Source: Tetradesmus obliquus
Lineage: Eukaryota > Chlorophyta > Chlorophyceae > Sphaeropleales > Scenedesmaceae
Direction: 5' to 3'
NCBI GenBank assembly: GCA_030272155.1
Contig: CP126191.1
Location: 7,772,501-7,836,500 of the forward strand
Length of the DNA stretch: 64,000 nucleotides
Positions 1 through 64,000 of this stretch are shown here, one piece after another. The notes beneath the pieces were generated by a model that had not been told where the DNA came from, ran no database searches, and saw nothing but the letters and a program-made list of their open reading frames with translations. Every line of letters starts with the position of its first letter. Position 1 is the stretch's first letter. The position numbers were made by a program, and so were the translations under genes.

Positions 1-464
1 TATGGTTGTGTTAACACACTGACCTAGCTAGCAAGCGCTCAAACAGCAGCCGAGTGCCAGGGGCCACCTACTCAAAGGACACAGGGAATGCAAGTGGTGT
101 GCAACTGGCCAGTAACATTACAACACAGGCACAGACATAACGCAGACAATAGACATAGTGAAGCAGTGTTTGGCTCAGGGTCGTAAGCATGTTTGCGTTC
201 AGTGGGGTGTCGAAGCAGCCCCTCGCACAAGAGGTGTCAGAAGGTGTGCTGTGTTCATCAGCGCCAAACACCGTGTCACAAACTTCAGTTTGTCCACACA
301 TACCACAGGATATTACATAACACCGCCAACCAACCTGCCGTCTGCATTATCATGTAAGCTTGCTTGGCATGCAACCAGCACCACAAACCTTCATGAAGAG
401 AGAATGGTGTTGAGACCAGGACAACTGCGGAAAACACGGAAATAACTACAGGGAACTTTCTCAC

Positions 465-1479
465 CTCATCTGTGCTGCCACCAGCTGCTCCTCACTCAGC
501 TGCTGCTGCATCAGCCGCTGCTGCAGTGCATCACTTAGCCCCAGCAGCAGCGCGATGCCGCGCACAGCCACCCAGCGCACCAGCGGCCGTGTGTGGTTCA
601 GCAGCCTGAACCACAGCGCACCCCGCCAGGTCAGACCCAGCCTAGGGTTCAGCTGCAGGGCTCGCAACGCTGCCAGCGCCAGCAGCTCTTGCGCCTCTGC
701 TGCTGCTTTATCTTGCTGCTGCTGCTGCTGGGCTGAGACAAGTGTTGCCAGGGGGCACTGGATGTGCCTGAACAGCTGTTGAAGCAGCCTGCAGGTAGGA
801 GACACGATTGTGTCAGGATGATAGCAGCACACCATCTGCGATGCTGACAAACTGAGCTGGCCCACAACACAGTACAGGTTGCCTGGTGTTCGAAACACAC
901 CGGCCTTGCACACAAGCCGACGCAGGCAGCAGCATGCTGATGCAAGGCAGGTGCAGGCATGGCCCCCCTGCCCTCACCTGCTGATGTTTGGGTTGAACTC
1001 CAGCAGCCGCAGCGCCGCAGTTGCAGCAGCTGTGTCACCCACCCCCATCCCACTGGCCTTGCCCGACTGCACTGCATCCACCAGCAAGCTCAGCATGCCC
1101 AGCAGCCTGCCCCTCAGGCTGCTGGCGGCAGCCAGGGTTGTGGCGGGATGCACCAGCAGCCGCTGCCACATGTCCAGCACCTGCGCATGGTCCTGCGTGG
1201 CATAGAATGATGAAAATGAAGTGAAACGTGCTGCTGACAAGGTGTATGCTGTGAGGCAGGAAGATGTGCATGTACAGTTGCTGCTGCTGCTGCTGCTGCT
1301 GCTGCCAGCATGTGTTCCGAGCGTGATGTGCCGGCATGACTCCCGAAGCGCCGGCTGCGCCAACTTTGACGACTTACCTTGGTTGAACAAGCCGCTTGCA
1401 CCGCCTGATCGGCCTGTAGTAAAGGCAGGCTCGCAGCCATGGCCTGCAAGCAGCCCTGCAAGTCCGCCATGTTCAGCAC
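465..1479 (-). CDS. MDN1: Midasin N-terminal exons (partial, continues off left edge)
   Basis: Giant AAA ATPase that remodels pre-60S ribosomal particles in the nucleolus and nucleus. Three exons are joined on the minus strand: 1479-1378 (ATG at 1479, donor GTAAGT), 1192-978 and 788-465. All phases agree (0, then 2, then 2), and 465 is followed by a GTGAG donor. The 213 residues visible are alpha-helical and Leu-rich, with a short Gln run. The block LVRWVAVRGIALLLGLSDA near residue 180 resembles the N-terminal helical region of midasin, where other midasins carry a comparable RW...LAL segment. The AAA modules, linker and MIDAS domain would lie left of the window and cannot be checked. No convincing next exon was found in 1-464, which reads as intron. 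The assignment rests on N-terminal similarity only; a generic HEAT-like protein is the alternative. Confidence 0.55.
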
Positions 1480-2204
1480 TGATGCGTGCCCAAGTTTACC
1501 AACACACTATTATAACGCTATACATGTTTGTGAAGACACTTTTGTCAGCAAAAAGTCACGCGCGCAGCCGATCGACAATGGTGTGCAGCGTATGGTACGT
1601 GCAGCTGCCCCTGCTCAGTCGAAACAAAGTGAAACGTACCACAGTCTGCCGAATGTTTGGCTGTCATACCGTGTGTTGTTCAGTGCAGCAGTTACAGTAA
1701 CAAGGTGTCACTTGTCATGTGTCACTTAACCCTGCCTCAAGCTGTGCGCTTGATTCTGCCTTTTCTTCCTGGGTACTTTCAAGGCACTTTTTGTTGATTT
1801 TCTGTCACTGCATGAGTGCCTCCATCTCTATCACCCGTACGTGCCAGGCACTGCTGTTTGCGGGAGACGTGACAAGTTGCTCATGCTAGCAGGCCTCTGC
1901 AAGTCCCAACACATCCAGCACGTGCTGTGAAGTGTTCAGCTTTTATCACCAGCTATATTATACCTAGTATCATCAAGGATGTCGACGTTTCCTGCATGTG
2001 TTCGGATTGCTTGGCTTGCCCTTGCAGACCCTGAACCTGCCTCCAGTGGTTACAAATGCGCTGTCAACATGCTGCGGTGCAGCCGACATCTGTACGTCTC
2101 ATGCGCTTGTTGGCATATTCATGACCTTTCGGACAGCTCATGCATGACTCTTTGCCGTTGGCTCTGGAAGACCGTTAGTCGCTCTTCTTCCTCGCTGCAC
2201 AGCA
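1480..2204. promoter_or_regulatory. Divergent intergenic region between midasin and lunapark-like genes
   Basis: 725 bp between two start codons pointing away from each other. It must hold both promoters and 5'UTRs. I see no clear TATA box in a decisive position and no supported ORF. Confidence 0.4.
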
Positions 2205-3099
2205 ATGGGCAACAGCTCAAGCAGATTAGATCGCTTTGCTGGAACTTACGAAAAGTCGTTTGCACGCATAGAGAAGGATGTAGAGCGGCTTAAGGTGGGT
2301 GACCTCACAGCAGAACTGTGCCATGTGCAGCAACAGGAGAAGCATTTCAGCACAGCCTTGATGCTCATGTCAGCTCACTCAACGTTCCCCCGTTCAGGGT
2401 CGGGCTGCGGCTCGTGCTAAGCGTAAAGCCGCTTTGAGCAGATGGTGTTCAGCTGCTGTGGTGCTGGCAGTGGCTGTTGCAGTGGCTGTCATCTACCAGG
2501 TAAGTGGCCCACAAGCTCGAGGTGCTTCACCACCTTCATCACAACCCCTTTGGTGAATGCTTGCAGCAGGCTGGACTTCAAGCATCTGTGTCAGCAGTGA
2601 CTTGGATGGGCCAACTCGCCGCACAGGCCTTTCCTGCAGCCTGAAACCTGCTGCTCCTTCTGCTGCAGGTGCAGCGGCGACCACTGGGCTACTACAGCTA
2701 CCAGCAGCACCTGTACAGAGTGGGTGGTGCCATGGCGCTGCCGCTTGTCGCGTTTGCAGTGCAGTGGCTGCTGGTGGTGCTGCTGGGTGTTGCAGAGGGC
2801 AGGGACAGCAGGAAGCTGAAAAGCCTGGAGACTGCCAAGCGCAGCATGATCAAGGAGCTCAAGGTGAGCCACAGCTGTATACACCTGCAAGCATCAGCTT
2901 GCTTGCAGGCACAGTTTATGTTGTTTGACAGCAGTTGCAGACACGCAGATCACCATGGTATGCCTGCAGGTGCACCGGCAGTTGCTGCATGCAGGCATGC
3001 TTGCAGGATTAATACTAGCATCAGGCGCTCGACCTTGGGCAGGTGTATGCCTTGTAGATTGCGTGGGTGTGTTACTGTTGTGCATCAACAACATTGCTG

Positions 3100-3141
<42 letters not shown>

Positions 3142-4572
3142 AGGACATGACACGCTATGATAAAATCAAGTCGCTGATAGACAAGTTTGACCCAGATGCA
3201 CGCCCAGCACTGCCCTCAGCAGCAATGATCATGGCAGGTACGATGGCTTAATGGCGCCAAAGAACAAACATGTGCACTCTTGCGCACAAGTTGCAGTAAC
3301 GCACAACTGCAGCAAGCACAGTGCGAGGCATGACAGCATGATGTCATGTGACACAGCAACCCAAGATGAATGGAGCTGAGGTGTGACCAAGTGCTGTGGT
3401 GCTTGCACGTGTGCCAGGTAAGCTTCAGTGCTCGTGTGCTAGGCTGGCAGCAGGCTAGGTTGCGGATACTTCGCTAAATCAATGCTCCACCTCTGCTCCT
3501 GTAGGCTATGAGCAAGGGACGCCAGCGCAGCTGGGCTACGGTCAAGCGGGGCGGCAGCAGCAGCAACGCCAGCGGCAGCTGCAGCAGCAGCGCTCGGGCA
3601 ACCAGATGCCTGCCCTGCTTGCTAAGGGCTCTGGCCAGGTGGCTGGTGCTGCTGCATACGCAGTTGCGGGTGCTGGCAAGGCCATCATGCCGCTGTTTGA
3701 CAAGCTGGCAACAACACTCATCTCTGACAACCCGATGCTGCTGGAGGACCTGCGGTGCGCAGCATGGTGCAGCTTCTATTGCAGGACTGTTCATGTGGCT
3801 GCTTGCAATGCTGTATGGAGCCACTGAAGCTGGAGTTGATGTCAGCAGCATGTTTGGGAGATCTGCAGTCATACGCTGCTAATGGTAGTAGCTGCTGTTG
3901 CGATCCACCTGCGCACCCACTATCACCTGATCACATCGCGCTGTTGCTGTTGCTGGTTCCTGCCTTTGCAGGCGCACGCAGATGCAGGTGCAGGAGGCAG
4001 AGATGCGCATGGTTGGCGCCCTGCAGGACAGCTGCAACGTCAAGTTTGAAAACATAGCGCTGAAGCAGCGCCTGATTGAGCTAGAGAAGCAGCTGGACCT
4101 GCCGCAGTCGTTTGACCCAGAGGTGCTGCAGGAGCAGCAGCAGCATGCACAGGCGCAGCAGCTGCCTTGGCTGATGCAGCAGTGCGTGCCAGCTGAGCAA
4201 CAGCAACCGCAGCTGGAAGGGCCACCAGGGCAGGAAGCGGATGCTGCTGCTGCAGCTGCAGGAGACAGGGGCGGCAGTACTGGCAGCGGCTCGTGGCCAG
4301 GAGAGGCAGCAGCAGGCAGCAGCTGGGGTGGCGATGGCACGGCGCTGCCACAGCAAGGCGCGATCAGTGCGCCAGAGACGCCCTGCGCGCCTGCTGCAGC
4401 TGCTGGCAGCAGCAAGCAAGGGGCAGAGGGGCTGGGTGGAGCGGAAGCGGCAGGTGGTGCTAGCTCTGCTGCTGGCAGCGTGATGGGGGAGGGGCTGCTG
4501 AGTGCAGCAGCAGAGGAGGCTGGCGACAGTCAGGGCTTGAGGCAGCGGAGGGGAGCCACTGCAGCAACATGA
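2205..4572 (+). CDS. Lunapark-like ER membrane-shaping protein lacking the zinc ribbon
   Basis: Lunapark stabilises three-way junctions of the tubular ER. Six exons: 2205-2294, 2398-2499, 2669-2863, 3144-3237, 3505-3754, 3972-4572, with every phase matching, giving about 443 residues. Family features are in order. MGNSSSRLDRF gives an N-myristoylation signal (Gly2, Ser6). A coiled segment ends ERLK. Two transmembrane segments follow: one in exon 2 (AVVLAVAVAVAVIY) and one in exon 3 (ALPLVAFAVQWLLVVLLG). Next comes the TRYDKIKSLIDKFDP block, then an Ala/Gly region and LFDKLATTLISDNPMLLEDL. A family zinc ribbon (paired CxxC motifs) would be expected after this point. Instead exon 6 encodes a coiled coil (IALKQRLIELEKQ) and then an Ala/Gly/Gln-rich tail with no CxxC. 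The final exon is open to TGA at 4570. The N-terminal half is confidently lunapark; the missing ribbon may be a real loss. Confidence 0.75.
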
Positions 4573-5273
4573 GCGTAGCGCGGGTGGCGGATCTAATTGT
4601 GCAGGTGCTCTCTGTGTGTACGCTAGGCTGCTGCAGGAGCAGCATGCCACAAAGACTCGTGCTGCGCTGAAATCATGCGCTGGAATGCAGGGTCTTATGG
4701 TAACCAATGCTGGCCTAAATAACATTCGGAGGGCCAGTCTTACGGCACCAGGGCATGAATGAAGGAAATGTGTGCGCATAATTACAGTGTGGCTGGTGGC
4801 CACCTGCCAAGTGGCTGGACTGGTTGGGGGCCCTTCTAGATGTGTGAGTGAGCATTGTGTTGCATTCAGCTATTGCAAAAAGTATATCCTGCCACTACTG
4901 ATACTGCTCTGCTGGCGCTGTACTACACCAGTTGGCTAGTAGCCAACAACATTGGATGGATCGATGTTTGCGAGCTCGCAGCCATGTGAGGCTGCATCAC
5001 GCCTAAACTCGGGCGATCTTGTCGTGTCAAATCGCCGATCGGAGTTCTTTTCGCTGACCAGGTCGAAGAAGGTGGTATGTTGACCGTGGTTCTACGTCGC
5101 TATTTTCGGTGATAAGGCTCTCTCTGCTAGCAGGTAAAGTCACGCATTACTGTTATAGTTCGTTGATCGTATGATAAATCCCTGTGCTAGCCTTCATTTC
5201 AGCAGCCCTCCAGTGGTATCTTGAATTACTGTGCCCAGGACTCCTGTTGAACAGCAGCTCAGCCAGTTGCACC
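4573..5273. other. Intergenic, no gene seen
   Basis: 701 bp between the lunapark-like stop and the oxidoreductase start. It should contain the 3'UTR of the first gene and the promoter of the second. An in-frame upstream ATG at 5184 would add a 30-residue hydrophobic leader to the oxidoreductase. I prefer the ATG at 5274. Confidence 0.4.
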
Positions 5274-5745
5274 ATGAGAGCTTATGTAGCCCATGGCATC
5301 AACAGCAAGGACCCTTTGTCAACGTTCAAGTACACAACCACACACCCTTTGCATGAGCAGCCTCCCACAGACAGCTCAGTCCTTGTCAGTGTTGCGTATG
5401 CCAGTGTGAACCCAGCAGACATACAATACGTGAATGGGGTGTACGAACACGCCCCTGCACACCCCATGCCCCACTTCCCATGCCCTCTGGGAGTGGATGG
5501 AGCCGGAGTGGTGGTGGCCATAGGCAGCAAAGTCACGCAGTTCAAAGTGGGTGATCATGTCCTGGGATTACACCAGCGCATGGATGAGGGCAGCTGGGCT
5601 GAGGTTGCTGCCTTTGAAGAGTCGGAGCTAGCAGTAAAACCAGCGGGAGTGTGCTGGCAGCTAGCAGCGGCTGCACCAGTCGCAGGAGTAACGGCGTTGT
5701 CAGCGCTGCTGTGCTGCCCTGTCCTCAAGCTGTTCTTTGAACAAC

Positions 5746-5779
<34 letters not shown>

Positions 5780-6575
5780 CAGTGGCTCACCAATTCAGTC
5801 AGTGTTGATTCTTGGTGCTAGTGGAGGTGTGGGATCCTTCGCAGTGCTGCTGGCGAAGCACTACTTCAAGATCCCGCTTGTGCTGGCCACCTGCTCAGGC
5901 CGCAATGCAGAGTATGTGCAGCAGCTGGGAGCTGATGTGGTGATCGACTACACAAGTCAAGATGTGCAGGCAGCAGTCAGGGACGCCCTGCAGCAGCAGC
6001 AGCAGCAGAAGCAACATGCCAGTGTTGCTGCTGACACTGCTCAGCAAAGTTGCGGCAGCAGTGCTAGTCAGGCTGGTGCTGAACCCGCCACCCTGCCGCC
6101 AGCAAGCACTGCCCAGCCCATCAGCAGAAGCAGCAGCGCTAGCGGCAGCAGCAAGCTCTACCTAGTTGTTGACAATGTGGGTGGTTCAGCACACATGAGC
6201 ATGGCCTGCACACTTTTGAGTCCCAGCAATGGGCTGTACGTCACATCTGTGCCGCTGGCTAATCCCCAGAGCAACTCCCTGTGGAGCGTGCTGTCTTTTT
6301 TCTCAGGCCTGATGCTGCGCAAGGCGCTGCACAGCGCTGTGCCAGCGCGCTTCCCTGCAGTTGCCTTCAATGGGGCTAGCCCTGATGGCTGTAAGGTGCA
6401 GCGGCTTGTCGCTTGGTTAGCAGCAGCTGCTGAGGTTGTGCACAGCAGCTCTGCTGAGCACTGCCTGGTGCGGCTGACCGAGTATGGTCTGCATGAGGCG
6501 GGAGAGGCGTTGGCAGCTGTGCAGAGCAAGCGAGCGGTGGGAAAGTTGGTGTTGAGGGTGAATGGTGACCCGTGA
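5274..6575 (+). CDS. Zinc-independent MDR family quinone oxidoreductase (zeta-crystallin/ceQORH type)
   Basis: Intronless, 433 residues. Medium-chain dehydrogenase/reductase that would reduce quinones or reactive enones with NADPH. The N-terminal GroES-like domain shows VSVAYASVNPADIQYVNG, PLGVDGAGVV and FKVGDHVLG. The Rossmann domain shows ILGASGGVGSFAVLLAK (AxxGxxG nucleotide loop, near residue 180), LGADVVIDY and LYLVVDNVGG. The C-terminal GLHEAGEALAAVQS...GKLVLRV is typical. No zinc-ligand cysteines are seen, consistent with the quinone-reductase branch. Two low-complexity insertions are unusual: a Ser run near residue 162 and about 60 Gln/Ala/Ser residues inside the Rossmann fold (about 240-298). 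The start at 5274 has a good context (ACCATGA). An in-frame ATG at 5184 would prepend a hydrophobic leader that could be a targeting peptide. A TGTAA motif lies 41 bp past the stop. Confidence 0.85.
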
Positions 6576-7091
6576 GTGTGTTGTGTGGTATGCTGTCGGC
6601 TTTAGTCTTGTGGGTTGTAAGTGGTAACTAGCGGGTGCCACTGCCAGCCTGGGTGGGTGAATTGTTGCAGACATGGCATGGACATTTTGCAAGCTGCAGC
6701 TTGCAAGAGCAGAAGTATCAAAAGCAGCTCAATGTATTAAATGTTTTGCTCGTGGATGTGTTTGTGTGTTGTTCTCACGGTTGGGCTGTCACAGGCGCAA
6801 AGGAAGAATATTTGATGGGGTTCTACTGGCCAGCGGTTGAGTGGACATGTTATGTGGTGTGCAGGTTGACAACTCAAGTCTTGAGCATTGCTGCAGCAGC
6901 AAGTGATGATTTGCTTGTTGTTTTCCACAGATACGTCATCCATTTGCTCCTTACAGTGTCTTGAGTGCACCAGTGGTGTGTGTTCTACTGATTGAGTGAC
7001 CAGCAAAGCTGTTTACAGCCTGATTGCACAAGACAGCCACCTTCGTTGTTGAAATCGTTTTTTCACCGTAGAAAATTTCATCGTAGAAAAC
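6576..7091. other. Intergenic, no gene seen
   Basis: 516 bp between two same-strand genes. It contains a TGTAA motif at 6616-6620 (candidate polyadenylation signal of the oxidoreductase) and the promoter of the DUF1995 gene. Confidence 0.4.
6616..6620 (+). terminator. TGTAA candidate polyadenylation signal
   Basis: The green-algal polyadenylation motif TGTAA occurs 41 bp after the oxidoreductase stop. The position is a little close to the stop but usable. Confidence 0.35.
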
Positions 7092-7676
7092 ATGCAGAGC
7101 CTGCGTTCGCCAGCTGGTTCACATAATGCGCGTGTGCCCACGCACCGTGCGTCAAGAGGCATCAGCAGCAGCTGGCGGGCTCGATCAACATCTGGGCTGG
7201 GAGGTTCAGCCGGAACTGTACGAATTCCATCAAATCCTGAGCTGCAGGCAAGTCCCTGTGATGCTGTAACCGTATTCGCGTGCCTGTACTGTTCCCACCA
7301 GCAGGTGCTGCTACTGCTACTACGCGCCTCTGGCTCCTCTAGCATTCCAACGTCTTGCTGCTCTCCACAAGCAAACACAACATAACAAACCAGAGCCTAA
7401 CCGCATGCGCATTGTCTGTTTTGGCCTGCAGGTCAACCAAGCAGTGGCTGCCATCCAGGCAGCCTGGAAGGCCGGCATAAAGCGCCAGCGCATAGAGCTG
7501 CTGCTGCCGCTGATTGGCGCAACAGACCTGGACGACTGGCCGGGCGGCATCAGGCAGCAGTTCAAGGCAGCAGCACCATTGGTGGAGGGCATCCTGAAGC
7601 AGCTGAAGCAGAAGGAGGGCCTGCAGGGGCCCCTGGGGGTGGACATCTGGGACCAGGTGGGGCAGCTGGCTGGGCA

Positions 7677-7710
<34 letters not shown>

Positions 7711-7922
7711 AAGCAACACAGCGGCTGCACAATTACGCTGTATTGCTGATACACCATGTACATGGAGTGTTGAAGCATTGGCATTCGCAGCTGATGGATT
7801 AGCCATGGCACTCTGTTGTCATGTTGCAACAGACACGGCCCATAGGCAGTTTGGTGCCAGCAACTATGTGCAAGCATATGCCAGACACGCTCGCTACTCC
7901 TGGACGAAGTTGTCACTTGATG

Positions 7923-7956
<34 letters not shown>

Positions 7957-8130
7957 CCTGGCCAGGGTGATGCGGTGGGCGCCTGGTCGGGTGACAACCT
8001 GGCTGGTGTGCTGTTCCCCACAGCCGACACCATCAAGCAGCTGCGGCAGCTGGCGGAGCGCTCCCCCGAGGCGCCCGAGCTGCTGCTCATCTTCAACCCG
8101 CAGTGGGAGCTGCAGGTGGGCTGCAGTGGC

Positions 8131-8162
<32 letters not shown>

Positions 8163-8347
8163 TGCCAGAAGCATCAGCCAAGAGGCTGCAGGTACAGCGG
8201 CAGCAGCATGCATCGGCTAGGCATCAGCAGCGACCTGCCTGCCTGCCATCTGTGTGGCCACCTACTGCAGCAGCCTTAGAGCAGCTGTGGCAAGGATATA
8301 CCATATCCTTGCAAGTAGTACTTGCTGCTGCATCTGCACCTGACGTC

Positions 8348-8380
<33 letters not shown>

Positions 8381-9102
8381 GCCGCCAGGGCAACCTGGTG
8401 AGCGACTTTGGCTTTGGCAACCGCAAGGCAGCCTCACTGGCTCTGGTGGAGAGCTTCACTCCTACCTACTGGCTCAAGCAGATGCGCGTGGCTGGCGACG
8501 ACCTGCGCGTGCTGCATGCACACCCCAACAAGTGGCAGGTGGGAGGCAAACGAACCACAACTCCTGTCAGCTGATGGGGCTTGGCGTGCTGCAGATGCTG
8601 CCCACACAGCTGTAATTGGGCGGCTTACTGGTGTGATTGGCTAGTTGAAGCAGTCGCAAAGCAGCCCCACCTGCTCCTGCAGCATGCTAAGCGCAGCTGC
8701 AGTCTGCAGCGATGTGCACGTGTAGTTTGGAGGCTGCAGCCTGCAGTTGCTGCCATCTCATGCTCGCAATTGTGGGGACCACTGTGAGGATCTTGTACAT
8801 CTCCATAAAGTGCAGCAGCTGCTGCCTGCCAGGCACCTGCCTTTGCCCTTGTTACTGAAACCGCACTGCCTGCCCCACTGCCGCTGCTGCTGCTGCTGCT
8901 GCCGCCGCTGTCTTGCCAGGTGCACACTGTGTCGCGCAGCGGCAGCGAGGCCTTCCTGACGGCCTTTGACGGCCAGCCCAGCTATGCGCAGCTGCAGGAG
9001 GCACTCAAGGCGTGGCCTGATGCAGCCAGCAACAAGAGCCTCATGGACAGGCTGCGGGATGAGGTGCAGTTCATCCAGGACACAGCACAGCCCAAGCAGT
9101 AG
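7092..9102 (+). CDS. DUF1995-domain plastid protein (LPA3-like)
   Basis: Five exons: 7092-7247, 7432-7656, 7966-8115, 8389-8538, 8920-9102; all junctions are phase 0, total 287 residues. The first about 45 residues are rich in Ser, Arg and Ala with few acids, as in a chloroplast transit peptide. The rest matches the DUF1995 family: IPSNPELQVNQAVAAIQAAW, RIELLLPLIGATDLDDWPGG, LFPTADTIKQLRQLAE, APELLLIFNPQW, LVSDFGFG and ESFTPTYWLKQMRVAGDDLR. Family members are plastid proteins; LPA3 is linked to photosystem II accumulation, but the biochemical role is unsettled. Intron 1 starts with GC (CAG then GCAAGT), a GC-AG intron. Introns 2, 3 and 4 carry CTG repeats directly before the acceptor. The exact subfamily is not resolved. 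Confidence 0.75.
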
Positions 9103-10294
9103 GCGGGGTTGGATGAATGTGTGAGAGGTGATTGGAGAGGCGCATAGCAGAGGTGTGAGTGGTGACAAAGCAGGGGCGTAGTTGTGAAGTGATGGCAGAG
9201 GTTTTCAGCGATTTGTGCAGTTTTGCCATGCTGCGGTGCCGGTGTTGGTGTTGTGGTGTCGAAGTGCAAACAGAGTGAACCTCCTGAGCTTGGATTGATC
9301 CCTTGGGCTGTGCCAGTTTTGCTAGCGCTGTTGTGCAGTGCTGTTTGAGCATGAGCATCATGTGCAGCGCTGTCTGTTTGCCAGAATGTTGTGCTGGCTG
9401 TTGATGTGTTTTGTTTGCACGTGTTGGCGGTGTTGGCGAGTGATCTGCCACATATCTGCTGAAGAGTGTATGTCGTCAGGTTTTTTGGGCCTAGTGTGAT
9501 GGGCCGCCAGGCTGTCGAGCATGTTCATTGGATGTGAGCAAAACCGTTACGACTGTCATACTGCCATTAACAATGGCGGCGCTGCCCGTGCGATTACATG
9601 TGTGGCACGCGGCTGCGGCATCTGCCTGTAACCAGAGAACCGCTACTGTGTCTGGTGCCAGCACGGAACTACCTCGCACTTGAGCATCTACTGTATGTTA
9701 GGGGCAGGCATGGCCGTTGAGCAATGGAGCAGACCAGCGGGAGCGCATTTGTTATCACAATACACCCATGGCAGAGTGATTCTTGTCAAAGTTAATGTAA
9801 ACATCAGGCGAACAAGGCAGATGATGATAGACCAGGAACAGAGCGCATGTGTTCCAAGTCCTCTGCACGCCACAACCAGCCGCGCTCATACCCCAAGCTT
9901 GGGTACTTAAGTGCGCATGCGCACTGCTTGGCAAGCCTTGACTTCACAGCAGACCCATGTGGTTCTGTTGGTGCACAAACACGCACACATCATGATGTGT
10001 CTTGATCAAGACATTTCCAGCGCAATCACCGCTGCACCGCTTGCATGACCACAGCAACACAAGTTGAAGGCCTGGTCTTGCAAGTCAGCACTCAGTGACT
10101 GGGCCAGCCGCACACCTCATCACAGCGGCAGCGGCTGTTGCATCTCATGCAGCTGGCGCCTGGCCCAGCACCACACCACACCACCAACCCAACATCCCTC
10201 CGCCGCAACTTCGATAGCCTTGCACCAACCTGCTGATAAAATAACATAACAAATAACTATATATCAACTGAAATTGTTCAACAGAAATGCATGT
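9103..10294. other. Convergent intergenic region, no gene seen
   Basis: 1.19 kb between two 3' ends. Small ORFs on both strands look random. TGTAA at 9627-9631 could end the DUF1995 transcript. TTACA at about 9594 (TGTAA on the minus strand) could serve the dehydrogenase gene. Confidence 0.4.
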
Positions 10295-13200
10295 CTATGA
10301 CTGCTTCAGCTGGCTGGTTGCGCTGCAGGGCCCAAAGTCGTGGATGACTTCCCTATGGCAGCTCCACACCAGCCGGATGGCCTCAGGCGTGCCAATCCCT
10401 GCACCCCGCGGGTCACCCGCAGGCCCGAACCAGTGGTTCTGCGGCGCGCCCGTGGTGCGTGCGCGTATGCCGGCGTATGTGGTGCCGTTCACGGTGTGCG
10501 CCAGCACCTCCTGCAGGAAGGGCAGGTCGTTGGAGACGACTGCTGCGGTAAGGTGGTGGCTCATGCGCTCCAGCACGTCCAGCACAGCACGCAGCTGGTC
10601 GTCTGCAGCAGCAGCAGCAATCAAGCAGCAGCAGTGAGTAGCAGCGCGGCAGCACCTGGACATGCAATCAGCGAGCGCTCCACCAAGGTACGCAAGTAGG
10701 GTGCAACAGCAGCTCGCCAGCGCGCTCACCGTCGTACTCTGTCACGACCTGGAAGGGTCCAAACACCTCAGTGGTGACCAGCTTGAATGCCTCAGGGTCA
10801 CGCATGGCCGCCAGCGGCACAAACACAGCAGTGGGCTGGATAGCGCCGTAGCAGGCGGGGATGCTGTGGCCCTCAAGCGGCTGGCCACCCCACAGCAGCT
10901 GCGCGCCTGCGGGGTTGAGTGCGGCGTCATCGCACAGGGTCAGTGCGGCGTCATCGCACAGTGTGAGGCGGAGGAACGTGGCTGTTGGCGGCAGTGACTG
11001 GCACCGCTGTTGGTTCGGCTACGGCATGACATGTTATTCATTTCCATTTGCATGTCTGATTACATGCTGCGGCTCATGCTAACACTTTGTGCATCTAAAC
11101 ACAAAGCACATGCCACTCAGACACAGCAAGCACTGCTCAAGGCAAAAAACGTATGCCGAAACCCATGTGCAGTCGCACCAGGCAGCCGCAGCAGCTTGTC
11201 CATGTGCTCCAGCATGGCCCCGGTGGTCCAGGACAGCACCGGGCCAATGGTCAGGTCGCTGAGCTGGCGCGTGGCAGCACGCGCTTTGAGCTTGTCCAGC
11301 AGCCCAGCCTGTGGCAATGGAACAACAAACAAGTAAGCAGGTGTGCAGAATGGGTTTGTGGAAGGAGTGCATGCAGAACTGTGTGAGCTGTGTGGAAGTT
11401 TTGAGGCAGTGCCAGCTGCACCTGCAGTGATGCGAAGCTGGCAGGATTGGTCAAGCTGGTAACACAAAAGTGGCTGTTGGAGGGCAATGCACAAAGGGAA
11501 CCACAGGTTGGCTGCTATAGCACAGGGTGTGTGATGACACAGGGCGCGATGCGACAGGATGGGCAGCACATTCTTATCATGCTATACTGTTGTGGCTACA
11601 GACAGGTGCACCTGACGCGCAAGCACGCGCTGCTTCGCCAGTCACACAGGCCAACCGCCGCAGCACCGGCAACTTCAATTAAACATCAACAACAATACAG
11701 GGCAAAACTGCACCCCCGGCCGCGCACCACACCGCAGCCGCACCTTGCGCCAGTTGCTGTGCATCAGCAGCAGGCTCTGCGCGCTGCACTTCTGCCCGCT
11801 GCAGGCGTAGGCATCCTGGTCGGCCTGCCAGGCCACGTAGTCAATGTCCTGCACATCAGGCCCCAGCAGCTTCCAGTCATAGCCCGCATCCTCCAGGAAC
11901 ACCTGCAGCGCCAGTCATAACATGTTATTAGAATGACGTACTTGGGGTGTGACATACATATGCCAGGCCACGTAGTCGATGTCCTGCACATCAGTGCCAA
12001 GCAGCTTCCAGTCATAGCCTGCATCCTCCAGGAACACCTGCAGAGCCAGGCAACAATGCAACATTTCAATGCGTGCCATGCATTGTATGTTGACGCGTGT
12101 GGTAAAAAAAAAGGTGCAATGACAGGCTCAGATACGGGGGTTGCACAGCAGCCGCAGACAGGCTCATTGCGGCAAGTGTGCACGTGGCAAGCAGCGGCAG
12201 TGCACGGTCTGAGCATCTGCACACGTGGTTCGGCCCTGCCCTCTGCTCTCCAATAAATCCGCTCCCTGCGAAGAGAGTGTAGACACTTTTAACTTCGAGC
12301 GTCACACTTGGCGCCCTGCCTATCACAGGCGGCTGTTACGACAAACTGACAAGCGCAGAGGCTGCACGTAAACACGCGATCCAGCAGCAAGCAGTAACCC
12401 CATCACACTCACCTTGCCGCGCATGTCCACCGCCAGCTTCTCAGCCACGCGCTGGCTGCCCGTGAACAGCGTGGAGCGGGGCTGCGCGCGCAGCAGCAGC
12501 TCGTTCACGACGGCGCCGCTGCCGTGGATGAGGTCCGCGTCCGTGCGCGGCATGCCGCAGTGGTGCAGCAGCCGCAGCAGCTGCTCTATCACGATGCTCA
12601 CCTGTGGCGGCAGCAGCAGCAGCAACAAAATGGACGTTACAGCGGACACAAGTTATGTGCATGCACGCAGGGTTTTGTTTTTTAAACAAAGCGTAGTTCA
12701 CCCACAGCATGGCATGAGAACACAATCGTCGTCACATTAGAAGTGTGGTTATCACACAGCGCTGCAGATGCTGCCGTAGCTGCAACTATGGTGCCCACCG
12801 CAGCGCTCAACCCCACTGCTCTCGCCGCCTCCAGTCCTTCCTGCTCCACTCCCCGCCTGGCCACCTGACATCCCGAGCACCACATTGTTCGCCTCCCCCC
12901 CCCCCCCCCCCTTGTCAGAAGCAGCGCTGCGTGTGCAAAGGCGCCCTGTTCACCTCGTTGTGGCTCATACCATCCAAGATGGTGTCAAGACCCAAATGTA
13001 ACTTTGCTTTCTGACAGGCAGGGGCTCACCCTGTGGTCCACGTGTGTCAGCGGCTTGTTGCCCATGAACAGCGCCCCCATCAGCTGCAGCGCGGGGATCT
13101 CCAGCGGGAAGTTGAAGGGCGTGATCAGCGCCACGGGGCCGTACGGCCAGCGGTGGCCGTGGCTGCTCTGACCGGGGTGGTCCCCAGGCACGCTGAAGCC

Positions 13201-13947
13201 GCGCGCGGTGAAGCGCACCTGCGCGATGGGTGGTGCAGCAGCAGCAGTGTGGCGTTGTTTCGCACGGCCAGTGCCAGCTAATCCTGCAGAGGCGTAACAT
13301 CCTTACGCCGCGTCCACACCAGCCACACACAACATACACGCTCGCGGCATAACACTTGTCAACTCTAAGCTGTTGCAGCAGCACCAGAGCTAAGCACGGC
13401 TTCCTCTGCCTCCTGCCGCACATCAGCCCTCCCACCTAGTTCCCATGGAAGTTCAGGAAGAGGCAGCGCGTGCCACCAGCATGCAGTTGCATCAACACGT
13501 TGCCCACGCTGCGCTGCTGCAATAACGCAACAAACCGTCGTGTTGCCCAACACCACCCCCTACACAGTTATCCCCTGCAACCAACCGTGATGTACACCCC
13601 CCTCCCCTCACCTGGTCCCCTGAGAAGTTTTCAAAGAAGCGGCGCGTGACCACCAGCTCGGTCATGGCCTGGGCCCACGACTTGGGGCTGGTGCGCTGGA
13701 TGAGCTTTGCAAAAAAGCCGGCCACCTCCGGCTTGCGCATCTCCTCAGCCACCTTGGCACACACCGCGCCATACATGACGTACCTGCGCGCGGTGGCATG
13801 CATGGTGGGTGACGTGAGGTGACTGACAGAGCTGCTGGTGTGAACAGCGAACCACGGCAGTTATACATGCTGCCACTGCTGCTGCTGCTGCTGCTGCTGC
13901 TTCTGCTGCTGCGTTGCTGTTGTGGCAGGGCAGAAGGTGCAAGCCTG

Positions 13948-13978
<31 letters not shown>

Positions 13979-14695
13979 GTTGCTGACATGGCAGGGCAGC
14001 CAATGCAAGCCTGCTGCTGCCGCCTACGCCGCAGCCGCCGCTGCTGCTGCTGCTGCTGCTGCTGCTGAATCACTGTCGTGGCAGGGCAGCCGGAGCGGGC
14101 CTGCTGCTGCAAGCTGCTGCTGGTGCCCTGTACCTCTCCGGGTTCTTGAAGGGGTTGTGCAGGCCGCTCTTGGGGCAGGCGTTGAGGCTGGCCACAAAGT
14201 GGTCGATCTCGCTGGCCTGCGTGTCTGGGTAGCTTACAAAGGCCTCGCCGTTCATGGGGTCAGGGATGGTCTTGCTGCGCGCAGCGCCAGTCCAGCGGCC
14301 AGCCACTGCATGCACATGCACATGTGCATGGCTGTGTGTGACGTGATGCTGGGCGCTTGCAGGAAACAGGCCGTCATGCAGTTACTGAAGCAGTGCCAAT
14401 CAGCTGTTGGAATTGAGTATATTCATGTGTTGTACGTGACAATAAAAAAAGCAGCATCCGTGCTGAAGCTTGCAGGAAAGCAGGCTGCTTACAGTAACCT
14501 ACCCAAGTTCTGTGCATGGGCTGGGTTGGCTCCATCCCACTTGTCTGGGTCCACAGTAGCCCAGTTGCTGAGCCTACGAGCTGCATTGAAGGCAACCCCA
14601 CATATGGCGGGAGAAGCAAGGCCTCTGCAGGCCTGCTGCAGCAGGCTACTTGACACAAGTGGAGACAGCAGCATGCTGACAAGGCTCTGTTGCAC
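10295..14695 (-). CDS. ALDH12A1: Delta-1-pyrroline-5-carboxylate dehydrogenase (ALDH12 family), mitochondrial
   Basis: Oxidises P5C/glutamate semialdehyde to glutamate with NAD+, the second step of proline catabolism in mitochondria. Nine exons on the minus strand: 14695-14503, 14305-14134, 13783-13612, 13218-13030, 12601-12413, 11902-11744, 11308-11179, 10906-10730, 10602-10295. Phases match at all eight junctions; 562 residues. The N-terminus is Ser/Ala/Arg-rich without acids (mitochondrial presequence). Recognised blocks in order: DPMNGEAF, CPKSGLHNPFKNPERY, ENFSGDQVRF, HGHRWPYGPVALITPFNFP, LMGALFMGNKPL, LFTGSQRVAEKLA, DYVAWQADQDAYACSGQKC (the Cys of SGQKC is the catalytic candidate), LTIGPVL, TTEVFGPFQVVTEY, TYAGIRARTTGAPQNHWFGP and AGIGTPEAIRLVWSCHREV. 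This matches plant ALDH12 closely. Odd features: a partial duplicate of exon 6 in the preceding intron, a 24-bp tandem repeat at the exon-8 acceptor and a C17 run in intron 4. Confidence 0.95.
10603..10634 (-). repeat. CTG tract at the last acceptor of the ALDH12 gene
   Basis: On the sense (minus) strand the tract reads CTG repeats interrupted once and ends directly in the CAG acceptor of exon 9. It supplies the pyrimidine-rich stretch of this 3' splice site. Confidence 0.6.
10919..10963. repeat. 24-bp tandem duplication at the ALDH12 exon-8 acceptor
   Basis: Two copies of a unit beginning gtgcggcgtcatcgcacag, 24 bp apart. They lie just outside exon 8, within the 3' end of intron 7, so they do not alter the protein. 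Confidence 0.7.
11826..12049 (-). repeat. Partial tandem duplication of ALDH12 exon 6
   Basis: 89 bp at 11961-12049 repeats 11826-11914 with offset 135 and about 6 mismatches. The copied part includes the 3' splice site and the first 25 codons of exon 6, from VFLEDAGYDW to IDYVAW. Within the coding part four of five differences are synonymous; the one replacement is Pro to Thr in LLGPD. The extra copy lacks the half with the catalytic Cys. A possible donor (GTACGT) follows about 8 codons later. Confidence 0.8.
12895..12911. repeat. Homopolymer C17 run inside an ALDH12 intron
   Basis: About 17 consecutive C on the plus strand (G on the sense strand), in the intron between exons 4 and 5. The length is likely unstable and could include sequencing error. 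Confidence 0.7.
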
Positions 14696-15914
14696 CTAGA
14701 GGGCGTGCGCTGTCTATGGCAATCTTCGGAACTAGTTCGTGTGCATTGACTTTGATAGAAGCAGCGAAGCTGTGCGTATACGCAATGCTTGCGAGTGGCG
14801 GTGATCCGTTCACGCACACACGTGAAAATTATATGCGTCGGATGGATCCTCTACTACCTCTGGTAACGAGCACATTAGAACGAGAAACCGCTGTACAGCT
14901 GGTATGCAATGCTGTACTGACGTGATGAGCGTTCCGCAAATGCGGGTGACAGGTGGCACTCCAGGTGGTTTTCGGGAGATTGATTATAACTTTCAATGTT
15001 TTGAGTTATGCTTAACTTATATGTTTCTGTGCTGCCCAGCTATGTGACAGCATGAGCTTCACTGATAGCAGCAGCATCGTGCAAGCCAACTTGCAGCATA
15101 GCACAGCTGAGTGCTGCTGTGCATGTACTGTAAACAAAAGTTAGTTATCCTGAAAGAGAGCTTGTGTAATTATTAATCTGCCAGGAACGTTCACACAGTG
15201 CAAGTAAATGAAATCAACTGCAGCAGTGATCAAGCGCAGCATGCATGCCTAGGTGTTCTGACCGCTGGTGCGAGCGCATGAACAAAACATCATGTTCACA
15301 TAGTCGATTCAGGTTTTTTAGGAGTATTTTATTCTTTTGCAAGCGCTTGCAGCAAGCTGCTGCTGCTACTGCTGCCTGCAACAGTCCTGGCATACCCTGG
15401 ACAACCAAACAGAGCGAGCCGAGCGACACAAGAAACAGCAGCACGAGGCAGCAACATCAGTGAAATGCTGATCAGCAGGAGGCTGCTGGGAATTTACCGT
15501 TCGATCTGCCAATGGTTCTAGCCCAGTGACTACAGCCCTGCCTCGGTTGTGAGTGTCATTTTCAGCTTGCTGTAACGAAGCAGCCTTGAACTCATGTGTT
15601 TTTGAACCGACATTTGATTAGATTAAGTGGTCAGGGGCTGCGTTGCTGCTGGTGTGCTGACCCTGCAGCCTCGATCACCGCAGCTCGTGCCTGCCTCGTT
15701 AGGAACGACATAACAACCGATTTTGGAGATGTAAATACATTCGCGAACGGTCTCACTGCAAGCACACTGTCTGATCGCTGCACTGTTGAAACCAACCAAA
15801 CCGCTTTGCTGCTGCTGCCTGTTGGCATCGCTTTTGGTTGACTGCGTTCCTCGGATGCCAGCACCAACGCATTAAATAGTCTAGTTGTAGCCAGATAGGC
15901 GGCAGCGAAGCAGC
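14696..15914. promoter_or_regulatory. Divergent intergenic region between ALDH12 and galactosyltransferase genes
   Basis: 1.22 kb between two outward start codons; it holds both promoters and 5'UTRs. Scattered short ORFs have no recognisable content. No RNA gene was seen. Confidence 0.4.
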
Positions 15915-16881
15915 ATGGCGAGCAGGCGGAGAAGGGGACAGCACAGCAGGAGCAGCAGCATATGTTGCCTGCTGGCAGCAGCGGTGTTGCTTATTGCAGC
16001 GCTGGCAACAGGAGCTTATGCACAAGCTCCACTGAATGAAGATGTCCATGTTGTGTTCCTGACAGACTGCACGTCATACTCTGACTGGCAGACATTGGGC
16101 ATGGTGTACAGTTGGCGAGAATCAGGGCAGGTGAGAGCACGGCGCAAACAAGCAGCTGATGCTGTAAGCCAGCCAGCAGCACCAGCCATGTTAAGAGCTT
16201 TGGATGGCAGTTGTGGGCTCAAAACCTTGCCTGTTGCAGCTGTGGCATACCACCACAGATGTTGTTGAGCGCTGTAGAGTGTGGTGGCGTGAGCAGGCCT
16301 GCTCCTAGGGGTGCTAGTTTACACCAGCTTGCAGTTTTGTGTCAGCCCAGCGTGATCCTGCAAGCTCAGACAAAATCAGTTTTGTAAAGGAATGCTAATA
16401 GTATGAAACGGTGCCAAGCGGCGTTGCACGCTGGTCACTTTTAGCCTAGCTGTTGCCTGGGCAGTGCGCGCATGCCACAGCACAGCAAGTGCACAGCTAC
16501 AGCACTGCGCTCTCCACCTTGCAGCTCGTCTTTGCCTTCACACAACGATGCACTGCGCACAGTGCGACACGCGAACCCAAATGCAAGCACTCCTACATTG
16601 CAGCCAGAGCGCACCACTCCTGCTCACTCTCATGCTTGTGACAACCCTCCTGCCTTCTACAGCCTGGGCCGCTGACCAAGGTCATGTGCTGCACCAAAGA
16701 GGAGGCAGCAGCATACAAGAAGGACATGCTGGGCGTGGTCAAGACACACGTGGCGCCCTCTTTTGCGGTGCACCCACGTACTGGCGATGCGTATGCAGCT
16801 TACAACAAGCCTGAGGCGGTGATAGACTGGCTGGAGCACGTGACACCCAAAGGTGGGGCGTTATTAGTAATGTCAGCAGCA

Positions 16882-16912
<31 letters not shown>

Positions 16913-19900
16913 GAATGGCAGCAGAAGTAAGGCTGCAGCAGCAGCTGGTATTACGGCTGCACCTGGTGCGACCTAGCACTGACCAGCGCTGACCAATGGT
17001 TGCAGGTTGCTGCAGATGTAGCTGGTTCAGCAGCAGCAGCAGCAGCAGGAGGAGGAGGCACTGTCCCCATGCCTGTGTACTCACGCACTGTACACGTGCT
17101 CTTTGCAGAGGACTGGATTGTGGTGCTGGACTCTGACATGGTGCTGCGGCGGCCCTTCCTGCCGGCCGACTTCAACCTGTCCCGGGGCTGGGCTGTGGGC
17201 GCAAAGTATGACTACATGATAGGTGGGCAGGGCAGACTGCGGCGGCCTTTGCGGTCTTTGGCATCACGATCAGCTTGAGGGCTGTGCAGCAGTGCGCATG
17301 GCTGCTTCCAATTGCTGCCCAAAGTGAAGGGCAGGAAGCAGTGGTTCATTGTCAGAGGCCGCTGGTGGCTTGCACAGACAGCAGCAGCAGAGGGAGATTA
17401 CTGAGTGAAGGCAGCTGTTTTGACCAGAACGCACATGCAGTCGTGCGTGCAGCTGTGGTGCCATGTGCTGCCACTGCTGACAGCTCAGCCGGCATCCACG
17501 CATGCAGAAGCTTGCCAGATCGCACACTTGCACAGCCACGCCAAACCGGTCATCACATCCTTCATCATCATCCCACTCCTACTCATCCGCCATCACCCTG
17601 CACTGCTTGAGTGCAACCATGTTCATTGTGCTCTTCATATTCATGTAGGCGTGAACAACGAGCTGGCGGACAGGCAGCTGCCATCACCCTGCAATCAAAA
17701 AACCAAAGCATGCTTATTCCGCTTTTCGCAACTGTAATTAAATGTCAACAATCTTGCAGGCGTGAACAACGAGCTGGCTGACAGGCACATCCCTGAGATC
17801 CCGACGCGGAACGACACGCTGGCGGGGCCTGCGGGGCGGCGCAGCGACCGCGTGGGCGGCTTCTTCTTCGTGCACAGGGACGACCTCAAGGCCATGAGCC
17901 ACCTGTGGCTCAAATACACCGAGGACGTGCGCGCTGACCCGGAGGTGAGGCAGGAGGGCCCAGGGTGCTTGTGTGTAAGCTTGTAATGTGACAGTTTTAG
18001 GCACGGTAAATGCACAACTACGTATCTTGTGCGTGCTGCCGCGTGTCCGTGTTTGTGTTGCAGGCACCGTTGCATCCATGACACTGAGCAGCACACTAGA
18101 CAACATGGGTCTGCTCACCTCACCATTCCTATGCTTAAGCTGCTGCTAATGTGAGAGAGGACAGTTACATGCGGGTCCTGGCACCATCTTCAGCCACAAC
18201 AGGTTGAACACAAGGTCTGAGACCAGAAAAGGAGAGTGAGCACCGTAAAACGCAATGTGCGCCTGCAGGCGTGGCGGCTGACTGGCGACGTGTACAGCAA
18301 GAAGCCGGGGGACAAGCCCTGGATCAGCGAGATGTACGGCTACAGCTTCGGCGCGGCCAAGGCCGGGCTGTGGCACAAGTACGACGAGGAGAGCATGCTG
18401 TACCCGAGCTACATGCCCAACGGTGAGGGAGGGCGGCGTGCTTGGCGCACACGCAGTGCTGAGGCGGTTATAGTGTTCAGGAGGGTGGTAGGGCGATCCG
18501 CCAACAGTGTGGTATGCAGCTGTTGCTCTGCCAGCAAACAACACACCCGGTGCATTCACACCCGACCCCGGCCTGACACCTAATGTCTGACCATTCGTGC
18601 TGGTGGCGCCTGGCGCATGCTTTCCCTGCCGCAGGCGTGCCGCGCGTGCTGCACTACGGGCTGCTGTTTGAGGTGGCGCACAAGGGCGGCAAGTGGTCCT
18701 GGGATAAGCACTGGTACCACGGCTTTGACGTGCACAAGTGCCCGCCATGGAACTTGGGCGCAGAGCACCCGCTGGAGGGGCTGTTCCCGTGGCCACCAGG
18801 GCCCAATGATCTGCTGCCAAATGTGAGTGGGAATTACTTGGCCTGCAGCTTAGCAAGTTGCGGCTGGTGTGTAGCAACTGATTGTGGCTGGCGCGCTCAG
18901 TAGCGACTGCTGTGCAGGGTGTGTGGTGCGCTGAGACAGACCTGCTTAGACAGCACAGCAGCGGCATCTGCACTGGGTTAGGACCAGGCCCGCAAGCACA
19001 GTGCGTCATAGCTTGCTGCGGCTGCATCAAGCAAACCCTCAGACTTTCCCTCTGCCCACAACCCTCCCATACAACCTTACCCTCCCCCTGCCCATTGCCT
19101 GACTTGCTTTCCACACACACACCCGCAGCTGTCCAAGGCTGAGCGCCACCGCGACCTCATCTCCATCAGCGTGGTGCACACCCTGAATGCGGCGCTGTGT
19201 GAGTTCCACCTCAAGAACTGCCCTCCCTCGCAGCAGCTGCGCGAGGCCTGCGACAAGGCTGCCGCGCTGTACACTGCCACCAAGGTGGCTGTACGGCAGC
19301 TGGACGTGGAGCTGAGCTGCGTGGACCGCGAGGTGAGGGCAGGGCAGAGTTGCTTGTAGTCTGGTCCGGTTCTTTTTGTGCGGCATGGGAGTGCTGTCCG
19401 GCTTGTGCGTGCTGCAAGCTCTGTGCGCACTTTGGTACTCTGCCTGTGCCACATGCATCAACATTGGACGGGCTGGCTGCCTGCAAGTCAACCTCGCTGT
19501 CCATCATGCACAGATTGTTACACTGCTGGACTTCAAGCATGCTGCATAGCTGTTCCTGTCATGTTATGGGGTAGGGCTGCCATGCTGTGTGGCTGCTTTG
19601 CTGTGTGGCCGCCATGCTGTGTAACTGGTATGCTCCGTCATCTGCCCAACTTCGTCATTGGTGCCTGCTGCCTGCTGTCCCCACCGCAGGAGCGCTGCGC
19701 GGAGTGGGCCAAGTCAGGCGAGTGCACAAAGAACGAGGGCTTCATGCGCGCCAACTGCCGCAAGGCTTGCAACGCCTGCAAGCCACTCGTGTACCCGGCA
19801 GCACGCGGGGTTGTAGCAGTCGGAGACACCACAGCCACCGGCCACATGGCTGCACACGTGATGCGGGATGCGGCCGAAACGGACGCCGCAGCGGCAGCAG

Positions 19901-21026
19901 CAGGCGCAGTCAAGATCGACGGCGCACCTGGCACCGCCCCAGCGGTAACAGATACTGCTGGAGAAGGCATCGCAGCGCAGCCGCCGCCGCCGCCGCCGTC
20001 ACCGCCCCCTCCGTCACCGCCGCCACCTTCGCCGCCGCCGCCGCCACCGCCGTCGCCGCCGCCGCCACCACCACCTCCCTCTCCGCCGCCGCCCCCTCCC
20101 AGCTGGGAGGCGCTGCTGCAGGCCAAGTTTGCGCACAGCGACATGAGCTACAGGCAGCTCATACACAGGTGGGGCCGGCAGCAGAGCGTGCATTGATACC
20201 GCGGAGCATTGTGTGTGCAGCAGTCCGGCACACGTGCCTGGCTGTGCTTGTCTTGGCTTTGCGTCTACTGCATGCTTCGTGTGTGTCTCTGTTGCACAGT
20301 TGTACACAATGCCTTGTACAACATCCCACCCCCTTGCACACCACACCTTGCAGGTGCTACAAGATGGATGGGCTGAGCATACCTGAGGTCAAGGATTGTG
20401 TGAAGAGCGCTGCACTGGGGCTGCTGTTCACAGCAAGCCACGCCACCACCACCACCAGCCTGCAGGACCAGCTGGAGGCCGAGGTGAAGCGCATGGTGAG
20501 TGCGTGCGTTAGTAACAGGTTTTCAAATGGCTGAAGACAGCTGCACGCTGCTGAGCCACCAGCACCTGCAGCTGAGGTGGGGCGCAGGTGCGTGCAGCTG
20601 TAGCATACACTGTGGAAGCTGCCTTGGTCACTTGCTGAAGCAGCTTGCAGGTTTGACACATACAAATGCCTGCTGGCACTCGGATTGTACACTGATGCTG
20701 ATGTTGTTGCCGCTGCTGTCGTGCTGTTCCTGCAGAGCATCTCCCCGCCGCCTCCTCCGTCCTCTCCGCCGCCACCCCCATCAGCAGTAATAGACGCAGC
20801 AGCAGACGCAGCAGGCAGCCAGCAGGGCAGCAGGCAGCATCTAGCAGCAGACCACCATAAGGTGCGGCTGCGGCTGGGAGAGCAGAACGGCGGCACAGCA
20901 GCTGGCATGCAAGTGACGACAGGCAAGGCCCTCATACTGTGGCTGTGCCTGGTGGCTGTGTTCCTGCTGGTGCTGCCGCAGCTGTACAGAAGAAAACGAG
21001 TGCGGCCGGGGCAGCGGGAGGACTAG
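15915..21026 (+). CDS. SGT1: Peptidyl-serine O-alpha-galactosyltransferase (SGT1/SERGT family) with ShK domain
   Basis: Adds alpha-galactose to serines of extensin-type Ser-Pro glycoproteins in the secretory pathway. Ten exons: 15915-16130, 16663-16852, 17109-17222, 17760-17944, 18269-18422, 18635-18822, 19129-19332, 19690-20168, 20354-20495, 20736-21026; all phases match, 720 residues. Signal peptide at about 16-36, ending in AYA. Catalytic region: VHVVFLTDCTSYSDWQTLG, then VVLDSDMVLRRPF with a DxD metal site (near 144), GVNNELADRHIPEIP, SEMYGYSFGAAKAGL and LHYGLLFEVAHKGG. A ShK/SXC six-Cys motif lies at about 410-446 (RCAEWAKSGECTKNEGFM onward). A long Pro/Ser-Pro tract lies at about 515-555 and a shorter one in exon 10. 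One C-terminal transmembrane helix at about 689-706 precedes YRRKR, so topology is type I. This order matches the described plant and Chlamydomonas enzymes. A short duplicate of the exon-4 start lies in intron 3. Confidence 0.9.
17648..17676 (+). repeat. Duplicate of the 5' end of galactosyltransferase exon 4
   Basis: About 29 bp repeat the start of exon 4 (real copy from 17760), including a preceding AG and the codons for VNNELADR, with one mismatch in the shared stretch. After that the sequences diverge and the copy is not followed by a coding exon. Confidence 0.65.
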
Positions 21027-22031
21027 TACGTGCAGATTGGTTATAAAACACAGCTTGTGCGGGTGGGAGAGGGATGTGGCGTGGTGGACGGCTTGCAGCT
21101 GGGCCTACAGCATTGTGTGTTGCGGAAGCACAATGCCTGGGCGGTGTCAGCTTGATAACAGAGTCGGTGAGATGTATGCTTGGTGGCCGTGGCGGGGTGT
21201 GCAATAGAGTTGCCATGCGTCGTACGGAGCACAGCGGCTGATGTCTGCCGTCCCAGACTGACCAGCAGACATGCAGCTGTACTACAAGCTCTTGCTAGCA
21301 GCAAAAGCCAGGAACTGTCCTAGGTAGGGCGGTGCTAGGGCGCTGCAATGTCATATAGGCTGTCGTAACCCATGCTGTGTACAGGCATTGCAACTGCTGC
21401 AAGCGGAATGGAGCCTCCTGCCTCGTGCTTCGGCTCCAGTGGTTGGTGCGACGCCCATTGCGGTGACGTTGCTGCTGCTTGGCTTGTAACGCGCGGCAGC
21501 TGTGTGCAGGATGGCCAAGACCTCTGCTGTGAGTACCAGGGGCCAGTTGTTGCAACAGATCGCCTGGCGCTGCACGCTGTTGGCTGGTCGCAGTGCAACT
21601 GCATGTGGTGGCACCTAGCATGTGCCGGCGGCCACACCGTTCTGTCCTGCGCGCAGAGAAGTCAACTCAATAGTGCTGGGCAGCAACGCCACTTGTGTTT
21701 TGTGTTTGGTAAGTCTTTCGGCATGTTGCTGCAGTGCTGCTGCTGCTGCTGTCGCTGCTTGTGGCGCTTACAGGCTGCTTGTGCGCATGGGACAGGCGCA
21801 GCGCGATGCACAGTTTCAGGTCGCAGTGTGTCTGGGCTGACAAGAGGCTGCAGCAGGACGCTGTTGTTGAAGCGTTTGAACCCAAGCAGGTCTTTGGCAC
21901 TCGGCGGCTTTGCCCGGGAACGGGCGTACAAGGGGCCAGGGTGTGCTGAAGATCGGTCCTCTTTCTATTACTACTGCAGGTTAAACTCTGCCTGCCGGTT
22001 GTCCACCCGGTTTGGTCCTGCCGTAGTCAAG
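21027..22031. other. Intergenic between galactosyltransferase and P0, no gene seen
   Basis: 1 kb between same-strand genes. TGTAA at 21485-21489 is a candidate polyadenylation signal. The open frame at 21372-22175 runs through the P0 start in another frame and is Cys/Trp-rich without family features. A GTAAGT at about 21709 and a CAG just before the P0 5'UTR could mark a 5'UTR intron. Confidence 0.35.
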
Positions 22032-23051
22032 ATGCCTTCTGCAAGCAAGCTCGAGAAGAAGGAGGCGGTGCGTGCCCTTCCATGCCCAGCAACGCTGTTT
22101 ACACGCATGGGATTTGGCTCTGAAACATCTTGTGTCTGGACTTGCAGTATCACCAGCGCCTGTGCGACTACCTGAACACCTATGAGAGGGCGTTCGTGGT
22201 GGGAGCCGACAATGTGGGCTCCAAGCAGATGTCCGACATCCGTGCGGTGGGTAACAAGCACTCCAAGCAGTTGCAGGCTGTGTCCATGTGCCAGCAGCAT
22301 AGCAGCAGGCGTGACAGCAGTGCTGCTCTGGTAGCTGCTGCTGCTGCCTGCCTGCTGCTGCTCCTGCTGCCGGTGATGCAGGCAATGGCGATAGCATGAT
22401 GCAGCTGCCTGCCACAGCAGGTGGCAAAGAGCACAGCGGCAAGCGTATGCAGCAGCGCCATTGCAGCAGCTGGTCCTGGCAGCAGCAGGATGCATCCTTT
22501 CAGCGCCTGCTCCCTTGATGTGGCATTTGGTGCCGGACCTCGTGCCATCAAGAGTAACATTTACCACACAGAGCAGCTGTAGCAATAAAAACTGCCACAT
22601 CATGGCAGCCGCGCCTGGGCTGGACCTATCGCAATAGCGCTGACAGCTGCACCTGTTGCATGCAAGCACCCAACGCAACCTCCTCACACGCATGCTCTTG
22701 TTACATTCTCGGCAACCCTGCACAACCACACACACTTATGCACAGCAACCACCTCACTCATCAAACTCACTCACCGCACCGCCTCACCCACCCCGCAGGC
22801 GCTGCGCCCCGAGACCATCATCCTGATGGGCAAGAACACCATGATGAAGCGCTCCATCCGCCTGTACTGCGAGGAGACCGGCAACGACCAGTGGGCGCCC
22901 CTGCTGGACGAGCTGGTGGGCAACGTGGGCCTCATATTCACCAAGGGAGACCTGGCTCAGGTGCGGGGCAGCTTCAGGCTGGAGGGCGTGCTGGTGGTTC
23001 AATGACAATCAGACAGGCGACAGCAGCAGGCAGCGGCACGCACACGGTTGC

Positions 23052-23084
<33 letters not shown>

Positions 23085-25141
23085 GCCGGTGCTTGCGGCA
23101 GCAGAGTTGCAGCGCACTAGCAGCCAGGAGCTAGAGCTATGAGACAGATTCCTGCCGTAGCAGCTTGTGGGACCTGCTGCAGCGCTCATGGCTGCGGCAA
23201 AGGCGGCGTGCACATGAACTGTCAGGAACGACAGCAGCAGCAGCAGCAGCAGCAGGGTCTGATGTCATGCCTGCACACACACAAACCTGCCCCTGTGCAG
23301 AACCTACTGGCTGTGCAGTGCCGCGTGGGTTTTGACAGGGGCTACATCAAGCGGTGCCGATCTCCGGGGATGGGAAGTTACAACAGGCACTGATCTTCGA
23401 GTATCGGCACCAACATACCCTTCACCACACTGTGAAGCAGCAGCACCAGGGACTGCAAGACCCTTGGTCTACAATCATAGCAATCCCGCTGCAGCCGTTG
23501 TCACCTGCAGACACAGGCCCACCATCAGCAGCCACTGCACACAATCGTCCGTCACCACATGCCGCAGTAGCTGCTGCAAATGCTGCTGTACTGCTGCCTC
23601 CCTCCGCACCGCACTGCTGCAATTTCCTGCCACAGGTCAAGGCTGAGATTGCCAAGTACAAGGTGGGTGCCCCCGCCCGTGTGGGCCTGGTTGCGCCCAA
23701 CGACGTGACCATCCCCTCCGGCAGCACTGGCATGGACCCCTCACAGACCAGCTTCTTCCAGGCCCTGGCCATCGCCACCAAGATTAACAAGGGTGGGTTG
23801 GAGAAAGAGGCAGCAGTGGAGCAGCAGCAGCAACAGCACGTTTGATTGTTTGGGCAGTGTGCGCTGCCAGCAGTGACTGGATCGACCTGTCGTGGGCCAT
23901 GAGCCAGTAGTGCGCACGCTACTCAATATCACCCTAAGGTCACACTAATGCCACCTCAATGTCACCTTATGGGCAACAACAGCGGACCAGTAATGTCACC
24001 CTGCATCAACCAGCAAGCTGCCCTGTACTGTGCAAGCTGCTGAGCCCCATGGCCTCACCCAGCACTGCCACAGCTCTCATACTTGCTCTCATACTTGCTC
24101 TTATACTTGCCGCAGGTACCATTGAGATTGTGGCCGATGTGCACCTGATCAAGACCGGCGACAAGGTGGGCGCGTCTGAGGCTGCGCTGCTGGGCAAGCT
24201 GGGCATCAAGCCCTTCAAGTACGGCCTGGAGGTGGTCAAGGTATTCGAGAACGGCTCACTCTTCGAGCCGGCAGTGCTGGAGATCACCGGTGAGTGGACA
24301 CGTGGGCTGTGGCTGCCTGACTGCCCGCGGCGCAGTGTGCTTGCCTAGTCTTTAGCCTGCTGTTTGTAGTTGAGGGGTGTGTGTAGTTTAACAATTCAGG
24401 TCCTGTATGCACCAGGGCATGGCAGCAGATGTGCTGGGTGCAGCTGGGCCGTGCAGCTATAGCAGTCGTGGCAGCAGATTTCACAGGCCGCGCAGCACTT
24501 TTCCAGCTGTTTCTTATCGCGTCTCCTCTCAGCAGCTGAAGATCTGCATACTTTGCACTTGCTGCTGCGCAGACGAGGACATGCAGGCCTCCGTGGGTGC
24601 CGCCCTGGCCAACGTTGCCGCGCTGTCCCTGGCCGCCAACTACCCCACCCTGGCCAGCATCCCCCACTCCGTTATCAACGGCTACAAGAACGTGCTGGCC
24701 ATCGCCGTGGAGACAGACTACAGCTTCCCGCTGGCAGAGAAGGTGCGGCAGAGAACGCTGCAGCACATGTTTCAGCAGATGCATCGCATCACTAGAGCTG
24801 GATGACTTGGCGGGCTGGCGGGCTGTCTTCGGTGTGCAGCGCGGGTTGTGCATGCATGTGTGCTGTCAAGCAGCTGTGTGCTGCCGCCCTAACGCTCTCC
24901 TTGCCACCTCCTGCTTTTGCACGCTCGTGGTCTAATTTCAACACGTCACTTCTCACTCACACACACTGCATGCATATCGCTGCAACGCATGCAGGTCAAG
25001 GCCTACCTGGCCGACCCCAGCGCCTTTGCTGTGGCTGCTGCCCCCGCTGCCGGCGGCTCCGCCGCTGCCCCCGCAGCAGCAGCAGCCCCCGAGCCCGAGG
25101 AGGAGGAGGAGGAGGACATGGGCTTCTCCCTGTTCGACTAA
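22032..25141 (+). CDS. RPLP0: 60S acidic ribosomal stalk protein P0
   Basis: Base of the ribosomal P-stalk; binds 28S rRNA and anchors P1/P2 dimers that recruit translation GTPases. Seven exons: 22032-22067, 22148-22246, 22799-22960, 23636-23792, 24116-24289, 24573-24742, 24995-25141; 314 residues, the usual length, with all phases matching. Diagnostic blocks: [121 protein letters not shown] and the Ala-rich hinge ending [12 protein letters not shown]. This last block is the conserved C-terminal peptide that contacts elongation factors. Strong third-position C bias compared with its neighbours fits high expression. Introns hold CAG runs and, before exon 5, three 12-bp repeats. Confidence 0.97.
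24074..24109 (+). repeat. 12-bp tandem repeat before the P0 exon-5 acceptor
   Basis: Three copies of ctctcatacttg (third with one change), ending 6 bp before the acceptor of exon 5. The repeat forms the pyrimidine-rich tract of that splice site. Confidence 0.75.
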
Positions 25142-25969
25142 GCAGCTGCTGCTGCGGCTGTTGCTGCTGCTGCGGGCCATACAGCAGGCGGCACTGCCGC
25201 AGCTGCTGTGGTCTTTGCGCAGCAGTGGAGCGATCAGCGTGCTTAGCAGCAGCTGCAGTCGCGGCGTGAGCGATCGTGCTGCGGGTGCAGCTGCGTGAGC
25301 AGCGGAGGCTGCTGATGCAGCAGTGGATGCATTGCTGCATTGGCAGCCGGTGCCTGGCGTGGTTGGTGGAGCAGCAGCAGCAGGCGCAAGCTGTGCTGCT
25401 GTCTGTTGCCGCTGTCATGTGTGTAACTGCGCCTGGTGTGAACTGCCTGAACCATCCCTGAGGCTGCCTGTCCATGCGGTTGGGGACGCTGCACACATGC
25501 ATCTGTCGACAGACGCCCGACATAAATGAACATACAGCATGGTGTTGAGCGCTGTGCTGCACAGTGTAGTCGGCGGCCGACCAAGGACGGTTTAGTTCAG
25601 GGCCTGAACCGCGTTGACAAGGAACGTCGTACAGCACTGCACAAAGCAGCATGTTACAGCTTGCTTCTGACAACTCAGCGCTTGCAAGCGCACATGGGCT
25701 TCTGGCTTGCAGGGGTTGCCCGGCATTTGAACAGCCTGCTGTAGTACAGCAGTGGCGTTTAGCCGACATAGGCTGTGTACACACAGCACAGACGCTGTGT
25801 CATAGCAAAGTGCTGTCGAGCCTCCAGCCGCCAAGATACACAACATACTTAGCACACATCGGTGCACATCACGGTGCGCATGGACCTACTTAACCCTCAG
25901 CGCAACCTGGCAGCTTGCAGCTCAACCGCAGTGCCAGGCCCAGCGCCATCCTACGCCCCAGTAACCCCA
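25142..25969. other. Convergent intergenic region, no gene seen
   Basis: 828 bp between the 3' ends of P0 (+) and the aftiphilin-like gene (-). It contains TGTAA at 25422-25426. Only short random ORFs are present. Confidence 0.4.
25422..25426 (+). terminator. TGTAA candidate polyadenylation signal of P0
   Basis: TGTAA about 280 bp after the P0 stop, a plausible 3'UTR length for this group. Confidence 0.4.
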
Positions 25970-26737
25970 TCACCGCACAGCCCGGCCGCTTGCAGGCACA
26001 GCTGCCGCTGCTGCTGGCCCTGCTGCGTCCTTCTCCATCTGCGCCAGTGCCCGCTCCACAGCCTGTGTCAGGCCCAGGCCAGCCACCAGCCTCGCCTCAG
26101 CGGCACTGCCCTGCCAGTCCAGGTCAGCACTGCACGTCACTGCCGGCGCATGCTGCTGCTGCTGCTGCTGGTTTGTGCCTGGCATGCTACTGCTGCTGCT
26201 GGGGTCTGCTGCTGTGACGCGCACTGGGATGCCCGCGTACGCTGCGATGCTGTTTGCCTTGCCTGGCTGCAGCTGCTGCCACAGCGGCATGCACACTGCT
26301 GGGGACTGCTGCTGATGGCCTGGCTGCTGTTCTGCTGATGCTGCTGCTGCTTTGTGCGCTGCTGGCGCTCCCAACACCTGCGCAGGCAGGGCAGGGCAGA
26401 GGCGCCACACAATAGCAGCAGCATCAGCGGTAGCGGATAGCAAGTCCAGTTGAGAGCTTACTAAATGCACAAGATGTCATGCACGGCTTACAGCAGCTAT
26501 ACAGCAGGTACACGAAACCAACACAACCTTGCGCATCATTGTTGAGTTAGCCAAAGGCGCGGCAACACTGCATCATGGAATCGCGCAGCGCTGCAACTCT
26601 TGGCGCAGCTCACCTGCCAGGTGTCAAGAACAGCAGCCATGAAATCCTGCCCTGTGAGCTGCAGGATGTCTGGTCCCTCTGCTGCTACTGCTGGCGGCGG
26701 TGCTGCTGGTGGCGCTGCTGGTGTGGCTTGAGGCGGT

Positions 26738-26773
<36 letters not shown>

Positions 26774-27379
26774 GCAGCTGAGGATGGCGCAGGCAGTGCA
26801 GACGCCGTTGCTGCTGCTGGTGTGGCTGTGCTGGCATCATCAAAGTCGCCAAAGTCATCATCATCAACGTCTGCTGCTGCTGCTGCTGTTGCTGCTGCTG
26901 CACCAGCATTTACTGGAGTAGGTGCTGCGGCAGGGGCTGTCTGGCCTGCTGTGCTGCTTGCTACCATTTGCTCTGCAGGTGCTGGCGTTGCTGACGGAGG
27001 TGCAGGGGCAGCAGCGGCTGGTGCCGGTGCTGCATCAAAGTCTCCAAAGCCATCTCCTTCATCATCAGCATCAACTGCTGTGGCTGCAGAAGCAGCCTGT
27101 GACGGGCTGCCAGCACTTGCTGTTGGTGCTACTGCTGTTGGTGCTGCTGCTGTCTGCCCTGCTACTTGCTCCTCAACAGCTGCTGGTGCTGAAGCAAGTG
27201 GTGCTGTTTGAAGCGTTTCTGTGGCTGCCTGTGGTCCTCCAAAGTCGCCAAATTCGTCATCCAAGTTGCCTGTCAACAGGGGATTCCAGCAGCAGCAGGT
27301 CAGCCAGAGCAACAAGCAATAGCCGCCACGGGCGACGACTAGAAACCTTCAATACCGCAGAAACTTTACCACCATTCAT
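25970..27379 (-). CDS. Aftiphilin/synergin-like clathrin-adaptor accessory protein
   Basis: Three coding exons on the minus strand: 27379-27373 (only ATG AAT G), 27269-26614, 26377-25970; phases match, 356 residues. The protein starts MNGNLDDEFGDFGG and carries three acidic-phenylalanine motifs: DEFGDFGG, DGFGDFDAA and DDFGDFDDA. This is the type that binds the ear domains of AP-1/GGA adaptors. Between them are long Ala/Pro/Thr stretches, suggesting disorder. Near the C-terminus DLDWQGSAAEARLVAGLGL resembles the W..S...LL..LG signature of the aftiphilin/synergin clathrin-binding region. Likely role: a trans-Golgi or endosome trafficking accessory factor. The exon-3 acceptor at 26377 was chosen because it is in phase and preceded by a pyrimidine tract; upstream AGs would shift frame. 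The 7-bp first coding exon is unusual but removes a frame problem. Family assignment is by motifs only. Confidence 0.5.
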
Positions 27380-28980
27380 CTTGGATGCGCAGCGCCCCTT
27401 GAAGTCGCCTGCTGCCGATTTCTGTCCACCGAGAGTGTTCAGAGAGTCCCTGGATTTTGAAATGGTTGTGTCCGTGGGTAGCGCCCCTGAGTGGTCTTGC
27501 TTGTGCGAAAATGTGAATCGTGTGTGCGCTGATGCGCCACAGCACCGAGAACAGGGCGCACGTAGCCCTTTGTCATGATCGGGTGCACATGTCACAGGTG
27601 GCAGGTGGGGTGCAGTACAGTGTTTGTGATCTTGTCCTGCTTGTAACTGCTGAGCTCGCCAGCATCATACCACGGGTTCAAAGGTGCACAGTGAGGTTCG
27701 TAATGCTGCTGATGGCTGTAAGTAACCAGCCTGGCCAAAGTTGACAAGTGCTGTGTAGAGAGCACTGTGATCAACGCGTACGCCACGTGCCACAGGAGCA
27801 AGCTGTAGTTCTGCGTGTGGTGCTCCGCGTGACACGCACCCTTGAACTATGCGTACTGCCGTGGGACAGATCTTGTTGCAGCTGCGTGCCACGCATGATG
27901 GTGAAATTGTAGCATAAATCAATCTTGTTACATGGGAAACAGGCCGGAACAATTACGCATGAAATCAGCAAGGACATGCCATGCAGCTACAGAAACTATA
28001 ATGTAACAGCTGACTACTTTCAAACGCCTGTAGAAGGGACCAGTATGACTGCTGACAGCCACACAGGCTGACTATGCAGCACCGATCAACAACATTTGCT
28101 GACAATGCCCTGCCGCTGCAGCATAGCAAGGACTAGGTGGTAGATGCAGTCAAGAATGCACAATCAAGGAAAACAAAGAAATCAAGGGATTTGAAGACGT
28201 TGCTGCACACATTACTTTGATGAATGGCAGCAAACTTGACCATACCAAGTATTGGCACACTCCGCCAGGTATGCATACCGCCAGGTATGCATTATATGAT
28301 GCAATGTGGTCCCACACAGAGAGCGGGCCAGCTGATGGTGCTCAACCTGCCTGGTGACTGCTGCTGCCGCCGCCACTGCTATTCCTGTTGTCACCTGCTG
28401 CTGCCCAAGTTCAACAGCCTGAGGCTCGCCATTCATGCAGCGTCAGACTAAATGGTAAAATCTGCAGGAACAGCAGCACTTATGGCATTTGCTGACGTAT
28501 TGCGTGCCGCGCGTCAGCGTCAGAATCTTCAACACCAGCAAACATGACACCAAGAGCCGTACACAATCCTTTGCAGGCGAAACATCGAGAGCACTGGGCT
28601 GCATGCATGCCTGAAGTGTGCTTGGTGCAAGAACCTGCAATGGTGATGTACATGGCTGCCAATAGATTTCACCACGTCCCACAGCAGGCATGTCTCATTG
28701 CAGCCCTTGAAAACTTATGCGCTCAAGATGCATAGCACTTGCTGCCTGTGCGTATCACTGCGTCACATCCACGTCTGCCCGTGCCGCTGACAGCTGCATG
28801 CCATGCACAGGCTCCTGCAGAACTCGCCAGACATCTACCACAAGCAGGTCATTGTGCAGTCACAACACCAGAATGTTCGCAGGCTGGGGTTGCCAGGCAT
28901 GCAAGCAGAGCCGTGAGCTGCAGTTGCTGGCTGCGCTGTTGTTGGTATCGTCACATCATCATTGGCTTGTGGGTGTGTGG
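27380..28980. other. 1.6-kb intergenic stretch, no gene seen
   Basis: Lies between the start of the aftiphilin-like gene and the stop of DYNLT2B. It is relatively AT-rich with no supported ORF. A short tandem repeat of ccgccaggtatgcat occurs twice at about 28262-28292. Confidence 0.4.
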
Positions 28981-29397
28981 TTACTCATAGTAAAGTCCAA
29001 ATACCTGAGAGACACAGTATAAGCTGTCGTTCTCGTAGTGCTCAGATGCAAAGTTGTCTGTGTTGGTGTCCCACAGGCAGCGCGACACGATGCGCATGGC
29101 CTGGCCCTTTTTCTGCCCCAGCGTGACCTGGATGACCAGCTTGTACCTCTCGTAGCCCAGGGCCTTCACCTTCTCCCTCAGGTCCTCAGCTATGTGCTTG
29201 GATATCTGGGCTGCTTTTACTGGATCATACTGCTGCTTCTCCATGCGCTCCTTGAGCACAGCCCTCAGGATGTCCTGTACTTTGCCACGCTGGAACTTGG
29301 CGCCCTCGCCGTAGCCAGCAGGGCCAGTGATGTAGGTGTTCTCATAAACTATTTCCTTCATCGGGCCCCCATAGCTGCTGCTGACCACCTCATCCAT
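28981..29397 (-). CDS. DYNLT2B: Tctex1-family dynein light chain (DYNLT2B/TCTEX1D2)
   Basis: Light chain of cytoplasmic dynein-2, the retrograde intraflagellar transport motor; related chains serve axonemal dyneins. Intronless, 138 residues from the chosen ATG at 29397 (GTCGCCATGG context). Features of the family: ENTYITGP near the start, then KVQDILRAVLKERMEKQQYD, KHIAEDLREKVKALGYERYK and VIQVTLGQKKGQAM. The end has SRCLWDTNTDNFASEHYEND and SLYCVSQVFGLYYE. These match human TCTEX1D2 along the whole length. An in-frame ATG at 29463 would add 22 residues, but a TATATAG element (29468-29474, minus strand) lies right before it. Transcription should therefore start downstream of that ATG. Head-to-head with DNAL4. 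Confidence 0.85.
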   Translation of the reverse strand: MDEVVSSSYGGPMKEIVYENTYITGPAGYGEGAKFQRGKVQDILRAVLKERMEKQQYDPVKAAQISKHIAEDLREKVKALGYERYKLVIQVTLGQKKGQAMRIVSRCLWDTNTDNFASEHYENDSLYCVSQVFGLYYE

Positions 29398-29767
29398 GGC
29401 GACGCGGTGAAATTGATGACTGTCTGTGAGTTTGAATGCTGTCACATGGGAAGAACGTTGCATAGTCTATATAGAGATTCACTATTTTCTGCAATGCTGG
29501 TGATGAATGCTGTGCTGAGGGCAGCAGGTGTCATGTAACACCAGTCAAAGGGTTTTTTGCACGAATCGACAGCCCGTGTACAGTACTGCTGAGCACCGGC
29601 TGGCTAGCCTTATACTCATCGCTGTGTACTTGTTTAACCTCCCTTCTGCAGTGATACGTGTCTGGTCCTGCCAGCTCGATGGCCTGATCCTGAAGCCCTT
29701 GCTATTGCTGTGCTTGGCTCCATCTTGCAAGGGGTTATTGGGCCAAGCGTAGACTTAAACACTCATC
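29398..29767. promoter_or_regulatory. Short bidirectional promoter shared by two dynein light-chain genes
   Basis: 370 bp separate the DYNLT2B and DNAL4 start codons. A TATATAG at 29468-29474 reads toward DYNLT2B (tctatataga on the plus strand). I see no equally clear TATA box for the DNAL4 side. Confidence 0.6.
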
Positions 29768-30738
29768 ATGGCGGAAACAGTGCAACCAATGGACATGGAG
29801 ATGTTCTATAGACAGGTGACTCATTCGCCTCTGCATGCATCTGCGGACACCCTTCTGACACAGTTGTTCAGGACTTCTGAGCAGGCTGCTCTGCCTACGC
29901 ACTCACATGCAGGCAAAGTACCCACTGGTAAAATACACAGACATGACAGCAGAAATGAGGGAGGAAGCCATGGACATCTGCATAACAGCAGTAGAAAAGT
30001 ATCCTAACGACATGGAGAAGTGCACTCAGGTGGGTGCGTACACAGTGTGCAGCATGCCTGTGCCCCTGCCAGCTGCTGTCCTCTGCACAAAGTACTTCCT
30101 TGACCATACAGCATGACCACAGAATGCTGCGCTGGAGCAACAACTGGGCTGAGCACAGCAGGTGGCCACAGCCCACGCAGGGAATAGCAGCCATGTGTCA
30201 TCACCTGGGGCCTGCTTCCTGCAAGCCCCTACTGTGAAGCCTGTGCGTTGACACCTGGTATGAATTGACTGCAGATGATCAAGGACCAGATGGACAAGAA
30301 GTTTGGCTCGCCTTGGCATGTCATTGTTGGCAGGGGCTTTGCGTACGAAATCACCTACGAGGTACGCAGTCGCAGCCTGGCAGCGCCTTGGCAGCGCCAC
30401 GAATGCTGCAGTGGTAGCAGTCACGCAATATGAGGCAGTCGCGATGTTCGAACCAGCATTTGCATAGGGCTTTTAGAGAGGGGCCTTCAGCGCTGAGGCA
30501 CTCAGGGCCCGGCAGGTTGGCTGTCTGGCTGGCAACTGTGCCAGTCATGGGTAGCAGCCCGGCATCACGTCAACATGCTTGCTGCACGTTGCAGTGACAG
30601 GGCTGAACTTCAGCTGTAGCGCTCTAGTTGTGCTAATGTTGCCACCGATGCTGCCACCGGTTGCGTTGTCTGCAGTTGCGCAACATACTGTACCTGTTTG
30701 TTGGCGGGACAACCGGCGTGCTGCTATGGAAGATGTGA
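29768..30738 (+). CDS. DNAL4: LC8-related dynein light chain (DNAL4/LC10 type)
   Basis: Small beta-sandwich dimer chain of axonemal outer-arm dynein. Four exons, all phase 0: 29768-29815, 29913-30029, 30275-30361, 30676-30738; 104 residues. Family blocks: KYPLVKYTDMTAEMREEAMD, ICITAVEKYPNDMEKCTQ, MIKDQMDKKFGSPWHVIVGR, GFAYEITYE and ILYLFVGGTTGVLLWKM. Length and the acidic N-terminal extension fit DNAL4 rather than the about 90-residue LC8 itself. An LC8 paralogue remains possible. Its promoter is shared with DYNLT2B, another dynein light chain, suggesting co-regulation with ciliary genes. Confidence 0.9.
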
Positions 30739-31684
30739 GGCTCTATTGCTTGCGGAGTGCAAGGCTTCAAGCACGTCATCTGGCATCCTAGAACCTCACC
30801 GCCTGACAGCTGCGTGCGCAGTGCTGCCAGTGCACCCTGGCAAATCAGCTTGTATAGATAGCAGACCAGCAACAGGCAGGGACAGCCTCAGCAGTGGTTG
30901 TGTGTGCAAGGTGTGTGTGTGAGCGCTTTAACAGCAGCAATCTGTAGAGTCTCACTGAGACACTGGCAGCAATCTGTAGAGTCTCATTGAGACCCTGGCA
31001 GGGGCATGTTGCGCCCACATCTCATTAGGTTCATGCGCAGCAGCACGCCAGCAGAGCTGCTGCGTGTTTTGCGAGTGGCTGTTGCACAGCAGCGCGCCAT
31101 CCTTACCATATCATGCATGATGTGCAAGCAAACAAGCAGGGTACCCAGCACATTCAAAGTGACATTGGGTGAATTGCCTGACCTGCTGCAAGAGGTGTAT
31201 GCATACATGCCATAACTTCGTCCTTTCACATGCAAGTATGTGCGCTGCATGGCATGCACCTGCATAGCTGCTGGTGCCCCAGGCTGCCAGACCTGTGCAA
31301 GAAGCAGCTGCACATATGGGCATGGCAGCCGCTACCATGCGGCATGCCAGGCTTGCTGGCAGACAGTTTGAATGTGGGCCACAAAGGGCCTGACATTCGC
31401 ATGTTGGTGCAGCAAGCTTAGCTTGCAGCAGGCTGCGTCACTGGTTATCTTTTGTCTGTGCTGGATGTTGGACGTGATACTAGTAAAATTACACTTGGAT
31501 GCTGCTGTATCACTCCAATCTCAGCTATCATAGCTGAGCATGATGCCACAGCTTGCAGTGCATGACCACCTATGCATTTGCACTCTGAAGCAGCACCAAT
31601 GCCATGGCAGTGCTGTTGTGCGTTACTCGATCCAATAGCTGCCATGTCGGGCTGAAAAGTTGATGGGGATAGTGTGCAGCATTG
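30739..31684. other. Intergenic, no gene seen; contains a hairpin repeat
   Basis: About 950 bp downstream of DNAL4. The only clear structure is the 32-bp tandem repeat with an internal palindrome at 30934-30997. Confidence 0.4.
30934..30997. repeat. 32-bp tandem repeat containing a palindrome
   Basis: Two copies of a unit gcagcaatctgtagagtctc onward with few changes. The first copy includes GTCTCACTGAGAC (30949-30961), a perfect inverted repeat around one base. The second differs by a C to T at the centre. Confidence 0.75.
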
Positions 31685-32410
31685 TCATATTGCAGGCAAA
31701 CTGCCGTCGTCATTGATGTAATGTGACGCAAATGACTCATCGTATGTGTTGTCTGTCCTCAGTCTTGCATGCAGACCATGTATTGCTGCCTTGCCCAGGG
31801 CTGCAGAATGCTCTGATGCAGTCATGCCAGACGAATTTGTGTTTTTGAGCTTCCAACCTCTGCCTTGTACTGCAGCCACTGGTGTGTCAGTTGCTGCAGC
31901 TGCAGCTGGTCAATGGTCAACATTCAGTGTTGCGCCTCCACCAGCTCCTGCAACAAAGGCGCTTAAACCACGTAACGTGTCGTTCGTGGTGTACGCTGGG
32001 TATGCATGCTTGACTACGACTGTGCCGTCGCCACTGCAGCAGAACATGTGCTGCAACTGTGCTAGCACCATCTGGTGGCACCAGGCCAGCCTCGCTGACG
32101 TTGGATCGCACCGCCAGATACTCCCCGTGTCTGCATCTCCTTTGTTGTATAAAACAATACTGAAGTTGAAGTGTAGTTCAAGCGCGTCAATCTCAACCAC
32201 CCGGATGATCGTCACTGCACCCTTCCCTCAAAGGTCCAGGGCAAGGGCACTCGCGGGGCTTGTTGACAGAGTTGTACCCTGTGCGGCACAAAGTTTATGT
32301 TTTGCGGTTTTGCTTGGTTTGTTTTGCGCCAGCAGCTGTTGCTTCAAGCCATTCCTCTTCGAGTGAAATTGCAGTGAACAGCGAGATACAACAAATTTCA
32401 GGTTGTTCAT
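31685..32410 (-). CDS. Hypothetical protein, three-exon model, not recognised
   Basis: I do not recognise this gene. On the minus strand an open frame from 32214 to 31910 is followed in the same frame, after one TGA, by another 75 open codons to 31685. A model with three exons removes the TGA and is phase-consistent: 32410-32278 (ATG at 32410), 32214-31942, 31869-31685. The introns are 63 and 72 bp with donors GTACAA and GTGGAG, shorter and weaker than elsewhere in the window. The product would be 196 residues, mixed in composition rather than low-complexity. It starts MNNLKFVVSRCSLQFHSK and ends NDDGSLPAI. No transmembrane helix or known motif was seen. It points away from the kinase gene with only 107 bp between start codons. 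A pseudogene or chance ORF is the alternative. Confidence 0.3.
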
Positions 32411-32517
32411 ATCCCTGCATTGCTGTTCATGTAATACTGCACCGGCGAGCATGAAAAATCCTTGAGTGAATTCTCCACACGCGCTAACTTTGTGCGCGCA
32501 AAACATTGAAGTCCCCA
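32411..32517. promoter_or_regulatory. Possible compact divergent promoter
   Basis: 107 bp between the hypothetical minus-strand ATG and the kinase ATG, if both models hold. The true 5' exon of the kinase may lie elsewhere. Confidence 0.25.
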
Positions 32518-32630
32518 ATGCACGCTTCACCATCCCTGTTCTTCGACATTTTGGTGAGCAATTGGTGCACAGCACTTGGTTCAGCGAAGAGCTCTGCGCG
32601 GTCGGCTGTTGGCTCACCACCACCACCACA

Positions 32631-32667
<37 letters not shown>

Positions 32668-35600
32668 GGCACCACATCACCACGACCAGCAGCAGCAATG
32701 CTGTAGCCAGCCGCAGAGGCAGCACAACTGGCAAGAGGAAGATGAACATGCACCAGCAAGTTTTGCCTTCTTGGTTCAGCCAGCAACTGCACATGTCTTG
32801 CTGTGCAAGCATACATCCTGCCACTGCCAGGGCAGTACTAGTGAGGAGCCGACAGCTTACCTGGTGTTCTCATAGGCAAGATGTTGGAATCGACTTGGCA
32901 CATACGCATATTCACCAGCAGCTGCGTGTTGCTGTGCTGCTTGCTGCCAGGGAGAGGAAGACGAGCTCAAACGCGATGAGAAGATTAAGCGGGCATCCCT
33001 GGACATCAAGTCAAACCTGACAACAAACAGCAACAGCGGCCCTGTGCCAGCCACAGCAGCAACCGCAAATGCAGCAGCACCAGCTGCCGCGGCACAGTCG
33101 GCATCCTCTCCAGCCAGTGCAAAGCTGTGGGCGCTGCAGCAGCATCTGCTCGCGACTGCTGCACCCATCAAGGGCGACTCAGCATCAGACTACAGCCACC
33201 AGCCGCCAGCAGCAGCACCAGCAGGAGACGCAAATGCACCAGCAGCGGAGCAAACCGGCACCAACACTGCGCACCCTCAACAAGAACAGCAGCACCAGCA
33301 GCCTGTCGAGCAGCCGAACACAGTGCAACAGGCAGATGTGTCCCAGCAGCAGCAGCAGCAGCAGCAGCAGGCGCTGGCGGCTGTGCCCAGCCAGTTCACG
33401 CTGACGCCGCAGGAGGTGCTGCAGGAGCTGCTGGGTGACCTGTTCATCCATGAAAACAGGCTGCAGATGGGTGAGCAGCAGCACTGTGTGGATCGCCGAG
33501 GCTAACCACTGGTCAGCTGGCATCAGGCTGGGCAGCAGCAGCAGCAGCAGCAGCAGCTGTCTAACCTGCTGGACACGGATGAATTGCATTGCTCAACATG
33601 CCAGACTGCACGGCACAGCATCCAACACTGCACTCATCCCACCATCCGCCCTGACCTGCGCCTGCGCTGCGGGAGATCATGTTGGTCCAACCTCAATCCA
33701 CCACACTCTGCTGCTGCTGCTGCTGCTGCCAGGCGAGCTGCTGGGCCAGGGCGGCTTTGCTGACGTGCACGCCGCTGAGCTCACCGACCCGCTGCTGGGC
33801 TTCAGCCAGCGCGTGGCAGTGAAGCGGCTGCGGCCCGATGTGCTGGCCAGCCCTGCAGACCTGCGCGAGTTCCTAACAGAGGCAAACCTGCTGCGCAAGC
33901 TGGCACACAGGTGAGGCGCCGCAGCAGGGTTATAAGCAACGATGTTGGTGTGCTGTGGTTGCAGTGCATTCAATGTGCAGCGCTGCTGCTGGTGCTGCGC
34001 AGCTTGCTGGCAGCAGCAAGGCCCAGCGACCTTTACTTGCTGTGCGTGCGTTGGGATGGGTTTGTTGGTCGTTGTCTGAGCGTGAAGCGTGCCGCTGCGT
34101 GTGCTGCTGCAGGAACATTGTGCAGCTGCGTGGCGTGGGCGCCTCAGACCTGAGCGACCTGGTGCACATGAGGGAGAGCATGTTTGTGGTTCAGGTGCGG
34201 CCGCTGATGTGGTCTGGGTGAGCAGTGGGTGCGCACTGCTGTCCTGCCGGGCATGTATGCCACCGACAAGTAGCACATGGCAAGTAGCGCAGGCGCTTGT
34301 ATTAAGCAAGCAGACAGTAGCAGCAGTAGGAGCAGCAGCAGCCTTTTCAGCAACTGGCAGCACCTTTCTGGTCGTCTTTTGCATGCTCAACCCACAAACA
34401 ACATCCTCACCTGCTCATGTGTACACCGTGTGCATCTGCTCATGCTCCTGCGCAGGAGTTCATGGCTGGCGGTGACCTCAAGGCGCTGGTGATGGCCGCC
34501 ATGGGCAGCCCCTTTGCGCCTCCCTACAGCAAGGCGCAGGCGCTGGCCTGGGCGCTGCAGGCTGCCGAGGCGCTGCACTACCTGCACGCGGTGTGCCGGC
34601 CCATGATCATCCACAGGGACCTCAAGCTGGACAACCTGCTGCTCAGCAGCAGCAACCCGGGCGAGGCCACGGTGAGGGCGCGCATGAATGTATCTCTAAA
34701 ACTGCTTGATATTGAACTGAATAATAATAGTATACTGATAGTATAAGGCTGGCTGGCGATTGCCTGTTGGCTGGTGTGGGGGTGTGGGGTGCAGGGTGGG
34801 TGGACAGGGAAGTGTCTAGGGGGTGCTGCTTGGGTGGAGCGGAGCCGAGTGCAGCATGTGTGCTGTTTTCTTGTGGGAAGGGGGCGTGCCGCTGATGTGC
34901 ACTTTGTGTGGCGAGCCACGCAACAAAAATGATGCAGGAAACCCACCACTGCACACCTGGCACACGTGCAAGCCTTACTCTTATCACTGCTGCCACTTGA
35001 CCGCTGCTAGCCCGCCACCCGGCTGCAAACTTACTCATCTGCACCACAGCTGCGTTGGCCGCGGCCACCTGGCATCTGCAGTCGATCAAATGGCTTGCTC
35101 ACCCCTGCTGCTGCATGCGTGCCCCACTGCCTGCCTGCTTGCCACCCTTGCTGCCTGCTGTGCTCATCAACTGCCAGGCCAAGCTGGCCGATTTCGGGCT
35201 GCACAAGCGTGTGCGCAAACTAGTATCATCTGGGGCGTTAGTTCCCTGGAACCAGGACACTACCTACCGTGGCGCTGACTATGAGCCCTCATTCTATGGC
35301 GGCAACCTGTACCTCACCAAGACAGCTTTTAGTGCGGCAGGCAGCAGCAAGGATGAGGGCAGCGCGCATGGCAGCTTGGGCGGTAGCTTGCATGGCGCGG
35401 GCGGCGCACGTGCAGCGCTGAGCGCATCCAGCAACGGCAACGCGACAGCAGCGCCAGCAACAATCACTGGGGAGGGTGATGCTGTAGGAGCCAGCAGTGG
35501 CATCGGGTTTGGCAGGCGGCGCACCGGCTCATGCAGCGACCTGCAGACCTTGCCAGAGGCCGCTGCTGCTGCTGCTGCTGATATGGCTGATGCTGCTGCT

Positions 35601-36169
35601 GTCAGCAGCAATGGCGGCCCTGCAAAGCCACCTGTGTATCCCAGCAGCCAGCAGCAGCAGCAGCCACAGATGCAAGATCTCAACAGGTCTGTGCACAACC
35701 AACAGCCACAATCTGGCCTTGCTTCCGTGCCCCACTCAGACTCTGCCACCTCCATCCAGCAGGTGCCGTCTGTAGGCCCCTTTGGAGACGTGCAGCAGCA
35801 GCAGCAGCAGCAGCAGCAGCTGATGAGTGCCGTGCGTGCCAAGAGCCAGGGCCTGCTGGGCAAGCAGGACTTTGTGACGCAGGTGCTGTCAGCTGGCGGG
35901 GAGCTTCTGGGGGTGAGTGCGCTGCAGCTGGCCGGCTATGAACTCAAGTGCAGATCTTCAGCACATCTCAGGCTGATAACTAGTGTGTTGGGTGCCGTCT
36001 GGCCGCTGTGTACACCCACGCGTTCAGCTGCTGCCAATGCAGCAGCGCTCTGCTAGATGCAGCATGCCTGAAAGCTTGCACACCTGCTAGCGTGTGTGCA
36101 CCTAACCCAACAACGCAAACACATTTCCAGCGCACTGCTGCATGTCAACCCAGCACATGCCTCACCTTG

Positions 36170-36208
<39 letters not shown>

Positions 36209-37131
36209 GCTGCCGCCCTGCAGGGCCCGAGTGCAGCCGGCATGATGCAGCACAGCCAGGAGGTGTCCCGCACCTTCGCAGCTGTGCAGGCACTCGAGGG
36301 CTCAGTGCGTGCAGGCAGCGCCTTCTACGCAACCGCCCCCACAGCAGCTGCAGCAGCACCAGAGCTGCCAGAGATCGTGCCAGCTCCGAGCAGCACAAAA
36401 GCGGCTGACGTCACTGCAGCAGTTGCACCGCAGCGCCCGAAGCAGCAGCGGCAGCAGCAGCAGCAGTCTGAGCTGTGCCCGCAGCTTGTGCAGCAGCTGC
36501 AGGCAGGGCTGGCAGCTACAAAGGACAGCCAGAAGTTCATTGACGCCACACAAAAAGTAGGCAGCCTGATGTACATGGCCCCGGAGGTGCTGACTGGGCG
36601 GCAGTACAACGAGAAGGTCGATGTGTTTGCGTTTGGCGTCATCCTGTACGAGCTGCTGAGCGGCGTGGTGGTGGCCGGGCGCGTGGCGCTGGCCGGGGAG
36701 CATGACGAGCTGCTGGACTATGCACGCAAGGTGGGCTGCTGCTGCTGCTGCTGTTGCTGCACGTGCCGCTGCTGCTGCTTCTTCATGTGCTGCTGCTTCA
36801 CATGCTGCTACTTTACATTCGGCTGCTTCGCATGGGGCTGCCACGTCACACTCGCCCCTGTCTCCCTATTAACGAGTCACCCCCACACCCTCCCTGTGTA
36901 ACCCAGGTGGCTAACGGGCACCGCGAGGCGCTGCCCACCTACTGGCCCGCCCCAGTCAAGGACCTTGTGGCGGCCTGCTGGGCGCAGGACCCTGCAGCAC
37001 GGCCCTCCTTCCAGGAGGTGCTGCGGCGGCTGTACAAGATGCAGCAGGCGGGGGTGGCTGCTGTCATGGAGAAGGCGCGGCCCAGCAGCGGATACAACCC
37101 TGTCACGGACTGCGGCTGCTGCATCATGTGA
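32518..37131 (+). CDS. Ser/Thr protein kinase (TKL-like) with giant activation-loop insertion and CaaX box
   Basis: Eight exons: 32518-32553, 32951-33470, 33733-33910, 34113-34194, 34456-34671, 35178-35912, 36224-36730, 36907-37131; all phases match, 832 residues. An N-terminal disordered Gln/Ala/Pro region (to about 165) precedes the kinase domain. Glycine loop LLGQGGFADV (about 187), VAVKRL with the ATP lysine (about 214), IIHRDLKLDNLLL (HRD about 325), LADFGLHK (DFG about 349), LMYMAPEVLTGRQY (APE about 709) and DVFAFGVILYELLSG. All catalytic residues are present, so it should be active. DFG and APE are about 357 residues apart; 20-35 is usual. The insertion is Ser/Ala/Gln-rich. The C-terminus is DCGCCIM, a CaaX prenylation box. 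Exon 1 (12 codons) was chosen because it is in phase with a good GTGAGC donor; it is the least certain part. The substrate is unknown. Confidence 0.85.
33710..33730 (+). repeat. CTG tract before kinase exon 3
   Basis: Seven CTG-type triplets end directly in the CCAG acceptor of exon 3. Confidence 0.6.
36172..36207 (+). repeat. CTG tract before kinase exon 7
   Basis: About twelve CTG triplets lie about 15 bp before the acceptor of exon 7. Confidence 0.65.
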
Positions 37132-37532
37132 TGCTGCAGGGGCTGGTGGTGTGTCTGCGCTGCTGTGTGATTGGGCGGGGCGAGCGGCTGTGAGCGCTGC
37201 CGTGTGAGGGGCCAAGGGGAGAAGTGGAGGCAGCAGGGCACCGTCTGCAGACTACACCACAGATTGCACAGTACAGTAGCATCAGTGCAGGTGCAGGGCT
37301 GGTTTGCAATTGTCGTGCTGTGGTGGTCCCCTGGCGAGGGTGCTGGGTTGTGCTTGGCGGTGGTAGCTTGACTGACGCGCTGCGTTAATGCTTCAGCAGC
37401 AGAGCAAGCGTCTGCAGCAGCATTGCACAGCCTCCCGGGTTGTGCAGCATGGGCCGGTGGCTGCGTATCCTCCAGCACTGTGGCGAGTGATGTGGCAATT
37501 GTCAGGAGTGAGTTTACAGGTATAATAGAGGT

Positions 37533-37537
37533 TGTAA
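37533..37537 (+). terminator. TGTAA candidate polyadenylation signal of the kinase
   Basis: TGTAA about 400 bp after the kinase stop codon. Confidence 0.35.
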
Positions 37538-38608
37538 GCAGCAGCATGTTGGTGCAAGTGCGTTGTTGGCGTGTGATATGTGGCTGTGTGTTACTCATGT
37601 ATCTCGACGAGCTGAGGATTTGCGCCTGCTGCTTCAAGCGCACGAATGGGTGCTCTGCTGTGCATTAGTGCTTGTGTTGCAATCCATGTACTGAGTCGTT
37701 GCAGCAGCAGTACATTTTGTTTTGGTGTAAGTGAGGCACAGCCTATTAGTACGTTACGTGCGCACCAAGTACCTGCACGAACGGGGTTGCTGTATCTTCA
37801 ACCTTCAAATTTTGGACCCCTGCATGCAGTGTACTTCAACCATGCTGCGTGCGCGTGCTGCAGCTGATTTGTACGTGGCATGCTTGTGCGTGCGCATTGC
37901 AAGACCAAGGAGCAGCACCAGCAAGGCAGCAGAAGATTTGTGGCTGCCTTGCTGTATTAGAAAGAGTTTTTTTACTAATGTGTGCGTTGTTGCAGCAGAG
38001 CAGCTGCTTTGTGCATTTGCAGGCGGGGTGACAGCAGCTGGCACAGATTGCCGCTACAGTGTGGCAGCTGGACCTATCAGTATTTGCAGCACCGGGGCAA
38101 CAGAGCAAGCAACGTGTTGCTGCGACAGTGCTGCGTCATGGTGCATGTATTCGGCTGTGGCAGACATTGAACAGGCCGCCAACTGTAGCGGCCCCCACCT
38201 TGTCACAGCACAGTGTGACACCTAAATGTGGCTGCACTTTGCGATGCTATGCCGCCGACCCAGTCTGCATGCTGCACACTACAGTGTCGACACTGTAGCC
38301 TCTGGGCCTTCGGGCAGGGAGGCTTCTGGTCCAGCATTGCTTGCAGGTGCGCAGTTGTGTTTTTCCCATGGTGAAACTGCCTCTTGCTGTGTGACGTCAC
38401 ACTGTCACACGGTGTGGTGTATGGTGACCCAAGCCTGCCACCTTTGTACCAGGTTTGTCGCACCCCTTGATCAAGTTTGATGTCATTGCGAGGCGCTGCT
38501 CACGCTCATTGTGCATTTTGGCATAGCTGGTGAGCCGCTCTTCACATCTTCAGGATGTGCAAAGTTCGCAAGGATCAGTATGTGGGGCTCCCGTTCCTCA
38601 TTTGTGCA

Positions 38609-38652
38609 CTGTAACAGCTGCTGAACACCATTGCGCTGTAACAGCTGCTGAA
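38609..38652. repeat. Short tandem repeat, 27-bp period
   Basis: ctgtaacagctgctgaa occurs twice, 27 bp apart. No link to a gene was seen. Confidence 0.6.
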
Positions 38653-39564
38653 TACACCAACGCATACTTGGAGAGCGTTTGTTACACAGATCTGTTGGCT
38701 CCAGAGCTAACGGCCAGTGGCTGGCAACACCAGGCCACACACTTCACGCAGGGGCACATGAGGCTGACACGGCTACCAGTGTAACTGCACACATTGCCAA
38801 TACTGCAGCTGCGAACGAATGCGCAACTGTGGAGACACGGCACCAGATGGTTTGTCTGCTAGCCTCGACACCAGATGCATGCAGACGGCCAGCGTCCGAT
38901 GTGCGGTGTAACTGCTGCAGGATGCACAAGCGCTGCTGCCTCTCACAGCATTCGGCTGATTGAAAACATTGTGAACACACTACAGCAACGCAAAGCTGCC
39001 GCACGTGCTGACTGCTGCTGTGTGCCAAGCCTTGCAGCATGGGCAGCAGCACAGCGCGCCAAGGGTGTATGCAAAGGGTGTTGCAGCTGCCTAGGCACAA
39101 CACATGCTGCTGACAACCTCAGCACCACACAACCGCTTCTAACTTCACAATGGAGCGACTGCACACACAACGCCACCAGGTGGTGCTCACAACATGACCA
39201 GGCATCCAGGAGGTGTGCTTAGATGCAGGTGGTGCAAGGTGCTCGTGCCAGTACACAGTGACCACCAGTGGTAAGATGCTGCACTAAGCCCTTTGCCCTA
39301 GCTGCAAGCCAGCTGCTGCGTGAGCCTATGAGAGGGCATGCTGAAAACTCTGGCGCTGTGCCAGCACCCCAGCTAGCTGCGAGGGGCTCCCAGGAGGCAC
39401 TGCATGAACACATTGCTGCTGAACATGAGTAGAGATTGGCTGCTCCTGTGGGTCGACAGCAGCACAGCAATGCACACAGGCTGGCTGCTGCTGCTGCTGC
39501 TGCTGCCACGTAAAGAGGCTGCAGCGCAAGCCAGGACTGCGATGCCACAGCCGGCAGTCCCTGC

Positions 39565-39597
<33 letters not shown>

Positions 39598-40001
39598 TAG
39601 CTGTCATTTTGCTGCAGTTTATGCAGGCAAACCGCTGAACGTGCTCGGAACGCAGTCAACAAGGATGCTGCCGAGCAAAGAAACCTGTCCTCAGCCGATG
39701 CAGCTGACCAGCCTGCAACAGCACCAGCTGCTGCTTCAGCTCACAAACAACTGCTACACAGGATGTACTCAAGTCACTGCCTGCTTACGTCAGCAGTACA
39801 ATGCCGATGACATTCCCTGTTCCAACAAGGCTGGCAATGCAGCTGTTGCTGCTGCTATTGCTGCTGCTGCTGGCACCGTGATAGGAGCAACGAAGGAGGC
39901 ACAACAGTCAAGTCAGGGGTCCAACCAGGGTCACCAAAACAACAAGCAAACGACAAGTCATGCGTCAATTACCTAAACAGCTGCTGCTAATGGCTGCTGG
40001 C

Positions 40002-40307
40002 CTACTCATCATCATCCTGGGCAGCTCCTCCCTGATCAACATCCTTGTATGGGTTCACTATGGGGTTCTTGTGGCCTGGCAGCTTGCGTGTGATGGGGTA
40101 GACGCTCTTCTCGAAGAAGTTAACCCATCGTTGATGACCTGCCCTGAACTCTGCTGCTTTCTTGTCCTGAGGGTGCAGCTCATCAAACTTGCTGTCAAAT
40201 AGGTCCATGGCTGCTGCATCCTTCTGCCGCTTGTTAGGGACTACGATGAGACCCGCTGTTCCAGCTGCTGCCCCAATGCCAATGGCAATGCGAAGGCCTA
40301 GATCCAT
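40002..40307 (-). CDS. Small single-TM protein, function unknown
   Basis: I do not recognise this family. Intronless frame of 101 residues with a good start context (GCAGCAATGG). Residues 5-23 (LRIAIGIGAAAGTAGLIVV) form one glycine/alanine-rich transmembrane helix. It is followed by PNKRQKD and a soluble tail that is charged and contains RWVNFFEKSVYPITRKLPG. The C-terminus is acidic (DDDE). The positive-after topology resembles small organellar inner-membrane subunits, but this is inference. The frame is not low-complexity and differs clearly from the repeat-driven shadows around it, which is why I keep it. Confidence 0.55.
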   Translation of the reverse strand: MDLGLRIAIGIGAAAGTAGLIVVPNKRQKDAAAMDLFDSKFDELHPQDKKAAEFRAGHQRWVNFFEKSVYPITRKLPGHKNPIVNPYKDVDQGGAAQDDDE

Positions 40308-41039
40308 TGCTGCGTGTTGTGCTGCGAGAGTTGGGCACTTTGTCTCGCACTCGCAGCGGCCGGAAAGAGATGTTGATCCGATGCTTACTTGAACAAGTCA
40401 AACTCATCTTTTGAAACGCAAACGCAAAGTAATCGAATGCGTGCTGTCGATCGGAACTAACAGCCGCCTTGTGACACAGCAGTGACCTTTGACCTGCCCA
40501 GCTGGTTCTGGATCTGGCACCGCGCCTTCATGCCATTTGCAGATGCAAACAACTTTTGGTGCGCTGGACAGCAAACCACGCGCAAGCCCTTGCCTGCCAG
40601 GCCTGAAACAGAGGTACACCGCTGATGACAACGAGTTACATGCTGCACTGCACTGTACTGGCAGTACAAGAAGATGACTGGGCTGGCAAGTGCAGCACCC
40701 CACCACACCAGCCACACTCCTGTTCAGTTCTACGTTGCGTACTGTAGGAGAAAAAGCTCATGCACAGCCGCACAAACAGCAAAGTAACCCCACAGACACC
40801 CGTCAGCAGGCTGCAAGCCCCACATGGGGCGCACAGCACCGCTGACCGGCATCATTCTTTTCACCTGCCACAACCTACAACAACCTCAATGGGCGCACAC
40901 TCGTCGCTGCAGGACCACCACCACGGCAAGACAATGACGCTGCCAGGCCGTCAGGCCTGAAGCAATGCACTGGATTCACCATAAACTAGCGGCAACCCAG
41001 CGTCCACCACCACGTACAGCAGCATCAACCAGCGCCAGC
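40308..41039. other. Intergenic, no gene seen
   Basis: Lies between the small membrane protein start and the repeated 3' end of the WD40 gene. No supported ORF. Confidence 0.35.
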
Positions 41040-41340
41040 TCACCGCCGCAGGTCCACCACCATGACTGTCTTGCTGCCGCTGCTGGTGTCAGCTGGTGAT
41101 GCGTCCATCAGCCATACACTGACAGCAACTTGCTGTGTTGACTGAATCCAGCATGTTTGCCACCTACAGCAGCCCTCATCGCCGCAGGTCCACAACCATG
41201 GCCATTTTGCTGCTGGTGCTGGTGTCAGTTGGTGATGCATCCGTCAATCATCCATTGACAGCAATCCAGCATGTTTGCCACCTACAGCAGCCCTCATCGC
41301 CGCAGGTCCACCACCATGACTGTCTTGCTGCTGGTGCTTG
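41040..41340 (-). repeat. Tandem copies of the WD40 gene's 3' terminus
   Basis: The codons for [11 protein letters not shown] plus the stop region recur three times on the minus strand: real end at about 41294-41335, copies at about 41175-41215 and about 41040-41080. Periods are about 118 and 136 bp. The intervening 3'UTR sequence (ggctgctgtaggtggcaaac onward) is also repeated. The middle copy carries changes (KMAMVVDLRR). Confidence 0.75.
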
Positions 41341-44300
41341 CAGCCACCTTGTCTCCGACCTTGCTCCAGCACACCTCAAAGATGCCGCCGTCCGCCTGCT
41401 GACTGCGCAGCAGCTTGCCATCTGCCACGTTCCAGATGTGCAGCATGTTGTCGAAGGAGCCGGAGGCCATGAGCTTGCCGTCCGGTGAAAAGGCCACGCT
41501 GTAGACTGGCTCTGTGTGAGCCTCCAGGCTGTGCAGCAGCCTGCAGGAACAGCAGCAAAATAAGGTCGGCAGGTCAGTTTTGGTTGCAGGGCACACCGGC
41601 GCAGCCTGGGTAACATGCAAATACTGGAAGGATCCTAGGCGATGAGCTGCTGCTGAACAAAACAAGTGCGGAGGGCAGCCGCAGGCATCCCCGCAAAATC
41701 AGATGTGCTGCTGCACTGCACTGCCCAAGGTGGTTTGGGACTGGCTCCCTCCTCTGGGTTCAACTCTTGACAATGCTGCACTGCGCACTCCACACCTTGC
41801 CAGCAATGACTTTTACTTGGTGCAGACCACGAGGCTACAGCAGCAGCACAGCCAACACAGGCCAGCCCTCAGCGCCACACCACATAAATCACGCACGCAC
41901 ACCCTACACCAGCACGCCGCAAAACCGCAAGCCGCCGCCACGCACCCCTGCCCCTCCACATCCCACAGCTTGACCGTCGCATCAAACGAGGCCGTCGCCA
42001 GCAGCAGCTGCTGGCTGGGGTTGGCGCTGCCTGGCCCTGTGGGGCTCCACTTGATGGTGTAGATCTCCTTGGTGTGCTGGCTGAAGCTGGCCACGGGCTC
42101 GTCTCGCGCCATGGACCACACCTTGGCGCTGGTGTCGTCGCTGCAGGAGGCCAGCAGCTTGGAGGAGGGGTTCCAGCGGATGGCGTTGACCTGAGTATGA
42201 GGGTGTAGGTGTGTGGCAGCCAGCAGCGCAGGCGTGAGCAATGTTTGCAACGATGTTATAAGAGATGCGCAGATGAAGGGGGATACATACCTGCTGTGAC
42301 GCCACAAGACGGCACAGCCAGGTGTGCTCGTGTGCAGATGGCGGGGCTGTGGTGTGCGAGCAACAGCAGCTGCAGCTGCGAAAAGAACATGTGCCCAGGG
42401 GCACCCGCAATGCCTGCAAGCACACACAACCACAGGCTGCTCCAGCACAGCACTCGCGTACAGGCTAGCCACAGCCACGTCAGCACCCAACTCATTGCAT
42501 GGCCAGCCTCAGCCCCAGCCTCAGCCTAGCGTGCTGCGCACAGCGCACCTCATCGGTGTGTCCTGTGAAGGTCTTGATGGGCCGCGTCTCGCCCAGGCGG
42601 CACACGTGGATGGCCTTGTCGGTGGAGCAGGTGGCAAAGGTGTTGTTGTTGCGCCAGTCCACATCCAGCGTGGGAGCTGCAGGGGTGCAATACAAAAACA
42701 CATACAATCAATCACAGGGCAGGCAACCACAGGGCAGGCATGATGGGACCCATGATGCACTGCAGCACATGCAAGGCTTGGGCCACATATGCGGGCTTAT
42801 GCACTTATGCGCAAAGAGCCCAGGTTATGCACATGTTGTTGCACGCATCCAGCGCCCCACCCTGCAGAGCTGCACCACACACCTCAAGCTGCACACACAC
42901 AAACACACAGCGCATACACAAACACACAGCGCATACACAAACACACAGCGCATACACAAACACACAGCGCATACACAAACACACAGCGCATACACAAACA
43001 CACAGCGCATACACAAACACACAGCGCATACACAAACACACAGCACACACACAAACCCAGCACCAGGCTGCACGACACACATGCTGCACTTGGCGCACCA
43101 GGCCCTGCTGCCTGCTTGCTGGGCGCCTCCGCAGCGCAGCTCACCCGAGTGGAACTCGAACTGCTGCTTCACGTCGCCCGTCTTGGCGTCCCACACGATG
43201 GCCGTCTTGTCCACGCTGCCGCTGAGCAGCATGTCGCCCTTCTTGCTCCACTTGAGGCTGAAGATGGGCCCGTTGTGGCGCTGCAGCTTCAGCTTCAGTG
43301 CGCCTGCGGCAGCAGAGGGGCACTTGGGTAAGTTTGTCCTTTTACATGCAAGTAACAGCACTACGCTGGCATCTTGAAAGGGCAAACTGCTGCGTGGCTA
43401 GCCGCCTGCAGGCCAAAGCACGGTCAGCAGCTGCAAAAAGAGGTCCAAAACACACAGACCCTCCTGTTGCTGCTGCTACTGCTACATGCAAGGCTGCTGC
43501 ATGTGCATGCAAGACCAGGCAGCGCTCACCCTCCCGCGTCCACACGCGCGCCATGCCATCATAGCTGCCGCTGGCCAGCAGCGAGCCGTCGTGGTTCCAG
43601 TCAAGCGTTGTCACGTCCTTGGGCTTCTCACTGTCTGCCGCCTGGTGGCGCAGCACCAGCGCCTTGCTGTGGTCGGCGCCAGCTGACAGGTCCCAGATGC
43701 GGGCAGTGGCATCGCCAGAGCTACAGTTGTGTGGTCGAGGACGTGGGCAGTGCAGAGGCGGCGGGCAGACGGCGAGTAGAACAGGGCAGGTATGAGATGA
43801 GGCCGCAGAACATGCATGCAGGCAGGGCATCAGCAGCAAGGCTGAGTAAGCTTAGCAGAAGGGGCCGGGCAAGCAGGCACAGGAACAGCATGAGGCCGCA
43901 GCACAGCTGTAGCAGGAGCCACACCGCAGCACAACCTGCCCACATCAGCATGCTGCTGATGCTGACCAAATTCAAGTCGCGCACGTGATGTCTGAGAGCA
44001 CAGCAACCATGCGCACTATCCTGCTGCTGCTGCATGCCTTCCTTCAAGAGCAGCTCACCCAGAGGCCAGCAGCAGCTGCGTGGGGCTCCAAGCGCATATG
44101 AAGACCTCATTGTCGTGCCCCGACAGCGTCTCTACATTGATGACGTCAACGCCACCAGGCGGCAGCGGCGCTGCTGCTGCAGCAGCTGGTGCTCCTGACG
44201 CTGCTGGCGTGTCTTCCTCCATAGCAGCTGCCTCATCGGCAGCACCAGCAGCTAAGCCGTTCGGAGGCAACTCCTCCTTGACTTGCTGCTGCTGCTGCTG

Positions 44301-45038
44301 CGAAGGCGCTGCGCCAGCTGCTGCTGCTGATGATGTGCCTGCTGCAGCAGCTGCTGCTTTGACGCGCTCCTGCTCCTGCTGTGCTGCACGCTCACGCTTG
44401 CGCTCTGCCCTGTCTCGCGCTTTTTCTGCACGTTCCTGCCGTGCTGCGGCAGCTGCAAAGCAGCACAAGACACACGCACGGCGTTTCAACCAACAGCATA
44501 TAGCACCATGTTGTAGACAGGTGTTGGTGCAGCTTTCATGGCAGTCGTCTTGCACTCTTGCACTTGAGCAGAGCTTGCAGGAGAGGGCAAGGAGCAGGTT
44601 GCTTTGCGCGCATCGCGCCACACAGCATGCTGGCTGACGCCTCTGCGGCACATCCTCTGCTGCTGCGCACCTGCGCTCTTCTCTGCCTGCTTCTCCTTCT
44701 TCTCCAGGGCCAGCATGCGCAGCTCATCCAGGTCCTTTGTGATGATGTCTCGAGGGTCCAGCAGCGCAAAGTCGGCATCCACCTCGCCATTTTCCTGCAA
44801 GCAGAGACACGGCACAGCCACCAGCTCTGCTTACTGCGCATGGCAGCAAAGTGCAGCTACACCACAGCAGCTGCGTTGTGCCTGCACTGCCGTGCGCTAT
44901 GACCAGGAATGCAAGAGCGGCTGCTTGCTGCTGATCACAGATGGCTGAGACAGCAGCTGGGTGTTAGCAGCAGGACCAGCAGTGCACCTGCTGCAGCTGC
45001 TGTACCGCACGTGCCACACGTGCTGGTGCTGGTGCTGC

Positions 45039-45071
<33 letters not shown>

Positions 45072-45415
45072 ATCAACACAGCCAGATCCACTGCTGCTTA
45101 CATCGATGTTTGCCTCTGCTTCCAGGTACTGCAGGCCTTTCTGAACGTAGGTGACCAGAGCCCCAGGGGGCACGAGGTTTGGGTCTATGTCGCATCTGTG
45201 CACTTGGCTCTCGTGCGCAAACGTGAAGGCAGAGTGGTGGAACCCTGCAGGAGATGTGCACCAACCAGCGTGCTTAGCAGTCGTGCAGAAGCAGCCCAAC
45301 CGCACGAGCAGCTGATGTGCTGCTGCTGCTGCTCACCTGACTCCTGCAGGTATCTGTAGATAAGGTAGTTCACCTCAGTGCTGCTAAGTACCCCAGCTGC
45401 AGTTCCCTTTGCCAT
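41294..45415 (-). CDS. HOS15: LisH-WD40 corepressor subunit, TBL1/TBLR1/HOS15 homologue
   Basis: Component of histone-deacetylase corepressor complexes in the nucleus; the plant homologue HOS15 also serves as a CUL4 substrate receptor. Nine exons on the minus strand: 45415-45337, 45244-45102, 44794-44671, 44452-44059, 43720-43530, 43303-43145, 42676-42549, 42190-41946, 41540-41294; phases match, 569 residues. N-terminal LisH motif: [18 protein letters not shown]. Then an F-box-like segment ([20 protein letters not shown]), a charged coiled coil ([20 protein letters not shown]) and a Gln/Ala linker. A WD40 propeller follows (from about 235) with [78 protein letters not shown] and [16 protein letters not shown]. 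It ends VMVVDLRR. Intron 6 carries a 19-bp minisatellite, and the last codons are tandemly copied downstream. Confidence 0.92.
42893..43060. repeat. 19-bp minisatellite in an intron of the WD40 gene
   Basis: About seven to eight near-perfect copies of acacaaacacacagcgcat. It keeps several reading frames open on both strands but lies wholly within the intron between exons 6 and 7. Confidence 0.9.
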
Positions 45416-46361
45416 AAGAGTTTGTATACGCTAGCAAGCGCAGAAGACTGCCTACGGTTGTCCGGGGGCCTAGGGCCCCCTGCTGCTGCTGTCGCTGCTG
45501 CTGTTCTTCTGCTCGTCAGTGCGCGCCTTGAAGAGAGCCACCACCTCCCTAGTGCCGAAGCACTACAACCAAACGGTTTAGAAGTCAACAATCACGTTGT
45601 GCCTCGACTGCTGTTGTTCAAAGGGATCGAGCAGAGAACGCACAGCACTGGGTACTAGCTGCTGATGTCTTGCTTTTCAGGTTGAAAACCGAGTTATTGA
45701 ATCATGTGGACTGAGCAGGCGTGCACAGGAGAGCTTCGAATAGCAAAGACACTGCACCCATGACCCTCGAGACACTGCGCACATGTGCATGCCCACGCGA
45801 CCGCTGCTTAGCCTTGGCGGCCTGATCACGATTCAGTAGCACCATCCATGTTCAACCAAGAGTTGCGGGTGTTGCGCAAGGTAGGCGTACCTGCCAGGCT
45901 GGGAACTTTACAAGAACTCTCACTTGCCACCTGAACTTGTCCAGCCTGGACCTGGCAGGTCAACCCAACAGCGCGAGAGCAAGCAGCATGCGTGCTGCAG
46001 TTCACAAGCGACGGGGATGCATGTCATGAACCAAACAAGCTTACTATTCCATGCAGCCATGCAGTTCTGTCTTGATGCCAGTGAAGTACTGCTGGTAACA
46101 AGAGTCCCCACTGCCATGTGGCTGGGTGCACCCAGCCCCCAGCTCACCTAGCTTGACCACTGGCATTAACCTGGCTGGCTATTTAGCACTTGCTGTGGTA
46201 AAGTATGCACCTGGAGCATAGCTCCCTGTGTTGGCAGGTTGTATGAGGCTCATGGATCACAAAAGCCTTTAGAAATGCAATTCGTACTGGACTTGGGCTC
46301 ACTGCTAATGGGTGCTGAGCACTGCCACTTGATTGACGTCAACACCTCACACCTAGCAGCT
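45416..46361. other. Intergenic, promoter of the WD40 gene and 3' region of ARM-like gene 1
   Basis: 946 bp. TTACA at 45908-45912 (TGTAA on the minus strand) is a candidate polyadenylation signal for the ARM-like gene. No supported ORF. Confidence 0.4.
45908..45912 (-). terminator. TGTAA candidate polyadenylation signal of ARM-like gene 1
   Basis: TGTAA on the minus strand, about 450 bp after the stop codon. Confidence 0.3.
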
Positions 46362-49352
46362 CTAGGTGCGCCTGCTGCGCTTGGCAGCTCGCGTGCGCAT
46401 CTTCAGTGGCAGCTCTTCCTGCACCATTGGCTGCACAGCTGGCTGGCCAGCGCCCTGCTGCTGACCTGGCGGCTGCGCTGGTGCAGCTGGTGGCACAGCT
46501 GGATGCTGCTGCTGCAGCACAGGTGCTGGCGCACCAGCAGCTGCTTGGTCAACCAGCTGCACATCTGGCTGCTCATGCGGGCCTGGCACATACTTCACAA
46601 GCACCAGCTCACACTCCCCATCCTCAAGCTGCTGCAGCTGAGCGTCCACATCATCGTCTACCTCTGCCCCTGCGTCCACCACCTGCACATCATCACCGTC
46701 ATCTTCTTCGTCGCTCGCGCTGCCAGCTGCTGCACAGCCTGCCTGCTGCATCATCTTGCGCAGCGGCTCCGGCATGCCTGGCTGCGTTGGGCACACGATG
46801 TCCCAGTGCTGCAGCAGCCGCAGCGCACGCAGCAGCTTCACAGCCGCAGGCGTTGGCTGTATTGTCACTGCAGCTGCTGCTCCTGCTGTTGGCCCTGTCG
46901 CCACACCGCCCTGCTGCTCTGCCTTGGCTTCTGTGTGCAGCTGCTGCAGCAGCGGCACAAGCTCCTTGCTCCTCACTTCTGGCTCCCATGACACGCCCGC
47001 AAAGTTGCAGCGCATGTAGCTGGCGCACAGCGCCTGCAGCTGTCGTGGGTCGAAAGGCTGCACAGCAACCTGCCAGGCGGCCAGCTGCTGGTCTGGTGGG
47101 ATGAAGCCACACGCCTCCTGGATCAGCTGCTGTGTGGCTGGGGCCAGTGCCTTGAAAGCGGCAGAGGTACAGTCTGGGGCTTGGCTGCGAGAACCTGCCT
47201 GTCCTGCAAGCAGCCTGGCCGCTGCAGCGGTGGCACCTCCCTGGTCTGCATTGTGAAGGTCTGTGTCAGTTGGCTGGCCATGAGAAGATGCGATGCGGGC
47301 GGCTGCAGCAGCAACCTGCCGTGGCTGCTGCAGGCTTGGCACTGCTGGCGGTTGAGGCTGAACGCTTGTGGGTGGGGATGATGGTGGTGGCGGGGGTGGC
47401 GGCACACAGGAGACGGGCAGCTGCATTGACCTTGGCGCAGGCAGTGGCCCTACCAGGTCCCCCTGCTGATGCGCCTCTACTGCCATCTTGGCTGCTGCTG
47501 CCAGCTGTGTCAATGACAAGCTGCCCCAGCCGGCAGCAGCAGCAAGCTGCAAGGTGCTGCTGTTGGCCATGAGCCACGCTTGCATGGAGTTGTCACCGCA
47601 CTCTGGTGCGTCAAGGGTGCTGCCAGGTGCTAGCTGCAGCTTGCTGGCAGCCGCCAGCTGTTTCAGAGCCCTGCCTGCATTTACCAAGCTGCGCTCTTTG
47701 CTGTCCCACTTGCTGCGCCTGTTCTGCTGCTCAAGGCTGTGTGCAAGGCTGCTGACTACACCTGGTACTCCTGCTAGGCTGGTGCGCACATCTGTGGTTG
47801 CTCCTTCAATCAACAGTGCAAGCGCTAAGCCAGCTGCCTGTTGAGGCGCTGTTGCATGTGTGCCATCGCAAACATCACGGAGCATCACCGGCTGCAATGC
47901 CAATGCAGCCAACCTGTTGGCTAGGTTGTCCCTGAACTTGCCTGCATCAGGGCGGCCACTTGCTGCCGACATGAGCATTGGCACAACATCCTTCAGTTGC
48001 TGATGGTTGTCTTTCCTTGCAGGTGCCAGCTGGGTCAGCACCCATGCCGCCTGCTCAACAGCTATTTGCTTCAAGGGTACAGCAGCACCTGCTTGCTTCT
48101 GCACTTCCAGCAGCGCAGCCACCAAGTTCTTCAGGAAGCGTGCACAGTCGACTCTGCTGCTGCTTGCTGCTAGCGATGTTGCAAAGTCGTGTGCTGCCTG
48201 CATTGGCGTTGCTGCGCCTGGCAGCAGAGGAAGCAGCCCCTCTGCAAGTGCAGGCTGTGCAATGACCATGCTGCAGATAGTCTCTTCCTTCTTGCTGATT
48301 GCTGCTGACAGAACATGTAATGCCCGTTCTTGCAGGGGTGCATCCTCTGTCTGTTGCAGAGCCTGCACCAGCGGCACTACAATGCTGATCTGGCTTACCA
48401 TCTGCCTGCGCATAGAGGTGTCTGCATTCTCGAATAAGGCGGCGAGGGCCCGGGCCGCTCTCCATGCTGCGGCTGTGCTCAGGGCTGTCTGCTGAAGTGA
48501 CGCTGTTGGTGGTTGCTTGCACCTCATCACCGCCAGCCCAACCAGCCTGGGCACTGTCAGTCGTGCTGATAGCAGATTCTGAGCTGCTTGATGTCCTGCT
48601 TGTGCAACTGTGTGCAGCAGCTGGGCTGCAGCATCTGCGAGGCACACTTGTGACCCTCGGTGCAGCAGCAGCTCTGCTGCACAGCTGAGTGCTGTGCAGG
48701 TCTTGGTCAACGCAGCCGCCACACAACTCTTTGCAGAGCGTGCTTCACCGCTGCTGCTGCTTACTGTCCAGCGAGCCAGCACCACTGCTGCTGCAGCTGC
48801 GCTGTCGCCAACTTGAGCCATTTGGTGTACAAGGCCGTTTAGGATACCAGGGTGCGACATGATGTGCTGTAGGTGAACTCCATTGTTGATTGGTGTCTCA
48901 AAATGTATGTCTATGTTCTGGCCAGCAAGCGTCAACAAGAGGTGCACTGCTGCCTGTGCTGCTGCACCAGTGCCCTTCAGCAGCTGTGCTACTGCCGACA
49001 ATGCTGCCGCCTGCTGCAAGAAGTGAATAGCAATGGAGGACTGGCTTCTGGTTAGAATGATCAAAGTGCTGGCAGCTGCTGCTGCCGCTGCAGGTGTTGT
49101 GTGCGACAGCAGACTAACCAAGCCTTGCACACGCACGGGTGTTGGCGTGTTGGTTGAGTTGGTGTTGTTGCTGATGAGAAGGGCAAGCTCAAGCTGTGCA
49201 CTGTTTGCTTGTGCCAGCGTCACAGCAGGGTGTTTCAGCACGCTCAGGAGTTCATCAATCCTGTGCCGCTCCTGCTGCTGCTGTCCAGCCGACCTCCATG
49301 ACAAGGGTGCCATCATGTGGCTGTACACCTGGGCGTTGCAGAGGCCCAGCAC
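46362..49352 (-). CDS. Large armadillo-like helical protein with conserved C-terminal module (paralogue 1)
   Basis: I do not recognise a named family. Intronless frame of 996 residues. Residues about 30-640 are helical, Ala/Leu-rich repeats of about 40 residues with armadillo-like phrasing ([45 protein letters not shown]). A Pro/Gln-rich linker (about 660-700) includes a run of Pro. A conserved module lies at about 745-880: CGFIPPDQQLAAWQVAVQPF, LQALCASYMRCNFAGVSWEP, VKLLRALRLLQHWDIVCPTQ and PEPLRKMMQQAGC. An acidic stretch with DDVQVVD and EVDDDVDAQLQQLEDGE follows. The end is basic (KMRTRAAKRSRRT), a likely nuclear localisation signal. The neighbour at 50848-53982 is co-linear along the whole length. 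A nuclear scaffold role is inference. The start may be internal (Met13 or Met14), because a CAG-GT donor-like sequence lies near codon 8. Confidence 0.8.
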   Translation of the reverse strand: MLGLCNAQVYSHMMAPLSWRSAGQQQQERHRIDELLSVLKHPAVTLAQANSAQLELALLISNNTNSTNTPTPVRVQGLVSLLSHTTPAAAAAAASTLIILTRSQSSIAIHFLQQAAALSAVAQLLKGTGAAAQAAVHLLLTLAGQNIDIHFETPINNGVHLQHIMSHPGILNGLVHQMAQVGDSAAAAAVVLARWTVSSSSGEARSAKSCVAAALTKTCTALSCAAELLLHRGSQVCLADAAAQLLHTVAQAGHQAAQNLLSARLTVPRLVGLAVMRCKQPPTASLQQTALSTAAAWRAARALAALFENADTSMRRQMVSQISIVVPLVQALQQTEDAPLQERALHVLSAAISKKEETICSMVIAQPALAEGLLPLLPGAATPMQAAHDFATSLAASSSRVDCARFLKNLVAALLEVQKQAGAAVPLKQIAVEQAAWVLTQLAPARKDNHQQLKDVVPMLMSAASGRPDAGKFRDNLANRLAALALQPVMLRDVCDGTHATAPQQAAGLALALLIEGATTDVRTSLAGVPGVVSSLAHSLEQQNRRSKWDSKERSLVNAGRALKQLAAASKLQLAPGSTLDAPECGDNSMQAWLMANSSTLQLAAAAGWGSLSLTQLAAAAKMAVEAHQQGDLVGPLPAPRSMQLPVSCVPPPPPPPSSPPTSVQPQPPAVPSLQQPRQVAAAAARIASSHGQPTDTDLHNADQGGATAAAARLLAGQAGSRSQAPDCTSAAFKALAPATQQLIQEACGFIPPDQQLAAWQVAVQPFDPRQLQALCASYMRCNFAGVSWEPEVRSKELVPLLQQLHTEAKAEQQGGVATGPTAGAAAAVTIQPTPAAVKLLRALRLLQHWDIVCPTQPGMPEPLRKMMQQAGCAAAGSASDEEDDGDDVQVVDAGAEVDDDVDAQLQQLEDGECELVLVKYVPGPHEQPDVQLVDQAAAGAPAPVLQQQHPAVPPAAPAQPPGQQQGAGQPAVQPMVQEELPLKMRTRAAKRSRRT

Positions 49353-50847
49353 ATGACATTAAGCATCAAGAACCAGTTTGCAGTCCTGACAACAAGAGTA
49401 GGAGCAGCAACACCTCACGTTGACCCGGTCATGCAGGCTGCATAAGCATAGTGCTGCGAGTGCACAAGCCAATAACAGTGCATGCTGATGCGGTGACCGG
49501 CTGCAAATTGTTCCTCACATTTTGCAATATGCCGCCTTGGTGGCCCATTGCACTTCAGACGCTGCGTCTTGCAAGAGGATGAGCCTTTGACAGAACTACA
49601 GCTGCTGCCTCGAGCTGCGACCCAGACAAGCACAGTGCACTTTAACGTGCAGCGCGGGACGCTACGTAAGCTTTACGTCAAGCGAATAGTCGAAGCAGAA
49701 GTCGCTGTTGCTCGAGAAGCGATGGCTCAGACTGAACCGTTGACGTGTGCAAACACCTTTGACTGAGTCCACAAGTGAGGTGCGCTTTTTCGTCAGGCAT
49801 AAGCTGAACGCAATGTTTGGTTTGCATCAAGCGCTCAGCGCCGTTGGTTTTAGCTGAATAATGTTGTCATATGCAGTTCAAACCCACTAGGGTTTGACGC
49901 ATTCGCACCGTATGATCTTTGACTCAGGTGCACGGACGATCAGATGCTACGCTACCAGGCAACATTCACGACACTTTTGGTATCATGTTGGCCACCAAAT
50001 AGCTTGCCAGCAACGTGCTGCCATGTCATGACGTGCCAGCAGTTCCACCTGGTATCACTGATAAGCAGAGTGGGCCGGTTGCATTAGGTTCAAATGACTT
50101 TTTTGACGATGATGTGACCGCTCAACATACTCAAAGTATCAGGCAGAAGTGTTTTTTGGTCCTACATAAGAGAAGGACAAGGAATCGCCTCAGTGATAGC
50201 CGCTTGGGCCAAGTGGGACCAGGCAACAGGACTTGGTTGACGGCAAGCAACAAATCTCAGTAAATTCCACGTCGGGTGCAGTTAGATTTGGCATTGGAAC
50301 GTGCAGATTTTACAACCTGAGTGGCCAGGGTTAAAAACTATGACTTGCTGAAGCAGGCAAACGTGTGACCCATAAAACTCAACGACAGGAGCAGACCCTG
50401 CTGTCATCACTGTCCACGACAAACACTCCTCAACACAGCGTGCATGCATACTATGTAGTACATGATCACATCTGGCTGCAGGTGCAGCACCTCCGAGGAT
50501 TCATGGTGGTGCACCTGGCACAACATGCCAGCCAGCTGGTAGACGAGACTGTAGCCCAAACTTGTGCAGTTGCGGCTGCTGTTTCATTTTGCACATGCTG
50601 CAGATGCCAATGCCACAGGTGCAAGTGTTGGTATGAGAGTGTACAGAGAGCAGCGGCAATAGCCCTGCTGCTGGCACAATAATCTTTGACGACGCCCTAC
50701 ATGATGTCGGGGTTCTCAATGCTGGCGGCAGCTTCCACCCTAGCAGTGTCACTGGCATCACCTGCAGCTGGGCCACCTGGCATCACCTGCTGCAGCGGCA
50801 GCCACCTGCTGCTTGACAGGCTCTGCGCCAGGTGGCCCAGCTTCATG
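49353..50847. other. 1.5-kb spacer between the ARM-like paralogues
   Basis: Holds the promoter of gene 1 and the 3' region of gene 2. TTACA at 50310-50314 (TGTAA on the minus strand) is a candidate polyadenylation signal. No supported ORF. Just after the gene-2 stop, ggtgatgccagg-type and ccacctgg-type short repeats occur. Confidence 0.35.
50310..50314 (-). terminator. TGTAA candidate polyadenylation signal of ARM-like gene 2
   Basis: TGTAA on the minus strand, about 530 bp after the stop codon. Confidence 0.3.
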
Positions 50848-53800
50848 CTACTGGTGCTGCTGCTGCTGCTGCTGCACCACAGGTGCTGGTGCACCTGTTG
50901 CGCTCTGGTCAACCACCTGTACACCTGGCTGCTCATGCTTGCCGGGCACATACTTCACAAGCACTAGCTCCTGCAGACCATCCTGAAGCTGCTGCAGCTG
51001 AGCATCCACATCATCATCCACCTCTGCAGCTGGGTCTGTGTCCAGCACCTGCACGTCATCACCTTCACCATCGCTGCTGGCGCTGCCGGGTCCTGCACAG
51101 CCTGCCTGCTGCATCATCTTGCGCAGCGGTTCTGGGATGCCTGGCTGCGTGGGGCACACGATGTCCCAGTGCTGCAGCAGCCGCAACGCACGCAGCAGCT
51201 TCACAGCTGTAGGCGTCGGCTGTATGGTCACCGATGTGGCTGATGTCCTAAACACTACCTGTTGCTCTGACTTGGCTTGAGTGTGCAGCCGCCTCAGCAA
51301 GGGCAACAGCTCCTGGCTGCGCACTGCTGGCTCCTTGGACACCCCCCAAAAATTGCAGCGCATGTAGGTGGTGCACAGGGCCTGCAGCTGCAGTTGGTCA
51401 AAGGGCTGCACAGCAACCTGCCAGGCGGCCAGCGGCTGGTCTGGTGGAATGGAGCCACACGCCTTCTGCGTGGCGTGCGCGATAACACTTGCGGCAGCTG
51501 GGCTGTCTAGTGTTTGGCTGCAGGAGCCTGCTAGCCCTGCAATCAGCCTGGCCCCTTTGCAGAGCTGCGTAGCAGCAATAGCAGCAGGATCGCCTTTGGC
51601 TGCACGGCTGGCACTTGCATCACCTGGCTGGCTTGCCGGGAGTGCTTGGCCCGCGGTGGCCTCTTGCTTCACTGCCTTGCCTGCAGTGGTCCCTTGCTTT
51701 ATTGCCTTTTCTGCACTGCTCTCCACCTTTACTGCCTTGCCTGCACTGGCCTCCTGCTTTTCTGTCTTGCATGCACTTATTTCCTTCTTCAGTGATTGCA
51801 GGAATGTTGGCGGTGGAGGTAGATGACTGAGTAGCTGCTGCTTCCAGTTCCTCTGGACCCTTCCACCTGCATGCGGCTCACCACGGCCTGGAGCAGACTT
51901 GGCCTTGCTCTCATGCTTGACGCTTGTCTGTGGCTGGCGCTGATCTCCTTGCTTTTGCTGTGACTGCCCCTCCTGGCATGGTCTGCCTTGAGGATTGCCA
52001 GGCTCGTGCTGCTTCTTGCGCTCATGTTCCTGCAAATGGCTTGCCTTGCGTGCTGTGGCCGCCAGCTGCACCACTGACAGGCTGCCCCAGCCACCTGCAG
52101 CTGCGTGCTGCAGCGCTCCACTGTTGGCTGCAAGCCAGGTTTGCACCAAGGCTTCTTTACAAGCATGCATGCTTGCAGGAACGGCTGATGCTGCGAGCTG
52201 TAGCTTGCTGTCAGCAGCCAGCTTCAACAAGGCTGATGTTGCTGCCTCTGAACCTGTCTGGCAAGCGCTGGCGCAGTTGGTTGGAGAGGCACAGCCATGC
52301 CTGCTGGACAGCTCCACGTGGCGCGCCAAGCCGCACACAACATCTGCACAGCTCGCCATTGTCAAGCGCTCCTTAGCATCCACTGACTGCACTAACATGC
52401 ATAGTGCACTGGCAGCTGCTTCCTGAGCCTGCAGGGAGCCACTGACCTCGCCTGCAACTGCGCCTAGCTTGCTAGCTACTGCACTTCTCAGCTTGCTGAG
52501 CCGTTGTTCTGTGTCCCTGCTGGTTGCGCGCAGCAGCGGTGCCACAGCGTCTGCCAACGACAGCTGCTCGTGCCCATTGTCACACTTTGCACCGGTCAGG
52601 TTGGTCAAGATCCACGCTGCTTGTTCAGCAGCTGCTGACACCCCCGACTGCGTAGCTGTACCGCTGCATGCTGCACCTAAGCGTGTGTCTGTCAATGCTG
52701 TCATCAGGCTGACAGTCAGCTGTGCCCCCTGGTTGCCCGTAACGTTGGCTGCTAGTGTGATTGCTGCATCTTGTGCTGCCTCAAGCGAATGCGCACCCCC
52801 AGGCAGCAGCATGTGCAGCAGCCCATCTATCAGGTCAGACTGCGACAGGATTAAGCTGCACATCCTGTCATTTCCTTGACTCGCTGCAGCCTGCAGCACA
52901 TAAAGCGCTCGCTCTTGCAGGACTACGTTGTCTGTGCGTTGCAGAGCGGCCGCCAGTGCTGCCACAACGCCAGCATCCACGGCTATGCGCCGGCAAATGC
53001 TAGCGTCCGCGTTAGACATTATGTAGCACAGTGCGCAGGCTGCCTTCCCGGCTGCAGTTGTTGCTGCCAGCTCAGCTAGCTGCAGCCCCTGCTGTGGCTG
53101 CTTACTGTGGTCCAAAACCAGCCTCAGCAACCTCACAACAGCCTTGTCCGCCCCTGCCACTGCTGTAGCTTTCTCACATCCTGCCTCCGCCACTGTGCAC
53201 AGCAGCTGTGCTGCTGCATCTGCCAAATTGATGCGGGGGCCTTCCTCAGCGAGCAGGGCCACTACACCAGACAGGGCTGCACGATGCTTCATCAGCTGGG
53301 GTACAATGGCTGTGGCGTCGTTGACAGAGTGGCGTGCTAACATCAGCACTGCAGCTGCTGCTGCTCTGCCGCTGCCCCTGGTCAGCTGGTTCACCAGGCC
53401 TTCTACCACACCCTCATGTGACATGATGCGCTGGAAGTCATCTGGATGGCAGGCGGGTGCCTCACAGTGCATCTCAGGACCCATGCCTGCCAGAACCAGC
53501 AGCAGGTGTGTTGCTGCTTGTGCTGATGGGTTGCTGTCTTGCACGAGACAGGCGCTGGCTGTGAGCACAGCGCCATCCTGCACCAAGTAGATGGATGTGC
53601 CTGCACGGTTGGTGCATATGCTGCTCAGGATGTCGGCAGCTGCTGTTGCTGCTGCTGGTGCGCTGTGATACAGCAGGCAGACCAGCGCCTCCAGGTGCGC
53701 AGGGGTCGGCTCATTGGAAGGATCAAGCTTGCTGCTGAAGAGCTGTACCAGCCTCTGTTTGGCAGCATGTGCCTCGCTGTCCTTCACATCCTGTTGTAGT

Positions 53801-53982
53801 AAACATCCTAGGACCACATCTATGATGTGCAGGCGCGTGGGGTGCCGCTGCTGCTGTTGCTGTGGGTAGGACAGGGGCCGAGGCTGTGGCCCTATCATGT
53901 TGTTATTGCAAGAAGGAAACCTGCCTATCTGATGGTGTACCTGGTGACAGACATCAGATGGTTGGGTGGCAATCAGCAGCAC
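50848..53982 (-). CDS. Large armadillo-like helical protein with conserved C-terminal module (paralogue 2)
   Basis: Tandem paralogue of the gene at 46362-49352, also intronless, 1044 residues. The helical repeat region (about 55-660) aligns co-linearly but is strongly diverged (LADAAAQLLCTVAEAGCEKA, LQERALYVLQAAAS, EQAAWILTNLTGA). The linker (about 670-830) differs completely: Lys/Glu/Gln-rich with a run of four decapeptide-like repeats (KQEASAGKAV, KVESSAEKAI, KQGTTAGKAV, KQEATAGQAL). It contains several psi-K-x-E sumoylation-type sites (VKHE, VKVE, VKQE). The C-terminal module is nearly the same as in paralogue 1: CGSIPPDQPLAAWQVAVQPF, YMRCNFWGVSKEP, VKLLRALRLLQHWDIVCPTQ and PEPLRKMMQQAGC. 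An acidic stretch with EVDDDVDAQLQQLQDG follows. It ends in Gln/His repeats without the basic tail of paralogue 1. The start could be an internal Met (MIGPQPRPLSYP). Function unknown. Confidence 0.8.
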   Translation of the reverse strand: MLLIATQPSDVCHQVHHQIGRFPSCNNNMIGPQPRPLSYPQQQQQRHPTRLHIIDVVLGCLLQQDVKDSEAHAAKQRLVQLFSSKLDPSNEPTPAHLEALVCLLYHSAPAAATAAADILSSICTNRAGTSIYLVQDGAVLTASACLVQDSNPSAQAATHLLLVLAGMGPEMHCEAPACHPDDFQRIMSHEGVVEGLVNQLTRGSGRAAAAAVLMLARHSVNDATAIVPQLMKHRAALSGVVALLAEEGPRINLADAAAQLLCTVAEAGCEKATAVAGADKAVVRLLRLVLDHSKQPQQGLQLAELAATTAAGKAACALCYIMSNADASICRRIAVDAGVVAALAAALQRTDNVVLQERALYVLQAAASQGNDRMCSLILSQSDLIDGLLHMLLPGGAHSLEAAQDAAITLAANVTGNQGAQLTVSLMTALTDTRLGAACSGTATQSGVSAAAEQAAWILTNLTGAKCDNGHEQLSLADAVAPLLRATSRDTEQRLSKLRSAVASKLGAVAGEVSGSLQAQEAAASALCMLVQSVDAKERLTMASCADVVCGLARHVELSSRHGCASPTNCASACQTGSEAATSALLKLAADSKLQLAASAVPASMHACKEALVQTWLAANSGALQHAAAGGWGSLSVVQLAATARKASHLQEHERKKQHEPGNPQGRPCQEGQSQQKQGDQRQPQTSVKHESKAKSAPGRGEPHAGGRVQRNWKQQLLSHLPPPPTFLQSLKKEISACKTEKQEASAGKAVKVESSAEKAIKQGTTAGKAVKQEATAGQALPASQPGDASASRAAKGDPAAIAATQLCKGARLIAGLAGSCSQTLDSPAAASVIAHATQKACGSIPPDQPLAAWQVAVQPFDQLQLQALCTTYMRCNFWGVSKEPAVRSQELLPLLRRLHTQAKSEQQVVFRTSATSVTIQPTPTAVKLLRALRLLQHWDIVCPTQPGIPEPLRKMMQQAGCAGPGSASSDGEGDDVQVLDTDPAAEVDDDVDAQLQQLQDGLQELVLVKYVPGKHEQPGVQVVDQSATGAPAPVVQQQQQQHQ

Positions 53983-54944
53983 ATTGTAGCTGGCAGCAGC
54001 GCCATTTCCTTTTGCATGGGGAATCCAACCATGTCAGCCCCACAAGGGACTCATGTGACTGGCACAACATCAAAGTCCAGAACGCTGATGCCAACTTCCG
54101 AAACGCTCAAAACCTCAACGCTGCTGAAACGCTCAAAACAATGCGCCCTACCTGATTGCGGTTGTTGCTGACTGCTTGATGTGCAGCTATGCTTCTTGGA
54201 GCTCCTGTTCCCAGTGCTGTCGAGGTTTGAGCAGACGCAGCATGGCACGCAGCGCCTCCGTGTCACCGAATGTGTCCGCTCGCAGTGCGAACTGCTGAAG
54301 CGCAGCTGCAACAGCCTATGACAGCGCTACCATACGCTGCACGGTCACGGTCCACGCATGAAGGCCAAGCTCGCCTCGTGCAAAGCAGCCGTGCGTTGAC
54401 TGCAATAAATTATTGGAATGATAGCAAAACTCCCTATCATCAGTAAGTGTGCGCTGCAAGGTATAGTCAAGATTCAGACATGGTCAAACTGGTGTATGAC
54501 AACACGGCGGTTAGGGTTCTGTTCAGCTGAAAATCTTCGGTTGAGGGGCACTGCAGTGCCTGGCAGCAGCACACAACCCTCCAAAATCTGACTGATTGAA
54601 CGCTAGCTGTCAGCACCCGCTACCTTCTCACCTGTCACTGGCACCATACAGTGCAGGACCTGCACTGCAGGTGACAGCTCACTCATCACTGCAGCTGCAC
54701 TGCTACCAGCAGCGAACCAATGATCTTTGCTGTGACCATTACGCAAAGGCGTGCCATGTTGCTTGATGGCGTGATCAACACCCGTATGTGCAGCGCATTT
54801 GTGTAGCGCAATCAATCACAAGCCTTGTCTGAGACCGCTGGTGCACGTTACACACGACACGCACATATGACAACAGATGTCATGTCACCAATTGTACACC
54901 AATGCGGTCCCACTGGTTCTGCCAGCCAGAACAGGCTGCTGCTA
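53983..54944. other. Intergenic, promoter of ARM-like gene 2 and 3' region of PQBP1
   Basis: 962 bp without a supported ORF. TTACA at 54848-54852 may be the PQBP1 polyadenylation signal. Confidence 0.35.
54848..54852 (-). terminator. TGTAA candidate polyadenylation signal of PQBP1
   Basis: TGTAA on the minus strand, about 95 bp after the PQBP1 stop codon. Confidence 0.35.
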
Positions 54945-56307
54945 TCACTTGCCAAGCTGCTTCTGGTTAGCCCTGAGCACGCTGCCTGGGCTGGGATATG
55001 GCCGCTGCTGAAACAGGGGCCCGCCCGCTGTCGTGTCGGCTGCGCTTGGCTGAGCTCCCTCCAGCCCTGTGCTCCATCCGCCGCGTGGGGCATCAGAGTA
55101 AGCAGACTGCACGCAGCATGAAACATCGTAAAGCAGCAGTCAAGCAACCCAGATATGTCCTGAGAGCCAGATCTTTCAAGCTTTGCCTGTCCTGCAAGGC
55201 CAGGCCAGGCAACTCAACGCAATGCACGGCACGCCATCTTGTGGTACATCAGCGTAGCACATCCTTGCACTGGACTGCTGTTTGCACTTTGTCCAACTAT
55301 CAGTGATTAGTAGCACAATCAATCGCCACCTCAGCAAAAACTGCTGCGCTTCGGCGCTGTGTCAGGCCTGCCTCGCTTTCTTGCAAGCCAACAATTCCCC
55401 TTGCATTCCTGCAAGAAAGGTTTGACATACAGATCAGCATCTGCATCTGCCAGCTCACCGGGTCCATGGGGTCCAGCTCATCCCGCTCCTTGGCGCGGCT
55501 CCTGCCCTGCCTCGCCAGCGCAGCGTTGCGCGCCGCCTGCCGCTCAGCAATCTGCTCCTGGCGGCTCTTGCGCGGGCCCCGCGCTTCATCATCATCCGCA
55601 ACATCAGGCGCTGCATTCACCACAGGCCGCCGCTGCGCCGGTGCTGCTAGGTGCGCGGTGACTGCTGCAGCTGCCCCTATGCCTGTACTGCCAGCAGCAG
55701 TGTTGACAGCAAAGGGCCCAACATCCCTGTAATAGCCCAGGCCTGAAGCATCCTGCTTGAACACGTAGCCTGGTTTGGCACCCTCAAATGCAGCAGCAGG
55801 AATGAAGGCTGCTGCACTTGCTGCTGCTGCAGCTGGCGGTGCTGCGCCTGCAGCTGTGGGGCGCTCCCACTGTGTCAGGCCCAGCTGCGCGTTGCAGTAG
55901 TACCTGCAAGGCACGCCGCAGCACATGTTATCACAACACACCAGCTTCACATCTGGACCGTGAGCTTTTATGAATAGGACATCAGCCACATGGCACAGCC
56001 AACGTCCACATCAGACTGGCTGTTTTCGTGATGATGCACACAACACGCATGCACAGGCGTACATGACGCAGCAGCAATCTCCAGCGTGGCGCACAGCTGG
56101 AAAGCAGCATCACAACAGGGCTGTGACACTCACTTAACGCCGCTATTTGGGTCCACTGCCTCCACCCAGCCGGCCGGCAGTGCTGCTGCAGGCCGCTCCC
56201 AGGTGCGCTCCCCAGTGGCCGGGTTGAAGTAATATACGCGGCTGTACGTGGGATCCACAGCAGCATGCCAGCCAGCTGGCAGATCAGGCTGTGGCCCCAG
56301 CGGCTGC

Positions 56308-56345
<38 letters not shown>

Positions 56346-58147
56346 GGGTGCTGCAGCTGCCACTGCAGCAGGTTCTGGTGCTGCTGCGGGGGCTGCAGCA
56401 GGCTCTGCAGCAGCTGGCGCTGCAGCAGCAGCGCTGCTGCTGTCATCATCAGCCTTGATTATGCCCCGCTTGATGAGGCGGGCTCTCAGTGCGGGTGGCA
56501 GGTTCTTGTAAGCATCGGCCCCAGCAGCGCCGTCAGCACCACCTGCTGCTGCAGCAGCAGCCGGCTGCTGCTGAAGCTTGTCAGGCTCTGTGCCAGGGGC
56601 ATGCTCCTCGGCATCATCATCATCACCAGCAGCAGCAGCAGCAGCCTGAGGTGCAGCAGCAGGAGCAACTTTGATGACAGGCGCAGCAGCGTATGAGGGC
56701 CGCCGAGCTGGAGCTGCTGCTGCAGCGCCACTTGCTGCTGCCGCACCGCCTGCTGCTGCTCCTCCATTTGCAGCTGCGGCAGCAGCAGCATATGCTGCAG
56801 CTGGGTCTACTGTGGTGCCTCTGTACTGCTCATACCCTTGGTACCCGCTGTACTCATGGCCGCTGTAGCCGCCGCTATAATAGCCCTGCTGCTGCTGCAT
56901 GTATGCTTGAGGGTCGTGTCCATAACCTGCTGCTGCTGTATGCTCATGCTGCTGCATGTGCTGCTGCTGCTGCATGCCGGGTGGCCCTGGAGGCACCAGC
57001 CCGCCCTGCTGTGGTGGCCCAGGAGGCTTGCCAGGCGGCCCAGGAGGAGCACGCGGAGGCCCAGGGGGCCCTGGCGGCCGCTGCTGCTGCTGCTGCTGTG
57101 GTTGCCCCTGTCCTGCCTGCTGCTTGCTGGCTATGGCAGACATGACTGCGCTAGGAGGCATGTAGTTGCTCCAGTCGCCGGCCCCCGCAGCGCCAGGCCG
57201 CTGCTGCTGCCGCTGCTGCTCCTGCTGGCTGCTGCCGCTGCCAGGTGGGCCTGGCAGTGCTGGCATGCTGCTGCTGCTGGCCGCTGGAGCGCTGCTGTGC
57301 AGGCCGCTGCTCATTTTCAGCAGCTTCTCCTGTGGTCAGCATGGTGCATGCAGAACACAGAAAGACATATGTTAAGGTACACACCACCATGTGCCGCTGC
57401 TGACAAAGGGCCATTTGTTGAGTGCAAGCTAGTCATTTAGGCTGCAGCGAGCCAGTGCTGTGCATCTTGCTGGCCTCTATAGCCCTTGAAGCCTGCTGCC
57501 TTGAGGCATGGCGACCTGCACTGATGCGCTGAGACCCCGACTGCCACTGCTAGATCCACATGCCAGCTGCCGCCTGTCAGCTTTCTGCCACACCTTCATT
57601 TGTGCCAGGCTCTCTCCTGTGCCTTGAGCCTCCTCTGGCTCATTCCTCTTTTGGCCACTGCAGGCGATGCAGAAAAAGCACAGCTCAAGAACAGCACACG
57701 AGAACCACAGAAGCCTGTACTCATTGTAAGGCATGTGATGCTTTAGCTTCAGCTCACTGCGTGCGGCATGCAGTAACATAGCATTGCATCCACACACATC
57801 ATATAGCAGTGCTGGCCAGCAGATAGTGAGCACCAGCATCACATCCACGACTCTTGTTCATGATGCCCCCACCTGGTTCGTGCCAGCTGCTGCCGCATGT
57901 CTTCCTCCTGCTGCTGCAGCATCGCCCGGTTGGCCTGCTCCTCCAGTGCTGCTGCCTCCTCTGGATCAAGCGCTGGCTGAGCAGCAGGCCTGCTGCCGGG
58001 TGCAGCAGCTGCGCTTGCAGGAGGCCCTGGGGGAGGCCCAGGGGGGCCAGGTGGGGGCCCAGGGGGTCCAGGGGGCCGTGGCCCGGAGCCACCTGCTGAC
58101 AGCCACGCTGGCAGTGTGGCCCCACGGCCCCTGCCCATGCCAGACAT
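54945..58147 (-). CDS. PQBP1: Polyglutamine-binding protein 1 homologue (spliceosomal WW protein)
   Basis: Nuclear splicing factor that binds U5-15kD (Dim1) through its C-terminal peptide. Five exons on the minus strand: 58147-57873, 57657-57594, 57329-56134, 55903-55459, 55106-54945; phases match, 713 residues. The N-terminus is [20 protein letters not shown] followed by a Pro/Gly tract. Exon 3 is a long Gln/Gly/Pro/Ala-rich region with Tyr-Gly repeats. Two tandem WW domains follow at about 460-530: [20 protein letters not shown]...TWERP and [20 protein letters not shown]...TQWERP. The second is split by intron 3. Then come a basic segment ([17 protein letters not shown]) and DELDPMDP. The last exon reads [51 protein letters not shown]. 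This is an almost complete match to the human PQBP1 C-terminus with its U5-15kD-binding YPSPGxVL. The protein is more than twice the human length, and human PQBP1 has one WW. Confidence 0.93.
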
Positions 58148-58590
58148 GTTTCCTCTGCTGCTACTGGTACCACAGCACTGGCGGGCTGCCGCTGTTTTCT
58201 GGCGGATCTACGCCTCCTGACACTGAAGTATGCAAACGAATCTTCTATTTGCGAGTTTTCATACGAACTTACTGCTGCGGGTCACCTGTCAAAGACCTTC
58301 GCTTGACCTGGCCAGATGCAACCCGCCAGGGTCCCAATTGGACACGCAGGCTGATCCTTTGCAGCAACCTCTATAAATTTAAAGTGGATTACCCGCGCGT
58401 GTGATGGATCCCACAGAGAGAAGGCGTATCGGCGCCATAACACGGTCACACTGGTACAAAACTGCTGCTGCTGCTCCTCCGCTAAAGGTGCAGCTTTTAC
58501 GCCAAGATTCTTGTAGCTGAGCAGAGAGGCTATTGTATTGGGGAAGGTTGCCATCCCAAGGCTGCCTGCACCTGCACCTCATCCAGCCTG
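58148..58590. promoter_or_regulatory. Divergent promoter region between PQBP1 and translin
   Basis: 443 bp between two outward start codons. A tataaatttaaa stretch at about 58372-58383 is a TATA-like element, but at about 210-220 bp from either ATG its assignment is open. Confidence 0.4.
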
Positions 58591-58986
58591 ATGCGCTCTC
58601 TGCTGTCGTGTGTCACCAGGCACAGCTTACTCACTGCCCAAAGTGTTGTGCAGCAAAGCTTGCAGAGCCACAGACACGCCTCGGGCGCCTTCAGCAGGAC
58701 ACTCATGCAGGCCGTGAAGAAGCAGCGCACTGAGGACGTAAGCGTTAAAGCCTGCCTGGTTCAGCCATCAGCCTGCTATGAGGCCATGCAGGGTACTGCC
58801 CCGCTCTGCCAGGCTTGTGGTGTCATTGGCTTGAAGCAGCAGGGGCATGCAAGCAGCGTAACCATGCTCAGAGCTGCCCATGCGTCAAATGTTCACTGCG
58901 CTGCAGGCTGCTGCTGCGTCAGGCCCTGTCCTGGACCAAGAGTGAGTCCACTGGCTCACGCATGGACAGCCTCTCATTGCTGCCTT

Positions 58987-59077
<91 letters not shown>

Positions 59078-61152
59078 TTTGGTCTGCTGAATCTGCCTGT
59101 GGAAGCAGCAGAAGTAGCAGCCTCGCCTCCTCACAGGCTGGTTGTTCTGCAGGGACTGGCAGTCCCTCCAAGGGTACCTGCAGACGTACGATGAGCAGCG
59201 GGAGTCTGTCATCAAGCGCTCAAGAGGTGGGAAAGTGATGGGACATCAACTGATCATACACCTTGTACGCCTGTATTAATGGTCAGACGCTTTAGGGATG
59301 CGTGTACTCGCCTGTAAAAGGCTAGCAGCTGTCATGAAAGCCATGGCGTGTGCGCTTGCAGGCGTTGTAGTAGGCAGTTGTGGCCCTGCAGGACTGCCTG
59401 TGTGACTGCAAAACCGAGTGGGTTGTGCACTGCAGATGCGCAGAAGCTGGCAAAGCAGGCCATCTACTCGTTGCACTGGGGAGACTACAGCCGTGCAGAG
59501 GAGCAGCTAGCAAGCGTAGGTGGGCAACTTGCCAAGTAGGCAGCTGCTGGTACCCGCTGCCTGCTGCCGCAGCTGACACCATGCCATGCCCGCAGCAGCT
59601 GATTGCTGTGGCAACGTATGTATGGCATGATTGCTTGTGCATTTTGAACACCAGTAGGTGCAGCAATGTCTTTGTCTTGCAGCACAGCTTACGTGCTGCC
59701 AACCGCCCGTCCTGCAGAGAAAGTGGCGAGGGAGCTGCTGCCCATCATAGAGAAGGAGCCCACGCTGCGCTACGGGTGAGCACAGCACACATCTGCCAGC
59801 TTGCTGCGACCAGCTGAACGCCCTGAGTATCTGCACACTGCACACACCACACATCGTGGCAAGCCCCTGACGTGCAATTGCCCACGATGATGGCATTTGC
59901 TGTTTTCAATGCTCTAAGGTATGCTGTACACGCACACGGCTGCTGGTTTGCTGTGCTATGCAGGAGCTACGCTGCCGTGATGGAGGAGTATGCCGAGGCT
60001 GCCATCTTCAAGGTGTTCCTCACTGAGGGCCGCATGCTCAAGGCCAGCGAGCTGCGGGAGCTGGTGCAGGTGGAGGAGTGAGCGCAAGCAGCAACGGCAG
60101 CGTGCCTATATTTAAGACTAGTTTGATTTCAATGGGTGCATGAATGCAAGCAGCACCATGCAGCTTGAAAGTGGGTTTGCATGCTGCGTCCGTTGGGTCA
60201 TGTCTCGTGCCTGGCATGTGCTCCCTTTCACTGCTGCGTTGGTTCATCAACAATGGTGCTGTTGCCTGTGTTTACTTCAAGCCACACATATTCTACTCAT
60301 ACAAATTGATGTGCGCAACCGCGGCTGCCGCCAGGTACCTGGGTGGCGTGCTGGACTTCACCGGGGAGCTCAACAGGCACGCCGTGGCCTGCGCCACGCG
60401 GCGTGACGTGGCCGCTGTGTCGCGCTGCCGGGAGATTGTGGACGCACTGATGGGCCAGTTCCTGCAGTTTGGTGAGCAGCGTGGATTGCAAAAGCAGCGC
60501 ATAAACAAGCAGTCAGAAACGTTCCATGAAAACTGCCTATTAAAGCTGCTCAAAAGCAGCCTTGGTGGAATATTTAGCTAACCCTGCTGAGCTTTCATGC
60601 CAGGCAATATTCGCGGTGACTGCCTGGTTGGCATGGAGTGTGCGCTACGCATCCCACAGCAGGCAGTAGTTGCGGATGAACATGGCCTTGGGATGAAGTT
60701 GTGTGGGCAGCGTTGCCTAGTTCGTGATGTAGACGCCCTGCTGCTGGCACCGCTGCTGCTGCTGTTGCTGCAGACTTGCGCAACGGCGCCCTGCGCAAGA
60801 AGTTTGATTCGCTCAAGTACACACTGAAGAAGCTTGAGGTGGGCTGGCTGGGCTTAGCATCCGTGATTATTGGCACTTGTTTGCTGTGTGTGCTATCCGA
60901 CCGCAGCGCCAATGACGGCCTGCCGTGTGCTGTTAGTGCATTTTGTAGCCAGGACGCCTTTTGCAGTGTTATCGACCCTGCCTTATTTCACGGCTGTGTG
61001 CTAAAACGGCACGCTGCCTGCGCCTGCGCTGCCTGCTGCTGCAGAGCATGCTGTACGAGCTGTCGCTGGCAGAGGCCACCGGCATGAAGAGTCGGAACGC
61101 AGAACCAGACGAGTCGGAGGGCATGGACACCGGCAACGCCACCGCAGACTAG
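58591..61152 (+). CDS. TSN: Translin (TSN), first junction unresolved
   Basis: Octameric ssDNA/RNA-binding protein; with TRAX forms the C3PO endoribonuclease. Exons: 58591-58737 (N-terminal, organelle-like: MRSLLSCVTRHSLLTAQSVV), 59153-59226, 59436-59535, 59683-59775, 59964-60077, 60335-60471, 60774-60838, 61045-61152. Phases match from the second exon to the stop. Family blocks: DWQSLQGYLQTYDEQRESVI, DAQKLAKQAIYSLHWGDYSR, AYVLPTARPAEKVARELLPI, SYAAVMEEYAEAAIFKVFL, YLGGVLDFTGELNRHAV, RCREIVDALMGQFLQFDLRN and ALRKKFDSLKYTLKKLE. The end is acidic. The exon 1 to exon 2 joint is two bases out of phase as drawn. Either exon 2 starts earlier (59118 or 59121), a small exon is missing, or the first exon is wrong. 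A 27-unit CAG run lies in this first intron. Confidence 0.8.
58993..59073 (+). repeat. Perfect (CAG)27 trinucleotide repeat
   Basis: 81 bp of uninterrupted CAG, the longest pure triplet run in the window, in the first intron of translin about 80 bp before exon 2. It keeps one frame open as poly-Gln and may be length-variable. Confidence 0.95.
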
Positions 61153-62091
61153 TCATGCGAGCGTGCAGTGGCTCTACCACAGTACTCGCAGACAGGTACC
61201 ACTGCTGTGTGAGTGCAGCCGTATTGGCAGCCACCACTTGCTTCCAAATCACCTGGAGGCTGATTGCAGGAAGCAACACATGTTCGGCAAAGCACTCGTG
61301 TTGGGCATGACAAGCCAGCCTGATGATCATGCCGATGGCTGAGGTACATCTGGGGTTGCAAAGCAGAGCCGGCTCCAGCTCATGCTGCCAGCGGGTGGCT
61401 CTATGCCGCTCGGCAGCAGCCAGCATGGAACCTGTGGTGTTGTGCCGCAGCTGTGGTGCAGGCCAGCTGAGCAGCTGGCGGCCAACAAGCGGTACAGCTG
61501 GCGTGTCGCCGCTGCCTGCTTTGCTTGAATGTAATGCGGCACACAAAGATGCTGCAAAGGGTAAACCGTCAAGTGCTTTTCAGGCATCCACGTGCATGAG
61601 CGTACTGGGTGCTGTGCGCTTCAAGCGAACAATCAAGTTGCCGCCAGCAGCGCTGCCTTGGAGCGGCGGCCCTGGCGATGCTGTGCTCAGCAGATTATGC
61701 TAGCTGCGGCCCATACTCTGTGACTTGGGTGATGACGACGCTATGTCTGCCATGTTTGGCCTCAGGCAAGTGGGTGCCCGTTGTCGCACTTGACTGGATC
61801 TGACCAGACGCACCAGTGTCATGGGCATTTCAAAATGCGCGGCAAGTTGCAGTCACCGTGAACGGTAGCCTCGAGCCACCCTGTGTGTTTCAAATCAATC
61901 AAATATTAAATCAATGCACAAATCTGACTGCTGTGTGAACGTTTGACGCAAAGGCAGCGCAGTGAGGCTTGGTGCCGCTCAGTCGTTGGCTCTTGAATTG
62001 CTACGCATTCGTTTAAATGTTTATTGTGATGGTTTGAAAACGTTGCAACAGCCGTACTGCGTCAAGTGGGCTTGAACCGCGTTGTCGCAGT
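61153..62091. other. Intergenic between translin and ORC1, no gene seen
   Basis: 939 bp. TGTAA at 61530-61534 is a candidate polyadenylation signal for translin. The ORF at 61323-61703 has no recognisable features. The last 200 bp are AT-richer, as expected for the ORC1 promoter. Confidence 0.4.
61530..61534 (+). terminator. TGTAA candidate polyadenylation signal of translin
   Basis: TGTAA about 380 bp after the stop codon. Confidence 0.35.
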
Positions 62092-63988
62092 ATGCTGGAT
62101 ACAGGTATCACAACTGGCCGAACGGCCAGGACTCCGAAGCATGCTGCTGTAGCTGGCAACCATTCTTCAAAGACGTTTAGACGTCACAGGGATAGCGACG
62201 ACGACCTTTCGGACGACGACCAGAACATGCACAGGCCTGCAGGTATGCTGCTGCTGTAAACCCATCAGCCAGCAGCATAGTTTCGCATGCTGCGTAGCAT
62301 TACATGTGAAGGGCGCTTGACCATTCTCTGAATGTATGAATTTGTACGATGGCTGTTCAAGTTGGCTTGTCCTTGGAACATGCAACCTGTGCTGTTGCCT
62401 GCAGGAACTCCTTCCACTCGCCCCCGCCAAGGCAGCCATGCGGTCAAGGACCAACAGCAAGGCAGCAAACAGGAGGCAGCAGGCAGACGACAGACTAGAC
62501 AACGTGCAAGCCCACAGCAGGGGCAGCCTGACGTGATCATGATAGATAGCAGCAGCGATGAAGATGAGGCAATTGCAGCAGCACCAGTGGTGCAGCGGCG
62601 ACGCGGCAGGCCCTCAAAAGCAGCAGCAGCAGTAGTGGCAGCAGCAACACCTTCAAGGCAGCTAGCCAGTAGTGACAGTGAGCAGGATGCAGGTAGCAGC
62701 AGTGACGAAGATGAGTTCAACACAGCCAGCGAAGAGGACGAAGACGTGAGTGGTGCAGCAGGTGATGCAGCAGCAGCAGCAGCAGCAAGCTCAGATGATC
62801 AAGAGCTAAGCAGCGAGGCAGAAGAAGGCAGTGGTGCTGCTGCAGACAGCAGCAGTGAGGAAGAGCCGTTCGAGTTGGCACGTGGAAGCATGCGTGGCAG
62901 TAGACGCTCAGCAGGAGCAGCAGCAGCAGGCAATAGCACAACACCCAAGGCAGCAGCTACTACACCACAGCACAGCAGGCGTAGGGCAGCAACAGCTGAA
63001 GCAGCTGCAACACCGCGAAGCACACGGCGCGGGCCTGCAGCAGCAGCAGCAGCAGAGGCAGCCACCCCTCGCAGCAGCAGGCGCGCAGCACCAGCCACTC
63101 CGTCTGGCAGGCCTGTACGCAGCTGCACCAAAGCACCAGCAGCGCAGCCCAGCTTAGCCACCCCACTGGCAAAGCTCTCGTTACGGTCAGCATCCACCCC
63201 ACAGCCTTCAGCAGGCAAGCAGCTGCGCGGCACGGCCGCTGCTGCAGCACCCAGCAACAGCAAGACGCAGCGGCAGCGCGGTGGCAGCAGCAGCAGCGGT
63301 GGCGCCAGCTCGAGCAGACATGCAGCTGTAGGTGCTGTGCTGCCGAGTGTGGAGGTTGATGGCGAGGTGTTTGGGCCAGGCGATGACGTGTACCTCGCAC
63401 TGGATGAGTTTGACAATGACGAGGAGGAAGAAGAGGCGTGCGAGGTGCGGCTGGTAGCAACTAGAGCTGATGCTTTGACTTAAAGCATGCGATCCTGCAG
63501 TCGTCCACGTTTGTTGGGCAAACAGAGTCTCCTGCAAGCGCATGTGAGTGCCTTGTGGCAATTTTTTGCTGGTATACAATACGCAGGCCTGCCTTGTTGC
63601 ACCTTTCCTGCAAGCGCCCGTGCGCCCGCGCAGCGCGTGCCAACATCCCTCCAGCTGCTGCCTCACCCACCACGTTGTGCTGCAAAATACCGTACACCCT
63701 TTCCACTTGTTCACGCCAGGTCTGCGGCTCCAGCAGCAGCAAGCGCGGCAACGCCATCCTGGAGTGCAGCACCTGCCTGCGCGGCTTCCACCTGCGCTGC
63801 CTGATGCCGCGCCTCAAGGCAGTGCCGGACGGCGACTGGCTGTGCGCAGACTGCAACGCTGGCCGCGTGCCGCCGCCGCCAAACAAGCTCGTGACGCGCT
63901 GGCAGAAGCTGCTGTATGGCAAGGAGCAGCTGGCGCTGGTGCATGTGCTGGGCTGCGTGCGGGGCAAGGCGCCCAACGGCACAGAAGA
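62092..63988 (+). CDS. ORC1: Origin recognition complex subunit 1, plant type with PHD finger (partial, continues right)
   Basis: ORC1 marks replication origins and loads MCM; plant ORC1 carries a PHD finger within its BAH region that reads histone H3. Three exons visible: 62092-62242, 62405-63444, 63720-63988, phases 1, 0, 2, with a GTGAGT donor at 63989. The 486 residues seen start MLDTGITTGRTARTPKHAAV. A long disordered region follows with acidic Ser clusters (DSSSDEDEA, FNTASEEDED) and RRGRPSK-type AT-hook/basic repeats plus TPxxSRR phosphosite-like units. The BAH start is recognisable in VEVDGEVFGPGDDVYLALDE. The PHD finger shows CEVC, LECSTC, GFHLRC and WLCADC; the first CxxC spans the exon 2/3 junction. 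Then NKLVTRWQKLLYGKEQLALV continues as in plant ORC1. The AAA+ ATPase domain lies beyond the window. Another PHD-BAH protein is a less likely alternative. Confidence 0.8.
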
Positions 63989-64000
63989 GTGAGTTTTTAG

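Follow-up and report, generated by a model that had tools for sequence, protein, structure and literature searches.

Two large same-strand frames encode tandem paralogues

The 64,000-nucleotide window (the whole stretch of Tetradesmus obliquus DNA that was analysed) contains two adjacent large open frames, P0001 and P0002 (Table 1), and the next frame by size is 465 codons (among the stop-to-stop frames listed, excluding frames running off the ends). The first-pass annotation had placed same-strand frames of these lengths here, and both were found on the minus strand, with the starts corrected from GTG, a bacterial convention, to ATG, giving proteins of about 984 residues for P0001 (codon 13/14) and about 1016 residues for P0002 (codon 29). 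The colinear tandem paralogy proposed for them was borne out by alignment of both the N-terminal part (37% identity over 643 columns) and the C-terminal part (67% identity over 263 columns). NG86 analysis gave a dN/dS of about 0.61/1.39 (about 0.44) for the ARM part, with dS near saturation, and about 0.16/0.45 (about 0.36) for the C part, indicating that P0001 and P0002 evolve as coding sequence, unlike frames that are open by chance. The 5′ flanks of the two genes had nothing convincing in common (best E 0.24), and the window had no match in Rfam. The algal poly(A) signal TGTAA occurs 450 and 534 nt past the two stops, which is uninformative against a frequency of 0.59 per kb per strand.

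Table 1 Features of the P0001/P0002 locus (window positions)
Feature	Position	Strand	Remarks
Open frame 1 (P0001)	46362..49352	-	996 codons from GTG; first in-frame ATG is codon 13 (49316)
Open frame 2 (P0002)	50848..53982	-	1044 codons from GTG; first in-frame ATG is codon 29 (53898)
P0001 N-terminal ARM-like helical region (residues 13-635)	47448..49316	-	Predicted; alignment to modelled P0002 ARM region
P0002 N-terminal ARM-like helical region (residues 29-650)	52033..53898	-	Predicted; structure model, fold matches, profile match
P0002 linker minisatellite, 30 bp, 4 copies	51657..51777	-	Carries two of the four psi-K-x-E motifs of P0002
P0001 C-terminal module (about residues 736-875)	46728..47147	-	Further copies: C1:5.328 Mb, C12:4.993 Mb
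P0002 C-terminal module (about residues 831-968)	51079..51492	-	Alignment to P0001 and other copies
Homogenised tract, gene 1	46504..47223	-	78.6% DNA identity to gene 2 over 728 columns; putative conversion
Homogenised tract, gene 2	50864..51556	-	Counterpart of gene 1 tract; putative conversion
P0001 acidic tail (residues 881-950)	46503..46712	-	SIM-like VQVVD between Asp/Glu; putative function
P0002 acidic tail (residues 969-1038)	50869..51078	-	SIM-like VQVLD; putative function
P0001 basic C-terminus KMRTRAAKRSRRT (KRSRR)	46365..46403	-	NLS-like, putative NLS role; absent from P0002

The N-terminal region is likely an ARM-like solenoid

The N-terminal ~620 residues of both proteins are likely to form an ARM-like helical solenoid, as judged from a structure model of the P0002 region. 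ARM proteins fold into a right-handed solenoid whose repeats each comprise three helices and about 42 residues. The model, for which a two-row alignment was the input, was essentially all-helical, with 33 helices of at least 4 residues, at a pLDDT of 60.5 and a pTM of 0.42. Its fold matches included designed ARM proteins, importin-alpha, Vac8 and beta-catenin, and ARM proteins headed both lists; the HEAT proteins importin-beta and AP2 were also present among the Foldseek matches listed, and in the 50 rows listed the query TM-score was low, at most 0.35, and the rmsd at least 10.8. The armadillo-like repeats claimed at first reading are made likely by an all-helical model and ARM-led fold matches, but the model is weak and Pfam Arm (PF00514) stayed below its gathering score (best 11.2 versus 20.6 bits, E=0.41), being outscored by DUF6372 in one member (E=0.069). 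Whole P0001 and P0002 matched no Pfam family at E<=1, Arm and PPR included, neither part of either protein reached a curated family cut-off in NCBIfam and Pfam scans, and PDB sequence searches returned weak matches only (best E 0.067 and 0.068).

An importin-alpha profile matched at E=0.0011, with no single stretch passing the limit alone. P0002 contains one copy of the importin-alpha-like repeat signature AAWxLTN (AAWILTN, residues 455-461, within EQAAWILTN), and P0001 has Q in place of N. The sole other WxxxN match in each protein is the segment TWLAANSG/AWLMANSS, close to the end of the helical region; the WxxxN array that lines the groove in importin-alpha was absent from both. The ARM part of P0001 is basic (pI 9.1), and that of P0002 has a pI of 6.3 (43 K+R, 50 D+E).

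The C-terminal module occurs at unlinked loci

A genome search located two further copies of the C-terminal module, one at C1:5.328 Mb and one at C12:4.993 Mb, neither of them linked to the pair. The module is retained there at 30-35% identity, and no ARM part was detected at either locus. Weak rows of the genome searches, numbering nine (E 0.0026-0.073), four (E 0.050-0.63) and five (E 0.048-0.92), were left out of the family. The module had been described as lying outside known families, and a profile check of the module alone agreed, with no Pfam match at E<=10 for any of the four copies. A structure model of the module was unusable (pLDDT 38.3). Its LLxxLxxL...LRK spacing is reminiscent of the TFIIS N-terminal/Med26 (LW) domain (PF08711); this candidate was rejected at an hhalign Prob of 0.4% against six same-genome members. 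Viral contigs and prokaryote genome contigs, neither collection meant for algal genomes, held no relatives. A literature search found no paper on the family, although one may exist, and PMC12571836 makes no mention of armadillo/ARM, ankyrin, intronless or retrogene.

Synonymous sites point to probable gene conversion in the C-terminal tract

Where P0001 and P0002 share a residue, the codon is also identical in 120/154 columns of the C tract versus 116/241 of the ARM part. The excess spans the last ~730 bp of the gene pair, codon identity being 0.68-0.84 per 25-column bin across module and acidic tail alike and falling at about residue 740. Since synonymous sites are also unusually alike in this tract, exchange between the copies is suggested, and much of the apparent conservation of the module between P0001 and P0002 can probably be attributed to gene conversion. 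The claim of a conserved module holds for its retention in two unlinked genes, but the near-identity of the tandem copies is not simply functional conservation.

Linkers, tails and short motifs

The linkers are unlike, proline-rich in P0001 and lysine-rich with a 30-bp minisatellite in P0002. P0001 has no psi-K-x-E motif, and two of the four in P0002 are not independent because they lie inside the minisatellite. Both proteins have the acidic tail attributed to them, but P0001 alone continues into a basic end, P0002 stopping earlier. Of the four module genes, three carry an acidic SIM-like motif; the examined piece of the fourth (P0004) ends before the motif position. Compared with shuffles, the motif was not enriched in P0001 (87/500) or P0002 (126/500) and was weakly enriched in P0003 (27/500).

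The genome has many large ARM frames without interruptions

Both frames are open throughout, in keeping with their description as intronless, but that description was drawn from the open frames alone and frame-keeping introns are possible, with frame-keeping donor/acceptor pairs occurring in both. The absence of introns is not special to P0001 and P0002, since ten further uninterrupted ARM frames, each 500 codons or longer, were counted in the same genome, two of which form another tandem pair (C1:3.126-3.136 Mb). An origin by retroposition was unsupported, as no intron-containing parent was found; the genome-wide ARM query at E<=1, a six-frame, intron-blind search that may miss short or diverged exons, returned the P0001 and P0002 loci only.

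Interpretation and comparison with known systems

Our preferred reading, with a probability of roughly 40%, is that P0001 and P0002 are tandem members of a lineage-specific ARM scaffold family with diverged binding bodies and a common, converted C-terminal end. The groove of the ARM solenoid would bind extended peptide segments of partner proteins, the diverged ARM parts would select different partners, and the module with the acidic tail would serve as a common docking end kept similar by conversion and purifying selection. SUMO-type interactions in the nucleus are made plausible by short motifs only, namely the basic C-terminus of P0001, the lysine-rich linker of P0002 with its psi-K-x-E motifs and the SIM-like motif of the module genes. 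It is quite improbable that the pair are receptors that both diversify and homogenise, with ARM bodies diverging for ligands, a conversion-copied, SUMO-linked nuclear effector end common to stand-alone adaptor genes, and the module a new interaction domain of a single algal lineage.

That the proteins are instead organelle-targeted alpha-solenoids binding RNA or nucleoids, like the lineage-specific Chlorophyta candidates, is somewhat unlikely: PMC13126933 places armadillo proteins (53, or 52 in its table) among its organelle candidates and reports a tandem of Pfam-less alpha-solenoids, and the ARM part of P0001 is basic, but that of P0002 is not, and a plastid is not what the acidic tails and NLS-like C-terminus suggest. 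Unusually strong purifying selection, extending to synonymous sites, is an unlikely substitute for gene conversion in the C tract; retention of the module in two unlinked genes does indicate constraint, but codon identity is high through module and tail alike and drops at about residue 740. No overlapping frame common to both genes explains the tract, because antisense stop-free runs reach 200 codons in gene 1 but at most 115 in gene 2. Decaying or untranscribed duplicates, or frames concealing short in-frame introns, are very unlikely: P0002 stops before P0001, with the genome-search alignment continuing beyond its TAG, and the splice-site pairs would suit hidden introns, but about 1000 codons are open in both genes and dN/dS is about 0.44 in the ARM part and about 0.36 in the C part. 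A diverged importin-alpha-like nuclear import receptor is highly improbable, since the profile match, fold matches and single importin-like repeat of P0002 are set against the replacement of N by Q in P0001, the missing W/N array, an IBB domain not found in the whole proteins (Pfam, E<=1) and the extra C-terminal module.

Under the scaffold reading, P0001 and P0002 would represent an orphan ARM-like family with an undescribed C-terminal module, among many lineage-specific algal solenoid genes. High identity between tandem paralogues may reflect gene conversion and not domain function, and a conserved module is better defined from unlinked copies. Lineage-specific repeat genes of this kind are fairly ordinary in green algae. 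As described in PMC13126933, a chromosome 10 tandem of seven alpha-solenoid paralogues in C. reinhardtii is likewise predicted alpha-solenoid, free of Pfam domains and a one-species expansion; those proteins belong to the ankyrin class in CATH and share 68% identity across at least 85% of their length, whereas P0001 and P0002 look ARM-like, have solenoids about 40% identical and carry the extra module. The C1:3.126-3.136 Mb pair resembles P0001 and P0002 in consisting of long, uninterrupted, paralogous ARM frames in tandem (54% identity, 863 columns). It has no significant similarity to them (best BLASTP E 0.15) and differs in its strong Pfam Arm scores (E 4.6e-139 and 7.1e-102), and its second frame has kinase-like and RING-H2 matches.

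The tandem frames are colinear paralogues

P0001 and P0002 (gene 1 and gene 2 of the tandem pair) had been described in the first-pass annotation as same-strand frames of 996 and 1044 codons in colinear paralogy, and this was borne out by a BLASTP alignment spanning most of both lengths: the N-terminal parts are 37% identical (643 columns) and the C-terminal parts 67% (263 columns). The frames are spaced ~1.5 kb apart, and the next longest among those listed for the window has 465 codons. Their GTG starts follow the bacterial convention; the first in-frame ATG is codon 13 in P0001 and codon 29 in P0002. Stop positions differ between the genes, since in the genome search the alignment to the P0001 tail runs beyond the P0002 stop. 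This stop is a TAG directly after a CAG (Gln) tract (window 50700-50860). NG86 estimates against P0002 were dS 1.39 and dN 0.61 for P0001 residues 1-640, and dS 0.45 and dN 0.16 for residues 701-950, indicating that both parts evolve as protein-coding sequence.

Locations of the paralogues, module-bearing frames, window neighbours and a second tandem pair
Feature	Location	Strand	Description
P0001	window 46362-49352	minus	996-codon open frame
P0002	window 50848-53982	minus	1044-codon open frame
P0003	C1:5.328 Mb		336-codon frame with module
P0004	C12:4.993 Mb		part of 689-codon frame, with module
WD40 gene	window 41813-45400	minus	neighbour on one side, apparently with introns
WW-domain protein gene	window 55300-57335	minus	neighbour on other side
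Tandem ARM paralogues	C1:3125664-3135865 (part of loci L047-L066)		1996 and 1472 codons

Probable sequence exchange in the C-terminal tract

DNA identity between 46504-47223 and 50864-51556 was 78.6% over 728 columns, and the rest of the pair gave a single further BLASTN stretch (94 bp at 72%). Same-residue columns used identical codons in 131/171 cases in P0001 residues 701-950 versus 116/241 in residues 1-640 (Fisher p=4.8e-9). The alignment of the armadillo-like (ARM) part is Ala/Leu-rich and 40% identical, so its figure might be depressed by chance matches; codons were therefore recounted on runs of identical residues, with residues 736-950 as the C tract (module and acidic tail): 111/139 versus 55/112 in the ARM part for runs of at least 3 (p=5e-7), 93/112 versus 32/61 for at least 4 (p=3.3e-5), and 86/104 versus 16/30 for at least 5 (p=0.0027). 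A two-breakpoint fit placed 48% identical codons in residues 17-740 versus 79% in the remainder, the first 16 residues included, with a logLR of 21.4 versus at most 10.7 in 200 shuffles, whose coarser grid slightly favours the data. GC3 was 0.665 and 0.673 inside the tract, compared with the lower values of 0.564 and 0.584 outside it. These patterns are most simply read as an old event of gene conversion or unequal exchange spanning the module and acidic tail.

The C-terminal module is a domain

When the genome of the window itself was searched (17 contigs, 104.66 Mb), the module turned up at two more, unlinked sites, in P0003 and P0004, a count that leaves aside weaker rows (9, 4 and 5; all E>=0.0026); an alignment of all four copies has 29 invariant columns. 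Recurrence in unlinked genes indicates that the conserved module of the first-pass annotation is a real domain, although, on the conversion or exchange reading, the near-identical copies of the pair make it look more conserved than it is. In profile searches, none of the four copies had a Pfam match at E<=10; a PDB profile search gave no match below E=0.93. A suspected likeness to TFIIS N-terminal (LW) domains was rejected (hhalign probability 0.4% versus six of them from the same genome), and a structure model of the module was useless (pLDDT 38.3).

Long ARM frames and the origin of the pair

Searching the genome with Pfam Arm, with 150 of 239 candidates scored, yielded at least ten different ARM frames 500 codons or more in length, counted by open-frame length (2022, 1996, 1472, 1232, 906, 805, 767, 577, 542 and 533 codons). 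With ten such frames, one tandem pair among them, long uninterrupted ARM genes are a habit of this genome. The P0001 and P0002 open frames may themselves contain frame-keeping introns. The other tandem pair, its frames 1996 and 1472 codons long, shares 54% identity over 863 columns; its second frame has kinase-like and RING-H2 parts (Pfam, in the stretch read), and its first has a Cys/His-rich, RING-like end as judged by eye.

P0001 and P0002 were absent from the Arm matches. Searched genome-wide at E<=1, the P0002 ARM part matched only the P0001 and P0002 loci, the genome's other ARM genes being beyond the search's reach, so that remote relatives may exist; the proposed origin by retroposition is thus unsupported, no parent gene having been found. 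BLASTP of both proteins against frames from 20 loci (L047-L066) gave a best E of 0.15, in a set that represents just three of the ten frames above (those of 1996, 1472 and 767 codons), with the first two truncated to at most about 1040 codons at each locus, and with the frame compared differing from the Arm-match frame at L056, L059, L060 and L063.

According to PMC13126933, Chlorophyta have many alpha-solenoid families that are lineage-specific; 70% of the new candidates in that study are singletons, and in C. reinhardtii seven alpha-solenoid genes without Pfam domains stand in tandem. By this precedent, the pair is of an already described kind.

A possible SUMO link

The solenoids of P0001 and P0002 could bind extended segments of partners, with the module and acidic tail as a docking end common to both. 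The P0003 tail holds VIEVVDLTADCE, which is similar to SUMO-interacting motifs (SIMs); the aligned place reads VQVVD in P0001 and VQVLD in P0002, with acidic flanks. SIM-like matches were reached in 87/500, 126/500 and 27/500 shuffles of P0001, P0002 and P0003, respectively, and there was none in the P0004 piece, which stops short of this position. The variable linker of P0002 has four psi-K-x-E motifs (0.15 expected; 0/2000 shuffles), two of them in a 30-bp minisatellite, and P0001 has none. Given these motif and shuffle counts, the SUMO link is a lead, not a result.

Window neighbours

The WD40 neighbour is presumably TBL1/HOS15-like, and a 19-bp minisatellite (8.4 copies, 98% matches; window 42897-43056) lies near its WD40 frame (41813-42508). 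Within a 250-codon plus-strand frame lies a perfect CAG repeat (27 copies; window 58993-59074).
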